From Mesorhizobium sp. BR1-1-16 (GTDB lineage Bacteria; Pseudomonadota; Alphaproteobacteria; Rhizobiales; Kaistiaceae): a stretch of DNA of 64,000 nucleotides. The translations under genes were made by a program, and so were the position numbers. Shown here piece after piece: positions 1 to 64,000 of this stretch (within the stretch, counting starts at the first letter, position 1; each line of letters starts with the position of its first letter). The DNA lies in NCBI RefSeq assembly GCF_020165495.1, contig NZ_JAIUIE010000001.1:186001-250000 (forward strand), written 5' to 3'. The notes beneath the pieces are model-generated. The model searched no databases. It saw only the letters and a list, made by a program, of their open reading frames with translations, and was not told the origin of the DNA.

Positions 1-1
1 G

Positions 2-781
2 GTTTCGGCGTTCCGCCAGGGCATCACGCTCGCCGCCGTCGCGCCGCAGCTGCAGCGGGCCTTCACGATGAAGGAGGCGCCGGTGGTCGCGATTGCGATC
101 AATTCGCCCGGTGGTTCGCCGGTGCAGTCGCATCTTGTCTTCAAGCGCATCCGCGCGCTCGCCGAGGAGCACAAGAAGGAAGTCATCGTCGTCGTCGAAG
201 ATGTCGCGGCCTCCGGCGGTTACCTGATCGCGCTCGCGGGTGATCGGATCATCGTCGATGCGTCCTCGATCGTCGGCTCGATCGGTGTCGTCTCGGCCGG
301 CTTCGGCTTCACCGGCCTCATCGAGAAGCTCGGCATCGAGCGGCGGGTGCACACCGCCGGCGAGAACAAGGCGATGCTCGATCCGTTCCAGCCCGAACGC
401 GAAAGCGATGTGCAGCATCTGAAATCGCTGCAGCGCGATGTGCATGACATGTTCATCGAACTCGTTCGCAGCCGCCGCGGCACGCGCCTCTCCGATGAGC
501 CGACGATGTTCACCGGCGCGTTCTGGTCCGGCGCGCGGGCTGTCGAGCTCGGTCTTGTCGACGGTCTTGGCGATCTCCGGTCACATCTGCGCGAGCGCTT
601 CGGCGACAAGCTGCGCCTCGCGTTGATCGAGCCGAAACGCGACCTGATGGCGCGCTTTGGTGGAGATCGCGGCGGCATCGGCGCGGCCGGCCCTCGTTCC
701 GGCGCAATCCTGGCCGAAGCTGTCGATCACGCGATTTCAGCCGTTGAATCGCGTGCGCTCTGGAATCGCTACGGCCTCTGA
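2..781 (+). CDS. S49 family (SppA/SohB-like) serine peptidase, 5' truncated
   Basis: Membrane-associated peptidase of family S49, which degrades cleaved signal peptides or membrane proteins. The reading frame is open to the left edge (frame beginning at base 2), so the N-terminus, including any membrane anchor, lies outside the window; an internal Met at 68 is not the true start. The S49 core is visible: the INSPGGS segment, then DVAASGGY with the likely nucleophile Ser (codon 212-214), the SIVGSIGVV strand and a GENK segment whose Lys (codon 368-370) fits the general base of the Ser/Lys dyad of short SppA proteins. The C-terminus (FWSGARAVELGLVDGLGDL) is also typical. About 259 residues are present, so only a short N-terminal part is missing. 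Confidence 0.9.
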   Translation, partial: VSAFRQGITLAAVAPQLQRAFTMKEAPVVAIAINSPGGSPVQSHLVFKRIRALAEEHKKEVIVVVEDVAASGGYLIALAGDRIIVDASSIVGSIGVVSAGFGFTGLIEKLGIERRVHTAGENKAMLDPFQPERESDVQHLKSLQRDVHDMFIELVRSRRGTRLSDEPTMFTGAFWSGARAVELGLVDGLGDLRSHLRERFGDKLRLALIEPKRDLMARFGGDRGGIGAAGPRSGAILAEAVDHAISAVESRALWNRYGL

Positions 782-893
782 TTGAGGCCGCCGTTGCAGT
801 GCGCTGCGGAAAGAGTCATGCTTCGTTTTCGCGAGGCCGCAATGCGCTTTCGGGCGCGGCGCTTTCGCCCGGCCATATGTGAGGAAAGGTCAG

Positions 894-1085
894 ATGCCGC
901 AAGTCGTTTTTGTTGCTCTCGTCGGAGCCCTCGGCATCGTCGCGCTGCGCGCCCTGGCTCGCCAGAAGGCCGCTGTCGCCATCCGCATCCGTGAAGCCGA
1001 GCGCGCCATGGCCAATCGGCCGCTGGCAACGCTGGTGCAGGATCCGGTCACCGGCATCTATCGCCCCGTGAACCGCGACTACTGA
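894..1085 (+). CDS. Small single-span membrane protein, unknown function
   Basis: Encodes 63 residues. The start at ATG 894 is chosen because GAGGAAAGG lies just before it at 881-889; an in-frame GTG at 879 would overlap that site. Residues 1-16 are hydrophobic (VVFVALVGALGIVAL) and would form one membrane helix, followed by a basic and acidic segment and a tail DPVTGIYRPVNRDY. I do not recognise a function. It follows the peptidase gene on the same strand by 112 bases and may be cotranscribed. Third-position G/C bias supports it being a real gene. Confidence 0.65.
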   Translation: MPQVVFVALVGALGIVALRALARQKAAVAIRIREAERAMANRPLATLVQDPVTGIYRPVNRDY

Positions 1086-1110
1086 TCAAGCCGATCCCAG
1101 ACCGGCGGCC

Positions 1111-3258
1111 TCAGCCGCCGATCTTCGAGAAATCTGCCACGGCGCGCGTCGCCGAGCGGATGGCTGCGAGCAGCCGCAGCCGATTGACCCGCACGGCTGG
1201 GTCGTCGGCATTGACCAGCACCTTTTCGAAGAACGCATCGACCGGCGCTCGGAGCTTGGCGAGTGCGGTCATAGCGCCAGCATAATCCTCGCGCGACACT
1301 GCCTGCTCAGCCGCCGGCAGCGCAATGCCGATTGCCTCGGCGAGAGCTCGTTCCTCCGGCTCGATCAGCAGCGCCGGATCGACCGCGCCATCGAAGCGCT
1401 CGCCGCCCTTTTCCTCGGCCTTCAGGATATTCGCCGCGCGGCGATAGCCACCCAAGAGGTTCCGGCCGTCCTCGGTCGCGAGGAATGCACCAAGCGCTTC
1501 CACCCGTCGGACGATGAGCAATGGGACATCGTTGGTATAGGTCAATACCGCGCCCGTGAGGGAGGCGCCGCGCGCTGCCTGAGCACCGTGATCGACGTCT
1601 TGCCCAACAGAAAGAACCGCGTCGACTAGATCGTGGCGGGCACCACTGTCGCGCAACTGAACCTTGAGTCGGTCCATCAAGAAAACCAGGAGGTCGAAGC
1701 CAACCCCCGTTTTGTCGAACTGCCCCTCGAGTCGATCGAGATGGGGAAGCAGTATCGGCAGAAGTGGAAGCGGCAGTCCGTTCTCCAGCACGATCCTAAT
1801 CACACCAAGTGCCGCGCGGCGGAGCGCGAACGGGTCTTTCGAGCCGGTCGGCTTCTCGTCGATCGCCCAGAATCCGGCGAGCGTATCGAGCTTGTCGGCG
1901 AGCGCGACGGCGATCGAGACCGGATTGTTGGGCACGCGGTCGCCAGGGCCCTGCGGCTTGTAGTGCTCCTCGATCGCGGCGGCGACGGCGGGCGCCTTGC
2001 CCTCGGCAGTCGCGTAATAGCGGCCCATCAGGCCCTGCAGTTCCGGGAACTCGCCGACCATCTCGGTGACGAGGTCAAGCTTGGCGAGCCGTGCCGCTTC
2101 CTGCGCTTCCGCGAAATCGGCGCCGACAAGCGGTGCGATCTCGGCGGCGAGGCGGACGATGCGCTCGATGCGCTCGGCCTGTGTGCCGAGCTTCTCGTGG
2201 AACACGATCTGCTCGAATTTCGGCAGGCGGCTTTCGAGCGTTTCCTTGCGGTCGGTATCGTAGAAGAACTTCGCGTCTGAAAGGCGGGCGCGGATGACGC
2301 GGCCATTGCCGGCGGCGATCGCCACGCCGCCATCACGCGCCTCGATGTTCGAGACGAGCACGAAGCGGTTGGCCAGATCGGTCGTACCGGGCTTGCGCAG
2401 CACGAAGCATTTCTGGTTGGCGCGGATCGTGGCGCGGATCACCTCCGGCGGAATTTCAAGGAAATTCTCCTCGAAAGTCCCGGTCAGGACGACCGGCCAT
2501 TCGACCAGCCCGGCCACTTCGTCGAGCAGCCCCTCGTCCTCGACAAGTTCGAGGCCGAGCGCCAGCGCACGGTCGCGGGCGTCATGCAGGATGATGTCCT
2601 TGCGCCGCTCGGGATCGAGCACGACCTTCGCCTTTTCGAGCTTCTCGGCATAATCCTCGAACCGGCGAACGGCGAAGGCGTCCGGCGCGAGGAAGCGATG
2701 GCCGCGCGTCTCGTTGGACGACGCAATGCCATCGACCTCGAAGCGCACGATTTCCGGGTCCTCGGTCTCGGGCCCGAAGGTGCAGAGGATCGATTGCAGC
2801 GGCCGCACCCAATGGAGCCGGCCAGAGCCCCAATGCATGGATTTCGGCCACGGGAACGACCGGATGATCGCCGGCAACGCCTCGGCCAGAATGTCGGTTG
2901 TGTGGCGGCCGTGCTTCTCGATCACCGCGACATAGAAGTCGCCCTTTTTGGGGTCGGACTGGATCTTGGCTTCGTCGAGCGAGGCGAGACCGGCCGAGCG
3001 CAGGAAGCCCTGCACAGCCTGCTCGGGCGCGCCAACCTTGGGTCCCTTCCGCTCCTCGCGCGTCGGCGCGGAATGGGCGGGAATGCCGGTGATGGTCAGC
3101 GCGAGACGGCGCGGCGTCGAAAACGCCTTCGCGCCTTCATAAGTGAGCCCGGCGTCGACCAGCGCGCCGGTCACCAGCTTCTGAAGGTCGTCCGCCGCCT
3201 TCCGCTGCATCCGCGCGGGAATTTCCTCGGAGAAAAGCTCAAGCAGGAGTTCGGGCAT
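1111..3258 (-). CDS. glyS: Glycyl-tRNA synthetase beta subunit
   Basis: Beta subunit of the bacterial alpha2beta2 glycyl-tRNA synthetase, which charges tRNA-Gly in the cytoplasm. At 715 residues it has the normal family length. The N-terminus [18 protein letters not shown], the segments [17 protein letters not shown] and [13 protein letters not shown] and the HD-like region are characteristic, and the C-terminal ~150 residues match the DALR-type anticodon-binding domain. It lies 75 bases downstream of glyQ on the same strand, forming the usual glyQS operon. Some alphaproteobacterial operons carry a small gene between the two; the gap here is too short for one. Confidence 0.97.
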
Positions 3259-3333
3259 TGGTTCGGACTCTAGCCCCTCGGTTCGGGAGGAGGGGACGAA
3301 AAAAGGAAGTCTTGATGGCGGCGGAGGCGCAAA

Positions 3334-4293
3334 CTACGCCGCCTTGCCGCCGGCCTCGGTCTCCAACCAGGCGGCGCCGCAGGCCTTGGCGAGCTCGCGC
3401 ACGCGCAGGATATAGCTCTGCCGCTCCGGCACTGAGATCACGCCGCGCGCGTCGAGCAAATTGAAGCGGTGGCTCGCCTTGATGCATTGGTCATAGGCCG
3501 GCAGCACCATCTTGTGACGCTGGTCGTTGGATTTCGGGTCGGGCGTACCGGCTTCCAGAAGCATCCGGCACTCGCGCTCGGCATCCTCGAAATGGCGCTT
3601 CAGCATCTCGATGTCGGCGTGTTCGAAATTGTGCCGCGAATACTCTTCTTCGGCCTGCTTGAAGACATCGCCATAGGTCACCTTCTCGGCGCCTTCGCGG
3701 CCGTTGAAGTTGAGCTCATAGCCGTTGTCGACGCCCTGCAGATACATCGCGAGACGTTCGAGGCCGTAAGTCAGCTCGCCCGAGACGGGGAAGCACTCGA
3801 TGCCGGCGACATACTGGAAATAGGTGAACTGCGAGACTTCCATGCCGTCGCACCAGCACTCCCAGCCGAGGCCGGAGGCGCCGAGCGTCGGGCTTTCCCA
3901 ATCGTCCTCGACGAAGCGGATGTCATGCAGCAAGGTATCGATGCCGATCGCCTTGAGGCTCTCGAGATAGAGCTCCTGCAGGTTCGGCGGGTTCGGCTTC
4001 AGGATCACCTGGAACTGGTAATAATGCTGGAACCGGTTGGGGTTCTCGCCATAGCGGCCATCCTTCGGCCGGCGCGACGGCTGCACATAGGCGGCGCGCC
4101 AGGGCTTCGGGCCGAGCGCGCGCAGTGTCGTCGCCGGATGGAACGTGCCGGCGCCGACCTCCATGTCATAGGGCTGCAGGATCACGCAGCCCTTGTCGGC
4201 CCAGAAGCGCTGCAGCGCCAGGATGAGGCCCTGGAACGACTTCTCGGGTCGCATATGCGGGGGAAGCTCTTGCGTGAGAGGCTCTTGGGACAC
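3334..4293 (-). CDS. glyQ: Glycyl-tRNA synthetase alpha subunit
   Basis: Catalytic alpha subunit of the heterotetrameric glycyl-tRNA synthetase; it makes glycyl-adenylate and partners the downstream glyS product. Class II features are clear: [18 protein letters not shown] near the N-terminus, motif 2 region [19 protein letters not shown], and motif 3 [13 protein letters not shown]. Two starts are possible: GTG at 4293 (319 residues, GAAGG seven bases upstream, N-terminus ending [13 protein letters not shown]) and ATG at 4254 (306 residues, poor ribosome site). I chose GTG because related alphaproteobacterial proteins, as I recall them, carry a similar short extension before MRPE. A much longer frame to 4686 overlaps the next gene and is not credible. 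Confidence 0.93.
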
Positions 4294-4418
4294 CGGCAGA
4301 CCTTCGCGGAAAAGTGGGGCGGCAGCGACCGCCTGAAAGGCGGCGCACCCTAATCGCGTCGCGAGCGCCCGGTCAAGGAAGCTCGGCCGATTGGCGCTGC
4401 CGCCGCTGACCACTCCGC

Positions 4419-6848
4419 TCAGTTCTCCTCGTGTTCCGGGCTGCGGGGCACGTCGAGCGTTTGGGCCGGCGTCAGGTCGGCGGCGCCGTCCTCGCGTTCC
4501 GCCTGGCCGCTGCGCCGCGTTGCCGCCGGCCGCGCCTCGCGCACCCGACCGGTAAATGTCAGCGGCGGTGCCTCGCCCGATTTCGGTTGGCCGAACCAGA
4601 GGGTGCGTTGCGGGAAGGGGATGTCGACGCCGTGTTCGTCGAGCACGGTCTTCAGCAGTTCGGTATAAGCCCTGCCAACCGACCATTGCTGGCCGGGGCT
4701 CGTCTTGATCCGGGCGCGGATGGTCACCGCGTTGTCGCCGAGCGAAATCACGCCCTGCATGTCGAGAGGCGCCAGGATATGGGCCTTGTGGGGCGTTTCC
4801 TGGAGCCTGTCGAAGGCGTCGAACATCAATTGCTTCACCTCGCCGACATCCTCGCGATAGGCGACACCGAGTTCCTCGACATGGAAGGCGAAGCCACGCA
4901 TGAAATTGGACACGCTGTCGACCGAGGAAAACGGAATGACGTGGTAGACGCCGGACAGATCGCGAAGGCCGACCGAACGGATGGTCAGCCGCTCGACGAC
5001 GCCGGAGATGCCGCCCGCGGTCACCACCTCACCCTCGTTCATCGCATTCTCGAGCTGGATGAACGCGCCGGTGATGATGTCTTGAACGAGCTTCTGCGAT
5101 CCGAAGCCGACGGCAAGACCGACGACGCCGGCACCAGCGATGAGCGGCGCGATATCGACGCCGAGTTCGGACAGGACCAGCATCAGGCCGATCGCCGCAA
5201 AGACGATGGTCAGTGCGTTGCTGAGCAATGAGAACAGCGTCCGGGTTCGCGCCCGCATGTCGCGGCCGGAATGGGGATGAAGCTGGTATTCGATCCAGGA
5301 CGTCGCCGCGAGCCAGCCTGCGATCATCAGCAAGAGGACGATGAGCGCGGCACCAAGCCGTCGGATCATCCCGGCATTGCCGGCGTCCGTGACCCAGCCG
5401 GACAAATCGACCAAGGCCCAGGCGTTGAGGACGGCGAAGAATACGACGACGGCGGTCGCGATCCGAACCGCAGCGACCATGGTCGGCACGAACAGGTTCA
5501 CGCGGCGCTCGAGCATCGGCAGGCTCGTTTTCAGCGAATCGGGCAGTCGAACGCCGCTGCTGCCGGCCTGACGCGTGAAGCGCATGACGAGCGCACCGAC
5601 GATGATCGAGACCATGCTCCACAAGGTCGCCCACAGCATGAAGCGAAGCGCATCCGCCGGCCTAGTCGACCAGACAACGAAGCCGGTTAGCAGATAGGCA
5701 ATGAGCAGCACATGCCAGATGCCGGACATGCGGATGAGAATCTGCGCAAGCGCCCGGCTCTTGACCGTGTTCGACGCTTCCACGAGCTGATCGCGCACCG
5801 AATGCCGGTTGCGCAGGATGAGGATGATCGCGGTGAGCGTTGCGGCAACGACGATCGCCATCCGCACGCCGATGCCGAGGCGGAAGGCAATGACGTAGCT
5901 GACGGTTGGTCCCACGAATAGCAGGCCGTAGCCGACGAAGCTGACCAACGCGCTGGCGCGGCCCGACCAATATTGCGCGAACCCATCGGGGCAGGGCAGC
6001 AGTCGCAGATGACGATAGCGCCGGCGGAAAATGATGCGGAGCACCTGGCGGGCGATCTCAGACGCGACATAGGCCGCGGCGAATTGTGTCTCGACGAAGC
6101 CGAGCCTGGTGCTGCCCGTCATCTTGAGCCCGACGCCGATCATCGCAAATAGGGCGATCACCGTGGGCACAAAGTCGACCAGCGCCGCCACCGCGCCGAT
6201 GAGCAGGCGCTGCCAGCGCCGCCGATGGGCGGCCCGCTGATCAAGATAGGCCAGCAGCCATTGTGCCATCGCCCGCAACAATGTGGTGAGCACGACGGCG
6301 ATCACGATCATCGCAGCCGTGATTTGGGTTCGATCAAGCAAGCTCGACCATTCGACGGAAACGCTGCCATCGAAGATCGCGCGGAGATTGAGCAGGCCCG
6401 CCAAGGTGCGCTGGGCGATGTCCGAAACGTCCTGGCCGATCGATGCCGTCAGCGCATCGACATCTGCGGCAATGTCCACGGGGATCAGCGAGGAAGCCGC
6501 GGATTTGCTGCTCTCGTCCGGCTGCGCGGCAGCGGGCGTGGCGGCGTTCTGTAACTGCTTCAGGAACAGATCACGCGCCGTCGGATCGGCGAGAACCCGG
6601 GCCAGGGCTTCGCTGACGGCTTTCACCTCCGCTTGAGGATCAGCCTTGGTGGACTGGGTCGACGTTGTTGATGGCGCACTTTGAAGGTTCAGCTGCGCCC
6701 GGGCACCGCCGCAGCCTCCCGCAAGCGCGATCAATGCCACCACGACCAGAAGCAGAGCGTGGCCCGGCCAGGCGGTCCGTGCGCATGCCTGCCGTTCTGG
6801 GGCTCGGCTGCCATGGTTGGTCGCCCTCTCGCCAATCGCGCTGTCCAT
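4419..6848 (-). CDS. Large MscS-family mechanosensitive channel protein
   Basis: Inner-membrane channel of the small-conductance mechanosensitive family, which releases solutes on hypo-osmotic shock. The 809-residue product has an N-terminal signal-like helix ending in ARAQ, a ~130-residue polar domain probably in the periplasm, about ten hydrophobic helices, then the MscS core. The pore helix [19 protein letters not shown] is near residues 570-592, followed by the beta domain with [18 protein letters not shown] and VIPFSSV. A basic, Pro- and Ala-rich tail follows. The start at 6848 is supported by AAGGA upstream; the frame is open further but without a ribosome site. It is a large, multi-helix MscS member rather than the short MscS. 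Confidence 0.88.
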
Positions 6849-7186
6849 CCTGGTTCCTTCTCTTCCTGGAAATCCTCCCACCGCCGATACGCGTCGATCG
6901 CGTCGCCGGCTCCGCGGATATGCCGCGCATCCAATGCGCAGGCCGCGCGTCATGCCATTTCAGCATGCGCCCAGGAGGGAACGCCTCAATCGTCGACGGG
7001 TTCGACCCTCCGGCCGTCTTTATGCCCGGCGATGGCTGCCGGGTCGAGGCTGCAGGCCGGTTTGCTCTGGCCGCCGAGGCCCGATCTGGCGGGCAGCGCT
7101 TCGCCAAGACGGTCCAGAAAGACTAGGATATCGCCTGGCCATACCTAGATGTCGAAGACAGACCCGCGGAAAACGGAGATCATTTC
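6849..7186. other. Intergenic region between divergent channel and acuI-like genes
   Basis: These 338 bases separate two divergent genes and must hold both promoters. I see no convincing gene. The only structure is an imperfect inverted repeat at 7123-7148 (CTAGGATAT facing ATACCTAG, one bulged base) just before the acuI-like gene, which could be an operator. No clear -35/-10 pair was found by eye. Confidence 0.5.
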
Positions 7187-8179
7187 ATGTCGTCGTTCAA
7201 GGCCGTTGTGATCCGTCAGAACGAGGCGGCAGCGACGCAATCGGTGGGATTCGAATCGCTTGATGATGCCGATCTCATGGAGGGCGACGTCACCGTCCGC
7301 GTTGAACGCTCGACCGTCAATTACAAGGACGGGCTCGCAGTCACCGGCCGGGCGCCCGTCGTGCGTCGCTTTCCGATGGTTCCCGGCGTTGACGCGGTCG
7401 GCACCGTGGAGACGTCGGAAAGCGCCCTGTTCGCGCCGGGCGACCGCGTATTGCTCAATGGTTGGGGCGTCGGCGAGACCCATCTTGGCGCCTTCGCCGA
7501 ACGCGCGCGCTGGAAGAGCGATTGGCTACTGCCTTTGCCTTCAGGCTTCTCGCCCGATGAGGCGATGGCGATCGGTACGGCCGGTTATACCGCGATGCTC
7601 GCCGTGCTGGCGCTGGAGCGCCATGACATCAAGCCGGGCGCCGGTCCCGTTCTCGTCACCGGCGCCGCCGGAGGCGTCGGATCCATCGCGATCGCTCTGC
7701 TGGCCGGCCTCGGCCATCACGTCGTCGCTTCGACTGGAAGAACCGAGGAGGCGGATTATCTGAAAAGTCTTGGCGCCGCCGAGGTGATCGACCGTGCGAG
7801 CCTTACAGGTCCGCCAAAGCCGCTCGCCAGGGAGCGCTGGGTCGGGGCCATCGATGCTGTCGGCGGTGCGACGTTGGCGAATATCCTCTCGATGATTCGC
7901 TATGACGGCGCGGTTGCGGCGTGCGGCATGGCCGGCGGTCTCGATCTTCCTGGCAGCGTCGCGCCATTCATCCTGCGCGGGGTGACGCTTTACGGCATCG
8001 ATTCCGTCTATGCGCCGAAGCCTGTGCGTCTCGCCGCCTGGGAGAGGCTCGACCGCGATCTCGATCGCGCGAAGCTCGCCAGAGCCATGCGCCGCGTTCC
8101 ATTCGACGGGGTCATCGAGGCAGCCCGCGATATCGTCGACGGCAAGGTGCGGGGACGGCTGGTGGTGGAGATCGGCTAG
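7187..8179 (+). CDS. acuI: MDR-family acrylyl-CoA reductase-like oxidoreductase (AcuI/YhdH)
   Basis: Zinc-independent medium-chain dehydrogenase of the AcuI/YhdH group; characterised members reduce acrylyl-CoA to propionyl-CoA with NADPH. The 330-residue length fits. Visible features are [13 protein letters not shown] and [13 protein letters not shown] in the substrate domain, [17 protein letters not shown], and the nucleotide-binding [12 protein letters not shown] loop around residue 158. The segment [19 protein letters not shown] is characteristic of YhdH. It stands alone; its last four bases overlap the convergent exonuclease gene. The substrate is inferred from family and is not shown by neighbours (no DMSP or acetoin genes nearby). 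Confidence 0.88.
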
Positions 8180-8790
8180 TCGGTACCGAATGCCTCTGCC
8201 TGCAGGCGGCCGCTGCGCATGAGGTGCTGCAGCGTGTAGGCGACCGAAAGGGCGTCATCGAGAGCGTCGTGCCCGCGCAGCGGCGGGTGCTCGACGCCGT
8301 AATAATCGGCAAGCTTGTTGCTCGGCGTTCTGGCGAGATCTTCGATCGGCATGCCGGCGGCGAGCAGCAGCTTGACCGCATTGTCGAACCGCCACGCCGG
8401 GATCGATGGCGCAATGCCGGCGACATAGCAGCTGATCGCGACCATATTCAGCTCGTCCTTGCCCCATGACCAGAACCTTGCTCCGCACGAGAACCGGTCG
8501 ACGGCGGCCAGCGCTTCAGCAAGACCCACGCCTTTGGTCTCGATGTCGTCCTCGGTGATGCCGGTCAGCGCCGTGAAGAACGGATCGAGGCGGTAACGAT
8601 TGCCGAAACGATCGACTGGACGGACATACGCCGAGAAGCGATCGAGGATAGCCACGTCGCCGTCGAGTCCGAGCTTCACAGCACCGATCTGCGCGATAAC
8701 AGGATCCGGGTCGTGCGCGGCGCACCAGAACCGGCGCTGCGAGCCTTCGAGGCACAGGAATTCGCAATCGAACAGGATCGCGGTGTTCAT
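8176..8790 (-). CDS. DEDDh-type 3'-5' exonuclease family protein
   Basis: Predicted two-metal exonuclease of the DnaQ/RNase T superfamily. The 204-residue product begins with ILFDCEF, giving the DxE pair D8 and E10, and ends with GHDALDDA, giving His174 and Asp179 of the final HxAxxD motif; WGKDELN supplies a plausible middle Asp. Such stand-alone domains act in DNA proofreading or RNA trimming, but which nucleic acid is used cannot be read here. The gene is convergent with the acuI-like gene (four-base overlap) and lies 66 bases downstream of the sleB-like gene on the same strand. Confidence 0.85.
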
Positions 8791-8856
8791 CGCGATGCTC
8801 CCTCGCAGTCTCGCCGGGTGGCGCGTCGACCGGCTAGATGTCGCGCAGCGCGCCGC

Positions 8857-10086
8857 TCAGCTCCAGCCGCCGCCGAAGGTCTTGTAGAAGATGTGGTGCC
8901 CGATACGCTCCATCTTCTTCATCGTGCGTGCCCAGCGCGGCTTGACGTAGTTGGCGTGGTAGTGCGTCGCCGAGCCGACATCGGCATTCCACCAATTGTC
9001 CTGCGTGACGACACGGCGAGCCAGTTCCTGCGCCCGCCGCCAGGACGACATGTCGGTGATGCGGTCCTTGATGCCGTCACAGGCAAAGGAAAACTGGCAG
9101 GCGTCGCGCATGTCCTTGTTCTGGTAGACGACGCCGCAGATCGTATTCGGATAGGCGGGGTTCTTCAGGCGGTTGATGACCACCTGCGCCACCGCGAGTT
9201 CGCCCTTCACGGGTTCGCCGCGCGCCTCGAAATAGATCGCCGTGGCCAGGCATTTCTGCTCCGTCTTGGAGCGTGCATTCAGCGGAATTGGATTGGTGAC
9301 CCACCAATGATCGGGCTTGCCGTCCTTGCCGATCGCCATCGGCTTCGCCAGCACCGCGTTGAACGGCGCCTCGATGGCGGCGGTGTCGTCGGGATTGGCA
9401 TAGGCCTGCACCGCGAGGTCGTCGGCTGTCTTGCCGGGATGCGGCGCCCGCGTTTCGCCTGCGATCGAGGCGAGCACCGCCACGGGCGCGGCGACCGGCT
9501 TCGGCGGAACGACGGCAGCGACCGCCATCTTCGCGGCGTCGGTCGGCATCAGCATCGCCACCGCTTCGCTCGCCGCAGGCGCGCCAAACACCATGCCGAG
9601 CACGTCATGCTGCAGCACGCCGGCCGAAAAGCGAGATGGCGCGATCGGGCGCGGCCGTGACATCGCGGCATCGCGCTTGTCGTCGCGATTGACGCGCGGA
9701 GGGATGAAGTCCGGCGCAGAGACGAGACCCTTGCGCACGAGATCGAGCGTCGGTTCGACCGTGACATCTGTGCGCATGGCGAAGACCGGGTGCGCCTCGG
9801 GCGTGACGAGCGTCGGCACATAGCTGGCACCGGCCGGCGTCGGGACGAGCCGCGCGAGCCAACGCTGCGAAAGCGGAACGTCGCGTCCAAAAAGGCTTGC
9901 GACATCCTGGAAGGCAACGGTTGTCGAGGACAGGGCCAGCAGGCCGGTCGCGACAAGGCCTGAAAGCAGGGCGATCCGGCTGCGATTGGGGCGTCGACGA
10001 CGGCGGCGAGCAACATAGAGGACGGCCGGCGGGCCGGGCGGCTGATAAATCGTCAGCGAGGACGAAGACGGCTCATGGCTGACCAT
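8857..10086 (-). CDS. SleB-family cell wall hydrolase
   Basis: Peptidoglycan hydrolase of the SleB/CwlJ (Hydrolase_2) family, probably a lytic transglycosylase. The ~409-residue protein starts with a short Arg-rich cytoplasmic segment and one membrane helix (IALLSGLVATGLLALSS), continues with a ~220-residue poorly conserved linker, and ends in the hydrolase domain: AIYFEARGEPVKGELAVAQVVINRLKN with the catalytic Glu, ICGVVYQNK, CQFSFACDG and the terminal SATHYHANYVKPRW. Start 10086 is the most likely; the frame extends to 10134. In alphaproteobacteria these proteins act in envelope remodelling rather than spore germination. An inverted repeat at 10163-10183 lies upstream. Confidence 0.88.
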   Translation of the reverse strand: MVSHEPSSSSLTIYQPPGPPAVLYVARRRRRRPNRSRIALLSGLVATGLLALSSTTVAFQDVASLFGRDVPLSQRWLARLVPTPAGASYVPTLVTPEAHPVFAMRTDVTVEPTLDLVRKGLVSAPDFIPPRVNRDDKRDAAMSRPRPIAPSRFSAGVLQHDVLGMVFGAPAASEAVAMLMPTDAAKMAVAAVVPPKPVAAPVAVLASIAGETRAPHPGKTADDLAVQAYANPDDTAAIEAPFNAVLAKPMAIGKDGKPDHWWVTNPIPLNARSKTEQKCLATAIYFEARGEPVKGELAVAQVVINRLKNPAYPNTICGVVYQNKDMRDACQFSFACDGIKDRITDMSSWRRAQELARRVVTQDNWWNADVGSATHYHANYVKPRWARTMKKMERIGHHIFYKTFGGGWS

Positions 10087-10162
10087 CGGGCACGCAACTC
10101 CACGCGTACAGTCCGCTAAAGGCCGGTGTGGCACTCCGGCAACGCTCCTGAAATCTGCCGGA

Positions 10163-10183
10163 TTAACCTTGAGAGCAGGTTAA
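10163..10183. promoter_or_regulatory. Inverted repeat TTAACC-N9-GGTTAA upstream of sleB-like gene
   Basis: Two perfect six-base arms (10163-10168 and 10178-10183) with a nine-base spacer lie about 77-97 bases before the cell wall hydrolase start. TTAA-containing half-sites recall CtrA boxes, the cell-cycle regulator of alphaproteobacteria, but the spacing is not the canonical TTAA-N7-TTAA. It could be an operator for another dimeric regulator or the end of the upstream ppdK transcript. Confidence 0.35.
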
Positions 10184-10233
10184 CGCCGGCGATCGCTGCG
10201 GCGGTTGTGTGCCGTTTCGGGAGCGAGCGGCGT

Positions 10234-12936
10234 TCAGGCCAGTTCGGGGAGGTCGGCGTTGGCCGCCGCCAGACCCCTGGCGGCGATCGCGGCTTGCGCG
10301 GCTGCGAGGCGGGCGACCGGCACGCGGAAGGGCGAGCAGGAGACGTAATCGAAGCCGAGCCCGGCGAAGAAATGGATCGAGGCCGGGTCACCGCCATGCT
10401 CGCCGCAGACGCCTAGCTTGATATCCGGCCGCGTTGCCCGCCCGCGCTCGGTCGCGATGCGGATCAATTCGCCGACGCCCGCCTGGTCGAGCGTGGCAAA
10501 CGGATCGGCCGGCATCAGCCCGAGTGCCAGATAGGCATTCAGGAACGGCGCCGCGTCGTCGCGCGAGATGCCGAAGGTCGTCTGGGTCAGATCATTGGTG
10601 CCGAAGGAGAAGAACCGCGCCGTCTTGGCGAGGTCTCCGGCGGCGAGCGCGGCGCGCGGCAGCTCGATCATCGTGCCGAGTTCATAGCGCGGCGCGCGCC
10701 CATGCTGCCGCACGACTTCAGCCTCCGCGGCGCGGATCCGCTCATAGATGAGATCGAGCTCCGCTTTGCTGGCGACGAGCGGCACCATGATCTCGAGATC
10801 GACGGCAACACCGCTTGTGGCCTCGATTTCGAGCGCCGCTTCCAGCGTGGCGCGAATCTGCATCTCGACGATCTCGGGGAAGGAGATGGCAAGGCGTACG
10901 CCGCGATGGCCGAGCATCGGATTGGCTTCGGCCAGCGCCTCGCTGCGGGCGCGAATGCGGGCCGGCGGAATCCCCATCGTTGCCGCCAGTTCCGCGATCT
11001 CGGCCTCGCCAGTCGGTAGGAACTCGTGCAGCGGCGGGTCGAGGAGGCGGATTGTCACCGGCAAACCCGCCATGATCTCGAACAGGGCGGCGAAATCGGT
11101 CCGCTGCATCGGCAGAAGACGCGACAGCGCATCGGCCCGCGCCGCTGTCGGCTCGGCGAGGATCAACTCGCGCACCACCCCGATGCGGCGCTGGTCGAAG
11201 AACATGTGCTCCGTCCGGCAGAGCCCGATCCCTTCGGCGCCGAAGCCGCGAGCGGCGCGGGCGTCGGCCGGCGTGTCGACATTGGTGCGCACCTTCAGCG
11301 TGCGGAACGTATCGGCCCATTGCATGAGGAGCGCGAAATCGCCGGAGAGTTCGGGTTCGCGAAGCGGAACCGCGCCGACCAGCACGAGGCCGGTGCCGCC
11401 GTCGATCGTGATGATGTCGCCGCGGCGAATGGTCCGTCCGCCTGATGTCATCGTGCCGGATTTGAAGTCGACGCGGATCGTGCCGGCGCCGGAGACGCAG
11501 GGCTTGCCCATGCCGCGCGCGACGACCGCGGCATGGCTGGTCATGCCGCCGCGTGTCGTCAGGATTCCGCGTGCGGCGTGCATGCCATGCACATCCTCGG
11601 GGCTGGTCTCGACACGAACGAGGATCACCTTGCGCCCCTGCGCTCGCGCCGTCTCCGCCTCGTCGGGCGTGAAGACAACGGCGCCGCTCGCCGCGCCCGG
11701 CGAGGCCGGCAGGCCACGCGCAAAGATGTCGCCGCTGTCATCGGGGTCGATGGTCGGATGCAGCAGCTGCTCGAGCGTCCGCGGCTCGATCCGTGCCACC
11801 GCCTCCGCGCGGCTGATCAGGCCTTCACCGGCCATTTCCACGGCCGTGCGCAGGGCGGCACGAATCGTTCGCTTGGCCGGGCGCACCTGCAGCATCCACA
11901 GCCGGCCGCGTTCGATCGTGAATTCGAGATCGAGCATGTCGCGGTGATGCCGTTCCAGCCGCTCGGCAACAGCCGCGAAATCGGCATAGGCCGTGGGCAT
12001 CAACTGTTCGAGCGACGGGGTTTCCGAGCCGGTTTCTCGGCGCGCACGCTCGGTCAGGTCCTGCGGGGTGCGCGTGCCGGAAACGACATCCTCGCCTTGC
12101 GCGTTGGGCAGGAATTCGCCCCAGAGGATCTTTTCGCCTGTTGAGGGATGGCGCGTGAAGGCGACGCCGGTTGCCGAGGTTTCACCGAGATTGCCGAACA
12201 CCATCGCCTGCACCGTGACAGCCGTCCCGGCTTCGGCGTCGATGCCGTTGATCCGGCGATAGGCGATGGCGCGCGGATTGTTCCACGAGGCCATGACCGC
12301 GCCGATCGCGGCCCAGAGCTGCGCGTCCGGCGCCTGGGGAAACGCCGCCTCAGTCTCCTCGAAGACGATGCGCTTGAAGATCTCGCAGACCTGCTCCCAG
12401 TCGCTCGCCGAAAGCTCGGCGTCGAGCACGAGGCCGCGTGCGAGCTTCAGATCCTCCAGCCGCTCCTCGAACAGCGCATGGTCGAGACCGAGCACGATAT
12501 GGCCGAACATCTGGATGAAGCGGCGATAGCTGTCGAACGCGAAGCGGCGGTCTTCCGAGGCGCGCGCAAGCCCTTCGACGGTTTCGTCGTTGAGCCCGAG
12601 GTTGAGCACAGTGTCCATCATGCCCGGCATCGACGCCGCGGCGCCGGAGCGGACCGAGACCAGCAGCGGATCATCGGCGTCGCCAAAGCGCCGGCCGGCG
12701 ATGCGGCCGATCCCGTCGAGTGCTGCCGCGACTTCGCCGGTGAGCCCATCTGGAAAGACATGGCCACTGGCGAGATAATGTTTGCCGATCTCGGTCACGA
12801 TCGTGAAACCGGGCGGCACCGGCAGGCCGAGCGCGCTCATCTCGGCAAGGCCCGCGCCCTTGGCGCCGAGCCGTTCCATTTCGGCGAGGCCGCCCTCGGC
12901 GGAACCGCCGCCGAATGCATAGACCCACTTCGCCAT
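10234..12936 (-). CDS. ppdK: Pyruvate, phosphate dikinase
   Basis: Catalyses the reversible interconversion of pyruvate, ATP and phosphate with PEP, AMP and pyrophosphate, linking glycolysis and gluconeogenesis. The 900-residue product has the full architecture: N-terminal ATP-grasp domain (WVYAFGGG, SMPGMMDTVLNLGLND), central phosphohistidine domain with GGMTSHAAVVARGMGKPC (catalytic His468), and C-terminal PEP/pyruvate barrel with GLCRTEHMFF, SFGTNDLTQTTFG and GVCGEHGGDP (Cys844). Start 12936 is set by AGGAG nine bases upstream and the standard MAKWVYAFGGG N-terminus. It stands alone. Confidence 0.97.
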   Translation of the reverse strand: MAKWVYAFGGGSAEGGLAEMERLGAKGAGLAEMSALGLPVPPGFTIVTEIGKHYLASGHVFPDGLTGEVAAALDGIGRIAGRRFGDADDPLLVSVRSGAAASMPGMMDTVLNLGLNDETVEGLARASEDRRFAFDSYRRFIQMFGHIVLGLDHALFEERLEDLKLARGLVLDAELSASDWEQVCEIFKRIVFEETEAAFPQAPDAQLWAAIGAVMASWNNPRAIAYRRINGIDAEAGTAVTVQAMVFGNLGETSATGVAFTRHPSTGEKILWGEFLPNAQGEDVVSGTRTPQDLTERARRETGSETPSLEQLMPTAYADFAAVAERLERHHRDMLDLEFTIERGRLWMLQVRPAKRTIRAALRTAVEMAGEGLISRAEAVARIEPRTLEQLLHPTIDPDDSGDIFARGLPASPGAASGAVVFTPDEAETARAQGRKVILVRVETSPEDVHGMHAARGILTTRGGMTSHAAVVARGMGKPCVSGAGTIRVDFKSGTMTSGGRTIRRGDIITIDGGTGLVLVGAVPLREPELSGDFALLMQWADTFRTLKVRTNVDTPADARAARGFGAEGIGLCRTEHMFFDQRRIGVVRELILAEPTAARADALSRLLPMQRTDFAALFEIMAGLPVTIRLLDPPLHEFLPTGEAEIAELAATMGIPPARIRARSEALAEANPMLGHRGVRLAISFPEIVEMQIRATLEAALEIEATSGVAVDLEIMVPLVASKAELDLIYERIRAAEAEVVRQHGRAPRYELGTMIELPRAALAAGDLAKTARFFSFGTNDLTQTTFGISRDDAAPFLNAYLALGLMPADPFATLDQAGVGELIRIATERGRATRPDIKLGVCGEHGGDPASIHFFAGLGFDYVSCSPFRVPVARLAAAQAAIAARGLAAANADLPELA

Positions 12937-13021
12937 GTCGACGCGCTCCTGTCGGCGCCCCGTCGCGCCGCTTCTAGCTAAATCAGGCGCTTGCTGCATC
13001 GCAATACGAATTTAATCGGCT

Positions 13022-13381
13022 TCAGTGGCTGGGCCGAGACAGCACGAAGCCGGCAGAGGCGAGAAGCGCTGCCGCGACGAGAGTGGCGAGCCACGGCGCC
13101 GGGCGGACGAGGAACCAGAACATCGCGAAGCCGCCCGCCATGCCGACCACTGCGAACGCCTTGGCGAGCGGGGGGATGGCGCCATTTTCCCGCCACTGAA
13201 CGATTGGCGGTCCGAAGATCGGGTGGGCGAGGAGCCAGGCCTCGAATCGCGGCGAGGAGCGGGCGAAGAACCAGGCGGCGAGGATCATGAAGACGGTCGT
13301 CGGCATCACGGGCAGCACGAGACCGATCACGCCAAGCGCCACCATCAGCCAGCCGGCGACGGCATAGAGCGGACGCTTCAT
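13022..13381 (-). CDS. YbaN family (DUF454) inner-membrane protein
   Basis: A 119-residue membrane protein of the DUF454/YbaN family, function unknown. Typical features are the N-terminal helix LYAVAGWLMVALGVIGLVLPVMPTT, the motif FFARSSPRFEAWLLAHPIFGP, and two more helices at the C-terminus. The start MKRPLY at 13381 fits the family; the frame is open further upstream but into low-similarity sequence. It lies 16 bases downstream of the tyrosine phosphatase gene and is probably cotranscribed with it. Confidence 0.88.
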   Translation of the reverse strand: MKRPLYAVAGWLMVALGVIGLVLPVMPTTVFMILAAWFFARSSPRFEAWLLAHPIFGPPIVQWRENGAIPPLAKAFAVVGMAGGFAMFWFLVRPAPWLATLVAAALLASAGFVLSRPSH

Positions 13382-13397
13382 GCCGCGCCGCCGTCCG

Positions 13398-13913
13398 CTA
13401 ACGGTCGAGCGCGAGCGCGAAGGGATGGCCCTCGAACGCGTCATGGCCGCGGCCGATGCTCTCGATCGCCTGCACCATGCGGCCGCGACGGCCGAGCATC
13501 TCATCGGCGAAGCGCACGAGACGGAGATTGGGGGTCGCGGAGGCCGAGCCGGCGCGGATCAACGCGGCGATTTCAGCCTCGTCGCGTTCGGGACGCAGCG
13601 CGCAGACCGTGATGAAGGCGGCGGCGGTCGAGCGGCTGATTCCGGCGAAGCAATGGACGACGATCGGCTTCTCCGCCTTCCAGCCCTCCAGGAAATCGAG
13701 CAATTGCTCGACATGCTCGGCCGCCGGCGGCGTCATGCCTTCCATCGGTTCGAGGATGTCGTTGAAGCCGAGAAAGAGATGACGCTCCTCCGGGATCGAG
13801 GCGGGCCGTTCAACCGGCGTGTCGGCGTTGATCAGCGTGACCAGATGGCTGGCGCCGGTCTGCGCCACGGTCGAACCGATCCGGGACAATGAACAGACAT
13901 AAACGCGCGGCAT
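13398..13913 (-). CDS. Tyrosine phosphatase-superfamily protein
   Basis: Cysteine-dependent phosphatase-like protein of 171 residues. The signature Cx5R loop is intact: VVHCFAGISRSTAA, with Cys88 and Arg94, and an upstream aspartate-containing stretch (GFNDILEPMEG) could give the general acid. The family is widespread in Rhizobiales; substrates are unknown. Two adjacent ATGs compete (13916 and 13913); 13913 is preferred because AGGAG then sits seven rather than four bases upstream. It heads a short unit with the DUF454 gene. Confidence 0.82.
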   Translation of the reverse strand: MPRVYVCSLSRIGSTVAQTGASHLVTLINADTPVERPASIPEERHLFLGFNDILEPMEGMTPPAAEHVEQLLDFLEGWKAEKPIVVHCFAGISRSTAAAFITVCALRPERDEAEIAALIRAGSASATPNLRLVRFADEMLGRRGRMVQAIESIGRGHDAFEGHPFALALDR

Positions 13914-13993
13914 CATGAAACTCCTGTCATGCGAGGGCTGGCGCAAACGCCGCCCGCTTCTCTGCCTTCATGTAGTGCGGCACCGGCGCGGGG

Positions 13994-14617
13994 TCACGCC
14001 GAAAGCGCGGCGTCGCCCATGGCCGTCGTGAGCGCGCCGAAGCTGTCGAGAAAGCGCTGCTGCGCCATCGCGGTCGGCCACGGCTCCAGCGAGAGATGCG
14101 CCGGATCGATGCCGCGCGGCCTTCCGAAAAACGATGTCGCTTCGGCGCTTCCGAAGCCGGCCAGCTTCGTCGCCTCATAGTAAGCGGCGACCTTGTCCGC
14201 TGCCTTGATGGCGCGTGTCAGCGCCGGAGGGCGGTCGGCCGGCAGGCCGAAACGCAGATGGATCGCTGCCAGCAGACGCGCCTCGACCGCCTTGTACTCG
14301 CCGCCGACCAGGGCCTTGAACGGCGATATCATATCGCCGACGACATATTCAGGGGCGTCATGCAGCAGGGCTGCGAGTTGATCGGCGGGCGGCATCGCCG
14401 GAGCCAGCGCCAGCGCCACTTCGACAACCAGAACCGAGTGCTGCGCGACGGAAAAGGCATGGTCGCCGCGCGTCTGGCCGTTCCAGCGCGCGACGCGGGC
14501 AAGCCCATGCGCGATGTCGGAAATCTCGATGTCGAAGGGCGAGGGATCCGCGAGATCGAGCCGGCGGCCCGATAGCATGCGCTGCCACACCCGGGGTGTG
14601 GCGTCGGCCCGGCTCAC
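13994..14617 (-). CDS. HD-domain phosphohydrolase (YfbR-like)
   Basis: Predicted metal-dependent phosphohydrolase of 207 residues. HD-domain ligands are visible as His60 (VAQHSVLV), the pair His86-Asp87 (ALLHDAPEYVVGD) and a later Asp in IKAADKVAAYYEA. E. coli YfbR, with a similar layout, is a 5'-deoxynucleotidase; that activity is an inference here. It starts at GTG 14617, overlapping the stop codon of the upstream ygfZ gene by four bases (GTGA), so the two are translationally coupled. Confidence 0.83.
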   Translation of the reverse strand: MSRADATPRVWQRMLSGRRLDLADPSPFDIEISDIAHGLARVARWNGQTRGDHAFSVAQHSVLVVEVALALAPAMPPADQLAALLHDAPEYVVGDMISPFKALVGGEYKAVEARLLAAIHLRFGLPADRPPALTRAIKAADKVAAYYEATKLAGFGSAEATSFFGRPRGIDPAHLSLEPWPTAMAQQRFLDSFGALTTAMGDAALSA

Positions 14618-15504
14618 GCCGCGCCCTCGTCATCGGCGCCGGCCGGCCAGGTGAACCGGGCAAAGGGCGGCAGCGTGACCGTCAGCGGAACGCCGCCGGC
14701 CATCGCCGCGCCGCCGCTATCGAGCGCCAGCTTTGTCCGATCGAGCCGAAGAAGGGCGATGCCGTGGTCGCCGGCGCTGGTGCCGAGGATTCCGAGCGCC
14801 TTGCCATCGGCCTCGACGGGCGTGCCGGGCGCCGGCAACGGCCCTCCCGAAACCATCACGGCGCGGCGGCGGGCCGTGCCGCGATGCTGCATGCGCGACA
14901 CGATCTCCTGCCCGACATAGCAGCCCTTGCGGAAATCTAGCCCGCCGAGATCATCCATGTCGGCGTCATGCGGGAAGGCATCCCCGAACGCGAAATCGCG
15001 TCCACCCTCGGGAACGCCGAGCGCGATGCGATGCGCATGCCAGTCCTCGGCCGTCCGCTCGTGATAACCCGGCGCCGAGGGATCGATGCCGTTTGGCAGG
15101 ATCGCGCGGAAGCCGAGCGCGGCAAGGCGCGGATCGGCGATGACCGTGCCCATGACGGCCGGTGCGGCCGTGCCGTCCCAATAGGCGACGACGGCGTGGC
15201 TTTCAGCGAGGCTCGCGATCTCGACCTTGGCGCGCAGCCGATAAAGCGTCATCCGCTTGGTGAAATCGGCGAGCGCAGCCCGGGGCAGGTCGATCAGGAA
15301 GCCGTCCACTGTCGCGGCGACCAGAAAATCGGCGAGAATCTTGCCCTGTGGAGAGAGTAGGGCGCCGAAACCCGCGCCGGTTGCAACAGCGCGCTCCATG
15401 TCGGTCGTCACGATGTTCTGCAGAAAGCGCTCGGCGTCCGGCCCGCCGATCTTGAGAACGGCGCGGTCGGCGAGGATGGCGAACGACCCCTCACGCATCG
15501 ACAT
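14614..15504 (-). CDS. ygfZ: YgfZ/GcvT-like folate-binding protein
   Basis: Folate-dependent protein that supports Fe-S cluster assembly and repair, related to aminomethyltransferase GcvT. The diagnostic motif KGCYVGQEIVSRMQHRG is present with Cys195, and the N-terminal GPDAERFLQNIVTTD and RMTLYRLRAKVEI segments match the family. The 296-residue length is normal. Start 15504 (MSMREGSF) is a choice between several closely spaced Met codons (15513, 15504, 15498), none with a strong ribosome site. It is divergent from the dihydroorotase-like gene and overlaps the downstream HD hydrolase. Confidence 0.9.
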   Translation of the reverse strand: MSMREGSFAILADRAVLKIGGPDAERFLQNIVTTDMERAVATGAGFGALLSPQGKILADFLVAATVDGFLIDLPRAALADFTKRMTLYRLRAKVEIASLAESHAVVAYWDGTAAPAVMGTVIADPRLAALGFRAILPNGIDPSAPGYHERTAEDWHAHRIALGVPEGGRDFAFGDAFPHDADMDDLGGLDFRKGCYVGQEIVSRMQHRGTARRRAVMVSGGPLPAPGTPVEADGKALGILGTSAGDHGIALLRLDRTKLALDSGGAAMAGGVPLTVTLPPFARFTWPAGADDEGAA

Positions 15505-15614
15505 GGTTCCCATGCATTTCGGGAACTTGTGCAGCCGGCGCCTCTTCCTTAAGCCGGGAAAGAGTTGCCGCCGGGGCAGGGGCGGGACACGCGCAAGCAC
15601 TGGGGAGGGCGGCC

Positions 15615-16949
15615 ATGAACACTACCTATGAGCTTCTGTTTCGTAACGGCACCGTCGTCAATCACGACGGTATCGGCACGCCCGACATCGCCGTGAGGAA
15701 CGGCCGTATCGCCGCGATCGGCGATATCGATCCCCGCCGCGCCGGCCGCGTCGTCGACTGTACCGGCCTCCATATATTGCCGGGGGTGATCGACAGCCAG
15801 GTTCATTTTCGCGAACCGGGCGCCGAACACAAGGAAGACCTCGAGACGGGCTCGCGCGCCGCTGTGATGGGCGGCGTCACCGCCGTCTTCGAGATGCCGA
15901 ACACCAAGCCAACGACGACCAGCGCCGAAGCATTGGCCGACAAGGTGCGGCGCGGCACCGGCCGCATGCATTGCGATTTCGCCTTCTGGGTGGGCGGCAC
16001 GCGTGAGAATGTCGCCGATATTCCGGAGCTCGAGCGGCTGCCGGGTGCTGCCGGCATCAAGGTGTTCATCGGTTCCTCGACCGGCGATCTCCTGGTCGAG
16101 GACGACGCCGGCATCGCGGCGATTCTCGGCAAGACTCGCCGCCGTGCCGCCTTCCACGCCGAGGACGAGCCGCGTCTCAACGAGCGGAAGCCGCTGCGCG
16201 TGCCCGGTGATCCGTCCTCCCATCCCGTCTGGCGCGATGCCACGGCGGCGCTGATGGCGACCGAGCGCCTCGTTTCGATCGCCCGCCGGGCCGGCGCACG
16301 CATCCATGTGCTGCATATCTCGACCGCCGAAGAGATCGCCTATCTCGCCGATCACAAGGATGTCGCGACCGCCGAGGCGACGCCGCATCACCTGACGCTC
16401 TCGGCCGATGATTATGCCCGGCTTGGAACACTCCTGCAGATGAACCCGCCGGTGCGCGACCGTGCGCATCAGGCCGGCGTCTGGCAGGGGCTGACCAATG
16501 GGATCATCGACGTACTCGGCTCCGACCACGCGCCGCACACGCTGGAGGAGAAGGCCAAGCCCTATCCGGACAGCCCTTCCGGCATGACCGGCGTTCAGAC
16601 GCTGGTGCCGATCATGCTCGACCACGTCAATAATGGCCGCCTTTCCCTGGAGCGGCTGGTCGACCTGACCTCGGCCGGACCGGCACGAATCTTCGGCATC
16701 GCCCGCAAAGGTCGCATCGCGGTCGGCTATGACGCCGATTTCACCATCGTCGACATGAAGCGCCGCGCCACCATCACCAATCGCTGGATCGCCTCGCGCG
16801 CCGCCTGGACACCCTATGACGGCAAGCGCGTCATCGGCTGGCCTGTCGGCACGGTGGTGCGTGGCCGCGAGGTGATGTGGGACGGTGAACTCGTGTCGCC
16901 GTCGATGGGCGCGCCGGTTCTGTTCGGCGAGGCGCTGCCGCGCGGCTGA
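15615..16949 (+). CDS. Dihydroorotase-like amidohydrolase with an altered metal-ligand motif
   Basis: Cyclic amidohydrolase of 444 residues most like class I dihydroorotase, which makes dihydroorotate in pyrimidine synthesis. Seen: FEMPNTKPTTT, AAGIKVFIGSS with Lys149 (position of the carboxylated Lys in related enzymes), FHAEDE (His181), ATPHHLTLS, LQMNPPVRD and the late LGSDHAPH Asp. The usual DxHVHFRxPG signature reads IDSQVHFREPG: Gln62 replaces the first His, leaving only His64. I recall the same variant in some alphaproteobacterial annotated dihydroorotases, so it may be active with a changed metal site or a non-catalytic or other amidohydrolase. No pyrB or second pyr gene is adjacent. 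Confidence 0.82.
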   Translation: MNTTYELLFRNGTVVNHDGIGTPDIAVRNGRIAAIGDIDPRRAGRVVDCTGLHILPGVIDSQVHFREPGAEHKEDLETGSRAAVMGGVTAVFEMPNTKPTTTSAEALADKVRRGTGRMHCDFAFWVGGTRENVADIPELERLPGAAGIKVFIGSSTGDLLVEDDAGIAAILGKTRRRAAFHAEDEPRLNERKPLRVPGDPSSHPVWRDATAALMATERLVSIARRAGARIHVLHISTAEEIAYLADHKDVATAEATPHHLTLSADDYARLGTLLQMNPPVRDRAHQAGVWQGLTNGIIDVLGSDHAPHTLEEKAKPYPDSPSGMTGVQTLVPIMLDHVNNGRLSLERLVDLTSAGPARIFGIARKGRIAVGYDADFTIVDMKRRATITNRWIASRAAWTPYDGKRVIGWPVGTVVRGREVMWDGELVSPSMGAPVLFGEALPRG

Positions 16950-16962
16950 GCGGCCGGCGCCG

Positions 16963-17370
16963 TCACTGATCATCGATCTCCAGCTCGACCGACGGTACGG
17001 AGCGCCTGTGCGGGCCGTGATAGACCGCCTCGATATTGTTGCCGTCTGGATCGAGCAGGAAAGCGGCGAAGTAGCCCGGATGATACGGGCGCTCGCCTGG
17101 CGCACCATTGTCGCGGCCGCCCGCAGCGAGCCCCGCGGCATAAAAAGCCGCCACCTGATCGGCATCGGCGGCCTGGAAGGCCAGATGGCAGCGCCCGGTC
17201 AGTGGCGAACCGCCCGAGACGAACAGCTCATCGGCATAGAAATAGCCGTTCTCGACCGTCAGCTCGATCCCCAGCGGCGCGAGCACCGCTTCATAGAAAC
17301 GGCGGCTCGCATCGAGATCCGCCGTCACGATCTGGATGTGGTCGATCATTCGGCCACGATGAAGCTTCAT
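16963..17370 (-). CDS. VOC (glyoxalase/bleomycin resistance) family protein
   Basis: A 135-residue single-domain member of the vicinal oxygen chelate superfamily. It has the two beta-alpha-beta-beta modules: IDHIQIVTADLDASRRFYEAVLAPLG, giving a metal-ligand His, and the later HLAFQAADADQVAAFYAAGLAAGG with a C-terminal LLDPDGNNIEAVYHG containing a ligand Glu. The substrate cannot be told. Start 17370 is fixed by GGGAGG five bases upstream. It is convergent with the dihydroorotase-like gene, 13 bases apart. Confidence 0.87.
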   Translation of the reverse strand: MKLHRGRMIDHIQIVTADLDASRRFYEAVLAPLGIELTVENGYFYADELFVSGGSPLTGRCHLAFQAADADQVAAFYAAGLAAGGRDNGAPGERPYHPGYFAAFLLDPDGNNIEAVYHGPHRRSVPSVELEIDDQ

Positions 17371-17430
17371 GTCGTCCTCCCACTTTGATGAGAGGAACAA
17401 AACACGAACGCTCTAGTCCGTCAATATGGA

Positions 17431-18126
17431 TCAGTCACCGGCCTGGAACTCCGCCCACTTCCCGTCGGGCGTGATGCCGACCCGGTAGAACAGATAGGCG
17501 CCGTAGTTCTTCATCTCGTCGAAATCGGAGGCGGTCAGCAGGCGGAACAGTTGGACCATCTGTTCGGGTGTCAGCTTGTCGAGCGGATAGCGCGCGAAAT
17601 AGGGCCAGAGATAGACCTCGTTCGGCGTGCCGACATCGACATGCACATAGCCGGCTTCGAGCACCTCGCTGAGAATCGCCAGGATCTCGCGCCCGTCCGG
17701 ATCGCCGGACAGCGACTTCAGATAGGTGATCGGATCGCTGCTGTCACCTTCGTCTGCCCCGAGATTGGGCGGATGCGGGCCGGACTCGATGATGGGCTTC
17801 AGCTTGTTGATGTCGCCGGTCTTCGCTGCCGCGAGGATGTCGTTGCGCAGTTTCTGCACGGCCGGCGGCAGCTTGGAGAAGTCGTATTCGACCACGGGAA
17901 CCGGCTCGTCGTCTGCCGGAGCAGCGCTCGCCGGCTGGTCGGGTGTCGGTCCCGCCGGCGGGCCATCTGCATCGCCGTCATCGCCTTGATCGGGCGGCGC
18001 GGTGATCGTCTGCGTCTGCACCGGCTTCGCGTCGACTGGCGCTGCCGCCCATGCCGGTGCACTGGCCGCGATGAGAACGGCGAGAATTGCGGTTCCGATC
18101 GGCGCCGCCAGATTTTGCCCGCGCAT
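17431..18126 (-). CDS. Secreted protein of unknown function
   Basis: A 231-residue protein with a clear Sec signal (IGTAILAVLIAASAPAWAAA), then a ~45-residue Pro/Asp/Ala-rich linker and a ~130-residue folded domain beginning near VEYDFSKLPPAVQKLRNDILAAAKTGDI. The segment AAKTGDINKLKPIIESG resembles an ankyrin-like helix pair, but there is no clear repeat array. The C-terminal part (LTPEQMVQLFRLLTASDFDEMKNYGAYLFYRVGITPDGKW) looks conserved as in other Rhizobiales hypothetical proteins. I do not recognise a function; likely periplasmic. Confidence 0.75.
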   Translation of the reverse strand: MRGQNLAAPIGTAILAVLIAASAPAWAAAPVDAKPVQTQTITAPPDQGDDGDADGPPAGPTPDQPASAAPADDEPVPVVEYDFSKLPPAVQKLRNDILAAAKTGDINKLKPIIESGPHPPNLGADEGDSSDPITYLKSLSGDPDGREILAILSEVLEAGYVHVDVGTPNEVYLWPYFARYPLDKLTPEQMVQLFRLLTASDFDEMKNYGAYLFYRVGITPDGKWAEFQAGD

Positions 18127-18269
18127 CGCTTACTCCCTGATGATCTGGTCTGCAGGGCCGAGGTGGTCAACCCGGCCGAGACAATGCTGGGCCAAGCGCC
18201 AAAAAGCGCTTCTGCCCGAGTTCGCGATCGGATCAGGAGATTGCGGCAGAACCGGGTTCCGACGAAAAA

Positions 18270-18518
18270 CTACTGGATGGTCCGCAGCAGTGTGAACTCG
18301 CCACGGCGTACGCGATCCGGCAGCGAGACCGTGAGATCGGCAACCGCATCTTCGCCATAGGTGTCGATCAGGTCCGACAGGGCGGCGAACAGAGCGGCAT
18401 GCGCCATGATGTCCGTGTCGATGCCTTCAGCAACAGCCTCGTCCCAGGCCTCGGTCAGATAAGCGAGAGCGGCGCGCTTCTGCTCGGCGATCTCGACGCG
18501 TTCGCGTTCCTCATCCAT
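18270..18518 (-). CDS. Small acidic protein, unknown function
   Basis: Encodes 82 residues, mostly helical and acidic, with EQKRAALAYLTEAWDEAVAEGID and a terminal VSLPDRVRRGEFTLLRTIQ. No signal peptide, membrane helix or known motif is visible. Codon use resembles neighbouring genes, and it sits in its own space between two minus-strand genes, which supports a real gene. Function unknown. Confidence 0.65.
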   Translation of the reverse strand: MDEERERVEIAEQKRAALAYLTEAWDEAVAEGIDTDIMAHAALFAALSDLIDTYGEDAVADLTVSLPDRVRRGEFTLLRTIQ

Positions 18519-18667
18519 GAGCAGTTCACCTTCCGTTTGCTTGGGATCGATTCGATCTGCAGCGCGATCCGAATCGCCGACGGAAAAAACCTAGCACGCA
18601 CAGACTCAGCGAGGACAGCTATCCTGAAGAAGGGGTTAATCCAACACTAAAAATCCGGTTAATTTGG

Positions 18668-19087
18668 TTAACGTGGCAGCGGTGCATCACCTCCATAGCG
18701 GGTGGTCACATCCCGCGTCAGACGTGCTCCCTCATCCAGATAGCGATCGACGGCGGCGATGGCAGCCGGCGTGCAACTCCGATAGAGCGCTGCAAAGCCC
18801 GAATAGCCTTGGTTGAACGCCGCCGTCAGGCGAGCCCGGCGCTCGGGAGAGGGTGCCTCGGCCGCCACCAGGGCCGCCATCTGGTCGCGCCAGAGCGTTG
18901 GTTCCGCGGCGCCGCAAAGCGGCCGCAGGTAGTGCAGCGCGCCGAGGATCTCGGCAAGACGCACCAGGGGCGCATCATAGGGCGGCTCGGCGGCCCGGAC
19001 GCTTGCGGCTGCGAGCAGCACAGCGACCAGCATCGACGCGATGGCGCCAATGCAGAGGCGATGAATCAAAAGAGAGGCGGAACGCAT
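18668..19087 (-). CDS. TIGR02301-family secreted protein
   Basis: A 139-residue exported protein with a signal peptide ending around SVRAAEP. The mature part (YDAPLVRLAEILGALHYLRPLCG, then EPTLWRDQMAALVAAE and a second Cys in YRSCTPAA) matches the alphaproteobacterial TIGR02301 family as I recall it; the two Cys could form a disulfide. Function is unknown. It lies 84 bases downstream of the Nudix gene on the same strand. Confidence 0.78.
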   Translation of the reverse strand: MRSASLLIHRLCIGAIASMLVAVLLAAASVRAAEPPYDAPLVRLAEILGALHYLRPLCGAAEPTLWRDQMAALVAAEAPSPERRARLTAAFNQGYSGFAALYRSCTPAAIAAVDRYLDEGARLTRDVTTRYGGDAPLPR

Positions 19088-19171
19088 GGCTGCCGGCGCT
19101 GGGGCCGGGAGGCCGGCCGTCTGATGGGGCGGATCATGGTCCGCCCGCCGAACGGGCGCAAGGCGCCGGCG

Positions 19172-19618
19172 TCACGCCATCGTCCGGGCTCGCTTGAGCA
19201 CGCGGACGAGGTCCGGCGTGGTCGGCAGTTGCATCGCCTCGTCGATGGTCACCCAGGCCGCTTCAGCCGCATCGCTGGCCGCGACGGCATCGCCCTCGGC
19301 GTTTCCGGCATAGCTGACCACCACGAAATGGCTGTCGACGGCGTCGCTCTCGCCGATGATGACGTCGAGCGCTTCGACGAGACGCAGCGGCCCGGCGTTA
19401 AGGCCGGTCTCCTCCTGCAGTTCCCGCCGCGCCGCATCCTCGAGGCGCTCGCCCCATTCGACACGGCCGCCGGGCAGCGACCATTGGCCTTCGAAAGGCG
19501 GCTGGCCGCGCTTGACCAGCAGCACGCGTTCATCGCGCCAGAGCGCAATGCTGACGCCAAGGCCCGGACGCCGGGGCGCGGCGACTGTTTGGGGCGGAGC
19601 GGGTGCTTTATCGGGCAT
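19172..19618 (-). CDS. Nudix hydrolase
   Basis: Nucleotide or nucleoside-diphosphate-derivative pyrophosphohydrolase of 148 residues. The Nudix box is intact: [24 protein letters not shown] follows Gx5Ex7REUxEExGU. The preceding [19 protein letters not shown] is typical of the ADP-ribose/MutT-like subgroup. The frame runs open to 20800, antisense through the SRAP gene, but that extension is a shadow; start 19618 (MPDKAPAPP) gives the normal domain size. It is divergent from the SRAP gene, 132 bases away. Confidence 0.88.
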
Positions 19619-19750
19619 CGCGTCGGATTCCGGTTGAACGACGAAAGTTTCGCCGGGATTCGCCGCCCTGGGAAGAGCGCGCCCTGCAGGATGGGCATGA
19701 CGAGCCCCTTTGCCGCTGCTAAAAGCGGAGCGTTGTGACGGATGATTGCG

Positions 19751-20515
19751 ATGTGCGGACGTTATGCGCTGGCGGTGACGCCGGAAGATCTCGAACAGGA
19801 ATTCTCGCTCATCCGTATCGAGTGGTTTCCGCCGCGCTACAACATCGCGCCGACCCAGCCGATTCACGTCGTTCGCGCCGAAAAGGGCGCGCGGATGCTT
19901 GGCCTCGTACGCTGGGGCCTGGTGCCGTCCTGGGCCAAGAACCCGGCCGATCTGCCGCTGTTCTTCAATGCCCGCTCGGAAACGGCGCCGGACAAGCCGG
20001 CCTTTCGTGGCCCGTTCCGTCATCGACGCTGCCTGATTCCCGCCACGGGTTTCTATGAGTGGAAGCGCGAGGGCGGGCGCAAGCAGCCCTTTCTTGTCCG
20101 CTCGCCGGAACGCCGCATCTTCGCCTTTGCAGGGCTTTGGGATGAATATGCCGACGCAAACGGCAATCTGCTCGACAGCGCCACGATCCTGACCACGGCC
20201 GCCAACGAGGATCTTGCGCCGATCCACGACCGGATGCCGGTGGTGATCGAGCCCGCCGATTATGATCGCTGGCTCGGCCTGGTCCCCGCAGGCAAGGAGG
20301 AACTCGTCTCCACGCTGGTGCCGGCGCGACAGGGCTTCTTTGAGACGGTTGCGGTCGATACGCGCGTCAACAGCGCCCGCGATGATGATGCGGGGCTGCA
20401 GGCGCCGCTTGCGGAGCGTCCGATGGCGGATCCGCCGAAAAGATTGCCGCCGCAGGGTGATAAGGGCTCCATCGCACCAGCCGATGACGACGATCGGCAG
20501 ATGAAGCTGCTCTGA
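19751..20515 (+). CDS. SRAP-domain protein (YedK/HMCES-like abasic-site crosslinker)
   Basis: SOS response-associated peptidase family protein. E. coli YedK and human HMCES link their Cys2 to abasic sites in single-stranded DNA. The 254-residue product starts MCGRYALAV, so the start is set at 19751: the nucleophile must be residue 2 after Met removal, and an in-frame ATG at 19742 would bury it. Other conserved residues are present: the Asn in FFNARSETA, Glu in GFYEWKR, and His in [10 protein letters not shown]. The ribosome site is weak. It is 25 bases upstream of the LysE-type exporter gene. Confidence 0.93.
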
Positions 20516-20540
20516 CAAACCACATTTCCCCGGAGACACA

Positions 20541-21176
20541 ATGATGGCCATGCCGCTCGCAGCGCCAGCGCTGGAGGGCTTCCTGCTCGGTGCCAGCCTC
20601 ATCGTCGCGATCGGTGCGCAGAACGCCTTCGTGCTGCGGCAGGGGCTCGCGCGGCGGCATGTCTTCGCCATTGCGAGTTTCTGCTTTCTCGCCGATGCGA
20701 TGCTGATCGCGGCCGGTGTCGCCGGCCTCGGCACCATTGTGCAGCAGTCGCCGCGCCTGCTGACGGTGGTGACCCTGGCGGGAGCCGCGTTCCTGTTCAC
20801 TTATGGCATCATGGCGCTTCGCCGCGCGCTGCACCCGGGCGGACTTTCGGCGCGCGGGGCTGCGGAGACGAAGCTCGGCCCGGCGCTGTTGACCGTGGCG
20901 GCGCTGACCTTCCTCAATCCGCATGTCTATCTCGACACGGTGGTCCTGCTGGGCTCGCTGTCGGCGCGACACGAAGGCTGGGCGCGCTTTGCCTTCGGCG
21001 CCGGCGCCGCGCTGGCCTCTGCGACATGGTTTTTCGGGCTCGGCTATGGCGCTCGCCTGGCAGCGCCGCTCTTCGCCCGACCCGCCGCTTGGCGCGTGCT
21101 GGATGCGGTGATCGCGCTCGTGATGGCGGCGATTGCGATCTCTCTGCTGGCACAGGTGCTCGTTCCGTTGCTTTGA
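20541..21176 (+). CDS. LysE/ArgO family amino acid exporter
   Basis: Inner-membrane exporter of 211 residues with about six hydrophobic helices. Family motifs are visible: [20 protein letters not shown] near the N-terminus and [20 protein letters not shown] in the middle. Members export lysine or arginine; the substrate here is inferred only to be a basic amino acid. The start at 20541 is supported by GGAG five bases upstream (a second ATG follows at 20544). It closely follows the SRAP gene. Confidence 0.9.
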
Positions 21177-21344
21177 ACGGTTCGCCAGCGGAATTGAGTT
21201 CTGGGGGTCGCGCTTCGCGCAACAGGTCCGGGCGCATGGCCATGGGCCATGTCGACGCTGTTACAACCGCTTGCCATCCGGAAGCGCATGGCCGTCCACG
21301 CGCTACCCCGATATGCTGCAGCCCTTACGGGCTGGTGTCAGGTG

Positions 21345-21548
21345 TCAGTCCTGCTCGCGTGCGGCGATGGCCATCTGCATCTGTTCGGATTTCTGAGCCG
21401 TCTTGGCGGCCGTCTTTCCGGACTTCTGCTGCTGGCGGATCGCAGCGACCAGCTCGGGATTGCCGAGCTCGCCATATTTCGAGCGCAGGTCGTGTTCCTG
21501 CTCACGTTGTGCTTTGGTCGTAAATGTAGAGTGATCTTTGCTGGTCAT
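21345..21548 (-). CDS. Small hydrophilic protein, unknown function
   Basis: Encodes 67 residues, rich in Lys, Gln and Ala (TTKAQREQEHDLRSKYGELGNPELVAAIRQQQKSGKTAAKTAQKSEQ), predicted helical and disordered at the end. The start MTSKDHSTF at 21548 is chosen over an in-frame upstream Met at 21632, which lies in AT-richer sequence without a ribosome site. No function recognised. Confidence 0.55.
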   Translation of the reverse strand: MTSKDHSTFTTKAQREQEHDLRSKYGELGNPELVAAIRQQQKSGKTAAKTAQKSEQMQMAIAAREQD

Positions 21549-21785
21549 GATCTTTGCTTCAGTCCTTGGCGTATTCGCGTCGCCGTTCCGATCTTTCGCC
21601 GGTTGGCAAGCGCGAATGACGCATATGATCATTTAATATGGCAGATTCGTGTTTTAGAAATCCGTTAACGACGGCTAGACATTCGTCATGCAAGGTTTTG
21701 GACTTGAAAGACGTACTCTGTTGCCATTTCGACACATGATCGCGTTCACACTTTATTTCCATCTTGCATCAATGAGGCGCGGCTG

Positions 21786-22631
21786 ATGCGCCGTCCGCAG
21801 CGCCCGATCCCGCTTGCCGCCATTTGGGCGCTCCGCCTTGCGGCGCTGCCGATCCCGCTGCTCATTCTTGCCGGACTGCTTCACCGCGCCTCGATGATCG
21901 CTCTGGCGCCGCTCTTCATCGTCATCGGCCTCGCCTGGCTGATGGCGGGTCTGGCCTTGATGGCCGCAGTCGTTGCCTTCCGCTCGATCTGGGTGAATGG
22001 CGGCGGCGGCGCCGCTCCGGCAGTCGGCGCGACGGCGCTGGCGCTGCTGGTGCTGGCAGTGCCCGCCGCGATCATCGTCGATCTTGTCCGCCTGCCGCGG
22101 ATCGCAGATCTCTCGACCGATCTCAGCGATCCGCCGCTCTTCACGGCGGCTCCGGACAGCGTCGTCATGCGGCCTCTACCGAACGAGGTCGAGCGGGCCG
22201 CCCAGCTCGATGCCTATCCGGACATCCTGCCACGCCACTATCCCCAGTCACCCGAGCGCGTTTATCTGGCGATCGCGGGCCTCGTCGCGGCGCATGGCTG
22301 GACCGTGACGGACGCGCGGGCGCCGGACAGCGACAACGAGGTCGGATGGATCGAGGCGACGGCGCGCACCTTGCTGCTGGCGCTGCCGGCCGATGTCGTC
22401 ATCCGCATCATCGCCGATGGTTCCGGCGCGTTGGTCGACATGCGCTCCGCCTCGCGGATTGGCGCGCATGATCTCGGCGATGATGCGCGACGCATCCGCG
22501 ATTTCTTCGCAGACCTCGACGCGGCGTTGCAGGGCGTCCCGGAAGGGGAGGACGACGCGCGGCCGCAGGCCTTGGAGGGTGACGGCGTTCTGCCGCCCCT
22601 GCCAGAGCCGGCGCCCGTCAGCCGGAGCTGA
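21786..22631 (+). CDS. DUF1499 membrane protein
   Basis: A 281-residue protein with three hydrophobic helices in the first ~105 residues, followed by a soluble DUF1499 domain: YPDILPRHYPQSPERVYLAIAGLVAAHGWTV, VGWIEATARTLLLALPADVVIRI and VDMRSASRIGAHDLGDDARRIRDFFADL. The family is common in alphaproteobacteria; function unknown. Its 3' end overlaps the convergent metallo-hydrolase gene by 14 bases. Confidence 0.87.
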   Translation: MRRPQRPIPLAAIWALRLAALPIPLLILAGLLHRASMIALAPLFIVIGLAWLMAGLALMAAVVAFRSIWVNGGGGAAPAVGATALALLVLAVPAAIIVDLVRLPRIADLSTDLSDPPLFTAAPDSVVMRPLPNEVERAAQLDAYPDILPRHYPQSPERVYLAIAGLVAAHGWTVTDARAPDSDNEVGWIEATARTLLLALPADVVIRIIADGSGALVDMRSASRIGAHDLGDDARRIRDFFADLDAALQGVPEGEDDARPQALEGDGVLPPLPEPAPVSRS

Positions 22632-23535
22632 CCGGCGAGTAGGTGGCGGCGAGCCCGCTGCCGCTCATGACATTGAGCCGCCCGCGCGCCACGAGGTCCT
22701 CGATATGCGCCAGAACCGAGAGCGCTGCCGCGCCTTGCAGCGCGGGCGGCGTCTCCCGGTAGATCACGGCGACGATCTCGGCGATGGTGCGGTCGCCGCG
22801 CTCGATGCGGGCGAGGATGGCTGCCTCGCGCAGTTTGCGATGGGCCTTCAATGCGCGCACGAAGGTCGGCGCATCGGCGATCGGCGCGCCATGGCCGGGC
22901 AGATAGATCGTCTCCGGTCGCGCGGCGAGGACGTCGAGTGACCGCAGATAATCGGCCATCGAGCCGTCCGGCGGCGCGACGACTGTCGTCGACCACCCCA
23001 TGACGTGATCGCCGGAAAACAGCATGTCGCTGCCGTCGAGCGCGAAGACCATGTGGTTGGCGGCATGGCCCGGCGTCGCGATCGCCTGGAGCGACCAGCC
23101 ATCGCCGGAGAGGCGCTCGCCATCCGCGATCTGCTGGTCCGGCACGAAGGCACGGTCGGCGCCAGCTTCGAGCGTCGCGTCCTCGCCCGGACGCGGTGGC
23201 CGCGCGAAGCGATGCGCGCCAGCGGCGTGAACGGGCGCGCCGCAGGCCGCCTTGAGGCGCTCTACCCCGGCGGAATGGTCGCGATGCGTGTGGGTGACGA
23301 GAATCGCGTCTATCGTTTCGCCGGCCGTTGCCGCGATCAACGCGTCGATATGGGCGCTATCGTCCGGGCCAGGATCGATGATCGCGACGTGGCCGTGACC
23401 GACGATATAGCTGTTGGTGCCCCGAAAGGTGAACGGGTTGGCGTTCGGCGCGGTCACGCGGCGGACGCGGTCCCCCAGCGCCACGGCGGTGCCGGTCTGC
23501 GGATCAAAGTCGCGGTCGAAACAGATCTCTGCCAT
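22618..23535 (-). CDS. Metallo-beta-lactamase-fold hydrolase
   Basis: Probable zinc hydrolase of 305 residues. The metal motif THTHRDHSAG (HxHxDH) is intact, with a later metal His in ATPGHAANHMVFAL and Asp in LFSGDHVMGWS. The C-terminal winged-helix-like region (RLNVMSGSGL) matches the LACTB2-type subgroup, members of which act on RNA or small molecules. The substrate is not known. Start 23535 fits the conserved N-terminus. Confidence 0.87.
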   Translation of the reverse strand: MAEICFDRDFDPQTGTAVALGDRVRRVTAPNANPFTFRGTNSYIVGHGHVAIIDPGPDDSAHIDALIAATAGETIDAILVTHTHRDHSAGVERLKAACGAPVHAAGAHRFARPPRPGEDATLEAGADRAFVPDQQIADGERLSGDGWSLQAIATPGHAANHMVFALDGSDMLFSGDHVMGWSTTVVAPPDGSMADYLRSLDVLAARPETIYLPGHGAPIADAPTFVRALKAHRKLREAAILARIERGDRTIAEIVAVIYRETPPALQGAAALSVLAHIEDLVARGRLNVMSGSGLAATYSPVSSG

Positions 23536-23610
23536 GAGCGGCAGTTAGAGACCATCGGCTGCCACTTCAACCTGAAATCCGCCACTGGCGGTTCCGGACA
23601 CCCAAACAAG

Positions 23611-23635
23611 AACGCCCCGGACGAGCCGGGGCGTT
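23611..23635 (-). terminator. Terminator downstream of wrbA
   Basis: A perfect ten-base stem (23611-23620 with 23626-23635) and five-base loop, GC-rich, 47 bases past the wrbA stop. On the minus strand it is followed by CTTGTTTGGG, a modest T tract. No other gene end is close. Confidence 0.75.
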
Positions 23636-23681
23636 CGATCCGTCACCGACGATGGGGGACGGAAATCTGCAGCGCCCGGGA

Positions 23682-24281
23682 TCAGGCGGACTGCTTCGCG
23701 GCGATCTTGGCGACATGCGCGCCCTGATAGCGGGCGGCCTCGAGTTCGATGGCGGAGGGCTGGCGCGCGCCGTCGCCGCCGGTGATGGTCGAAGCGCCGT
23801 AGGGCGAGCCGCCCTTGATTTCCTCGAGGCCCATCTGGCCCTGGAAGGCGTAGGGCAGGCCGACGACGATCATGCCGTGATGCAGGAGGGTGGGGATGAA
23901 GCCGAGGATGGTCGATTCCTGGCCGCCATGCTGGGTCGCCGACGAGGTGAACACCGAGCCGACCTTGCCGACCAGCTTGCCCTGTGCCCAGAGAGCACCG
24001 GTCTGGTCCCAGAAATTGCGCATCTGCGAGGTCACGGTGCCGTAGCGCGTGCCCGAGCCGACAATGACCGCATCATAGTTCTCGAGCTCCGCCGGAGTGG
24101 CGATCGGCGCGGCCTGGTCCATCTTGTAGTAGGACGCCTTGGCGAGTTCATCCGGCACCAGTTCCGGGACGCGCTTGATGTCGACTTCCGCGCCGGCCGA
24201 GCGAGCGCCTTCGGCAACGGCCTCAGCCATTTTCTCGATATGGCCGTAGGCGGAATAATAAAGCACGAGAACTTTGGTCAT
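23682..24281 (-). CDS. wrbA: WrbA-type NAD(P)H:quinone oxidoreductase
   Basis: Flavodoxin-like FMN protein that reduces quinones by two electrons, protecting from oxidative stress. At 199 residues it has the WrbA length. Seen: [21 protein letters not shown] for FMN phosphate binding, the [20 protein letters not shown] loop, and [32 protein letters not shown], which is diagnostic. It is monocistronic and ends at a strong hairpin. Confidence 0.96.
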
Positions 24282-24477
24282 GAATCTCAGTCCCTTTTGC
24301 GTTTGGTGAGCTTGTTTGGTCTGTTAGCGGCCCGAGGGGAAGCGCTTTTGCGGTGAACAGTCTGTCGCCCACGGACGATTGCGGCTGCAAGAGCGACTGG
24401 CGCGGCGTCCTTGCCTCTTCCAAACGCGATGACAGGCAGTATGCTCCGGCACGGGAGCGAAACGAGCCGGAGGAACC

Positions 24478-25401
24478 ATGCTCGACAAGGAATTCATAAC
24501 GCTGGACGAGCGGTTCCGTCGCTATGCGATGGGCAATGTCCATATCGAGAAGCTGTGGACCGGGAGCCGATGGGCCGAAGGACCGGCCTATTTCCCGGCC
24601 GGCAAATACCTGATCTGGTCCGACATCCCCAACGACCGGCTGCTGCGCTTCGACGAGACCGACAACTCGGTTTCCGTCTTCGCTTCGCCCTGCAACAATC
24701 AGAACGGCCACACGGTCGATCTCGAGGGCCGGCTGATCGCGTGCGAACATCGTGGCCGCGCCGTGACGCGGATCGAGCATGATGGCTCACGCCGCATCCT
24801 CGCCGATCGCTTTGAAGGCAAGAAGCTGAACTCGCCGAACGATGCCGTCGTGAAGTCGGATGGCTCGATCTGGTTCACTGATCCGAGCTACGGCATCGAC
24901 GGCGAATATGAGGGCGATCACGCCATTTCCGAGATCGGCGCCTGCAACGTCTATCGCATCGACCCGATCAACGGTGCTGTCACAGCTGTGATCACCGACA
25001 TGGTCAGGCCGAACGGCCTTGCTTTCTCGCCGGACGAGAAGCTGCTTTACGTCGCCGACACCGGCCTGACGCACAAGGCCGACTGTTCGCCGGATATCCG
25101 CGTCTACCACGTGGCCCCTGATGGCCGCAGCGTCAGCGCGGGACGCCGCTTCGCCACTTGCGACAATGGCCTTTTCGACGGCTTCCGCGTCGATATTCAC
25201 GGTAATATCTGGAGTTCGGCCGGCGACGGCGTCCATTGCTTCGCGCCTGACGGAACGCTGATCGGCAAGATCCTCATTCCCGAGGTGGTGGCCAACGTCA
25301 CCTTCGGCGGCCGCAAGCGCAATCGCCTTTATATCTGCGGCACCACCAGCCTCTATTCGGTCTATCTCAACACCCAGGGTGCCCTGCGCCCGAAGGTTTG
25401 A
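24478..25401 (+). CDS. SMP-30/gluconolactonase family lactonase
   Basis: Six-bladed beta-propeller hydrolase of 307 residues, probably a sugar lactonase. Metal-binding and active-site landmarks are WAEGPAYFPAGKYLIWSDI (ligand Glu), KLNSPNDAVVKSDGSIWFTDP (Asn), RPNGLAFSPDEKLLYVADT (Asn) and NGLFDGFRVDIHGNIWSS (Asp). The start at 24478 has GGAGG upstream. It is transcribed alone; the substrate cannot be read from context. Confidence 0.9.
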   Translation: MLDKEFITLDERFRRYAMGNVHIEKLWTGSRWAEGPAYFPAGKYLIWSDIPNDRLLRFDETDNSVSVFASPCNNQNGHTVDLEGRLIACEHRGRAVTRIEHDGSRRILADRFEGKKLNSPNDAVVKSDGSIWFTDPSYGIDGEYEGDHAISEIGACNVYRIDPINGAVTAVITDMVRPNGLAFSPDEKLLYVADTGLTHKADCSPDIRVYHVAPDGRSVSAGRRFATCDNGLFDGFRVDIHGNIWSSAGDGVHCFAPDGTLIGKILIPEVVANVTFGGRKRNRLYICGTTSLYSVYLNTQGALRPKV

Positions 25402-25413
25402 GCCGGACCAAGG

Positions 25414-25461
25414 CCCTCACCCCGACCCTCTCTCGCTCGCGGGAGAGGGCAGGGGTGAGGG
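25414..25461. repeat. REP-like intergenic palindrome
   Basis: Long imperfect inverted repeat: CCCTCACCCC-GA-CCCTCTC on the left faces GAGAGGG-CA-GGGGTGAGGG on the right. This sequence type is a familiar dispersed intergenic palindrome in high-GC proteobacteria. It lies between the lactonase and merR 3' ends, two convergent genes, where it may act as a bidirectional terminator. Confidence 0.75.
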
Positions 25462-25490
25462 TCTCGCCCGCCTGAAAAACCGCCCGTTCC

Positions 25491-25913
25491 TCAATGCGAC
25501 TCGTGCAGGCAGGCCGTGTGGTCGCCGAGCACCTCGATGACGCGGCATTCGGCAACGCGGCCATGCTCGCCCTCGTCGACCATGCGCTTGACCTCGGCCC
25601 TCAGCGCCGTCAGTTGCGCGATCTTCTCATCGATCTCGGCAAGGTGCCGCCGCGCGATCGAATCGACATCACTGCAAGAATGGTCGGGCTGGTCGGAGAG
25701 ATTGAGCAACTGCCGGATCGCGTCGACGGCGAAGCCGAGATCGCGCGCATGACGGATGAAGCGCAGCCTGCTGACCGATGCCGCATCATAGCTGCGGCGG
25801 TTGCTCTCCGTCCGGTCGGCCACGGGAAGCAGGCCGACATCCTCGTAGTAGCGGATGGTGGGAACCTTGACGCCCGTCGCTTTGGCGACGGCGCCGATCG
25901 AGATGGCGCGCAT
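25491..25913 (-). CDS. MerR-family heavy-metal-responsive regulator
   Basis: Transcription activator of 140 residues, with an N-terminal winged helix (ISIGAVAKATGVKVPTIRYYEDVGLL), a dimerisation helix and a C-terminal metal loop. Cys80, Cys123 and Cys135 match the CadR/PbrR/ZntR pattern (one Cys at the start of the long helix and a pair near the C-terminus), with a terminal His-containing tail, so Cd, Pb or Zn sensing is likely. It is divergent from the P-type ATPase gene and probably controls it from the promoter at 25927-25957. Confidence 0.9.
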   Translation of the reverse strand: MRAISIGAVAKATGVKVPTIRYYEDVGLLPVADRTESNRRSYDAASVSRLRFIRHARDLGFAVDAIRQLLNLSDQPDHSCSDVDSIARRHLAEIDEKIAQLTALRAEVKRMVDEGEHGRVAECRVIEVLGDHTACLHESH

Positions 25914-25926
25914 GCGAATTTCCTGC

Positions 25927-25957
25927 TTGATCCTCTAGTCGCTTGAGCATTTAGCCT
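25927..25957 (+). promoter_or_regulatory. MerR-type promoter with elongated spacer for the metal ATPase gene
   Basis: TTGATC (-35, 25927-25932) and TAGCCT (-10, 25952-25957) are separated by 19 bases, the overlong spacing that MerR-family activators correct by DNA distortion. The spacer holds the dyad CTCTAG-TCG-CTTGAG (25933-25947), similar to ZntR/CadR/PbrR operators. It lies 37 bases before the ATPase start. Confidence 0.75.
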
Positions 25958-25993
25958 CTCATCATCCGAATGCAAGGGATGAGAGGCATTGCC

Positions 25994-28294
25994 ATGAACG
26001 CGCCGCTGACCACCGAGGAGCGCTACCGCATCGGCGGCATGGATTGCGCCGCCTGCGCCGCCAAGATCGACAAGGCCGTGCGCCGCATCGATGGCGTGCT
26101 GGAGGTTTCGGTTTCGGTGGCTGCAGGGACGATGACGGTGGCGCGCCGCAGCGAGACGTCGGTCGAGGGGGCGGTGACGCGCGATGTCAGGCTGCTCGGC
26201 TACAGCGCTGCCCGCATCGCCGGCCGCAGTGCGCCCGCCGCCGAGCACGATGTCCATCATGATCATGTCCATGATCATCACCACGACCACGACCATGACC
26301 ATGCGGATCATGATCATGCCGCCCATGATCACGGCTCGCATGCGCCTGACGCCAAGGCCTCTGGCACCGACGCCGCACTGCCGGCCGGATTGCACGGTCA
26401 TGACGAGGACGACGAGGCTGCCGGTATCGCCTGGTGGCGGACGCGCAAGGCTCGCCTGACCATCGCGGCCGGCCTCGCCATTGTCGCCGCCTATGGCGTC
26501 ATGCTGGCTTTTCCGCCGCTCGGCCACTGGCCGTTCGCCGTGGCCATGCTGGTCGGCCTGGTGCCGATCGCCCGCCGCGCCTTCATGGCCGCGCGTTTCG
26601 GCAGCCCATTCTCGATCGAGACTCTGATGACGATCGCCGCGGTTGGAGCCGTCGCCATCGGCGCCAGCGAAGAAGCGGCCATGGTCGTGTTCCTGTTCCT
26701 GATCGGTGAGATGCTCGAAGGCGCTGCCGCCCGGCGGGCCCGCTCCAGCATCCGCGCGCTCTCGGAACTCCTCCCGGAAACGGCGCTGCTGGAGGTGGAT
26801 GGCGCCACGACAACCGTTCCCGCCGACGCACTTGCAATCGGCAACATCATCCGCGTTCGGCCGGGAGACCGCATCGCCGCCGACGGGCTGATCCTTTCGG
26901 GGACGAGTGCCATCGACGAGGCGACGGTCACCGGCGAAAGCGTCCCGAAGCGCAAAGGCGAGGGCGATGTGGTCTTCGCCGGCACGATCAATGCCGATGG
27001 CCTGCTGCGCGTCGAGGTGACGGCGGCGGCCACCGACAATACGATCGCCCGCATCGTTCGCCTCGTCGAGGAGGCGCAGGAATCGAAGGCGCCGATGGAG
27101 CGCTTCATCGATCGTTTCGCACGGGTCTATACGCCCGGCGTACTGGTCGTGGGTGCGCTCGTTGCAGTGGTGCCACCGCTTCTCCTCGGCGCATCCTGGG
27201 ATGAATGGATCTACAAGGGCCTCGCCATCCTGCTGATCGGCTGCCCCTGCGCATTGGTGATCTCGACGCCGGCCGCCATTGCCGCAGGCCTCGCCGCCGG
27301 CGCGCGGCAGGGCCTCCTGATGAAGGGTGGCGCCGTGCTGGAACGGTTGGCGGCAATCAACCGCGTTGCCTTCGACAAGACCGGGACGCTGACGCTTGGT
27401 CGCCCGATCGTGAGCGCGCTCGTCCCGTTCGGGACGGCGGACGAGACCGAATTGCTCACATTGGCAGCAGGGCTCGAAGCCGGATCGAGCCATCCTCTCG
27501 CCAAGGCGATCCTCACCCGCGCGGCCGAAGCCGGTATCGCGCCGCCGTCTGCCGACGACGCGACGGCTGTTGCCGGCAAGGGCATCGCCGGGCGGATCGG
27601 CGGTCGCTCGCTGTTTCTCGGCGCGCTGTCCGCGGGCGCGGACCGCGTGTCGCTGGACGAGGAAGCGCGCGCGAAGGCCGAGGCCATGGCGGCGGCCGGC
27701 GATAGCGTTTCCGTGCTGATGGCCGACGGCATCCCGCTCGGCCTCATCGCGATCCGTGATGGCGCAAGGCCCGATGCTGGGGCCGGCCTGCAGGAACTGA
27801 AGCAGATGGGAATCGGCTCGATCATGCTGACGGGCGACAATGTGCGGGCTGCGACCCGCGTCGGCTCGGAAATGGGTATCGAGGTCCGCGCCGAGCTTCT
27901 GCCCGAAGACAAGCAGCGCATCGTGACCGAACTGCGCGCTGCCGGCTTTCATGTCGCCAAGATCGGCGACGGCATCAACGATGCGCCAGCGCTGGCTGCC
28001 GCCGATGTCGGCATCGCCATGGGTGGAGGCACCGACGTCGCACTCGATACGGCAGACGCCGCGATCCTCAACAGCCGCATCGGCGACGTCGCCCGCCTGA
28101 TCCGTCTCGCGCGGCGCACGATGGCCAAGATCCGCCAGAACATCGTCATCGCGCTCGGACTGAAGGCGGTGTTCCTCGTCACGACAATCCTCGGCATCAC
28201 CGGTCTCTGGCCCGCCATTCTCGCCGATACCGGGGCGACGGTTCTGGTGACGATCAACGCGCTGACGCTTCTCGCCCCGCGGCGCAACAGCTGA
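25994..28294 (+). CDS. zntA: Heavy-metal-translocating P1B-type ATPase (Zn/Cd/Pb type)
   Basis: Inner-membrane pump exporting divalent heavy metals at ATP cost. The 766-residue product has an N-terminal metal-binding domain with GMDCAAC (residues 15-21), then a His-rich stretch (16 His in residues 85-116), membrane helices with the CPC motif (GCPCALVIS), DKTGTLT with the phosphorylated Asp, SSHPLA, and GDGINDAPALA. CPC plus the divergent CadR/ZntR-like regulator point to Zn, Cd or Pb rather than Cu. Start 25994 has GAGAGG seven bases upstream; in-frame ATGs at 25970 and 25979 lack one. The symbol is by similarity. Confidence 0.94.
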   Translation: MNAPLTTEERYRIGGMDCAACAAKIDKAVRRIDGVLEVSVSVAAGTMTVARRSETSVEGAVTRDVRLLGYSAARIAGRSAPAAEHDVHHDHVHDHHHDHDHDHADHDHAAHDHGSHAPDAKASGTDAALPAGLHGHDEDDEAAGIAWWRTRKARLTIAAGLAIVAAYGVMLAFPPLGHWPFAVAMLVGLVPIARRAFMAARFGSPFSIETLMTIAAVGAVAIGASEEAAMVVFLFLIGEMLEGAAARRARSSIRALSELLPETALLEVDGATTTVPADALAIGNIIRVRPGDRIAADGLILSGTSAIDEATVTGESVPKRKGEGDVVFAGTINADGLLRVEVTAAATDNTIARIVRLVEEAQESKAPMERFIDRFARVYTPGVLVVGALVAVVPPLLLGASWDEWIYKGLAILLIGCPCALVISTPAAIAAGLAAGARQGLLMKGGAVLERLAAINRVAFDKTGTLTLGRPIVSALVPFGTADETELLTLAAGLEAGSSHPLAKAILTRAAEAGIAPPSADDATAVAGKGIAGRIGGRSLFLGALSAGADRVSLDEEARAKAEAMAAAGDSVSVLMADGIPLGLIAIRDGARPDAGAGLQELKQMGIGSIMLTGDNVRAATRVGSEMGIEVRAELLPEDKQRIVTELRAAGFHVAKIGDGINDAPALAAADVGIAMGGGTDVALDTADAAILNSRIGDVARLIRLARRTMAKIRQNIVIALGLKAVFLVTTILGITGLWPAILADTGATVLVTINALTLLAPRRNS

Positions 28295-28301
28295 GCGATA
28301 T

Positions 28302-28329
28302 GGCGGCCGGCTTGCTCTGGCCGGCCGCC
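28302..28329 (+). terminator. Hairpin after the metal ATPase gene
   Basis: Nine-base perfect stem GGCGGCCGG/CCGGCCGCC with a ten-base loop, starting eight bases past the stop codon. It lacks a T tract, so it may be a weak terminator or mRNA-stabilising hairpin. Confidence 0.45.
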
Positions 28330-28408
28330 GCCTCCGCCGCCCTCAAGCAATTGTTAACGATAATTCCCGATGGTCGATCCTGCAGCTTGTCGGGATTGAA
28401 GCGGCCAT

Positions 28409-29155
28409 ATGAGCGATTCGTTTGAAGACCTGGAACCGCCGGACCCGCAATCGACCCTTTATAGGGTCGTCGAAGGGCTGACCGTGGTTGCCTTCCTGGC
28501 CGCGATCGTTCTCTGGCAATCCGACGAAACGCTGCAGGCCGCCCGGCATCTGTTTGCCCCGAGCGAAGATGCGGTGGCCCCGGTGGTCGTCGCCATGCAG
28601 CCGAGTTCGTCCGACATCCGCCTCGTCAATCCCTCGGCTCAGGCACCGCGCCGCACCACCGATCTCGATCTGGTGGAAACGGGCTCGGTCGCACGGCCGC
28701 AACAAGCCGCCGTCGCATCGGCGGCGGGCAGCGCCGCCACGGCACAGCCTATGCCGCTGGGCGAAGGCTGGTCTGCGGCATGTGATGGCGAAGACGGCCA
28801 TTTCTGCACGGCGTCGCAGGCGCTGCGCGAGGCTGACGATCCGACGGTGGAAACGTCCTGGACCATCCAGCGTAGTGATCGCGGGCTCTATGGCATCTGG
28901 ACGACGCCGACCGACGTGCTCGTGTCGCGCGGGATGGTGCTGATCATGGGCGACGGCCAGCCCAAGACGGTGCCTTATTCCGGCTGCGGGGCGCATTCCT
29001 GCCAGGTCCGGGCGCGGCTTGCCGGCGATTTCGTCGAATTGCTGAAGCGCTCAAAGCGAGTCTCGACCGAGATCGTGCTGAAAAACGGCAAGACGGTCAC
29101 CTTCGACTTTTCGCCGGAAGGCCTGGACGCGGCCCTCGACAAGCTCGGCGTCTGA
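28409..29155 (+). CDS. Invasion-associated locus B (IalB) family protein
   Basis: A 248-residue protein with one N-terminal membrane helix (residues ~20-40, VVEGLTVVAFLAAIVLW), a low-complexity linker and a C-terminal IalB-type domain: GWSAACDGEDGHFCTASQ, SRGMVLIMGDGQ and YSGCGAHSCQVRARL, with two Cys pairs that probably form disulfides outside the cytoplasm. IalB was named from Bartonella erythrocyte invasion, but the family is common in free-living Rhizobiales, so no virulence role is implied. Monocistronic. Confidence 0.85.
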   Translation: MSDSFEDLEPPDPQSTLYRVVEGLTVVAFLAAIVLWQSDETLQAARHLFAPSEDAVAPVVVAMQPSSSDIRLVNPSAQAPRRTTDLDLVETGSVARPQQAAVASAAGSAATAQPMPLGEGWSAACDGEDGHFCTASQALREADDPTVETSWTIQRSDRGLYGIWTTPTDVLVSRGMVLIMGDGQPKTVPYSGCGAHSCQVRARLAGDFVELLKRSKRVSTEIVLKNGKTVTFDFSPEGLDAALDKLGV

Positions 29156-29217
29156 ACCTTGAGCCTCCAGAGGCATTGACGCCTCGACGCGGTATGACAC
29201 CGCAGAAGGAGGCAGTC

Positions 29218-29475
29218 ATGGCATCACGCGACGAACGCATCCGCGAGCGGGCCTATTATCTCTGGCAGCAGGCTGGCGCCCCGGAGGGCAGGACCGAGGA
29301 ATTCTGGCGGGACGCCGAACAGCACGAGGGCGTCGAGGGAGACGTGCGCACCGATCTTCCAAGCGCCGGCCCGCATGCCCGTCCCGATCTCATCAACAAG
29401 GACGCCACCATCGGCTCCGGCATGTTTTCAGATGCCAACGAGAATGACGATGGCAATGCCCAGCCGTCCGGCTGA
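29218..29475 (+). CDS. DUF2934 domain protein
   Basis: A small 85-residue protein whose first half matches DUF2934: RDERIRERAYYLWQQAGAPEGRTEEFWRDAE. The rest is acidic and probably disordered. Start 29218 has AGAAGGAGG upstream; the frame opens earlier at 29176 without a ribosome site. Function unknown; common in rhizobia, often as several copies. Confidence 0.82.
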   Translation: MASRDERIRERAYYLWQQAGAPEGRTEEFWRDAEQHEGVEGDVRTDLPSAGPHARPDLINKDATIGSGMFSDANENDDGNAQPSG

Positions 29476-29485
29476 CCGAGCGGCG

Positions 29486-29683
29486 TCACTCACATAGGAG
29501 TGGCAGCGCCGGCGCACGGCCGCGCACATAGCCAAAGCTGATCGTCTCGGCGCGTGCGTCGGCGACGATCAGCAGCGTCTCCAGTGCAGCGCGCCAATCG
29601 CCATTATGCATGGCGATGATGTCGTCGATGCGCTCATCCAGTGCCGTCTGCTCGGGGTCGACCGGTTCGGTTCTTGCGCCCAT
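29486..29683 (-). CDS. Small conserved-looking hypothetical protein
   Basis: Encodes 65 residues (LDERIDDIIAMHNGDWRAALETLLIVADARAETISFGYVRGR). The helical segment DIIAMHNGDWRAALETLL resembles short proteins I associate with Rhizobiales genomes. It ends ten bases from the convergent DUF2934 gene. No function recognised. Confidence 0.6.
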   Translation of the reverse strand: MGARTEPVDPEQTALDERIDDIIAMHNGDWRAALETLLIVADARAETISFGYVRGRAPALPLLCE

Positions 29684-29851
29684 GTTTTCCGTTCCGCGTG
29701 AGAAGATGTTCCTATTTTGTTCTCATTTGGCCTGGTGTCAATCGGTTGGCGTGGGTTATCCCCTCCAGGTCCGTCGATCGTTGGGGTAAGAGGCATTCGG
29801 GCGGCGCACTCGCCAGCGCGCCGCACCTTCGCTGCAGATGTTCTTTCCGAC

Positions 29852-30646
29852 TCAGCGGAGAGTCAGGCCGCCGTCCACAGTGATGACTTCGCCCGTGGTG
29901 AACGAGGCGGCGTCGCTGGCGAGATAGACGACCGAGCCGGCCAGTTCGTCGACCGTGCCGATCCGGTTCATCACCGCGTCCTTGGCCCAGTGATTGGTCG
30001 CGACCTCGGGATGCTCGCGCAGAACTTCGATCGTGAGTTCAGTGGTGATGTAGCCCGGAGCGAGCGCATTGACGCGGATATTGTGCTCCGCCCATTCGGT
30101 CGCGAGCGCCTTGGTCAGCATATGCACGCCGGCCTTCGAGACATTATAGGCGGCCTGGCGGAACGGCCAGTTGACGATCCGGCCCGACATCGAGCCGATA
30201 TTGATGATCGAACCGCTCTTCTGGGCGATCATCATCTTGCCGATCTCGCGGCTGACGAGGAACAAGCCGTCGAGATTGACGCCCAAGGTCGTGCGCCAGT
30301 CCGCGAGGCTATAGGTCTCGGCATTGCCCGGGATGATGATGCCGGCGTTGTTGACGAGGATGTCGCACCGGCCCCAGCGCGCGGCAACTTCCTGCGCCAT
30401 GCGCTCGACATCGGCTTCCACCGAGACGTCGGCCTGGATAACGAAGTGATCGCCGCCCCTGCTGTTCAACTCTTCGGCCAGTTCCTGCGCCAGCGCGGTC
30501 GACGACCGCACGACGATGGCGATATCGGCCCCCTGCGCGGCCAGCGCTTCGCTGAGCGCGCGGCCAATGCCGCGTGAGCCGCCGGTGACGATGGCCTTGC
30601 GGCCGGTGAGATCGAACAGACGCGTGTAATCGCGCGGGGCTGCCAT
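29852..30646 (-). CDS. Short-chain dehydrogenase/reductase
   Basis: NAD(P)-dependent oxidoreductase of 264 residues with the classical SDR layout: TGGSRGIGRALSEAL cofactor loop, NNAGI, a catalytic Ser in INIGSMSGR, and YNVSK (YxxxK) followed by ALATEWAEHNIRVNALAPGYI. The length and C-terminus (TGEVITVDGGLTLR) suit sugar or polyol dehydrogenases such as gluconate 5-dehydrogenase. It lies 44 bases downstream of the GMC oxidoreductase gene and probably acts in the same pathway. Confidence 0.9.
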   Translation of the reverse strand: MAAPRDYTRLFDLTGRKAIVTGGSRGIGRALSEALAAQGADIAIVVRSSTALAQELAEELNSRGGDHFVIQADVSVEADVERMAQEVAARWGRCDILVNNAGIIIPGNAETYSLADWRTTLGVNLDGLFLVSREIGKMMIAQKSGSIINIGSMSGRIVNWPFRQAAYNVSKAGVHMLTKALATEWAEHNIRVNALAPGYITTELTIEVLREHPEVATNHWAKDAVMNRIGTVDELAGSVVYLASDAASFTTGEVITVDGGLTLR

Positions 30647-30690
30647 GGTTCAGTTCCTCCCGAATAAACTGAAAATTGTCGCCGGATAAG

Positions 30691-32253
30691 TCAGGCCGCG
30701 TCCTGCCGCCTGGACGGCTCGACCGTAGGATCTTCCCCCATCTGCTTCAACAGATGCTCGCCGGTGCGCAGCGCTTGCGCCACGATCGTCAGCGAAGGGT
30801 TGAAGCCTGTGGACGAGGGCAGGAACGAGGCATCGACGACATAGAGATTGTCGATGTCCCAGACCCTGCAATGGGTGTCGAGCACGGAGGTGGCCGGATC
30901 GGTGCCGAAACGGGCCGTGCCGCACTGATGCATCGCAACCTTGATGTCCATCTTCTGCGTGAGGATGATCGGATAGCCGAGCGCGCGCATATGGTGGCCC
31001 CAGACCTTCACCAGTTCGCCATGCGACTTGAGATTGTTCGCCGTATAGGCAACGCGGATATGGCCGTCCGGATCGACGCTGACGCGGTTCTCCGGGTCGG
31101 GCAGGTCTTCCGACATCAGCCACCAGTCGACGCTCCGCTCGGCGAAAAGAGCCATCAGCCATTCGGGCGCCCAGGGCGCCGTAACCGTGAGCATGCCGGC
31201 CTGCAGTTTACCGAGCCCCTGAACATTGCCGAGCGGGTAGGGCTTCTCCCTGTTGGCGAGGTAATAGTCGTTGATCGCCATCGACTTCTGGAACTTGACC
31301 CTGTTCTTCTTGAACGGCGAGACGGCCATCATGGCGGTGTTGTTGTGCGCCATGTAGTTGCGGCCGAGCTGGTCGGACTGGTTGTTGCCGAGGCCGCGCG
31401 GATGCTTGTCATTGGCCGAGCGGAGCAAGAGCGCCGCCGAGTTGATCGCGCCCGCCGCCGAGATGAAGGTCCCGCCCGAAATGGTACGCGTCTCGCCGTC
31501 ATGATCGATCTCGACCGCCGTCACGCGGCGGCCGCTCGGATCGGTGATCAGCCGCCGCACATAGGCTTCGGTGACCAGCGTGACACCGCCCTTGGCCAGC
31601 GCCGGATTGACCAGCCGCACCTCGGCATCGCCTTTCGCGCCAATCTTGCAGGCGAAGCCGTCGCAGGTCATGCAGCGGGCGCAGGCGCCGCCATCGTGAT
31701 AGTCGACCGCCATCGGCAGCGGGAAGGGATGCAGCCCGCGGGCACGCAGTTTCGCGTCGAACCAGGCGATCTCCGGCTCGTGGCCGATCGGCGGATTGGG
31801 CATCGGGCCCGAGCGCGGCGGCTCGATCGGGTCGATCCCGGCCTCGCCATGCGTGCCCATCAGCCGTTCGGCCCGCGCGTAATAGGGCTCGAACGTGTCG
31901 TAGGAGACGGGCCAGGCCGGGGCGATGCCGGCCTCGTGCTGCAGCTCCTCGAAGTCCTGCTTGCGGAAGCGCACCGTCGCGGCACCGAAGAATTTCGAAT
32001 TGCCGCCGACATAGTAATAGGTGCTTGGGCTGAACAATTTGCCGTCGCGGTCGCGCCACTGCTCCTTGGCGGCGTATTTCCGCGTGTGGAAGATGGCGTC
32101 GACGCTCCAGTTGTCCGGCTCGCGCGGCAGGCGCGGGCCGCGCTCGATCATCAGGATGTCGCGGCCGGGCGCGGCGAGGCTGTTCGCCAGCGCGCCACCG
32201 CCGACGCCTGCGCCGATGATGATGATGTCGTAGCTGTCCTTGAGCGTCGTCAT
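30691..32253 (-). CDS. GMC-family FAD oxidoreductase
   Basis: Glucose-methanol-choline type flavoenzyme of 520 residues oxidising an alcohol or sugar. The dinucleotide fold YDIIIIGAGVGGGALANSLA is at the N-terminus; the C-terminal GMC domain holds MHQCGTARFGTDPATSVLDTHCRVWDIDNLYVVDASFLPSS with the catalytic His. A Cys-rich stretch (CARCMTCDGFACKIGAKGD) is present near the middle, as in sugar dehydrogenase-type members that pass electrons on rather than use oxygen. Start 32253 has GGAGG eight bases upstream. It forms a probable unit GntR-GMC-SDR. Confidence 0.91.
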   Translation of the reverse strand: MTTLKDSYDIIIIGAGVGGGALANSLAAPGRDILMIERGPRLPREPDNWSVDAIFHTRKYAAKEQWRDRDGKLFSPSTYYYVGGNSKFFGAATVRFRKQDFEELQHEAGIAPAWPVSYDTFEPYYARAERLMGTHGEAGIDPIEPPRSGPMPNPPIGHEPEIAWFDAKLRARGLHPFPLPMAVDYHDGGACARCMTCDGFACKIGAKGDAEVRLVNPALAKGGVTLVTEAYVRRLITDPSGRRVTAVEIDHDGETRTISGGTFISAAGAINSAALLLRSANDKHPRGLGNNQSDQLGRNYMAHNNTAMMAVSPFKKNRVKFQKSMAINDYYLANREKPYPLGNVQGLGKLQAGMLTVTAPWAPEWLMALFAERSVDWWLMSEDLPDPENRVSVDPDGHIRVAYTANNLKSHGELVKVWGHHMRALGYPIILTQKMDIKVAMHQCGTARFGTDPATSVLDTHCRVWDIDNLYVVDASFLPSSTGFNPSLTIVAQALRTGEHLLKQMGEDPTVEPSRRQDAA

Positions 32254-32331
32254 GGTCGTCTCCTCCAATCGCGGCGCAGTCTTCGCTGCATCCGCGCCTG
32301 AACGCGTGGGGTTTGTAGATGGCGCCGCCGG

Positions 32332-33045
32332 TCACGGGCTCTTGCGCCTGAAATAGCGTCCGTCCTCGTACATCGCGCTCATCACAGCGAAGGATGCGTC
32401 GAGATGAATCTTCATCGCGAGTTCGGCCTGATCGGCGTTGCGCCGCTCGAGCGCGCGCACGATCGCCGCGTGCTGTTCCGTGACTTCTGCGAGATGCCCG
32501 GGCACCGGCGCGCTCAACTGGCGCATCCGGTCGAGATGCGATTTGACGAGATTGATGAATTTCCACATGCGCGGATAGCGGCTGATCGCGGCGATCGTGC
32601 CGTGAAAGGCGTCGTCGACCTCGATATAGTCCGTGAGGGCCTCGCGCTGGAGAATGACGCGCATCGACGCGATCAACCCGTCGAGCCGCGCGATATCGGC
32701 ATCATCGACGAAGGCGACGGCCCGGCGGACAGTCTCGATTTCGAGCGCCCGGCGGATAACGAAGCCTTCCTCCGCTACCTCGTAGGAGATCTTGCTGACA
32801 TAGGTGCCCGAGTGCGGAAACATGTCGACGAGGTCTTCGTCGACCAGCCGCTTCAACGCCTCGCGGACGGGCGTGCGCGACACGCCATAATGCGCGCAGA
32901 GTTCCTTCTCCGAGATGGCGGCGCCCGGAACCATGGCCAGCCGGACGATCGCATGTCGGAGCTTCTCGTATATCTGGTCGGCCTTCTGAGGCGGCCGATC
33001 GCTGGCAGCACGCAGACCTCTTGGTGCGAAACCCGCGATTTCCAT
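32332..33045 (-). CDS. GntR-family (FadR subgroup) transcriptional regulator
   Basis: A 237-residue repressor-like protein: winged helix (ADQIYEKLRHAIVRLAMVPGAAISEKELCAHYGVSRTPVREALKRL) plus an FCD ligand domain whose metal-binding residues fit DDAFHG, EQHAAI and KIHLD. Such regulators respond to sugar acids or organic acids. It is divergent from the iron alcohol dehydrogenase gene and precedes the GMC and SDR genes, so it probably controls the whole cluster. Start 33045 is an estimate; the frame runs to 33231. Confidence 0.88.
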   Translation of the reverse strand: MEIAGFAPRGLRAASDRPPQKADQIYEKLRHAIVRLAMVPGAAISEKELCAHYGVSRTPVREALKRLVDEDLVDMFPHSGTYVSKISYEVAEEGFVIRRALEIETVRRAVAFVDDADIARLDGLIASMRVILQREALTDYIEVDDAFHGTIAAISRYPRMWKFINLVKSHLDRMRQLSAPVPGHLAEVTEQHAAIVRALERRNADQAELAMKIHLDASFAVMSAMYEDGRYFRRKSP

Positions 33046-33217
33046 TGTCCTCGCCCGGCAAGCCCTGTCGGCGACCCCGCCGCAAATCTGGACCGGATCG
33101 AATAACTCATATATCGGTTGCCCTCGCAAGCGGCATTCGTCAGGATGACGTCCGGCGAGGGGACGCCTCCGCTTGCCTGCCGCCCTGAAGTCCCCCAGCA
33201 TCTGGAATCCCGCCGCG

Positions 33218-34330
33218 ATGGCCCTCATCACCTATCTGACCCGCATCGAATTCGACGAAGGCGCTGTGGCGAAGCTGCCCGCCATCCTCGATGGGCTCAA
33301 GGTCGCCCGTCCGCTGATCGTGACGGATCGCGGCCTCGTCGCCACTGGCATGGTCGAGCGGGTGGCGGGGCTGTTTTCGGCGCGCCCGGCCATCTTCAGC
33401 GAAACGCCGGCCAATCCCACCGAGGAAGCCGTGCTCAAGGCTTTCGCGTTGTTCAAGGAAGCCGGCTGCGACGGCATTGTCGGCCTCGGCGGCGGCTCGT
33501 CGATCGATCTCGCCAAGGCTGTGCGCCTCTTGTCAGGCCATCCCGGTCCGCTGGCGCAATATACCGCGGTCGAAGGCGGCGCGGCCCGGATTCATGGCAA
33601 TATCGTGCCGATGGTCGCAGTGCCGACCACCTCAGGCACCGGCTCGGAAGTTGGCCGCGCGGCCGTGATCATCACCGCCGAGGGACGCAAGCTCGGCATC
33701 ATCAGCCCGCATATGCTGCCGAGCGTCGCGCTCTGCGATCCGGAGCTGACCTACGGTCTGCCGCCCTATCTGACCGCCGCGACCGGCATGGATGCGCTGT
33801 CGCATTGCCTCGAGACCTTCATGGCGCCGGCCGTCAACCCGCCGGCCGACGCGATCGCCATCGACGGCCTGAAGCGCGGCTTCAAGGCGATCCGCACCGC
33901 CGTCAAGGATGGCGCCCACCGCAAGGCGCGCTGGGAGATGATGATGTGCGCGCTCGAAGGCGCGATGGCGTTCCAGAAGGGCCTCGGCGCCGTGCATGCG
34001 CTGACCCATCCGCTCGGCGCGGTGCGCGAACTGAACCTTCATCACGGCACGCTGAACGCCGTGCTGACGCCGGCCGTGCTTCGCTTCAACCGGCCGGTGA
34101 TCGGAGACAAGTGGGATGTGATCGCCGAGATCGTCGGCGGCCCGCCGGATGAAGTCTGTGCAGCACTCTCGGCCGATATCGGACTGCCGTCGGGCCTCGA
34201 TGCGATGGGCGTCACCGAAGCGATGATGGAGCATGTCTCCGGCGAGGCGCTGAAGGATCACTGCCACGCCACCAATCCGCGCCTCGCGACGCGCGCGGAG
34301 TATCTCGATATTCTCCACGCTTCCCGATGA
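33218..34330 (+). CDS. Iron-containing alcohol dehydrogenase
   Basis: Group III metal-dependent alcohol dehydrogenase of 370 residues. Seen: GLGGGSSIDLAKAV for the cofactor, AVPTTSGTGSEVG, and the metal ligands in GMDALSHCLETF and KGLGAVHALTHPLGAV plus LHHGTLNA. The substrate is unknown; cluster context suggests a hydroxy acid or sugar-derived aldehyde. Start 33218 (MALITYLTR) matches the usual family N-terminus but has a weak ribosome site; a TTG start at 33173 with GAGGGG upstream is possible. Confidence 0.9.
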   Translation: MALITYLTRIEFDEGAVAKLPAILDGLKVARPLIVTDRGLVATGMVERVAGLFSARPAIFSETPANPTEEAVLKAFALFKEAGCDGIVGLGGGSSIDLAKAVRLLSGHPGPLAQYTAVEGGAARIHGNIVPMVAVPTTSGTGSEVGRAAVIITAEGRKLGIISPHMLPSVALCDPELTYGLPPYLTAATGMDALSHCLETFMAPAVNPPADAIAIDGLKRGFKAIRTAVKDGAHRKARWEMMMCALEGAMAFQKGLGAVHALTHPLGAVRELNLHHGTLNAVLTPAVLRFNRPVIGDKWDVIAEIVGGPPDEVCAALSADIGLPSGLDAMGVTEAMMEHVSGEALKDHCHATNPRLATRAEYLDILHASR

Positions 34331-34437
34331 AGCGACGTGTAGCACTGCGAAGCGCGGTTACTCGATCGTTCCGGCTGCCTCCATGCTATTGAAGGCGGCA
34401 TAGCCCTCTATTCGATCATCCAACGGGAGGAAACGCC

Positions 34438-35469
34438 ATGAAGGCGTCCGACAAGAAGCGCCTGAAGCGCGCGGGTATCGACCTGACCCTGCTCGGCCTT
34501 GGCACCGCACCGCTCGGCGGGCTCTACGCGCCCGTGCCGACCGCTGACGCCCGCGAAACCTTCGCGGCGGCTTGGGAGCGGGGCATCCGCTATTACGACA
34601 CCGCGCCCATGTATGGGCTTGGCCGCTCCGAGCATCTCGCCGGCGAATTCTTGCGCGAGCAGGACCCCGAAGCCTTCCGCATCAGCACCAAGGTCGGCCG
34701 CCTGATGAGCTTCGACCGCCCCGGCCGCACGCTGCCGCCGGAACCGCCGAAGAACGAGTTCGATTCCGGCTGGAACAACGGCCTGCCGTTCCGCGAAGTG
34801 TTTGACTACAGCTATGATGCGATCCTGCGCTCTTATGACGACAGCCGCCAGCGCACCGGCCTCGGCCGACTCGATATCCTGTTCGTTCATGATATCGGCC
34901 GCGTCACCCATGGCGACCTGCACGAGCAGCATTGGAATGCCCTGACCAAGGGCGGCGGCTTCCGTGCGTTGACGGAGTTGAAGGCTGCCGGGCTGATCGC
35001 CGGCTTCGGCCTCGGCGTCAACGAGTGGCAGGTGACGCGCGATGCCATGCAGGAGACCGATCTCGACGTCTCGATGCTCGCCGGGCGTTTCTCGCTGCTC
35101 GATGACAGCGCGGTAGAGACCTTCCTGCCGCTTGCGCTGAAGCATGACGTTGACCTCGTCATCGCGGGCGTCTTCAATTCCGGCATTCTCGCGTCCACTT
35201 CCGGCCGCAAGAAGTTCAACTATGCCGACGCGCCGGCCGAAGTGATCGCCAAGGCCGAAAAGCTCGCCGCCGTCTGCCAGAGCTTCGACGTTCCGCTGCC
35301 CGCCGCCGCGATCCAGTATCCGTTCCGCCACAAGGCGACGACCGTCGTAGCGGTGGGGGCCAAGACGGCGAAGCAGATCAACACCAATGTCGACTGGTTC
35401 GAGCAATCGATCCCCGAGGAATTGTGGACGACGCTGGAGAAGGACGGGCTGATCCCGTCATTCAGCTGA
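34438..35469 (+). CDS. Aldo/keto reductase (sugar or pyridoxal dehydrogenase-like)
   Basis: NAD(P)-dependent AKR of 343 residues. The tetrad is visible: Asp and Tyr in RYYDTAPMYGLG, Lys in RISTKVGRL and His in LDILFVHDIGR. Overall it resembles the D-threo-aldose/L-fucose 1-dehydrogenase and pyridoxal 4-dehydrogenase subgroup, which oxidises an aldose to its lactone. It follows the iron alcohol dehydrogenase by 107 bases, with GGGAGG before the start, and ends at a strong hairpin. Confidence 0.88.
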   Translation: MKASDKKRLKRAGIDLTLLGLGTAPLGGLYAPVPTADARETFAAAWERGIRYYDTAPMYGLGRSEHLAGEFLREQDPEAFRISTKVGRLMSFDRPGRTLPPEPPKNEFDSGWNNGLPFREVFDYSYDAILRSYDDSRQRTGLGRLDILFVHDIGRVTHGDLHEQHWNALTKGGGFRALTELKAAGLIAGFGLGVNEWQVTRDAMQETDLDVSMLAGRFSLLDDSAVETFLPLALKHDVDLVIAGVFNSGILASTSGRKKFNYADAPAEVIAKAEKLAAVCQSFDVPLPAAAIQYPFRHKATTVVAVGAKTAKQINTNVDWFEQSIPEELWTTLEKDGLIPSFS

Positions 35470-35478
35470 CCAGAAAGC

Positions 35479-35505
35479 GGCCCGGCCGGATCGATCGGCC
35501 GGGCC
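35479..35505 (+). terminator. Terminator after the aldo/keto reductase gene
   Basis: Perfect ten-base GC stem (35479-35488 with 35496-35505) and seven-base loop, ten bases past the stop codon; the centre is itself palindromic. The following T content is low (ATCTCC). Confidence 0.6.
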
Positions 35506-35568
35506 ATCTCCATGCTGCTGGACGCGCCATCGGTAGCTGCGATCCGCAAGAGCTCGAGGAAGTGCCCG

Positions 35569-35817
35569 ATGCCGTCTGATAGACCCCGCCGCCCGAAGGA
35601 TCCGTTCGCGGCCGCCGAGGCGATGTTCGCCAAGAAGCGGGAGCCGGACATCAAGACGACTGTGCTGCCGAATGTCCGCGAACCCTTGTCGCTCAGGATC
35701 GATCGCGACGTGATCGAGCATTTCCAGAGTGACGGCCCCGGCTGGCAGGACCGCATGAACGCCGCCTTGCGCGCCGCCGCCATCGCAGGCGGCATGAAGA
35801 CCGACGACGGAGAATAA
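35569..35817 (+). CDS. BrnA-like antitoxin family protein, no partner toxin seen
   Basis: An 82-residue protein whose C-terminal half matches BrnA antitoxins, a ribbon-helix-helix DNA-binding family: EPLSLRIDRDVIEHFQSDGPGWQDRMNAALRAAA. The N-terminal half is basic (PSDRPRRPKDPFAAAEAMFAKKR). BrnA normally follows the RelE-fold toxin BrnT; the gene upstream here is the aldo/keto reductase and downstream is a lipoprotein, so it is an orphan. Start 35569 has GAGGA eight bases before it; an upstream in-frame start at 35512 overlaps the terminator zone. Confidence 0.78.
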   Translation: MPSDRPRRPKDPFAAAEAMFAKKREPDIKTTVLPNVREPLSLRIDRDVIEHFQSDGPGWQDRMNAALRAAAIAGGMKTDDGE

Positions 35818-35827
35818 GGCTAGCATT

Positions 35828-35852
35828 CGGTCGCGCCGCCGGGACGCGACCG
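35828..35852 (+). terminator. Hairpin after the brnA-like gene
   Basis: Eight-base stem CGGTCGCG/CGCGACCG with a nine-base loop, eleven bases past the stop. No T tract follows, so termination strength is uncertain. It also lies beyond the 3' end of the convergent small lipoprotein gene. Confidence 0.5.
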
Positions 35853-35893
35853 CAGCAGCACTCAAGCTGGAATATAGGACGACGAGACGCGGC

Positions 35894-36049
35894 TCAGCAG
35901 GCGTCGATATCGCGCTTGAAGCCGGGGCCGCAGGCATTCGGCTGGTTGTTCATCGTCTGATAGACGCGCGAATTCGGGTTCGCCGTCGTGCAGGCCGCAA
36001 GCCCGGCCATCCCGGTGGCGAGCGCAAGTGAAAGAACAAGCATGCGCAT
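35894..36049 (-). CDS. Small lipoprotein, unknown function
   Basis: A 51-residue precursor: MRMLVLSLALATGMAGLAAC forms a signal peptide with lipobox LAAC, leaving a ~32-residue mature lipoprotein (TTANPNSRVYQTMNNQPNACGPGFKRDIDAC) with two more Cys that may pair. Start 36049 has AGGAG upstream (ATG preceded by TTCATC). The frame continues upstream but outside any ribosome site. Function unknown. Confidence 0.7.
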   Translation of the reverse strand: MRMLVLSLALATGMAGLAACTTANPNSRVYQTMNNQPNACGPGFKRDIDAC

Positions 36050-36155
36050 GATGAACTCCTGATTGTGCCAATCTGACGGTCGCCACAGCGGCCAGCGGAG
36101 AGTCAATGATCAAGATGCGAAGTTGTTCAATTGGAGAGGGCGCAGTCAGCTTTGA

Positions 36156-37037
36156 CTAGAACAACTCCGGGATCCTGTGCAGCGGCTGATCTGGCTCGAC
36201 ATAGTCGCCGGCCTTCTGGCGCTTCGGCAGCTTGACCTTGTCGACCTTGATCCGTTCATAGGGGACCTTCGACAAGAGGTGGCTGATGATGTTGAGGCGG
36301 GCGCGCTTCTTGTCGTCTGATTGCGCCACGAACCAAGGCGCCCAGCCGGTGTCGCTCGCCTCGAACATCGCATCGCGGGCCCGCGAATAGTCGTACCAGC
36401 GCTCGTAGGACAGCACGTCCATCGGCGACAGCTTCCAGACTTTCTTCGGATCGTCGATGCGCGCTTCGATGCGGCGCGTCTGTTCCTCGGGGCTGACCTC
36501 GAGCCAGTATTTCAGCAGGATGATGCCGGATTCGACCATGGCGCGCTCGACTCCGCCGACGCTGGCCAGGAACTTCGTCGCCTGTTCCTCTGTGCAGAAG
36601 CCCATCACGCGCTCGACGCCGGCGCGATTGTACCAACTGCGGTCGAAAACGACGACCTCGCCGGCCGCCGGCAGATGCGGCAGGTAGCGCTGCACATAAA
36701 GCTGCGACTTCTCGCGCTCCGTCGGCGGTGGCAGCGCGATGACGCGGAACACGCGCGGATTGACCCGCTCCATGATCGCTTTGATGACGCCACCCTTGCC
36801 GGCCGCGTCGCGCCCTTCGAAGAGGACGCAAATCTTGGCGCCGGACTGCTTCACCCATTGCTGCAGCCGCACCAGTTCGATCTGCAGCTTCTCAAGTTCG
36901 TCCTCGTAGGTCTTGCGTCCAAGCTTGGCCTTGACGCCAACAAGGCGCGTTCCCGCTGTCAGCGTCTTGAGGTCGACGCGCATCTCGTTCTTGCCATGGT
37001 CGCTCCTGCTCTTGTCGTCCTTGTTCTTTTCGCCCAT
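36156..37037 (-). CDS. ppk2: Polyphosphate kinase 2
   Basis: PPK2 transfers phosphate between polyphosphate and nucleotides, mainly making GTP or ATP from polyphosphate. The 293-residue protein has a Lys/Asp-rich N-terminal tail, Walker A VLFEGRDAAGKGG (residues 72-83), Walker B VVVFDRSWYNRAGVERVMGF (Asp132), the lid segment PPPTEREKSQLYVQRYLPHLP, and the C-terminal MDVLSYERWYDYSRARDAMF. Single-domain, class I-like. It may help store or spend energy under stress. Confidence 0.95.
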   Translation of the reverse strand: MGEKNKDDKSRSDHGKNEMRVDLKTLTAGTRLVGVKAKLGRKTYEDELEKLQIELVRLQQWVKQSGAKICVLFEGRDAAGKGGVIKAIMERVNPRVFRVIALPPPTEREKSQLYVQRYLPHLPAAGEVVVFDRSWYNRAGVERVMGFCTEEQATKFLASVGGVERAMVESGIILLKYWLEVSPEEQTRRIEARIDDPKKVWKLSPMDVLSYERWYDYSRARDAMFEASDTGWAPWFVAQSDDKKRARLNIISHLLSKVPYERIKVDKVKLPKRQKAGDYVEPDQPLHRIPELF

Positions 37038-37067
37038 CGCGCGTCTCCCATGGATTCAGCGGCTGCG

Positions 37068-37313
37068 CTACGCAGCCTGCGGACAGTCGTCGGCCATAAT
37101 CGAGTAGGCCGCGTCGAACAGTTTCATCGTGATATCGCCATCCATCCGGTCGGGATCGGTAACGGCGTAGTAGATGGCGCGGCGGAGGATCGCGATCGGC
37201 TCGTCGGGATAGGCCCGCCGGATCGCCGCCGCGAGCTCATGCGCGTCACCGGCGCGGCGGGCCATGGCGTCGATCGCCAGTGCCAGTTCTTCGACATGGG
37301 GATCAATCATCAT
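37068..37313 (-). CDS. Small hypothetical protein upstream of ppk2
   Basis: Encodes 81 residues, predicted mostly helical (VEELALAIDAMARRAGDAHELAAAIRRAYPDEPIAILRRAIYYAVTDPDRM). It lies between the RND permease gene and ppk2, on the same strand with short gaps (15 and 30 bases), so it may belong to the same transcript. I do not recognise the family. Confidence 0.62.
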   Translation of the reverse strand: MMIDPHVEELALAIDAMARRAGDAHELAAAIRRAYPDEPIAILRRAIYYAVTDPDRMDGDITMKLFDAAYSIMADDCPQAA

Positions 37314-37328
37314 TCCCTCCTGTCCTGC

Positions 37329-40300
37329 TCATGCCGCCGCTCCGGCCGATCGTGCTTGCGCGGCCGATGGCGGCGGGGGTGCCTCGACGGCCTTCTTGTC
37401 CCGCTTCAGGCCATAGAAGGTGGAGTAGAGCACCGGAACCAGGACCATGGTCAGCAGCGTGCCATAGGTGAGGCCCGCCATGATCACGACGGCAAGGCCG
37501 ATCCAGAAGACGTCCGAAAGCAGTGGGATGACTCCGAGGACGGTGGTGCCGGCGGCCAGCAGCACCGGGCGAAGCCGCGAAACCGCAGCCTCCACCGTCG
37601 CGTCATAGCGATCGAGGCCGCGGTCGATGCCGGCATTGATCTCGTCCAGCAGAACGAGCCCGTTCTTGATCATCATGCCGGCGAGGCTCATAGCCGCGAG
37701 CAGGGCTACGAAGCCGAAGGGCACGCCGGTGACGAGGAGCCCGAAGATGACGCCGGCCAGCGCAAACGGGATGGTAAGTGCGATCACCAGCGGCGGGCGC
37801 AGCGCATTGAACAGCGCCACCATGATGAAGATGGTGATGCCGAGCGCCGGAATCGCACCTGGAAGCAGCGAGGCCTGGCTCTTCGCGCTGTTCTCCTGCT
37901 CACCGCCCCATTCCATGCTGTAGCCGGGCGGCAGCGGCAGCGCCTCGATCTTCGCCCTTACGTCCTGGTAAAGCGTCGGGAAAGTCTTGCCCGGCGCTGC
38001 ATTGGCCTGGACCGTCAGCGTGCGCCGGCGGTCGTACCGGGCGATAACCGCCTCCTGCGGCGCGATGCCGACGCCATCGACGATCTGGGCGAGCGGCACG
38101 CTGCGCGTGTTGGCGATGCCGCGAACGCCGAGCACGTCGATGTCGCCCGGCCGGTCGCGTTCGCTTGCGACATTCCGCATGACGATCGGGATGAGCTCGT
38201 CGCCGTCGCGGAAGGTTCCGATCGGCAGGCCGTCATAGGTGCGCCGGGTCGTCCGCGCGAGATCCTCGCGACTGACACCGGCCCAGGCGGCACGGACGGG
38301 ATTGTAATCGGGCCTGACCTCCAGCACCGCTTGGCGCCAGTCGGTCTGCATCAGCCCTGCATCGGGACTGGCACGCAGAATGGCGAGCACGTCGTCGCCG
38401 AGCCCGCGTAGCACCGAAGGATCAGCCGTGCCGGGGCCACTGATCCTGAGTTCGAATTTCCAGGTGTCGCCGGGGCCGACGCCGAATTTGCGCAGCGGTG
38501 TCAGGGCCGTCGGAAAATTCTCGGTCAGCCAGGGCTGCAACTCGGCGATCAGGCCGTCGATATCGGCGAGGTCACGGACATTGACCACGAGCTGGCCATA
38601 GGCCGAGTTCTGGGCCTCCGGCTCGACCGGCAGATAGAAGCGTGGCGGGCCGGCGCCAACGAAGGTGGCGACTTCGGCGACGCGCGGATCGGCGCGCAGA
38701 TGTTGGTCGATCGCGGCGAGATCGGCCGAGACCCGCTCGATGCGCGTGCCTTCCGGCATCCAGTAATCGACCATGAACTTCGTCATCGCCGCGTCCGGAA
38801 AGAACAGCTTGGTCACGCCGCCGAACGAGCCGAGCGCGGCAATGAGAACCGCGACGGCGATCGCGATGGTGGCAAAGCGAAAACGGATGGCCGTGTGCAG
38901 CAGCCTGCGAAAGCCATTGAAGAATGGCCCGCCAAAAGCCTCCGCGCTTGGACTGCCGGCTGGCTTCAGCATGGCGATGCATTGCAGCGGCGTGACTGTG
39001 ACGGATAGCACCCAGGAGACGAGCAGCGAGATCGCGACGACCGAGAACAGGCTGGCGCAATATTCGCCGGCGCTCTCCTGCGAGGCGAAGATCGGATAGA
39101 AGGCCATGACCGCGATGACGGTCGCGCCGAGGAGGGCCATGGCCGGCTGGCTGGCGGCCTCGATCGCGGCGGCGCGGCGGTCCATGCCCTGATTGATGCG
39201 CACGGCATAGCCGTCGGCGATGACGATGGCATTGTCGACCATCATGCCAAGCGCAATGACCAGCGCACCGAGTGACATCCGCTGCAGGTCGATGCCGAAA
39301 ATTGCCATCAGCAGGAATGTCGCCATGACCGTCAGCATCAGCGCGGTGCCGATCACCACGCCCATGCGCCAGCCGGACGGCACGGTGAGCACGACGAGCA
39401 CGATCAGGATCGATTCGATCAGGCTGATGAAGAAGCCGCGCACCGACTGGTCGATGGTGTCGGATTGCCAGTTGACCTTCTCGACGCCGATCCCGATCGG
39501 CAGATCGAGCATCAGTTCGGCGAGCCTATTGTCGACGGCCTTGCCGACCGTCACGACATTCTCGCCCGGCCGGTTGGTAATGGCGATGCCAATCGCCGGC
39601 CGGCCGTTGAAGCGCATGATCTGGCTCGGCGGATCGACATAACCCTCTCGCACGGTGCCGACATCGCGCAGGCGGATGACCTCATTGTTGCCGCCCTGCG
39701 ATTGCCGGTTGGCATTCTGGAGGAGATCGAGCGCCGTCGGCTGCAAGGCGAGGTCGCTGATTTCCTCGGCGAGGTTGAACGTTCCCGTCGGGACGATGCG
39801 CAGCTTGCTGTCGTTCACATACATCTGGCCGCCATCGACCACGGCATTCTGCGTCGCGAGGGCAGTGGCGATGGTCGCCTCGGAGATCCCGAGCTGGGCG
39901 AGCTGGCTCTGGCGGACATCGACATAGATCTGGCGATCCTGCACGCCCCAGAGATCAACGCGGGCGACGCCGGGCACGAGGCTCAGCTCGCGTTTGAGTT
40001 CGTCGGCATAGGTCTTGAGCTCGCTCGGCGAATAGCCGTCGCTGGTGACGGCGAGCAGCAGTCCGAACACATCTCCGAAATCGTCGATCACTCGCGGCTT
40101 GCCGGCGCCGGGCGGAAGCTCGCGCGCGGCCTCGTCCACGCGGGCGCGCACCTTGTCCCAGATGCCGGGCAGTTCCTCGGAGCTGTAGGAGGCCTTGATG
40201 TTCACCTTGATGCGCGAATGACCGGCGCGGGAAAAGCTCTCCAGCGAATCGAGCTCCTTCAGCCTCTGCAGAGCGAGCTCGATCTTGTCAGTCACCTCCA

Positions 40301-40481
40301 GCTCGACTTCCTCGGGGCTCGCGCCCGGATAACTGGTCGTGACGACGGCGGTCTTGATGGTGAATTCGGGGTCTTCGAGCTGGCCGAGCGTGAAGAAGGC
40401 GGCGAGCCCGCCCATCAGGATCAGCGTGGCCGCAAACCAAGTGACGGTCGGGCGATCGACGGCGAATTCGACGATCTTCAT
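37329..40481 (-). CDS. RND efflux permease (AcrB/HAE-like)
   Basis: Proton-driven inner-membrane efflux pump subunit of 1050 residues, the usual length. It shows the RND pattern: first helix VDRPTVTWFAATLILMGG, two large periplasmic domains, and the helix-4 segment SLGALVIALGMMVDNAIVIADGYAVRI, whose paired Asp-containing motif (here MVDNAIV) carries protons. C-terminal helices include GMMIKNGLVLLDEI. The start at 40481 overlaps the stop of the upstream adaptor gene by four bases (ATGA). Substrate unknown; no outer-membrane channel gene is adjacent. Confidence 0.93.
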   Translation of the reverse strand: MKIVEFAVDRPTVTWFAATLILMGGLAAFFTLGQLEDPEFTIKTAVVTTSYPGASPEEVELEVTDKIELALQRLKELDSLESFSRAGHSRIKVNIKASYSSEELPGIWDKVRARVDEAARELPPGAGKPRVIDDFGDVFGLLLAVTSDGYSPSELKTYADELKRELSLVPGVARVDLWGVQDRQIYVDVRQSQLAQLGISEATIATALATQNAVVDGGQMYVNDSKLRIVPTGTFNLAEEISDLALQPTALDLLQNANRQSQGGNNEVIRLRDVGTVREGYVDPPSQIMRFNGRPAIGIAITNRPGENVVTVGKAVDNRLAELMLDLPIGIGVEKVNWQSDTIDQSVRGFFISLIESILIVLVVLTVPSGWRMGVVIGTALMLTVMATFLLMAIFGIDLQRMSLGALVIALGMMVDNAIVIADGYAVRINQGMDRRAAAIEAASQPAMALLGATVIAVMAFYPIFASQESAGEYCASLFSVVAISLLVSWVLSVTVTPLQCIAMLKPAGSPSAEAFGGPFFNGFRRLLHTAIRFRFATIAIAVAVLIAALGSFGGVTKLFFPDAAMTKFMVDYWMPEGTRIERVSADLAAIDQHLRADPRVAEVATFVGAGPPRFYLPVEPEAQNSAYGQLVVNVRDLADIDGLIAELQPWLTENFPTALTPLRKFGVGPGDTWKFELRISGPGTADPSVLRGLGDDVLAILRASPDAGLMQTDWRQAVLEVRPDYNPVRAAWAGVSREDLARTTRRTYDGLPIGTFRDGDELIPIVMRNVASERDRPGDIDVLGVRGIANTRSVPLAQIVDGVGIAPQEAVIARYDRRRTLTVQANAAPGKTFPTLYQDVRAKIEALPLPPGYSMEWGGEQENSAKSQASLLPGAIPALGITIFIMVALFNALRPPLVIALTIPFALAGVIFGLLVTGVPFGFVALLAAMSLAGMMIKNGLVLLDEINAGIDRGLDRYDATVEAAVSRLRPVLLAAGTTVLGVIPLLSDVFWIGLAVVIMAGLTYGTLLTMVLVPVLYSTFYGLKRDKKAVEAPPPPSAAQARSAGAAA

Positions 40482-41611
40482 GATTTCGTCCCCGCCGCAG
40501 GCTGCGAGGGCGCGATCGCCGTGTCGGGAAGGCGGACGAACTCGCCTTCGGTGAGGCTGTTGGCTCCGGCGGTCACGACCCATTCGCCGGCCTTGAGCCC
40601 ATCGGTGACCTGGAGACCGCCCTGTACGACGCGACCCACGGTGACAGGGCGGAGCGAAACCTTGCCCGTCGCCTTGTCGACGATCCAGACGGCGAGCGGC
40701 GCCTTGCCCGGATCGAGGGGGCGGAGCGCCGCCGGCGGCACGACGAGCTGCTTCGCGGCCTCGCCTTCATCGACGCTCGCGACGCGGAAATTGCCGGCCA
40801 TGCCAGGCAGGATCACGACATTGGCGTCGGGGGATTGGTCGATTGCGATGGTGACGGGGTAGGTCCGCGTCAGCTGCGACGCCTCGGTGCCGATCTCGAC
40901 CACCTTTCCCTTCAGAACCACATCCGGAAAGGCGTCGAAGCGAGCTTCCATGTCGCCAACGAGCGGCACCAGCGAGATCAGCGTTTCGGGAACGTCGATG
41001 ACGGCCTCGATCTCGCGCAGATTCAGAAGGCGCACGATCTGCTGCTGCGCCCGCACCTCCTCGAACACCTCGGGATAGATGGCGACGACCCGCCCGGCGA
41101 ACGGCGCCGTCAGCACGGTCCGGTCGAGATCGATCTGGGCGCGCTGCAATGCCGAGCGCACGGACTCGACCCGCGCCGCGGCGCCTTGCCGGGCGCTGAG
41201 CGCATCATCGCCCCGCGCCTTCGGATAGGTTCCGCTCTCCACCAGCGGCAGGATACGGTCATACTGGTCGCTCTTCAGCTGCAGATCGGCATTGGCCTGG
41301 TCGAGATCAGACCGAAGTCGTTCCATCTCCGCGCGATACGAGCTGTCGTCGAGGGTTGCCACCGTCGCGCTCTGCTCGACCTTCTGGCCGACTTTCACCG
41401 GCAGCGAGAAGATCTGCCCGGAGACGCGAAACGAGAGCATCGCCTCCTGCGCCGCCTTGGCGAGGCCAGGGAATTGCCGTTGGCCGAGCTCGGTCGCGGC
41501 GCCGACCTGGATCGCGGAAACAGGACGCGGCGGAGCGATCTTCGCCTCTTCCTTGTCCGAACATGCCGCGAGCAGCACGAGCAGCGGCAGCGCGAGAATG
41601 ATCGTCTTCAT
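40478..41611 (-). CDS. RND periplasmic adaptor lipoprotein
   Basis: Membrane fusion protein of 377 residues linking the RND permease to an outer-membrane channel. The signal MKTIILALPLLVLLAACSDK has the lipobox LAAC, so it is lipid-anchored. The barrel-sandwich/lipoyl halves (SFRVSGQIFSLPVKVGQKV and VLTAPFAGRVVAIYPEVFEEV) flank an alpha-helical hairpin rich in Ala, Gln and Arg. It heads the efflux operon. A perfect inverted repeat at 41678-41700 lies 67 bases upstream and is a candidate operator. Confidence 0.92.
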   Translation of the reverse strand: MKTIILALPLLVLLAACSDKEEAKIAPPRPVSAIQVGAATELGQRQFPGLAKAAQEAMLSFRVSGQIFSLPVKVGQKVEQSATVATLDDSSYRAEMERLRSDLDQANADLQLKSDQYDRILPLVESGTYPKARGDDALSARQGAAARVESVRSALQRAQIDLDRTVLTAPFAGRVVAIYPEVFEEVRAQQQIVRLLNLREIEAVIDVPETLISLVPLVGDMEARFDAFPDVVLKGKVVEIGTEASQLTRTYPVTIAIDQSPDANVVILPGMAGNFRVASVDEGEAAKQLVVPPAALRPLDPGKAPLAVWIVDKATGKVSLRPVTVGRVVQGGLQVTDGLKAGEWVVTAGANSLTEGEFVRLPDTAIAPSQPAAGTKS

Positions 41612-41677
41612 GTTTGCGCCTCATCGCGACCACCCGAGCGATTGTTCTCGCGTGCACAAGGAGATGTACCCGTCAAA

Positions 41678-41700
41678 ATTGATATGCGCGCCATATCAAT
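41678..41700. promoter_or_regulatory. Perfect inverted repeat, candidate operator of the efflux operon
   Basis: Arms ATTGATATG (41678-41686) and CATATCAAT (41692-41700) are perfect inverse complements around a five-base CGCGC centre. The size and symmetry suit a dimeric repressor such as TetR or MarR type. No regulator gene is adjacent, so the regulator must be encoded elsewhere. Confidence 0.6.
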
Positions 41701-41835
41701 AATAGTATGGCCGTACATGCATGCATCGATTGCAGATGGCGTGTACATTCTTCCAATCCATGCAGAAAGCGCGCGCCAACTTGATGGAAGTTCAAGCACA
41801 TTACAGTCAAATATGACACTAGAGGATAATTCGAT

Positions 41836-41877
41836 TTGATCCACGTCAATGTCTTGTTGGCGGCATGAAGTATTAAT
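41836..41877 (+). promoter_or_regulatory. FNR/FixK-type box and -10 element of the V-ATPase operon
   Basis: TTGAT-CCAC-GTCAA (41836-41849) differs from the FNR/Anr/FixK consensus TTGAT-N4-ATCAA at one base. TATTAAT (41871-41877) follows. If transcription starts near 41884, the box centre lies at about -41.5 and the -10 is in register, the arrangement of class II FNR-activated promoters. This implies induction under low oxygen. Leader to the first ATG about 32 bases. Confidence 0.65.
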
Positions 41878-41915
41878 GCGCTGCAGCAAGTGCGTTGCGG
41901 GAGGACGGTTCGGCG

Positions 41916-43265
41916 ATGTCTTTGGTGCCGATCACCTATGACCGGGTTCTGTCCATCATCGGCGATGTCCTCAGGATCGCCCTGCCGCCAGGTACGGCCG
42001 AGGATCCGAACGGCCCCCGCTTCGGAGATCTCGCGCTTGTCGGCGACGCCGGCGAGCTGCCGCGCCTTGCTCAGGTTGTGAAGCTTGCCGAAGGCGAGGC
42101 CTCGCTGCAGATCTTCCCTGGCTCACGCGGGCTCTCGACCCGCAGCCGGACCCGCTTCCTCGGCCATCCGCCCGAGGTTGCCTTCTCGCCGAACATCTTC
42201 GGCCGCGTCTTCGATGGTGCCGGCCGCGTGTCCGATGGCGGGCCGGCGCTCGACGACGAGCCGGTGGTCGAAATCGCCGGCCCCTCCGCCAATCCGGCGC
42301 GCCGGGCGCTCGCCTCACGCATGATCCGCACCGACGTTCCGATGATCGACGTGTTCAACTGCCTCGTCGAAAGCCAGAAGATCCCGATCTTCTCCACATC
42401 CGGGGAGCCGCATGACACGCTGCTCGCCCGCATCGGCATCCAGGCCGATGCCGATGTCGTCGTCTTCGGCGGCCTGGGCCTCGGATTCGACGAGTTCTGG
42501 CGTTTTCGCACGGCCTTCGAGGATGCTGGCGTGTTCGGCCGCACGGTGATGTTCGTCAACCAGGCTTCCGATCCGGTGCTGGAACGATTGCTGGTCCCGG
42601 ACATGGCGCTCGCCGTGGCCGAGAAGTTCGCCAGCGAGCAGAAGAAGCGCGTGCTGGTACTTTTGACCGACATGACTGCCTTCGCCGACGCGCTGAAGGA
42701 AGTCGGTATCGCACTCGACCGGGTTCCCTCGAACCGCGGCTATCTCGGCGACCTCTACTCACAACTGGCCCGCCGCTACGAAAAGGCGGCCGTGTTCCCC
42801 GGCGGCGGGTCGGTCACGATCCTCTCCGTCACCAGCATGCCGGGCGGCGACGTCACGCATCCTGTGCCCGATAACACCGGCTACATCACAGAAGGGCAGT
42901 TCTATCTGCGTGGCGGCCGGATCGATCCGTTCGGCTCGCTGTCGCGGCTTAAGCAACACGTCATCGGCAAAGAGACGCGCGAGGACCATAGCGCGGTCAT
43001 GAACACGATGATCCGGCTCTATTCGGGCGCGCGGGATGCCCAGCGCAAGCAGGCGATGGCGTTCGCGATGTCCGATCTTGATAACAGGCTGCTGAAATTC
43101 GGCGCCCTGTTCGAGGCGCGCTTCATGGATCTGGCGGTGTCGATACCGCTCGACGCGGCGCTCGATCTTGGCTGGGCGACCATGGCGGAATGTTTTTCGC
43201 CCGAGGAACTGCTGGTTCGCCAGAACCTGCTCGACAAATACTATCCCGCCCGGAAGGCGGCCTGA
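41916..43265 (+). CDS. atpB: V/A-type ATPase subunit B
   Basis: Non-catalytic nucleotide-binding subunit of the V1 head, 449 residues, alternating with subunit A. V-type B features: SPNIFGRVFDGAGRVSDGGPAL, RTDVPMIDVFNCLVESQKIPIFSTSGEPHD in the place of a Walker A loop (no GxxxxGKT), VLLTDMTAFADALKEV and NRGYLGDLYSQLARRYEKA. It is first in the operon, an unusual position. Start 41916 has GGGAGGA upstream; an in-frame TTG at 41895 is rejected. The symbol follows V/A-type naming. Confidence 0.93.
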   Translation: MSLVPITYDRVLSIIGDVLRIALPPGTAEDPNGPRFGDLALVGDAGELPRLAQVVKLAEGEASLQIFPGSRGLSTRSRTRFLGHPPEVAFSPNIFGRVFDGAGRVSDGGPALDDEPVVEIAGPSANPARRALASRMIRTDVPMIDVFNCLVESQKIPIFSTSGEPHDTLLARIGIQADADVVVFGGLGLGFDEFWRFRTAFEDAGVFGRTVMFVNQASDPVLERLLVPDMALAVAEKFASEQKKRVLVLLTDMTAFADALKEVGIALDRVPSNRGYLGDLYSQLARRYEKAAVFPGGGSVTILSVTSMPGGDVTHPVPDNTGYITEGQFYLRGGRIDPFGSLSRLKQHVIGKETREDHSAVMNTMIRLYSGARDAQRKQAMAFAMSDLDNRLLKFGALFEARFMDLAVSIPLDAALDLGWATMAECFSPEELLVRQNLLDKYYPARKAA

Positions 43266-43267
43266 TC

Positions 43268-43885
43268 ATGGCCCGCATCCCGCTCAGCAAATCGCAGTTG
43301 CGCAAGGAGAAGGAAAATCTCGTCTCCTTCCGCCGTTATCTGCCGGCGTTGGACTTGAAGCGCCAGCAATTGATGGGCGAGCGGGTGCGTGCCGAACGTG
43401 GCATCGGCGAAGCCGAGCGCAAGGCCGCGGCGGCCGCGAGCGAAGCCGGCGCGGCATTGCCGATGCTGGCCGACGAGCGCATCGACGTGGCCGGACTGGT
43501 CACGATCAGGCAGGTTCGGCTTGGCACGCAGAATGTCGCCGGCGTCAAGCTGCCCGTGGTCGAGGCCATCGAAGTCGAGCGGGCGCCCTACGGCCGCATG
43601 GTGCGGCCGCATTGGGTCGATGCCCTGGTGCAGCATCTCGAAGCGGCCATCCGTTTGTCGGTTGAGGTCGAGGTGGCGCGCCAGCGTGTCGACGCGCTGC
43701 GCAAGGCGGTCGCGACAGTGACGCAGCGCGTCAACCTCTTCGACAAGGTGCTCATCCCCGAGACCGAACGAAACATCCGCCACATCCTCGTCTATCTCGG
43801 CGATGCCGAGCGCGCAGCCGTCGTCGGCGCCAAGATCGCCAAGCGCGCCCGCCAGGCACGCTCGGCGTCGGAGGCGCAGCCATGA
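43268..43885 (+). CDS. atpD: V/A-type ATPase subunit D
   Basis: Central stalk (rotor axle) subunit, 205 residues. The N-terminal helix RIPLSKSQLRKEKENLVSFRRYLPALDLKRQQLM and the C-terminal helix ALRKAVATVTQRVNLFDKVLIPETERNIRHILVYLGDAER are the two arms of the coiled coil that turn inside the A3B3 head; the latter motif is diagnostic. It begins two bases after the subunit B stop. The frame opens upstream to 43190 inside the B gene; ATG 43268 matches the family start. Confidence 0.93.
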   Translation: MARIPLSKSQLRKEKENLVSFRRYLPALDLKRQQLMGERVRAERGIGEAERKAAAAASEAGAALPMLADERIDVAGLVTIRQVRLGTQNVAGVKLPVVEAIEVERAPYGRMVRPHWVDALVQHLEAAIRLSVEVEVARQRVDALRKAVATVTQRVNLFDKVLIPETERNIRHILVYLGDAERAAVVGAKIAKRARQARSASEAQP

Positions 43886-45675
43886 GCATCGCACCGATGT
43901 GCCGCGTTACGATCTGTGGACCACTCGCCGAGAAGGAGCCGATCCTCGACGCCTTGCAGGGGCTTGGCGTCCTGCACGCGGTGCCGCTGAAGGCGCCCGA
44001 TCCGCTGGCGCCGATCGATGCGGCCGGGCGACGCCGCGCCGAGATGGCCTTCCGCCATATCAGCGAGGCGCCGGAGCAGCTGCGGATCTATCGCAAGGGA
44101 ACCGCCTTCGACGTCGACGCAGTGATCGCCGCAATCACGGCCAACCGGCTCAGACTGAAGCAGCTCTCCGATCGCCGGGACGCACTCGTGGCGCGCATTG
44201 AGGATGTTTCGGATTGGGGCGAGTTCCGCTTCCCCGAACCGGCGGCGCTTGGCGGTCAGCGGTTCTGGTTCTATTGCGTGCCTGTCAGGCAGAGAACGAC
44301 GCTGGCTGCCCTGGTGCTTCCCTGGGCGATCGTCGGCCGCGCGCCAGACCGGCTGTTCGTCGTCGTGATCGCGCCCGACGAACCGCCTGTCGACTTGCTG
44401 CCGGTGCACCGCGTCCATATGGGCGCGAAGCCGCTGACCGAGCTTCGGGATGAACTCGACGCGGTGGAGATCGAGATCGAGCGGTCGGGCGCCGAGCGGG
44501 GCGAACTGACACGCTGGCGGCTGCTCCTGGCGCAGGACCTCGCCGCTGCCGAGGACAGGGACGCCCGCAACGCGCTCGCCGCCGAGACGCTCGACCGCGA
44601 GGCGCTGTTCGCCATCGCCGGTTGGGCACCGGAGGCGAGCCGTCCCCAGATCGAGCGCTTCGCCGGTGGGAGCCGCGCCGCGGTCGTCTTCGACGCGCCC
44701 GGCGAGGATGACCGGCCGCCGACCCTGCTGCAAACCGCAGATCCGCGCTTCGGCGCCGGCAGCGACTTGACCAATTTCTACACGACGCCTTCCTATCGCA
44801 GCTGGGACCCGAGTTTCATCGTTCTCGTCTCCTTCGCGATCTTCTTCGCGATGATCATGGCCGATGCCGGCTATGCGCTCGTCATAGGCCTCATCACCGC
44901 GTTCTACTGGAAGCGTATGGGCGCGACCGCGAGCGGGCGCAGGTTCCGCATCATGCTGGCGATGATCACGGTCGCATGCCTCGTCTATGGCGTGATGGCA
45001 GGGTCCTATTTCGGCGTCGCGCCACGCAAGGGCAGCTTCCTTGCCGCCATGGCGCCGATCGACATCACGTCGTTCGACGCGATGATGAAGCTGTCGGTGC
45101 TCATCGGCGCTGTTCATGTCGGCATCGCGCTCGCCATGGCCACATGGCGGAAGCGGTCCTCGCTCGCCGCGCTCAGTTCCGGCGGCTGGATCGTCGTGAT
45201 CGCCGGCGGCCTTGCGATGTGGCTCGGCGAAGGGGCTCTCAAGGGCGCGGGGCCTCTTCTCCTCGTCGCGGGGTTTGGCGCGGTCTTCGTCGGCGGTGCC
45301 GCCGGTCGCAAGGTGACCGGGCCGAAGGACTGGCTGCTCAAGGCGGTCGATGGGCTGATGGGGCTTACGTCAGTCACCAAGCTCTTCGGCGACATTCTCT
45401 CCTATCTGCGGCTGTTCGCGCTCGGCCTTGCCAGCGCCTCGCTCGCCACGACCTTCAACACGATGGCGACAGGGGTCGATCTCGCGCGACCCGGCCTTGG
45501 ACTGCTGCTGTCGATCCTGATCCTCGCCTTCGGCCACGCCATCAACTTCGTCATCGGCATCATGGGCGGCGTCGTGCACGGCCTGCGGCTCAACTACATC
45601 GAATTCTTCGGATGGGGCCTTCCTGACGAAGGCTACCCGTTCAGCGCATTCGCCAAGAAGGAGATCCGCGAATGA
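43882..45675 (+). CDS. atpI: V/A-type ATPase subunit I
   Basis: Stator membrane subunit equivalent to eukaryotic subunit a, 597 residues. The N-terminal ~300 residues are soluble with coiled-coil parts; the C-terminal half has about seven membrane helices, from PSFIVLVSFAIFFAMIMADAGYALVIGLI on. The motif ILSYLRLFALGLASASLA carries Arg510, the residue expected to face the ion-binding Glu of subunit K. It also shows AGSYFGV, as in other I subunits. It overlaps the D gene by four bases (ATGA). Confidence 0.93.
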   Translation: MSIAPMCRVTICGPLAEKEPILDALQGLGVLHAVPLKAPDPLAPIDAAGRRRAEMAFRHISEAPEQLRIYRKGTAFDVDAVIAAITANRLRLKQLSDRRDALVARIEDVSDWGEFRFPEPAALGGQRFWFYCVPVRQRTTLAALVLPWAIVGRAPDRLFVVVIAPDEPPVDLLPVHRVHMGAKPLTELRDELDAVEIEIERSGAERGELTRWRLLLAQDLAAAEDRDARNALAAETLDREALFAIAGWAPEASRPQIERFAGGSRAAVVFDAPGEDDRPPTLLQTADPRFGAGSDLTNFYTTPSYRSWDPSFIVLVSFAIFFAMIMADAGYALVIGLITAFYWKRMGATASGRRFRIMLAMITVACLVYGVMAGSYFGVAPRKGSFLAAMAPIDITSFDAMMKLSVLIGAVHVGIALAMATWRKRSSLAALSSGGWIVVIAGGLAMWLGEGALKGAGPLLLVAGFGAVFVGGAAGRKVTGPKDWLLKAVDGLMGLTSVTKLFGDILSYLRLFALGLASASLATTFNTMATGVDLARPGLGLLLSILILAFGHAINFVIGIMGGVVHGLRLNYIEFFGWGLPDEGYPFSAFAKKEIRE

Positions 45676-46118
45676 ACGAGCTCATGGTCATTCTCGGATG
45701 GCTCGGCGTGTTTTCGCCCGTCGGTCTCGGGGCGATTGGCAGCGCCATCGGCGTTGCTGTCGCGGGTCAGGCGGCGATCGGTGCGATGCTGGAGACCGAC
45801 AGCGGCTATGGCCGGTTCGTCGGTGTCGCCGCCATCCCGTCATCGACCGTCATCTACGGCATCGTGGTGATGTTCGCGCTGCAGCGGACGATCACGCCGG
45901 AGAACGGCGCTGGCCTTTTCGCGATCGGCATCCTGACCGGCCTCGCGCTGGCCTATGTCGCCGTCTGGCAGGGCAAGGCCTGCGCCAGCGCCATTTCGGC
46001 GTCGAAGTCCAAGCCGGAGATCTTCGGCCTGGCGCTTGCGCCGGCCGCCATCGTCGAGGGCTTCGCGGTGTTCACCTTCGTCTTCGCCCTCGTCCTCGCC
46101 GGCAACATCAAGGGATAG
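45672..46118 (+). CDS. atpK: V/A-type ATPase subunit K (rotor ring proteolipid)
   Basis: Membrane rotor ring subunit of 148 residues with four helices, the duplicated hairpin (~16 kDa) form. The ion-carrying Glu is Glu129 in APAAIVEGFAVFTFVFAL of helix 4; Gln100 in AVWQGKACASAI matches the helix-3 Gln of Enterococcus NtpK. The helix-2 site reads IPSSTVIYGIV where NtpK has PGTQ, so the Thr/Gln sodium ligands are replaced by Ser/Thr; whether it moves H+ or Na+ is open. The start overlaps the I gene by four bases. Confidence 0.92.
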   Translation: MNELMVILGWLGVFSPVGLGAIGSAIGVAVAGQAAIGAMLETDSGYGRFVGVAAIPSSTVIYGIVVMFALQRTITPENGAGLFAIGILTGLALAYVAVWQGKACASAISASKSKPEIFGLALAPAAIVEGFAVFTFVFALVLAGNIKG

Positions 46119-46127
46119 GAGGCCGGC

Positions 46128-46820
46128 ATGGCAACGCAGCCCAGCAGCATGCCCGCCTCGGCCGGCGTCGAAGCCCTGATCGCGCGACTTCGCGACGAGG
46201 GCGTCGCCGCCGGACGGAGCGAGGCTGACAGGATCATCGATGCCGCGAAGGACAAGGCGCGCGCGATTGTGGCGAAGGCCGAAGCGGAGGCCGAGGCATT
46301 GACGAAGCAGGCGCGAAGCGAAGCCGAGAGCTATCGCCGCGCCGCCGAAGACGCGCTGAAGTCGGCTGCCCGCGACGCGGTGCTGCAGCTCAAGGAGCGG
46401 CTCGTGCGCCGCTTTGCCGATGAGATCGCGGGAGCGGTCTCCAAGGCCATGGTCGACGAAACGCTGCTGCAAAAGTTGATCGTCGCGCTGGTCGGCCGGG
46501 CGCGCGACGATGCGCAGATCGATCGATCCGGGGACGTAGAGATCGTGCTGCCGCGCGAGGCGATCGCGATCGATTCGCTGCGCCGCCGCCCCGAATCCGT
46601 CGACAAGGATCCGCTAACCGCCTTCGTGGCCGCGCGAACCGGCGACATGCTGCGCGAAGGCATCCGCTTCAGCCGCGCCGACGACACGGAAGGCGGCATC
46701 CGCATCGTGATGCATGACAGCGGAATCTCGGTCGACCTGACCGATCGTGCCGTGGCCGGTGCGCTTCTCGTTCATCTCCAGCCGCGCTTCCGCGCGCTGC
46801 TCGAGGGCGTCGTCTCATGA
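46128..46820 (+). CDS. atpE: V/A-type ATPase subunit E
   Basis: Peripheral stalk subunit of 230 residues. A long charged helix (residues ~25-95: DRIIDAAKDKARAIVAKAEAEAEALTKQARSEAESYRRAAEDAL) forms the stalk and is followed by a globular C-terminal domain that caps the A3B3 head. AGGAGG precedes ATG 46128 by five bases. No separate G/H stalk partner gene is seen next to it, although E normally pairs with one. Confidence 0.86.
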   Translation: MATQPSSMPASAGVEALIARLRDEGVAAGRSEADRIIDAAKDKARAIVAKAEAEAEALTKQARSEAESYRRAAEDALKSAARDAVLQLKERLVRRFADEIAGAVSKAMVDETLLQKLIVALVGRARDDAQIDRSGDVEIVLPREAIAIDSLRRRPESVDKDPLTAFVAARTGDMLREGIRFSRADDTEGGIRIVMHDSGISVDLTDRAVAGALLVHLQPRFRALLEGVVS

Positions 46821-47497
46821 GTGGGCCGGAACGCTATGTGATGCTGATGGCGAGCCTCCCGGCCATCCGCTTCCTCGCCGACAAGGCGCTGCCGATAAAC
46901 CAGGCGCGCCTCGGTGAGCGGCTGAAGCTGCTCGAGCCCGAGGATCGCGACGAACTGCTCGGCATCGCCTCGATCATTTCGTGGAACCGGATCGATGTCG
47001 GCGATGATGACGCGGCCTATCTCGTCCGTGCCGAGCGCATCATCGCCGGCATCCGCAGCGCGGCGCTGCGCGACGGCGTGCAGGAGCGTCTCGAGATCCG
47101 CACGGTCATCGCCGCGCTCCGGCGCCGTGCCGCGGGGGAAGATGTTCCGGCGTCGAATTCCGCCTTCGGCCTCGGCCGGCATGTCGAGACGATCCGCCGA
47201 AACTGGGCGCTGCCGGATTTCGGCCTCGCCCGCTTCTATCCATGGCTGGCCGCCGCGAAGGAGAAGCTCGACCAGGGCGATGCTTCCGGGTTGGAGCGGC
47301 TGATCCTCGACGTCACCTGGAATGCCGCCGCCCGTCGAGAATTCGGCCACGAATTCGATCTCGAGGCCGTGGCCTTCTACCTGATGCGCTGGCAGCTCGC
47401 GGACCGATGGGCCCGTTACGACGCCGACGCCGCGGCGCTGCGCTTCAAGGCGTTGCTCGATGCAGCCCTGTCAGACCGGCACGAGGTGAATGCATGA
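46817..47497 (+). CDS. V-ATPase operon protein, DUF2764-like (subunit C-position)
   Basis: A 226-residue soluble protein starting MSGPERYVMLMASLPAIRF. The N-terminal YVMLMASLPAIRF followed by a long helical body resembles the DUF2764 proteins found between E and A in V-ATPase operons of spirochaetes and Bacteroidetes, where they are thought to replace subunit C/d, the link between rotor axle and membrane ring. This is inference from position and the short N-terminal motif. It overlaps E and A by four bases each, so expression is coupled. Confidence 0.7.
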   Translation: MSGPERYVMLMASLPAIRFLADKALPINQARLGERLKLLEPEDRDELLGIASIISWNRIDVGDDDAAYLVRAERIIAGIRSAALRDGVQERLEIRTVIAALRRRAAGEDVPASNSAFGLGRHVETIRRNWALPDFGLARFYPWLAAAKEKLDQGDASGLERLILDVTWNAAARREFGHEFDLEAVAFYLMRWQLADRWARYDADAAALRFKALLDAALSDRHEVNA

Positions 47498-49287
47498 CCG
47501 AGATCGCAACCGCGCGCATCACCGCAGTGCAGGAAGACATTGTCCGCCTGCGGCTGGACAACGCCTCGACGGGCCGGCTTGTCAAGAACGAGGTGGTCTA
47601 TATCCGCCCGGCACGCGCGCCCGATGAGCGGCTGAAGGCCGAGGTGCTGCGCGTCGATGGCGACAGCGCCGATGCGCAGGTTTTTGAGAGCACCGGCGGC
47701 GTCGGGCTCGGCGACATGGTCGAGCAGGAGGGGCGGCTTCTCTCGGTGAAGCTCGGCCCTGGTCTGCTCGGCAAGGTCTATGACGGGTTGCAGAATCCAC
47801 TTGAGGCACTCGCGGCCGGCCACGGACAGTTCCTGCCGCGCGGCGTCGCGGCGCCAGCGCTAGACCAGGCTGTGAAATGGTCGTTCTCCGCCGTGCGCCG
47901 GAGCGGCGACAGCGTCAGGGGCGGCGAGGTGATCGGCATGGTTCCGGAAGGGCCGATCCAACATAAGATCATGGCGCCCTTCGATCTCAGCGAGCCGCAT
48001 GAGATTAGCTGGATCCGCGATGGCTCGGTGACGATCGAGGAGCCGGTCGCACGCCTCAAAGGTCCTTCCGGCATCGAGCGCGAGATCACGCTGGCGCAGG
48101 ACTGGCCGGTGCGCGAGCCGCTGCCGCGTCGGCTGATCGCCAGCGGCGTGGCAGCGCGGCTTTATCCCGACGCGCCGATGATCACCACGCAGCGCATCGT
48201 CGATGTGTTCTTCCCGATCGTTCAGGGCGGCGCCGCCTGCATTCCCGGCCCGTTCGGAGCCGGCAAGACCGTGCTGCTGAACCTCATCGCGCGTCACAGC
48301 GACGTCGACGTCGTCATCCTCGTCGCCTGCGGCGAGCGCGCCGGCGAAGTGGTCGAGACGATCACCGAGTTTCCCCAATTGAAGGACCCGCGCACGGGTG
48401 GTTCGCTGATGGACCGCACGGTCATCATCTGTAATACCTCCTCGATGCCGGTCGCCTCGCGCGAGGCCTCGATCTATACCGGGATCACCATCGGTGAATA
48501 TTACCGCCAGATGGGCCTCAGGGCGCTGGTCATCGCGGATTCCACCTCGCGCTGGGCGCAGGCGATGCGCGAGACCTCCGGCCGTCTCGAGGAAATTCCG
48601 GGCGAGGAGGCCTTTCCCGCCTATCTCGACAGCGCCATCAAGGGTGTCTACGAGCGCGCCGGCGTGATGCGTACCGCCGATGGCTCGGTCGGCGCGTTGA
48701 CGATCATCGGTTCGGTGTCGCCCGCCGGCGGTAATTTCGAGGAACCGGTGACGCAATCGACACTCGCAGCCGTCAAGTGCTTCCTGGGGCTCTCCTACGA
48801 CCGTGCATACAAGCGGTTCTATCCGGCCATCGATCCGCTGATCTCCTGGTCGCGCTATCGCCAGCAGCTTGCCGCCTGGTCGGCGAAAACGCTCGGCGAT
48901 GATTGGGCGGGCAAGGTCGAGGCCATGATGGCGCTGCTCGTCCGCGGCGACGAGGTAGCGCGCATGGAGCAGGTGACCGGCGAGGAGGGGATCAGCCTCG
49001 AGGATTTCGTCGCCTCCGAGGCGGCGCGTTTCCTCGACATGGTGTTCCTGCAGCAGGACGCCTATGACGCGATCGATTCCTCCTCGTCGATCGAACGCCA
49101 GCGCGAGCTGTTCGGTCGCGTGCACCGGATCTGCGCCCGCGACCGATCCTTCGCTGACAAGGACGCGGCGCGACAGCATTTCACCAAGCTGACGGGGCTG
49201 TTCAAGAACTTCAACTACGCCGCCCTCGGCTCGCCGGAAGCAGAGCGGTTGCTCAAGGAGATCGATGCGCTCGACGCGACAACGTGA
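47494..49287 (+). CDS. atpA: V/A-type ATPase catalytic subunit A
   Basis: Catalytic ATP-hydrolysing subunit, 597 residues. Walker A reads GPFGAGKT (residues 252-259) in the V-type form with Phe-Gly; ACGERAGEVVETITEFPQL contains the catalytic Glu; ALVIADSTSRWAQAMRETSGRLEEIPGEEAFPAYL is the Walker B and arginine-adjacent region. The V-type insertion before the nucleotide domain (residues ~115-190: KWSFSAVRRSGDSVRGG...) is present, excluding an F-type beta subunit. ATG 47494 overlaps the previous stop (ATGA). It closes the operon. Confidence 0.95.
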   Translation: MTEIATARITAVQEDIVRLRLDNASTGRLVKNEVVYIRPARAPDERLKAEVLRVDGDSADAQVFESTGGVGLGDMVEQEGRLLSVKLGPGLLGKVYDGLQNPLEALAAGHGQFLPRGVAAPALDQAVKWSFSAVRRSGDSVRGGEVIGMVPEGPIQHKIMAPFDLSEPHEISWIRDGSVTIEEPVARLKGPSGIEREITLAQDWPVREPLPRRLIASGVAARLYPDAPMITTQRIVDVFFPIVQGGAACIPGPFGAGKTVLLNLIARHSDVDVVILVACGERAGEVVETITEFPQLKDPRTGGSLMDRTVIICNTSSMPVASREASIYTGITIGEYYRQMGLRALVIADSTSRWAQAMRETSGRLEEIPGEEAFPAYLDSAIKGVYERAGVMRTADGSVGALTIIGSVSPAGGNFEEPVTQSTLAAVKCFLGLSYDRAYKRFYPAIDPLISWSRYRQQLAAWSAKTLGDDWAGKVEAMMALLVRGDEVARMEQVTGEEGISLEDFVASEAARFLDMVFLQQDAYDAIDSSSSIERQRELFGRVHRICARDRSFADKDAARQHFTKLTGLFKNFNYAALGSPEAERLLKEIDALDATT

Positions 49288-49296
49288 AACGTCGAT

Positions 49297-49326
49297 CGCC
49301 GGGGATTCGCCGCCTATTCCCCGGCG
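49297..49326. terminator. Bidirectional hairpin between V-ATPase and sugar ABC operons
   Basis: Nine-base arms CGCCGGGGA (49297-49305) and TCCCCGGCG (49318-49326) with a 12-base loop, nine bases past the subunit A stop. The loop contains the stop codon of the convergent permease gene. No strong T tract. Confidence 0.5.
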
Positions 49327-50309
49327 GCCGTAGGCAGCGCCGCCACCTGCTTGCGGTCGTTCGTCCGCCTCGCCCGGAAGCGCACCAGCTGCTGGTCGGC
49401 AATCACGCCGATCAGAATGACCGTGCCCATCACGGCGAAGTTGAGCGAACTTGGAATGCCGAGCAGATTGACGAGGTTCTGCAGTTCCTGCAGCAGCACG
49501 ACGCCGAGCAGCGCGCCGATGATCGAGCCTTCGCCGCCGCGGAGTGAAAAGCCGCCGAGCACCGCCGCGGCGATGGCGTAGAGCTCATAGAAATTGCCGT
49601 GGGCGGACGGGGCGATGGACCTTGTGTACATCGCGAAATAGACCGCCGACACCACTGTCAGCACCTGGCAGATGACATAGGCGGCGATGATGACGACGCT
49701 GGTCCGGATACCGGAATAACGCGCCGCCTCCTCGTTCTTGCCGACCGCGTAGAGATGCCGGCCGAAGATCGACCGGTGCAGCACCACCCACATGATCACC
49801 GCGATGATGAGCAAGGCAATGAAGGAGTTGGGCACGCCGAAGCTGCGGCCGGCCGTGATGAATTCGAGCTCCGGGAATTTCTGGCCGAAGCCGAAGCCGG
49901 CGGTCGAATCCTTGGTGTAGAAGCGCGCGAGGCCGCGATAGATCAGAAGGCCGCATAGTGTCACGACGAAGGGCTGCAAGCGGAGCTTGGTGATCAGCAG
50001 CCCGTGCACGAGGCCGATCACGACGCCCATGACGAGGACGATGGCGAGGGCCAGCGGCCAGGGCACGTTCTGGTTGGCGACGAGATCGACGAACAGGACG
50101 CCGGTCAGGGCGATGACCGAGCCGACCGAGAGCTCGATGCCGCCGGTCATGATGACGAAGGCCTGGCCGAGCGCCGATATGCCGAACATGCCGACAAGGT
50201 TGGCGGTATTGGCGAGATTGATCGGCAGCAGGAAGCGCGGATTAATCGCGGCGACGACGGCGCCGACCACCAAGATCAGGATGAGAAGCCCCAGATCTTT
50301 CTTTGTCAT
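49314..50309 (-). CDS. Sugar ABC transporter permease (RbsC-like)
   Basis: Inner-membrane permease of 331 residues with about ten hydrophobic helices, of the ribose/xylose/galactose (BPD_transp_2) family. Seen: FVIMTGGIELSVGSVIALTG, VVTLCGLLIYRGLARFYT and AVGKNEEAARYSGI, and ELYAIAAAVLGGFSLRGGEGSIIGALLG. It is last in a unit SBP-ATPase-permease. The sugar cannot be assigned from sequence. Confidence 0.93.
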   Translation of the reverse strand: MTKKDLGLLILILVVGAVVAAINPRFLLPINLANTANLVGMFGISALGQAFVIMTGGIELSVGSVIALTGVLFVDLVANQNVPWPLALAIVLVMGVVIGLVHGLLITKLRLQPFVVTLCGLLIYRGLARFYTKDSTAGFGFGQKFPELEFITAGRSFGVPNSFIALLIIAVIMWVVLHRSIFGRHLYAVGKNEEAARYSGIRTSVVIIAAYVICQVLTVVSAVYFAMYTRSIAPSAHGNFYELYAIAAAVLGGFSLRGGEGSIIGALLGVVLLQELQNLVNLLGIPSSLNFAVMGTVILIGVIADQQLVRFRARRTNDRKQVAALPTAAGE

Positions 50310-50340
50310 TGTTGCGTTCGTCCCTGTATCGCTACCGGCC

Positions 50341-51879
<1,539 letters not shown>

Positions 51880-51955
51880 GGCGGCTCGAACCCGGGGGCA
51901 AATGGCGCCGGCCGCGAGCGATCGCAGCCGGACGCCAGGCTCAACGTCACATGAT

Positions 51956-51981
51956 CCGGCCGCGGTCTAGTCCGCGACCGG
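51956..51981 (-). other. Hairpin between substrate-binding and ATPase genes
   Basis: Stem CCGG(C)CGCGG/CCGCG(A)CCGG with one symmetric mismatch and a six-base loop, 12 bases past the substrate-binding protein stop. Such hairpins often raise the level of binding protein mRNA over the rest of the operon. Confidence 0.55.
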
Positions 51982-51993
51982 TGTCTGGGGCGT

Positions 51994-52941
51994 CTAGTTG
52001 CCCTGCATGGCCTTCAGATTGGCCACATAGGCGTCGATATCGGCAGCGTGCAGGATCTGTCCGGGAACGATGATCACGCCGTCGGCCGGGATGCCCGACT
52101 TGTCGCCCTTGAGGTAGGCAGCCATCAGCTTGAAGCCCTGATAGGCCCACTGGAACGGCTGCTGCACCACGGTGCCGGCGACTGAGCCTTCCTTGACGCC
52201 ACCGAGCGTGATCGGATCGTCGTCGAACGCGATGACGGTGATCTTGCCGAGCTTGTCGGCATTGGTGAGCGCCTGGTAGATCGCGGGCGTGCTGTAGGAG
52301 TAGAAGCCGACCATGCAGGTGATGTCGGGATTGGCGACGAGGACGTCCTCGACGTTCTTCTTGGCGACCGTCTGGTCACCGCCGTCCGAGCGGGTGTCGA
52401 CGAGGGTGATCTTCGTGCCCTTCACGCCCTCGTTGAAGCCCTGCGCGCGCTCCTTGTAGTTCGCCGCGTCGAGATGGCCGACGAAGCCCATGCACTTGCC
52501 GCCATCGGGCATCGCCGCCTTGGCGATCTCACCGGCCTGCTGGCCGAGCGAGACGTTGGACGAGCCGATATAGGCGATGCGCTTGCTCTGCGGCGCGTCG
52601 GAATCCGTGGTGAACAGCGCGGTCTGGCCGGCAATCTTGTTCAGATTGTCGGTCGCATTCGGATCGATGGCCGAGACCATGATCGCACTCACGCCGGCCG
52701 TGACGAGGTCATCCATGATCTGGTTCTGGATGGCAACGGTCGACTGGTCCGGATACTTGAAGACGAGATCATAGTCGGGCAACTCGCCCTGGGCCTTCTT
52801 CATGCCGGCCTCGGCGGCCTTCCAGAAGTCGGCAGCGATATTGACGACGAACGCCAGTTGCTTCTTGTCTTCCGCATGCGCGCCGGTGGCGAAACCGGCG
52901 AGCAGGACAGCACTCATCGCAAGTGATGTAATACGCTTCAT
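51994..52941 (-). CDS. Sugar ABC transporter periplasmic binding protein
   Basis: Periplasmic binding protein of 315 residues, type I fold of the ribose/galactose family (Peripla_BP_4). The signal peptide MKRITSLAMSAVLLAGFATGAHAED is clear. Mature landmarks are LAFVVNIAADFWKAAEAGMKKAQ, AIMVSAIDPNATDNLNKIAG, the cysteine-containing GGKCMGFVGHLDAANYKERAQGF, and CMVGFYSYSTPAIYQAL. First in the unit; GGGAGGAG precedes ATG 52941. The sugar is unknown, possibly a pentose or polyol. Confidence 0.93.
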   Translation of the reverse strand: MKRITSLAMSAVLLAGFATGAHAEDKKQLAFVVNIAADFWKAAEAGMKKAQGELPDYDLVFKYPDQSTVAIQNQIMDDLVTAGVSAIMVSAIDPNATDNLNKIAGQTALFTTDSDAPQSKRIAYIGSSNVSLGQQAGEIAKAAMPDGGKCMGFVGHLDAANYKERAQGFNEGVKGTKITLVDTRSDGGDQTVAKKNVEDVLVANPDITCMVGFYSYSTPAIYQALTNADKLGKITVIAFDDDPITLGGVKEGSVAGTVVQQPFQWAYQGFKLMAAYLKGDKSGIPADGVIIVPGQILHAADIDAYVANLKAMQGN

Positions 52942-53405
52942 GAGCATCTCCTCCCAAAGATGTAGCTTTTGAATACGACGGAGCTTTTGGCATTCGTCGG
53001 ACTTTTCCACGGGCGCAGGACGCCCTTGGAATTTTCCCGGCAGCGTGTCGCCGGCCGGTCTCTCCCGGCGCCCCGTGGAGCGCGCCGGATCAGGCTCCTC
53101 CTTCCCGATCCGATTTCAATAGTCGTATTAATAGCGCCGGCGCAGCCTGATCGTCAATGAGAGGGAAGCGACGGAAACGCATCGTCGAGGGAGTGCTTGT
53201 TCTTCTCGGAGGCCCCGTCCGTGATCATCGGATTGACGTCGAAGACAATGGCCGGCGTCAGACAAAGCCGTCCTTCATGTCGGCAGCGCCGCGGGCTCAT
53301 AGGATGCCGGCAACTTGGCTTCCATGAAGACCGGGCATTGTTGTTCGCTCTCAGCCAATTCCATGTAGCATTGCCGGATCTGTTGTTGCGGTGAGGGTAA
53401 TCGCG
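52942..53405. other. Divergent promoter region between sugar ABC and ggt genes
   Basis: These 464 bases contain no gene I can support. A pair of imperfect direct repeats, CGACGGAGCTTTT (52976-52988) and CGTCGGACTTTT (52995-53006), lies just upstream of the binding protein gene and could be regulator half-sites. An AT-rich patch at about 53116-53132 (CAATAGTCGTATTAATA) may hold a promoter. No further structure seen. Confidence 0.5.
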
Positions 53406-55157
53406 ATGCTGCGGCTTTTGATCGTTCTGATCGGCATGGGCTTTCTGGCCAGCCCGGCGCCGGCGGCTTCGCCAGGGCCTGTCGAGGGGCAGCGCGGCAT
53501 GGTGGTCAGTGACCAGGCGCTGGCGGCAGAGGTCGGCGCGGAAATCCTGCGCGCCGGAGGCAACGCGGTCGATGCTGCGGTTGCGGTCGGATATGCGCAG
53601 GCCGTCGTCAATCCATGCTGCGGCAATCTTGGCGGCGGCGGCTTCATGACGCTTCACCTTGCGGATGGACGCGCCGCTTTCATCGATTTTCGGGAGGCTG
53701 CCCCGAAGGCCGCAGGCCCGAATGTCTTCCTGGACGGGGAGGGCAAGATCATCCCGCGCGCCAGCCTCGACGGCTGGCGGGCCGCTGGCGTGCCGGGCTC
53801 GGTTGCCGGGCTCGACAGCGCACTCGCGCAGTTCGGCACGATGAAGCGCGCCGACGTCATGGCTCCGGCCATCCGATTTGCGCGCGACGGATTCGTGCTC
53901 ACGCGTCCCGATGCAGACATCATCGCGGCAGGATTGGCGGCCTTCAAAGCGGATCCGACGCTTGCGCAGGACTGGTTGCACAATGGCGAAGCGCTGAAGG
54001 CCGGCGATCGGCTCGTTCAGCCGCAGCTGGCGACGACGCTGCAGGGGATCGCCGATCTGGGTCCGGACTACTTTTACAAGGGACCGATAGCGGCGGCGAT
54101 CGTGGCAGCCAGCGAGAAAAACGGGGGACTGTTCAGCCTTGAGGACTTCGCCGACTACAAGGCACGGACAGGCAGGCCGGTCGAATGCTCCTATCGGGGA
54201 TATGACATCCTGACGGCAGCGCCGCCAAGCGCTGGCGGGCTCGCCGTTTGCGAGATCCTCAACATTCTCGAATTCTATCCCATCGGCTATCTCGGCTTTG
54301 GTTCGGCCGATACGGTCCATCTGATGACGGAAGCCATGCGGCATGCTTTCGTCGACCGCAACTCAGCGATCGGCGATCCGGCATTCGTCGCAAATCCCGT
54401 CGAGAAGCTGGTCTCCAAGGACTATGCGGCGGCACTCCGCCTGACCATCGATCCGCATAGGGCGACGCCTTCCGAGGCGTTGTCGGGCACGACGCCGCCT
54501 CATGAGGGCACGGAGACGACGCATTTTTCCGTCGTCGACAGAGCGGGCAATGCGGTTGCCGTCACCTATTCGCTCAACGCGTATTTCGGCGCCCGCGTCA
54601 TGGCGCCGGGGACAGGCTTTTTCCTGAACGATACGATGGACGACTTCACCATCAAGGTCGGTGCCGCCAATATGTTTGGCCTGGTGCAGGGCGCGGCCAA
54701 TGCCATCGCGCCCGGCAAGAGGCCGGTGAGCTCGATGGCGCCGACCATCGTGCTCAAGGACGGCAAGCCGTTCATGGTGCTCGGAAGTCCCGGCGGATCA
54801 CGCATCATCACGGCCGTGGTCGAGACGATCCTCAATGTCGTCGATTTCGGCATGACCATCCAGGAGGCGGTCAATGCGCCGAGGGTGCATGCGCAATGGC
54901 TGCCGGATATTCTCTTTGCGGAGCCCTATGCCCTGTCGCCAGACACCAGCCGTGCGCTTGCGGAACGAGGCCATACGGTTCGCGTGCAAAAGCCCTGGGG
55001 CGCGGTCGAGGCCATCCTGCTTGGCGACGGCGCGGCCCAGAAGGGGGAACTGCCGTCGTTTGGCGATGATTCCGTACGGGGAGAGGTGCCGCGCGCGGGA
55101 TATGTCTATGGCGGCAGCGACGCTCGACGTCCGGCTGGAGCTGCGAGCGCAGAATGA
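53406..55157 (+). CDS. ggt: Gamma-glutamyltransferase (gamma-glutamyltranspeptidase)
   Basis: Periplasmic N-terminal nucleophile enzyme that cleaves glutathione and other gamma-glutamyl compounds. The 583-residue precursor has a signal peptide (LLIVLIGMGFLASPAPAAS), a large subunit beginning GMVVSDQALAAEVGAEILRAGGNAVDAAVAVGYA, and the self-cleavage site before Thr371 in GTETTHFSVVDRAGNAVAVTYSLN, which becomes the nucleophile. PVSSMAPTIVLKDGKPFMVLGSPGG is typical of the small subunit. Start 53406 has GAGGG upstream; a GTG at 53391 is possible. Confidence 0.95.
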   Translation: MLRLLIVLIGMGFLASPAPAASPGPVEGQRGMVVSDQALAAEVGAEILRAGGNAVDAAVAVGYAQAVVNPCCGNLGGGGFMTLHLADGRAAFIDFREAAPKAAGPNVFLDGEGKIIPRASLDGWRAAGVPGSVAGLDSALAQFGTMKRADVMAPAIRFARDGFVLTRPDADIIAAGLAAFKADPTLAQDWLHNGEALKAGDRLVQPQLATTLQGIADLGPDYFYKGPIAAAIVAASEKNGGLFSLEDFADYKARTGRPVECSYRGYDILTAAPPSAGGLAVCEILNILEFYPIGYLGFGSADTVHLMTEAMRHAFVDRNSAIGDPAFVANPVEKLVSKDYAAALRLTIDPHRATPSEALSGTTPPHEGTETTHFSVVDRAGNAVAVTYSLNAYFGARVMAPGTGFFLNDTMDDFTIKVGAANMFGLVQGAANAIAPGKRPVSSMAPTIVLKDGKPFMVLGSPGGSRIITAVVETILNVVDFGMTIQEAVNAPRVHAQWLPDILFAEPYALSPDTSRALAERGHTVRVQKPWGAVEAILLGDGAAQKGELPSFGDDSVRGEVPRAGYVYGGSDARRPAGAASAE

Positions 55158-55580
55158 GGGCCAACGGGATCTGTTCATCTGAGGCCAGACGACAGCCGTG
55201 TAGACCTCGCCTTGTAGTCAAATTGCGAGGATTACGCCGCGGCCGGTGATCCATCCTCCGCGTCATCGACGATCGTCGGCGCCGGTCAGTTGATCAGCAG
55301 GACCAGAACACGCGCAATAGTCGCCCCATCCAGTGTCACCTCGGGTGGCCAGGACCCTTTGGACGGCAGACCGTTGGTGGCGATGGGCTGAACGCGTCGA
55401 CGGAATCGAGTCCGCCTGGCGCCGTACGAGCAAAGGCGGAAAGAAGCCGTCATCGGATTTGGCGAGTTGTGGACAAATCAACGGGTTGCGCGGGGACGGG
55501 CAACGGCTCATCGCCGCGCCCATTCGCGAGACGCGCCAACAATGAGGTCGTTGACGACGAGCCCCGTCGCCAAACGCCGA
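55158..55580. other. Intergenic region between ggt and DUF1684 genes
   Basis: The 423 bases separate the convergent ends of ggt and the DUF1684 gene. Short open frames exist on both strands (for example 55263-55523 and 55333-55545), but their translations are Arg-rich without motifs and no ribosome sites are seen. I see no RNA gene, clear hairpin or repeat. Confidence 0.5.
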
Positions 55581-56387
55581 TCAGTGCCCCCAGCCTTCGG
55601 GCAGCCGCTTTTCGCCGGCCTCGATGCGGATCGGCAGCACGTTTTCGGGCGGCGGCAGCGGGCAGACCGCGAAATCGGTGAACGCGCAGGGCGGATTGAT
55701 CGCCTTGTTGAAGTCGATGACGATCGACGTCGCCGTGACGTTCTCCCCATAGACGAAGCGCCCGGCGGGATAGGTCGCATCGCTTGCCGTCCGATCGCGG
55801 AAGACGAATTGCGGCGCCTCTGGCGTCCCATGCGTCGCGGTCAGCGAAAAGCGCTGACCCGCGAGCGTGAACACCGCCTGATGCGTCGCCTCGACATCCG
55901 TTGCAATCTGCTTGCTCGTGTCGACTGTCAGGCCGCGCGGGGCATCGAAGGCGACCCAGTCGGCGACGATCCGGAGATCTGGCTCGACCGGAAAAGATTC
56001 GATGCCCGGAAAGGCAGCCGGCGCAGCCGACCGTGTATCGCGGACGCGAAGCGCGTTCTCCCCGTTGATCGTCGTCAGTTCAAGCAACAGACCATCGACG
56101 AGCACTTTCGGGGGCAGCTTCTTGCTCGGCGAAAGATGCGCAGGCGGCGTTCCGTCCGCCGGCACGAAGTCGACCTCGCCATTGGCATGCTGCGTCAGGA
56201 CGCCGAGGCGCGCGGGTCCGACCGGCAGCACGATATCGTTCGCGCCGTCGCTCCCGACGCTGAAGACGCCCGACGAGAGCCAGTCGCGCGAGATGAGATT
56301 CAGCCAGCCATCCGGCGCCTTCAGCGCGGCGAGGCGCTTCGCCCTCCAGCTTTCGAGATCGGCGAGATAGTCGCTGTCATTGGTCAT
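55581..56387 (-). CDS. DUF1684 protein
   Basis: A 268-residue cytoplasmic protein of the DUF1684 family, function unknown. Diagnostic segments are DSDYLADLESWRAKRLAALKAPDGWLNLI near the start and, at the end, SIVIDFNKAINPPCAFTDFAVCPLPPPENVLPIRIEAGEK with a conserved Cys pair. It overlaps the upstream ABC ATPase gene by four bases, so it is the last gene of the peptide transporter operon and may act on imported compounds; that link is inference. Confidence 0.9.
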   Translation of the reverse strand: MTNDSDYLADLESWRAKRLAALKAPDGWLNLISRDWLSSGVFSVGSDGANDIVLPVGPARLGVLTQHANGEVDFVPADGTPPAHLSPSKKLPPKVLVDGLLLELTTINGENALRVRDTRSAAPAAFPGIESFPVEPDLRIVADWVAFDAPRGLTVDTSKQIATDVEATHQAVFTLAGQRFSLTATHGTPEAPQFVFRDRTASDATYPAGRFVYGENVTATSIVIDFNKAINPPCAFTDFAVCPLPPPENVLPIRIEAGEKRLPEGWGH

Positions 56388-57157
56388 GGGGAGGGTGCTC
56401 CGGAAACGAAGTCGGGAAGGCGCGGCACGCTGGCGAGCAGCTGCTGCGTATAGGCATGGGCGGGCGCTGCCAGAATGGCGCGAGTCGGACCGGCCTCGAC
56501 GATCCGCCCACCGTCGAGGATCACGATCTCGTCGCAGAGCGAGGCCACGACGCCAAGATCATGCGAGACGAAAAGCAGCGTCGTCTCACGCGCGAGATCG
56601 CGGAAGAGATCCACCACCCGGACCTTGGTCGTGAGATCGAGCGCGCTCACCGCCTCGTCGGCGAGGACGACGCGTGGTCCGGCAACAATGGCCCGGGCAA
56701 TGGCGATCCGTTGCCGCTGGCCACCGGAAAATGCCGCAGGGAAGCGATCGAGGATATCGGCATCGAGGCCGACCGATCGGAGAGCGGCGACGACCATGAA
56801 CCGGCGATCGCCACCGACGCCGAGCGCCCTGAGTGGCTCCGAGACGATGGCCTGCACCTTTTGGCGCGGATCGAGCGAGGCGTAGGGGTCCTGGAAAACG
56901 GCCTGGACGCTCCTTCGATAGGTCCGCATCATCTGCTGGTCGGAAAGATCGAGCCGAGCACCGTCAAACAGCACGTTGCCGGTTTGCGGTCGCATCAGGC
57001 CGAGCAGCAGCTTCAAAATGGTGCTCTTGCCCGATCCCGACTGTCCGACAAGACCGATCGAGCGCCCGGCCGCGACAGAGAGCGAGACGTCGCGAAGCAC
57101 CGGCCGTCCGCCTGGATAGGAATAGCTGACGCGATCGAGGCTCAGGATGTCGCTCAT
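56384..57157 (-). CDS. Peptide ABC transporter ATP-binding protein (DppF/OppF-like)
   Basis: Cytoplasmic ATPase of 257 residues. Walker A GQSGSGKSTILKLL, signature FSGGQRQRIAIARAIV, Walker B VVLADEAVSALD and switch His in LLFVSHDLGVVASLCD. The Q-loop region QAVFQDPYASLDPRQKVQAIVSEPL is typical of the second ATPase of dipeptide/oligopeptide/nickel systems. It overlaps both neighbours by four bases. Confidence 0.94.
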   Translation of the reverse strand: MSDILSLDRVSYSYPGGRPVLRDVSLSVAAGRSIGLVGQSGSGKSTILKLLLGLMRPQTGNVLFDGARLDLSDQQMMRTYRRSVQAVFQDPYASLDPRQKVQAIVSEPLRALGVGGDRRFMVVAALRSVGLDADILDRFPAAFSGGQRQRIAIARAIVAGPRVVLADEAVSALDLTTKVRVVDLFRDLARETTLLFVSHDLGVVASLCDEIVILDGGRIVEAGPTRAILAAPAHAYTQQLLASVPRLPDFVSGAPSP

Positions 57158-57957
57158 GCCGCCCCCAGCGCGCGATCGAAGCGCTCGGCGGCGGCAAGAA
57201 GCTCGCGCGTATAGGGATGGACCGGCGTCGCGAAAACCCGTCGCACCGGACCTTCCTCAACCACGGCGCCGGCCCGCATGACCACGACCCGCTCGACGAT
57301 GCCGGCGACGACGGGCAGGTCGTGGCTGATGAAGAGGAGCGTCATGCCGCGTTCGGCGACGAGCCGCGCCAGCAGCGCGAGCATCTCTTTCTGTGTGGTG
57401 ACGTCGAGCGCGGTCGTCGGCTCGTCAGCGATCAGCAGCTTGGGGCGGCAGGCCAGCGCCATGGCGATGGCAACGCGCTGGCGCTGCCCGCCGGAAAGCT
57501 CGTGTGGAAAAGCGCCTGCGATCCGCTCAGGCTCAGGCAGGCTTACTTCGTCCATCAGGCCCGACACGGCCTGGCGGATATCGCTCTTCCCATGGGGACG
57601 TCCTGCTCGACGCTCTGTTCGCTCCACGACTTCGCCAATCTGGCGGCCAACCCGCATCAACGGGTCCAGCGCTGTCAGCGGCTCCTGGAATACGGTCGCC
57701 GCAACGGCGCCCCGGAGCGCGGTCAGTTCGCGCTCAGTCGCGCCGATGATTTCGTGGCCATCAAGCCGCACCGATCCGGTTGCGCCGAGGCCAGCCGGGA
57801 GCAGGCCGATGATCGCAGAGGCCGTCAGTGACTTCCCCGAACCGGACTCGCCGATGATCCCCAGCCTCTCGCCGGCATCAAGTTTGAACGAGACGGAGTC
57901 GACGAGGCGTCGCCCGCGCGCGACGATGGAAAGATTGTGGACTGTGAGCAGGCTCAT
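57154..57957 (-). CDS. Peptide ABC transporter ATP-binding protein (DppD/OppD-like)
   Basis: First ATPase of the operon, 267 residues. Walker A GESGSGKSLTASAIIGLLP, Q-loop VFQEPLTALDPLMRVGRQIGEVV, signature LSGGQRQRVAIAMALACRPKLLIADEPTTALDVTTQ, and LLFISHDLPVVAGIVERVVVM. The C-terminus is short and lacks the Cys-rich oligopeptide extension that can carry an Fe-S site in DppD/OppD. Four-base overlaps on both sides indicate coupled translation. Confidence 0.94.
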   Translation of the reverse strand: MSLLTVHNLSIVARGRRLVDSVSFKLDAGERLGIIGESGSGKSLTASAIIGLLPAGLGATGSVRLDGHEIIGATERELTALRGAVAATVFQEPLTALDPLMRVGRQIGEVVERTERRAGRPHGKSDIRQAVSGLMDEVSLPEPERIAGAFPHELSGGQRQRVAIAMALACRPKLLIADEPTTALDVTTQKEMLALLARLVAERGMTLLFISHDLPVVAGIVERVVVMRAGAVVEEGPVRRVFATPVHPYTRELLAAAERFDRALGAA

Positions 57958-58799
57958 GCGCGCGCCCTCCTGAGTGGATCGGCAAGATCGCGCAGGCCGT
58001 CGGCAAAAAGATTGACGCCGATCGTCAACGAGACGAGGGCAAGGCCGGGCGCGATGGCGCCGAATGGCGCGCTATAGACAGTGCCCTGCGCCTCCTGCAG
58101 CAGCCGGCCCCAGGATGCGTTCGGCGGCGGCGCGCCGAGGCCGAGATAGGACAGCGACGCCTCTGCGATCACGGCAAGCCCGAATTGCAGCGCGAGATTG
58201 ACCGAGAGCGTCGGCCAGATATTGGGCAGCACGTGCTCGCGCACGATCGCGAGCCAGGACGAGCCGGAGACGCGGGCGGCGGTGACATAGTCCGTCAGAA
58301 TGACCCGCTTGGCGAGGATGCGCGTCAGCCGGGCGACCACCGCCGAAAGCGCGATGCCGAGCGCCAGGATGGCGGTGCCGAGCGAGGCCTGCTCGCTGGC
58401 GGCGACCACCAGCATCGCGATGAGCAGTGTCGGGAAGGCGATCAATATGTCGAGCGTCGCCGCGAGCGCGTCGTCGCGCCATCTGGTGGCGAAGGCAGCG
58501 ATGATCCCGATCGTGACCCCGATCGCGGCTCCGATTGCAACAGCGCCAATCCCGACTTGAAGCGCGATGCGCGATCCGATCATGACCTGTGTCAGCACAT
58601 CCCGTCCGAGGCGATCGGTGCCGGCCCAGTGGGCGAGCGAGGGCGGGCTGAGCCGGCCGCCGGTCATGGCGCCCGGATCATAGGGCGTCCAGACGAGTGT
58701 CAGCAGGCCAACAATGACATGGAGGCCGACCAGAGCGAGGCCGATCCGCCATGTCCAGGAGGCGGTGCGCCGGGGGGCTGAGGCAGCGACGGCCGTCAT
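57954..58799 (-). CDS. Peptide ABC transporter permease (DppC-like)
   Basis: Inner-membrane permease of 281 residues with six hydrophobic helices. The N-terminal DppC motif (HWAGTDRLGRDVLTQVMIGSRIALQVG) and the EAA-type loop YVTAARVSGSSWLAIVREHVLPNIWP are present, ending with NASWGRLLQEAQ. It works with the DppB-like permease encoded just upstream; the genes overlap by four bases. Confidence 0.94.
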   Translation of the reverse strand: MTAVAASAPRRTASWTWRIGLALVGLHVIVGLLTLVWTPYDPGAMTGGRLSPPSLAHWAGTDRLGRDVLTQVMIGSRIALQVGIGAVAIGAAIGVTIGIIAAFATRWRDDALAATLDILIAFPTLLIAMLVVAASEQASLGTAILALGIALSAVVARLTRILAKRVILTDYVTAARVSGSSWLAIVREHVLPNIWPTLSVNLALQFGLAVIAEASLSYLGLGAPPPNASWGRLLQEAQGTVYSAPFGAIAPGLALVSLTIGVNLFADGLRDLADPLRRARA

Positions 58800-59755
58800 C
58801 GGCCGGTCCCCGTTGTGCGGAGCCGCGGATCGATGAATCGTTGCAGGATATCCGCCGCAAATCCGATCAGCAGCACGATCAGCGTCGAGACAAAAAGGAC
58901 ACCCTGGACGTTTGGATAGTCGCGCTGCTGGATGGCCAGCAGAAGCATCAAGCCGAGGCCGGGCAGCGCGAACACCTTCTCCACGACGACGGCGCCGAGC
59001 AGGGTGGTCGCCAGTTCGATGCCGAGGATCGAGACGACCGGGACCGCGCCATTGCGGATGCCGTGACGCACCAGCGCTTCCGGAAAGCGGGCGCCAAGCG
59101 CACGGGCAGTGCGCAGATAATCGGATGTGAGGACGTCGAGCGTCGACGCCCTGACATAGCGGATGAGCGATGCCGCGATGACCAGCGCGACGGTCAATAC
59201 CGGCAGGGCGAGTGCGACCGCCGCTTCCCCCGGCCGCTCCCAGCCCTTCAGTGGGAAGCCGCCCGAAGGAAAGATCCGCCAGCGGATGGCGAAAAGCGCG
59301 ACGAGCAGGATCCCGAGCCAGAACACGGGGATCGCGATTCCGAACTGGCTGAAGATCGAGATCGCCGCGCCATACCAGCGGTTGGCCCGCGCTGCCGCGA
59401 CAATGCCGAGCGGCACGGCGATGACGACAGCGACCAGGAAGCCGCCGAGGGTCAGTGGCGCGGTCACGCTCATGCGGTTGGCGATCTCGCCGAGAACGGG
59501 GGCTTTGCTGACGAAGGATGTGCCGAAATCGAAGCGGGCAAGGCTGGTGATGAAACGCAGGAACTGCACCATTAGCGGCTGGTCGGAACCGATCTGTGCG
59601 CGGGCCGCGGCAATCTGTTCAGAGGTTGCGCCGACGCCGAGCAGCGCATTGGCTGGATCGCCCGGCAAGAGGCGCAGGAGGGCGAACAGCACGATGGCCG
59701 CGACGAACAGCGACAGGATGAGGATCACAGATCGCCGCGCGATGTAACCGGCCAC
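58796..59755 (-). CDS. Peptide ABC transporter permease (DppB-like)
   Basis: Inner-membrane permease of 319 residues. Features: first helix SVILILSLFVAAIVLFALLRLLPGDPA, then the DppB family segment GTSFVSKAPVLGEIANRMSVTAPLTLGGF, and the EAA loop SDYLRTARALGARFPEALVRHGIRN. GTG 59755 is chosen as start because GAGAGG lies seven bases upstream and the product then begins VAGYIARRSVI; an upstream frame to 59836 lacks a ribosome site. The gap to the binding protein gene is 118 bases. Confidence 0.91.
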   Translation of the reverse strand: MAGYIARRSVILILSLFVAAIVLFALLRLLPGDPANALLGVGATSEQIAAARAQIGSDQPLMVQFLRFITSLARFDFGTSFVSKAPVLGEIANRMSVTAPLTLGGFLVAVVIAVPLGIVAAARANRWYGAAISIFSQFGIAIPVFWLGILLVALFAIRWRIFPSGGFPLKGWERPGEAAVALALPVLTVALVIAASLIRYVRASTLDVLTSDYLRTARALGARFPEALVRHGIRNGAVPVVSILGIELATTLLGAVVVEKVFALPGLGLMLLLAIQQRDYPNVQGVLFVSTLIVLLIGFAADILQRFIDPRLRTTGTGR

Positions 59756-59873
59756 GTTCAATCCTCTCGCCGCTTTGCCCGCACCCGAGCTATCACCAGT
59801 CAGGCCGGATGCGAAGCCTCGCGCCACCACGATCACCCTGCGAAAGGCGTCGTGGCGGCGTCAGGAGCGGACG

Positions 59874-61373
59874 TCAGGGCGTCTTCTTGATGTCGTAGGC
59901 GTAAAACTGGGAATTCAGACCGTTGACCGGATAGCCCGACACATTCGCCGCTGAAACGACGATCTGCGGATAGAGGTAGAGCCAGTTGCTCGCCGCATCC
60001 TCGGCGATCAGACGATTGGCTTGCTTGAGCTTCGCCGTCTGCTCATCGGCCGAGGTGGCCGTCTCGGACTCGGCGATCAGCTTGACGACTTCGGGGTTGT
60101 TGTAGCCCCAATAGAAATCCGGATTGCCATAGAAGACGATGTCGCGGTGGTTGACGTGCTCCTGCAGCGTCGCCTGGAAATCATGGCTCTTGTAGATCTT
60201 CGTATACCACTCGTTGGGCGTGATGATGTTGATGTTCATCTTGACGCCGATCTTGGCGAATTCAGCCTGCAGGAACTGCGCGACGATCGGATGGGGGTCG
60301 TAATCGGGCGTATCGAGCGTGAAGCTGAAGCCGTCCTTGAATCCGGCCTCGGCCAGCAGCGCCTTCGCACTCTCGACGTCGTACGGATCGACCTTGGTCA
60401 AGTCCTCATACCAGGGGTCGGTCGGCGGCACGAAAGAGCCGATGAGCGTGCCGTAGTCGCCCCAGATGGAATTGAGTAGCTTGGCCTTGTCGACAGCGCG
60501 GGCCAGCGCCTTGCGCACCTTCACATTGTCGAACGGCGCGACGCGATCGTTATAAGCGAGGATCTCCTTCGTCGTCGAAACGCCGTCAGTCACCTTGAAC
60601 GCCGGATTGTCCTTGAACTGCGCCAGCGAGTCCGGGCTCTGCACCGAGGTGATCACGTCGACGGCGTTGGTCAGGAGCGCATTGTTGAGCGCGGTCGCGT
60701 CGGTGAAATAATTGAACACGACCTCGTCGTTTGTAGGCGCCGTGCCCCAGTAGCCGTCGAACTTGTCGAGCGCCAGCGCCGATCCGCGCCGCCATTCCGA
60801 AAGCTTGTAGGGGCCCGTGCCGTCTTCCTTGCCCGTGATGTCGCCCGCGGCGTCGTTGACGATCCAGACATAGGAGAGATTGTAGGGCAGCGAGATCGAC
60901 CGGCTGGAGAGCGTGATCACCACGGTCTGGTCGTCAGGTGTCTCGATCTTGGCGATCGAGGAGAGGCTCTTCTTGCGGGAGCTCTTCGAGGCCTCGGCCG
61001 TCACCCGTTCGATCGACGCCTTGACGTCGGCCGACGTCAGCGGATCGCCGGAATGGAATTTGACGCCGCCCTTCAGCTTAAAGGTATAGGTCAGCCCGTC
61101 GTCACTTGTGGTGAAGCTTTCGACCAGCCGCGGTTCGACCGTTCCGGCATCTGTCAGCTGGAACAGCGCCTCATACACATTGCCGTTGAAGGCCTCGTTT
61201 ATGCCCTGGCCGGCGCCCGCAGTGTTGTCGAGGTTCTGCGGCTCGTAGAGCGATCCGATGCGGATCGTCGCCGTGGGGTCGAAATCGGCGGCTGCCGCCA
61301 CAAAGCCGGAGGCCGAGAGCAGCATGGCCGAAGCGAGAAGCCCCTTGCGTAGGAAAGCCTTTGTCGTCCGCAT
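59874..61373 (-). CDS. Peptide ABC transporter substrate-binding protein
   Basis: Periplasmic binding protein of 499 residues (SBP family 5). The signal peptide spans LRKGLLASAMLLSASGFVAAAADF. Family marks: TIRIGSLYEPQNLDNTAGAGQGINEAFNGNVYEALFQL, FTTSDDGLTYTFKLKGGVKFHSGDPLTSADVKASIERV and VRKALARAVDKAKLLN. First gene of the operon. Of two adjacent ATGs (61376, 61373), 61373 is chosen for its five-base spacing from GGAG. A perfect TATAAT on this strand at 61414-61419 may be the -10, though no good -35 is seen. Confidence 0.93.
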   Translation of the reverse strand: MRTTKAFLRKGLLASAMLLSASGFVAAAADFDPTATIRIGSLYEPQNLDNTAGAGQGINEAFNGNVYEALFQLTDAGTVEPRLVESFTTSDDGLTYTFKLKGGVKFHSGDPLTSADVKASIERVTAEASKSSRKKSLSSIAKIETPDDQTVVITLSSRSISLPYNLSYVWIVNDAAGDITGKEDGTGPYKLSEWRRGSALALDKFDGYWGTAPTNDEVVFNYFTDATALNNALLTNAVDVITSVQSPDSLAQFKDNPAFKVTDGVSTTKEILAYNDRVAPFDNVKVRKALARAVDKAKLLNSIWGDYGTLIGSFVPPTDPWYEDLTKVDPYDVESAKALLAEAGFKDGFSFTLDTPDYDPHPIVAQFLQAEFAKIGVKMNINIITPNEWYTKIYKSHDFQATLQEHVNHRDIVFYGNPDFYWGYNNPEVVKLIAESETATSADEQTAKLKQANRLIAEDAASNWLYLYPQIVVSAANVSGYPVNGLNSQFYAYDIKKTP

Positions 61374-61683
61374 CATGACTCCTGTGGTCGCGAAACTGCA
61401 CCGTGCCGACAAAATTATACCAAATGACGCGGCATCGCAGCGCCCGGACGCGCAATCGACGGCTGATATTTGGCTTCGGTGTAAAACAAAATACCAGGGG
61501 CGAGAGCTGTGAATGGCATCGGCGTAAATCGTCCCTTCCGGGAGCACAACGGTGCAAGAACGACCGTGGCGCCGGTGTCGAGGGGGCTGCCGTCGTGGTC
61601 TGCCGGTCAATACACTGCACGGCCGCTATTCGCGTTCGATGAGCGACATCCAAGAAACAGCCGACTTCCGCGTCTTCGGGAAG
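61374..61683. other. Intergenic region upstream of the peptide transporter operon
   Basis: These 310 bases contain a minus-strand TATAAT at 61414-61419, 40 bases from the binding protein start, likely its -10. The remainder, up to tRNA-Gln, shows no gene; short frames running through the tRNA are artefacts. Confidence 0.55.
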
Positions 61684-61758
61684 TGGCTGGGGCGGGAGGA
61701 TTCGAACCTCCGAATGGCGGTACCAAAAACCGCTGCCTTACCGCTTGGCGACGCCCCA
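61684..61758 (-). tRNA. tRNA-Gln (anticodon UUG)
   Basis: On the minus strand the 75-base sequence folds as a cloverleaf: acceptor TGGGGCG pairs with CGCCCCA, the anticodon stem GCGGT/ACCGC encloses loop TTTTGGT with anticodon TTG, and the T arm GGAGG-TTCGAAT-CCTCC is standard. The gene encodes the terminal CCA. Confidence 0.95.
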
Positions 61759-62020
61759 TCGTGTCGAGCGGCCTGGCGCCGCAACGCTGGTGCTATAGCC
61801 GGAAGGCGAACGGGCTGCAACGGCGGCGACGGTGCGAACGCTCCGCATACCGGATGGTCCGTGATACGCAGTCGTTGCCCGTATCATGCCCCACTCGGAC
61901 GGACAGGCGCCGCCGCTGCGACGATACTAGCCAGACGGCACGAGGCGTTGGCGAAGGCTTGCGCCTTGCCGGCCTTCTGATGAAACTGGCGTCAGCGCGT
62001 GATCCGGAGGAATGACCGCC

Positions 62021-62233
62021 ATGACTGACCAGCCAATCAAAGGACCGGCTTCTTACTTTCCCTCCATCGAAAAGAAGTACGGGAAACCCATCGCCCATTG
62101 GCAAGAACTGGTGCGCAGCCACCTTCCAGCAAAGCACATGGACCTGGTAGCGATGCTGAAGAATGACCATGGCATGGGCCACGGCCACGCCAATGCGGTG
62201 GTGGCATACACGCTGGCGGCAGGGAGCGGCTGA
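62021..62233 (+). CDS. DUF4287 domain protein
   Basis: A 70-residue protein matching DUF4287: SYFPSIEKKYGKPIAHWQELVRS, then HMDLVAMLKNDHGMGHGHANAVVAYTLA. Function unknown; small DUF4287 proteins are widespread. GGAGG lies ten bases before ATG 62021; the in-frame ATG at 62012 is too close to it. It lies alone between two tRNA genes. Confidence 0.82.
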   Translation: MTDQPIKGPASYFPSIEKKYGKPIAHWQELVRSHLPAKHMDLVAMLKNDHGMGHGHANAVVAYTLAAGSG

Positions 62234-62482
62234 AGACGCCGCATCTCGCTGCCGCAGACCTTGCCGCCTTTGGTTTCGTTCCATCCACGCGTCACTGCAC
62301 CCGGCACCGCAGCGGCGTCCCCGACGATCCGCCGCGCGCACAGCCTTCGTCCCGCCATTCGGGCGTCCCGCTGCCCATCCGCTTCACCGTGACATCGAAC
62401 GCCGCTTCCTATTCATCCACAGGGGCATTTCGGCGCTTGCGGCGCATCGAGGGCGTCGCTATAACCCCGCTCGCGATGGTCA

Positions 62483-62559
62483 CGGAGTGTAGCGCAGCCT
62501 GGTAGCGCACGTCGTTCGGGACGACGGGGTCGCAGGTTCAAATCCTGCCACTCCGACCA
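62483..62559 (+). tRNA. tRNA-Pro (anticodon CGG)
   Basis: The 77-base sequence folds as a cloverleaf: acceptor CGGAGTG with CACTCCG, anticodon stem CGTCG/CGACG enclosing TTCGGGA with anticodon CGG, T arm GCAGG-TTCAAAT-CCTGC, and an encoded CCA end. Confidence 0.95.
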
Positions 62560-62813
62560 TCGCCAAATCCCCATCATCAATGTCTGATGCCGCGTGTTCC
62601 CGTGGGCGAGCGTCATGCCGTCCATGCGATCGCGTGCGCCCGCCGCCGCAGATTGCCGAGGCGTGCGCAATTGATCTGGCGCAATGCGGTTGTGTCGTGA
62701 CCGTCTTCCATTGATGGCAGCGCACGTTTCTGTCGGTGTCCCTTCCAGGGGCAAATGTCTTTTTCGCCGGCTCCGTGCTAGAATAAAGTAAAAGCGTGGC
62801 CGGGGAGGGCGAC

Positions 62814-64000
62814 ATGACAGTTGGGAACAGGCTGGACGGCCGGAAGAAGCTTGGCTTCTTGTTAATGGCGACTGTCGCTTGCTTGACGTTCGCGGTCCCG
62901 ATTCATGCGGCCGAGACGTCTGGGGAAGCGGCCACTCCCGCCGCCGGCCAGACGAGCGATGCGCCCGTGCCGGCCGATGCGGTGTTCACGACGGAAGAGT
63001 TGCGCACGCTGCTGGCGCCGATCGCGCTCTATCCCGATGCGTTGCTCGCGCAATTGCTTCCCGCGACGGCTTATCCGGTCGATATCGTGATGGCGGCGCG
63101 CTGGCTGGACAAGAACGCGGCGGCCGTCGGGAAGGGCGATTTCTCGGGTGCCGATGCGCAGGGTTGGGATCCTTCGGTGAAGGCGCTGGTACGCTTCCCC
63201 GACATCATCGAGCGGCTCAACACCGATCTCGATGCGACGAGCGATCTCGGCGATGCCTTCGTCAACCAGCCCGACGACGTTGCGGCGGTGATCCAGGACC
63301 TTCGCCGTGAGGCGCAAAAGGCCGGGTCGCTGAAATCGACGCCGCAGCAGACCGTGACGGTGCAGCAGCAGACCGGCAGCAATAATGCGACGACCGACTA
63401 TGTCGTGATCGAGCCGGCCGAGCCCGGCGTCATCTATGTGCCGAGCTATGATCCGGCGACGGTCTATTACGAGGACAACAGCAATGTGGCGGCCGGCGTG
63501 ATTGGCTTCGGCGTCGGCGTGGCGGTCGGTGTCGCGATCGACAATGCCTGGGACTGGGGCCGCGGCTGGGTCTATCCGCCACGCTGGCCCGGCTATCCCG
63601 GTTATCGTCCCGGCTATGGCGGCGGCATTAACAACGGCAACATCAATATCGGCAACGACGTCAATATCGGTGCCGGCAACATGCGCCCCTGGCGGCCCGA
63701 TGCCGGGAAATATCATCCAGGCCAGGGCTCGAAGCCGGGCCTCGCCAATCGCCCGGGTTCGGGCGGCGCCAATCGCGTGAGCGGCGCCGGTCCCGGCACA
63801 CGGCCGGGCGCTGGCAATCGGCCGGATGGCATCGCCAACGCACGGCCGGGCGGCGGCGAGCGCGGCGCCGCCATGTCGTCCGCCGGCGACAAGCTGTCAG
63901 CAGCCAAAGCAAGCGGCGCGGGTGCGGACAGGCTCAAGAATTCGGGTGCTGCCAAGAATGCTGGCGCCAAAATGTCTGGTGCCAAAAGCGCGGCTGTCGG
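62814..64000 (+). CDS. DUF3300 secreted protein, 3' truncated by window edge
   Basis: At least 395 residues, open at the right edge. A signal peptide (LGFLLMATVACLTFAVPIHAAE) precedes the DUF3300 domain: LRTLLAPIALYPDALLAQLLPATAYPVDIVMAARWL, WDPSVKALVRFPDIIERLN, and IEPAEPGVIYVPSYDPATVYY. A Gly-rich hydrophobic segment (GVIGFGVGVAVGVAID) and Trp/Pro/Tyr-rich stretch follow, then a low-complexity tail rich in Asn, Gly, Ala, Arg and Lys. GGAGG precedes ATG 62814. Function unknown; probably envelope-associated. Confidence 0.88.
   Translation, partial: MTVGNRLDGRKKLGFLLMATVACLTFAVPIHAAETSGEAATPAAGQTSDAPVPADAVFTTEELRTLLAPIALYPDALLAQLLPATAYPVDIVMAARWLDKNAAAVGKGDFSGADAQGWDPSVKALVRFPDIIERLNTDLDATSDLGDAFVNQPDDVAAVIQDLRREAQKAGSLKSTPQQTVTVQQQTGSNNATTDYVVIEPAEPGVIYVPSYDPATVYYEDNSNVAAGVIGFGVGVAVGVAIDNAWDWGRGWVYPPRWPGYPGYRPGYGGGINNGNINIGNDVNIGAGNMRPWRPDAGKYHPGQGSKPGLANRPGSGGANRVSGAGPGTRPGAGNRPDGIANARPGGGERGAAMSSAGDKLSAAKASGAGADRLKNSGAAKNAGAKMSGAKSAAV

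Follow-up and report, generated by a model that had tools for sequence, protein, structure and literature searches.

A conserved predicted FixK site precedes, and probably controls, a V-type ATPase operon in Kaistia

Many proteobacteria possess a second rotary ATPase, one of V type. In organisms with two ATPases, the V-type one often serves to pump Na+ (PMC9006882). In the hFixL-FxkR-FixK relay of Rhizobium leguminosarum and R. etli, the K-box has the consensus GTTACA-N4-GTTACA and anaeroboxes are published at -32 to -34 (PMC7888657). The mechanism of this switch is already known, but the V-ATPase operon described here is apparently a FixK target not described before. A literature search, with most subscription journals outside its scope, found no paper joining a V-ATPase with FixK or FnrL control.

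The stretch of DNA analysed (64,000 nt; hereafter the window) comes from a genome that belongs to Kaistia. The original prediction had been that an FNR/FixK-type box, with nine of ten consensus positions, stands before a V-ATPase operon. Both parts were confirmed: the box lies at 41836-41849 and is followed by genes for subunits B, D, I, K, E, a DUF2764 (C-like) protein and A. The features, in window coordinates, are:

40478..41611, minus strand: divergent membrane-fusion protein (MFP), first gene of the RND efflux/PPK2 operon; context, outside the switch
41836..41849, plus strand: predicted FixK anaerobox TTGATCCACGTCAA, read from the sequence; 5/5 Kaistia orthologues have it 69-80 nt before the B start codon
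41871..41877, plus strand: TATTAAT, a candidate -10 at the spacing of a class II promoter, read from the sequence; P 0.21 alone
41884, plus strand: predicted transcription start (box centre + 41.5), placed from the box position
41900..41905, plus strand: GGAGGA, probable ribosome-binding site, read from the sequence
41916..43265, plus strand: V-type ATPase subunit B (PRK02118 family), sequence match
43268..43885, plus strand: V-type ATPase subunit D; the ORF opens at 43190 and the start was set at MARIPLSKSQ
43882..45675, plus strand: V-type ATPase subunit I, sequence match
45672..46118, plus strand: V-type ATPase subunit K (rotor ring, 148 aa); Na+ ligands mostly conserved
46128..46820, plus strand: V-type ATPase subunit E, sequence match
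46817..47497, plus strand: DUF2764 protein in place of subunit C; presumed subunit role from operon position
47494..49287, plus strand: V-type ATPase catalytic subunit A, sequence match

The box matches TTGAT-N4-ATCAA at 9/10 positions, its right half being the weaker GTCAA. Sites with at most one mismatch to the consensus numbered two in the 64-kb window, against 0.95 expected from a Markov model, and the same model gave a chance of 0.027 for such a site in the 304-nt intergenic region before B. With an intergenic chance of ~3%, the match in a single genome is only suggestive, and its weight comes from conservation.

A search of 13 further Kaistia genomes found the B gene at 88% identity in four, the remaining nine giving distant matches only. 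A box precedes B in all five operon-bearing Kaistia (TTGATCCACGTCAA, TTGATCAGCATCAA, TTGATATACATCAA, CTGATCTAGGTCAA and TTGATGAAGGTCAA) at a nearly constant distance of 69-80 nt from the ATG. These boxes have the form TTGAT-N4-RTCAA, one copy with one mismatch, and those of two relatives match the consensus at 10/10 positions. TG directly follows the box on its 3' side in 4/5 Kaistia, which agrees with the extended anaerobox motif published as TTGANCNNGATCAANG (PMC4999443). The flanks are otherwise hardly alignable, with 2/104 box-anchored flanking columns identical in all five. Since identity in the box columns is partly a product of anchoring on the box, a shuffle test was taken as the fair measure: the probability of a site as good as the box within 200 nt was 0.0015, 0.0005, 0.1065 and 0.0175 for the four relatives, whose product, ~1e-9 if independent, is overstated by shared ancestry, though the flanks are nearly saturated. 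Exact box sites number about 20-35 per 5-Mb genome in the four relatives. While about one such site is expected per 64 kb, the box recurs at one position in five divergent upstream regions, and a chance match without regulatory role is extremely improbable. A CTAGAGG-like element, which might be another site or a remnant of sequence similarity, lies 16-24 nt upstream of the box in 4/5 Kaistia (L006-L010).

Conservation before orthologous operons held for 5/5 Kaistia and largely failed beyond them: the nearest outgroup, G057, has no box upstream of B despite an 82% identical B protein, and most orthologous V-ATPase upstream regions in other genera are without one, so that the FixK switch is firmly supported in Kaistia only. 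On the same ground, a general low-oxygen box before the V-ATPases of all bacteria was rejected. At least nine matches occurred in 6/79 upstream regions of other genomes, two of the six being Kaistia, whereas five permuted versions of the pattern, used as controls, reached that score in 0-1 regions. TGATCCAGGTCAT, matching the consensus at 8/10 positions, recurs in upstreams of Roseibium type; also, TGATYCARGTCAT, an imperfect FNR-like site, is common to L049, L050, L052, L053 and L100 (Roseibium/Labrenzia), 140-210 nt before the V-ATPase operon.

The hexamer TATTAAT was said to lie where a class II promoter needs its -10 element. It is present there, and the start predicted at 41884 falls 32 nt before the B ATG at 41916, but the hexamer by itself scores P 0.21 against chance in the source genome, and better -10 hexamers in two Kaistia relatives begin at 39, several bases further downstream. 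We therefore grade the class II arrangement of box and -10 as likely at most. Counted from the start of the box, hexamer onset is at 35 nt for TATTAA, 35 for TAGAAG (CBS gene) and 36 for CATAAG (xfp). The published -32 to -34 positions fit the box here if the right edge of the box is meant (PMC7888657); no published FixK2 class II spacing was found in the literature search. FixK might, alternatively, bind the box as a repressor, the box overlapping or following a separate promoter, and so turn the V-ATPase off at low oxygen. FNR-type boxes near a start site are able to repress (PMC7888657), and several orthologues have TATAAT-, TATATT- or GATAAT-like hexamers immediately upstream of the box. 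These hexamers, however, are without a fitting -35, sigma-70-like sites appeared in our scan only about 150 nt further upstream, and the same box-to-hexamer spacing is found at the CBS gene and xfp, both expected low-oxygen targets, all of which makes repression unlikely.

The box could serve, instead of or besides the V-ATPase, the divergent operon, whose gene order (MFP, RND pump, small protein and PPK2; window 36156-41611) is kept in 5/5 Kaistia and whose PPK2 would be plausible in a low-energy response. This seems very unlikely, given that the distance from the box to the likely MFP starts varies and is longer, whereas that to the V-ATPase start is near constant, and we retain the V-ATPase operon as the likely target. 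In K. dalseonensis and other relatives, RND and PPK2 are separated by a SulP permease gene, which is missing in the source genome. Before the MFP-RND operon, at 41678-41698, lies a near-palindrome, TTGATATGCGCGCCATATCAA, which overlaps a sigma-70-like promoter match and is possibly a repressor operator; the upstream regions of the other four Kaistia showed no counterpart. At the alphaproteobacterial loci L043, L062, L066, L088 and L154, DUF3141, fabI, pta or ackA adjoin V-ATPase operons.

A search of the genome for Crp-type HTH proteins gave ten clear family members, only one of which (C27:22123-22872) has the FNR/FixK recognition helix E-x2-S-R (GLTIETVSR). Its best PDB match is Bradyrhizobium FixK2 (4i2o, E 5e-35; FNR about 2e-23), and it is without a 4-cysteine cluster, with one Cys in the N-terminal half; a cysteine cluster is the criterion separating FNR from FixK in PMC2908626. 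Judged by its sequence, the product is FixK. Because no cysteine-bearing FNR was found among the Crp/Fnr proteins of the genome, we assign the regulator as FixK and not FNR/FnrL; the FNR/FixK-type control originally proposed thus keeps its FixK side, with both box and gene, and loses its FNR/FnrL side. FNR/FnrL or DNR as the regulator was rejected, no such protein having been found in the genome. Were a NO- or redox-responsive DNR/NnrR protein to read the box, the signal would be other than oxygen, and sequence does not tell FNR, FixK and DNR sites apart (PMC2908626), but in the genome search FixK alone showed the E-x2-S-R helix, and the likelihood is exceedingly small.

FixK is accompanied by what look like its upstream partners. 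A hybrid FixL kinase gene lies 30 nt downstream of fixK in an apparent operon; the PAS part of this kinase hits FixL at E 5.6e-44, in an alignment that covers the segment around the heme-ligand His and Arg220, and the domains of the protein, predicted heme-PAS, HisKA, HATPase_c and a C-terminal Response_reg, have the hybrid FixL architecture. A gene for an OmpR-type response regulator (receiver and Trans_reg_C), a putative FxkR, runs divergently to fixK, and the spacer before fixK holds a candidate K-box, GTCACACTCTGTTACG (10/12; 10-11/12 in six Kaistia genomes). FixK adjoins a FixL-like kinase in 5/5 operon-bearing Kaistia; the relative G008, which is without the source-type fixK cluster, carries a distinct FixK (38%) next to a FixL-like kinase. 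Together these genes would form a complete-looking hFixL-FxkR-FixK oxygen relay with the anatomy of the rhizobial one.

TTGAT-N4-RTCAA occurs at 13 places in the genome. Boxes precede the known FixK targets ccoN (TTGATCCTGATCAA) and ccoG (TTGACGCAGGTCAA, a TTGAC variant), at the ccoNOQP and ccoGHIS operons respectively; another, TTGATCGTGATCAA, lies between ackA and the CBS-BON gene that neighbours the fixK cluster, while TTGATCGGGATCAA stands before the phosphoketolase gene xfp. Several other such sites are inside open reading frames, probably by chance.

Aligned to NtpK (E. hirae numbering), subunit K has Leu61 replaced by Ile, Thr64 by Ser and Gln65 by Thr, and keeps Gln110, Glu139 and Y68; a database alignment agrees. 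Thr67 of I. tartaricus answers to Gln65 of E. hirae (PMC2359735), and by this correspondence Na+ coupling is plausible for the Kaistia enzyme, whose subunit K has Thr in that column. With most Na+ ligands kept, the V-ATPase is likely, as far as residues can tell, to be an ATP-driven Na+ pump. V-ATPase operons lie near DUF3141, pta, ackA or fabI genes in G057, Stappia, Jannaschia, Pelagibius and Tateyamaria, neighbourhoods that would suit a low-energy role of the enzyme, as would the divergent RND-PPK2 operon in Kaistia.

The box kept in 5/5 Kaistia, together with its match to a FixK site, indicates that the V-ATPase is probably turned on at low oxygen. We consider it quite probable that the box is a FixK operator through which a FixL-FxkR-FixK relay activates the V-ATPase at low oxygen in class II fashion, for the export of ions, most likely Na+. 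When oxygen falls, the hybrid FixL (heme-PAS kinase and receiver) would signal to the OmpR-type, FxkR-kind regulator, which would bind the K-box and raise fixK transcription; FixK, bound to the anaerobox some 41 nt before the V-ATPase start site, would then recruit RNA polymerase class II-wise and switch on cbb3 oxidase, acetate kinase and phosphoketolase along with the V-ATPase. The latter would break down ATP, some of it made by substrate-level phosphorylation, and thereby export ions, of which Na+ is the likeliest. FixK binding, activation rather than repression, the oxygen response, Na+ coupling and the direction of pumping are what we infer in this proposal. More tentatively, and with considerable doubt, the relay may turn on a Na+-exporting V-ATPase, phosphoketolase and acetate kinase to keep ion homeostasis under failing respiration; the ATP would come from acetyl phosphate, perhaps also from polyphosphate, and the process would be uncoupled from the F-type ATP synthase. 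The conserved FixK site supplies a testable condition, low oxygen, for V-ATPase production in Kaistia, and groups the enzyme with cbb3 oxidase, phosphoketolase and acetate kinase as members of one predicted regulon.

Among described systems, Halomonas elongata likewise is a proteobacterium with a second, V-type ATPase beside its F-type ATPase, but that enzyme is discussed for salinity, not oxygen, and its ion specificity is left undecided (PMC9006882). The Enterococcus hirae Na+-V-ATPase (NtpK, 2bl2) resembles that of Kaistia in the two-hairpin K subunit with E139, Q110 and Y68 kept and T64 changed to S, and differs in that Kaistia K has Thr for Gln65 and Ile for Leu61, a B-D-I-K-E-C-A gene order and predicted control by a FixK box. 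The FnrL/FixK regulons of alphaproteobacteria use the same box and share the core cco targets, and no V-ATPase target was found in the searched passages of these reconstructions (PMC2908626, PMC4999443). Closest is the hFixL-FxkR-FixK relay of Rhizobium leguminosarum and R. etli, with the same operon-like pair of fixK and hybrid FixL, adjoining OmpR-type regulator, K-box before fixK (a candidate one in Kaistia) and anaerobox before fixNOQP and fixGHIS (PMC7888657). Kaistia differs from it in that FnrN was not detected and that a V-type ATPase operon is, by our prediction, an added target.
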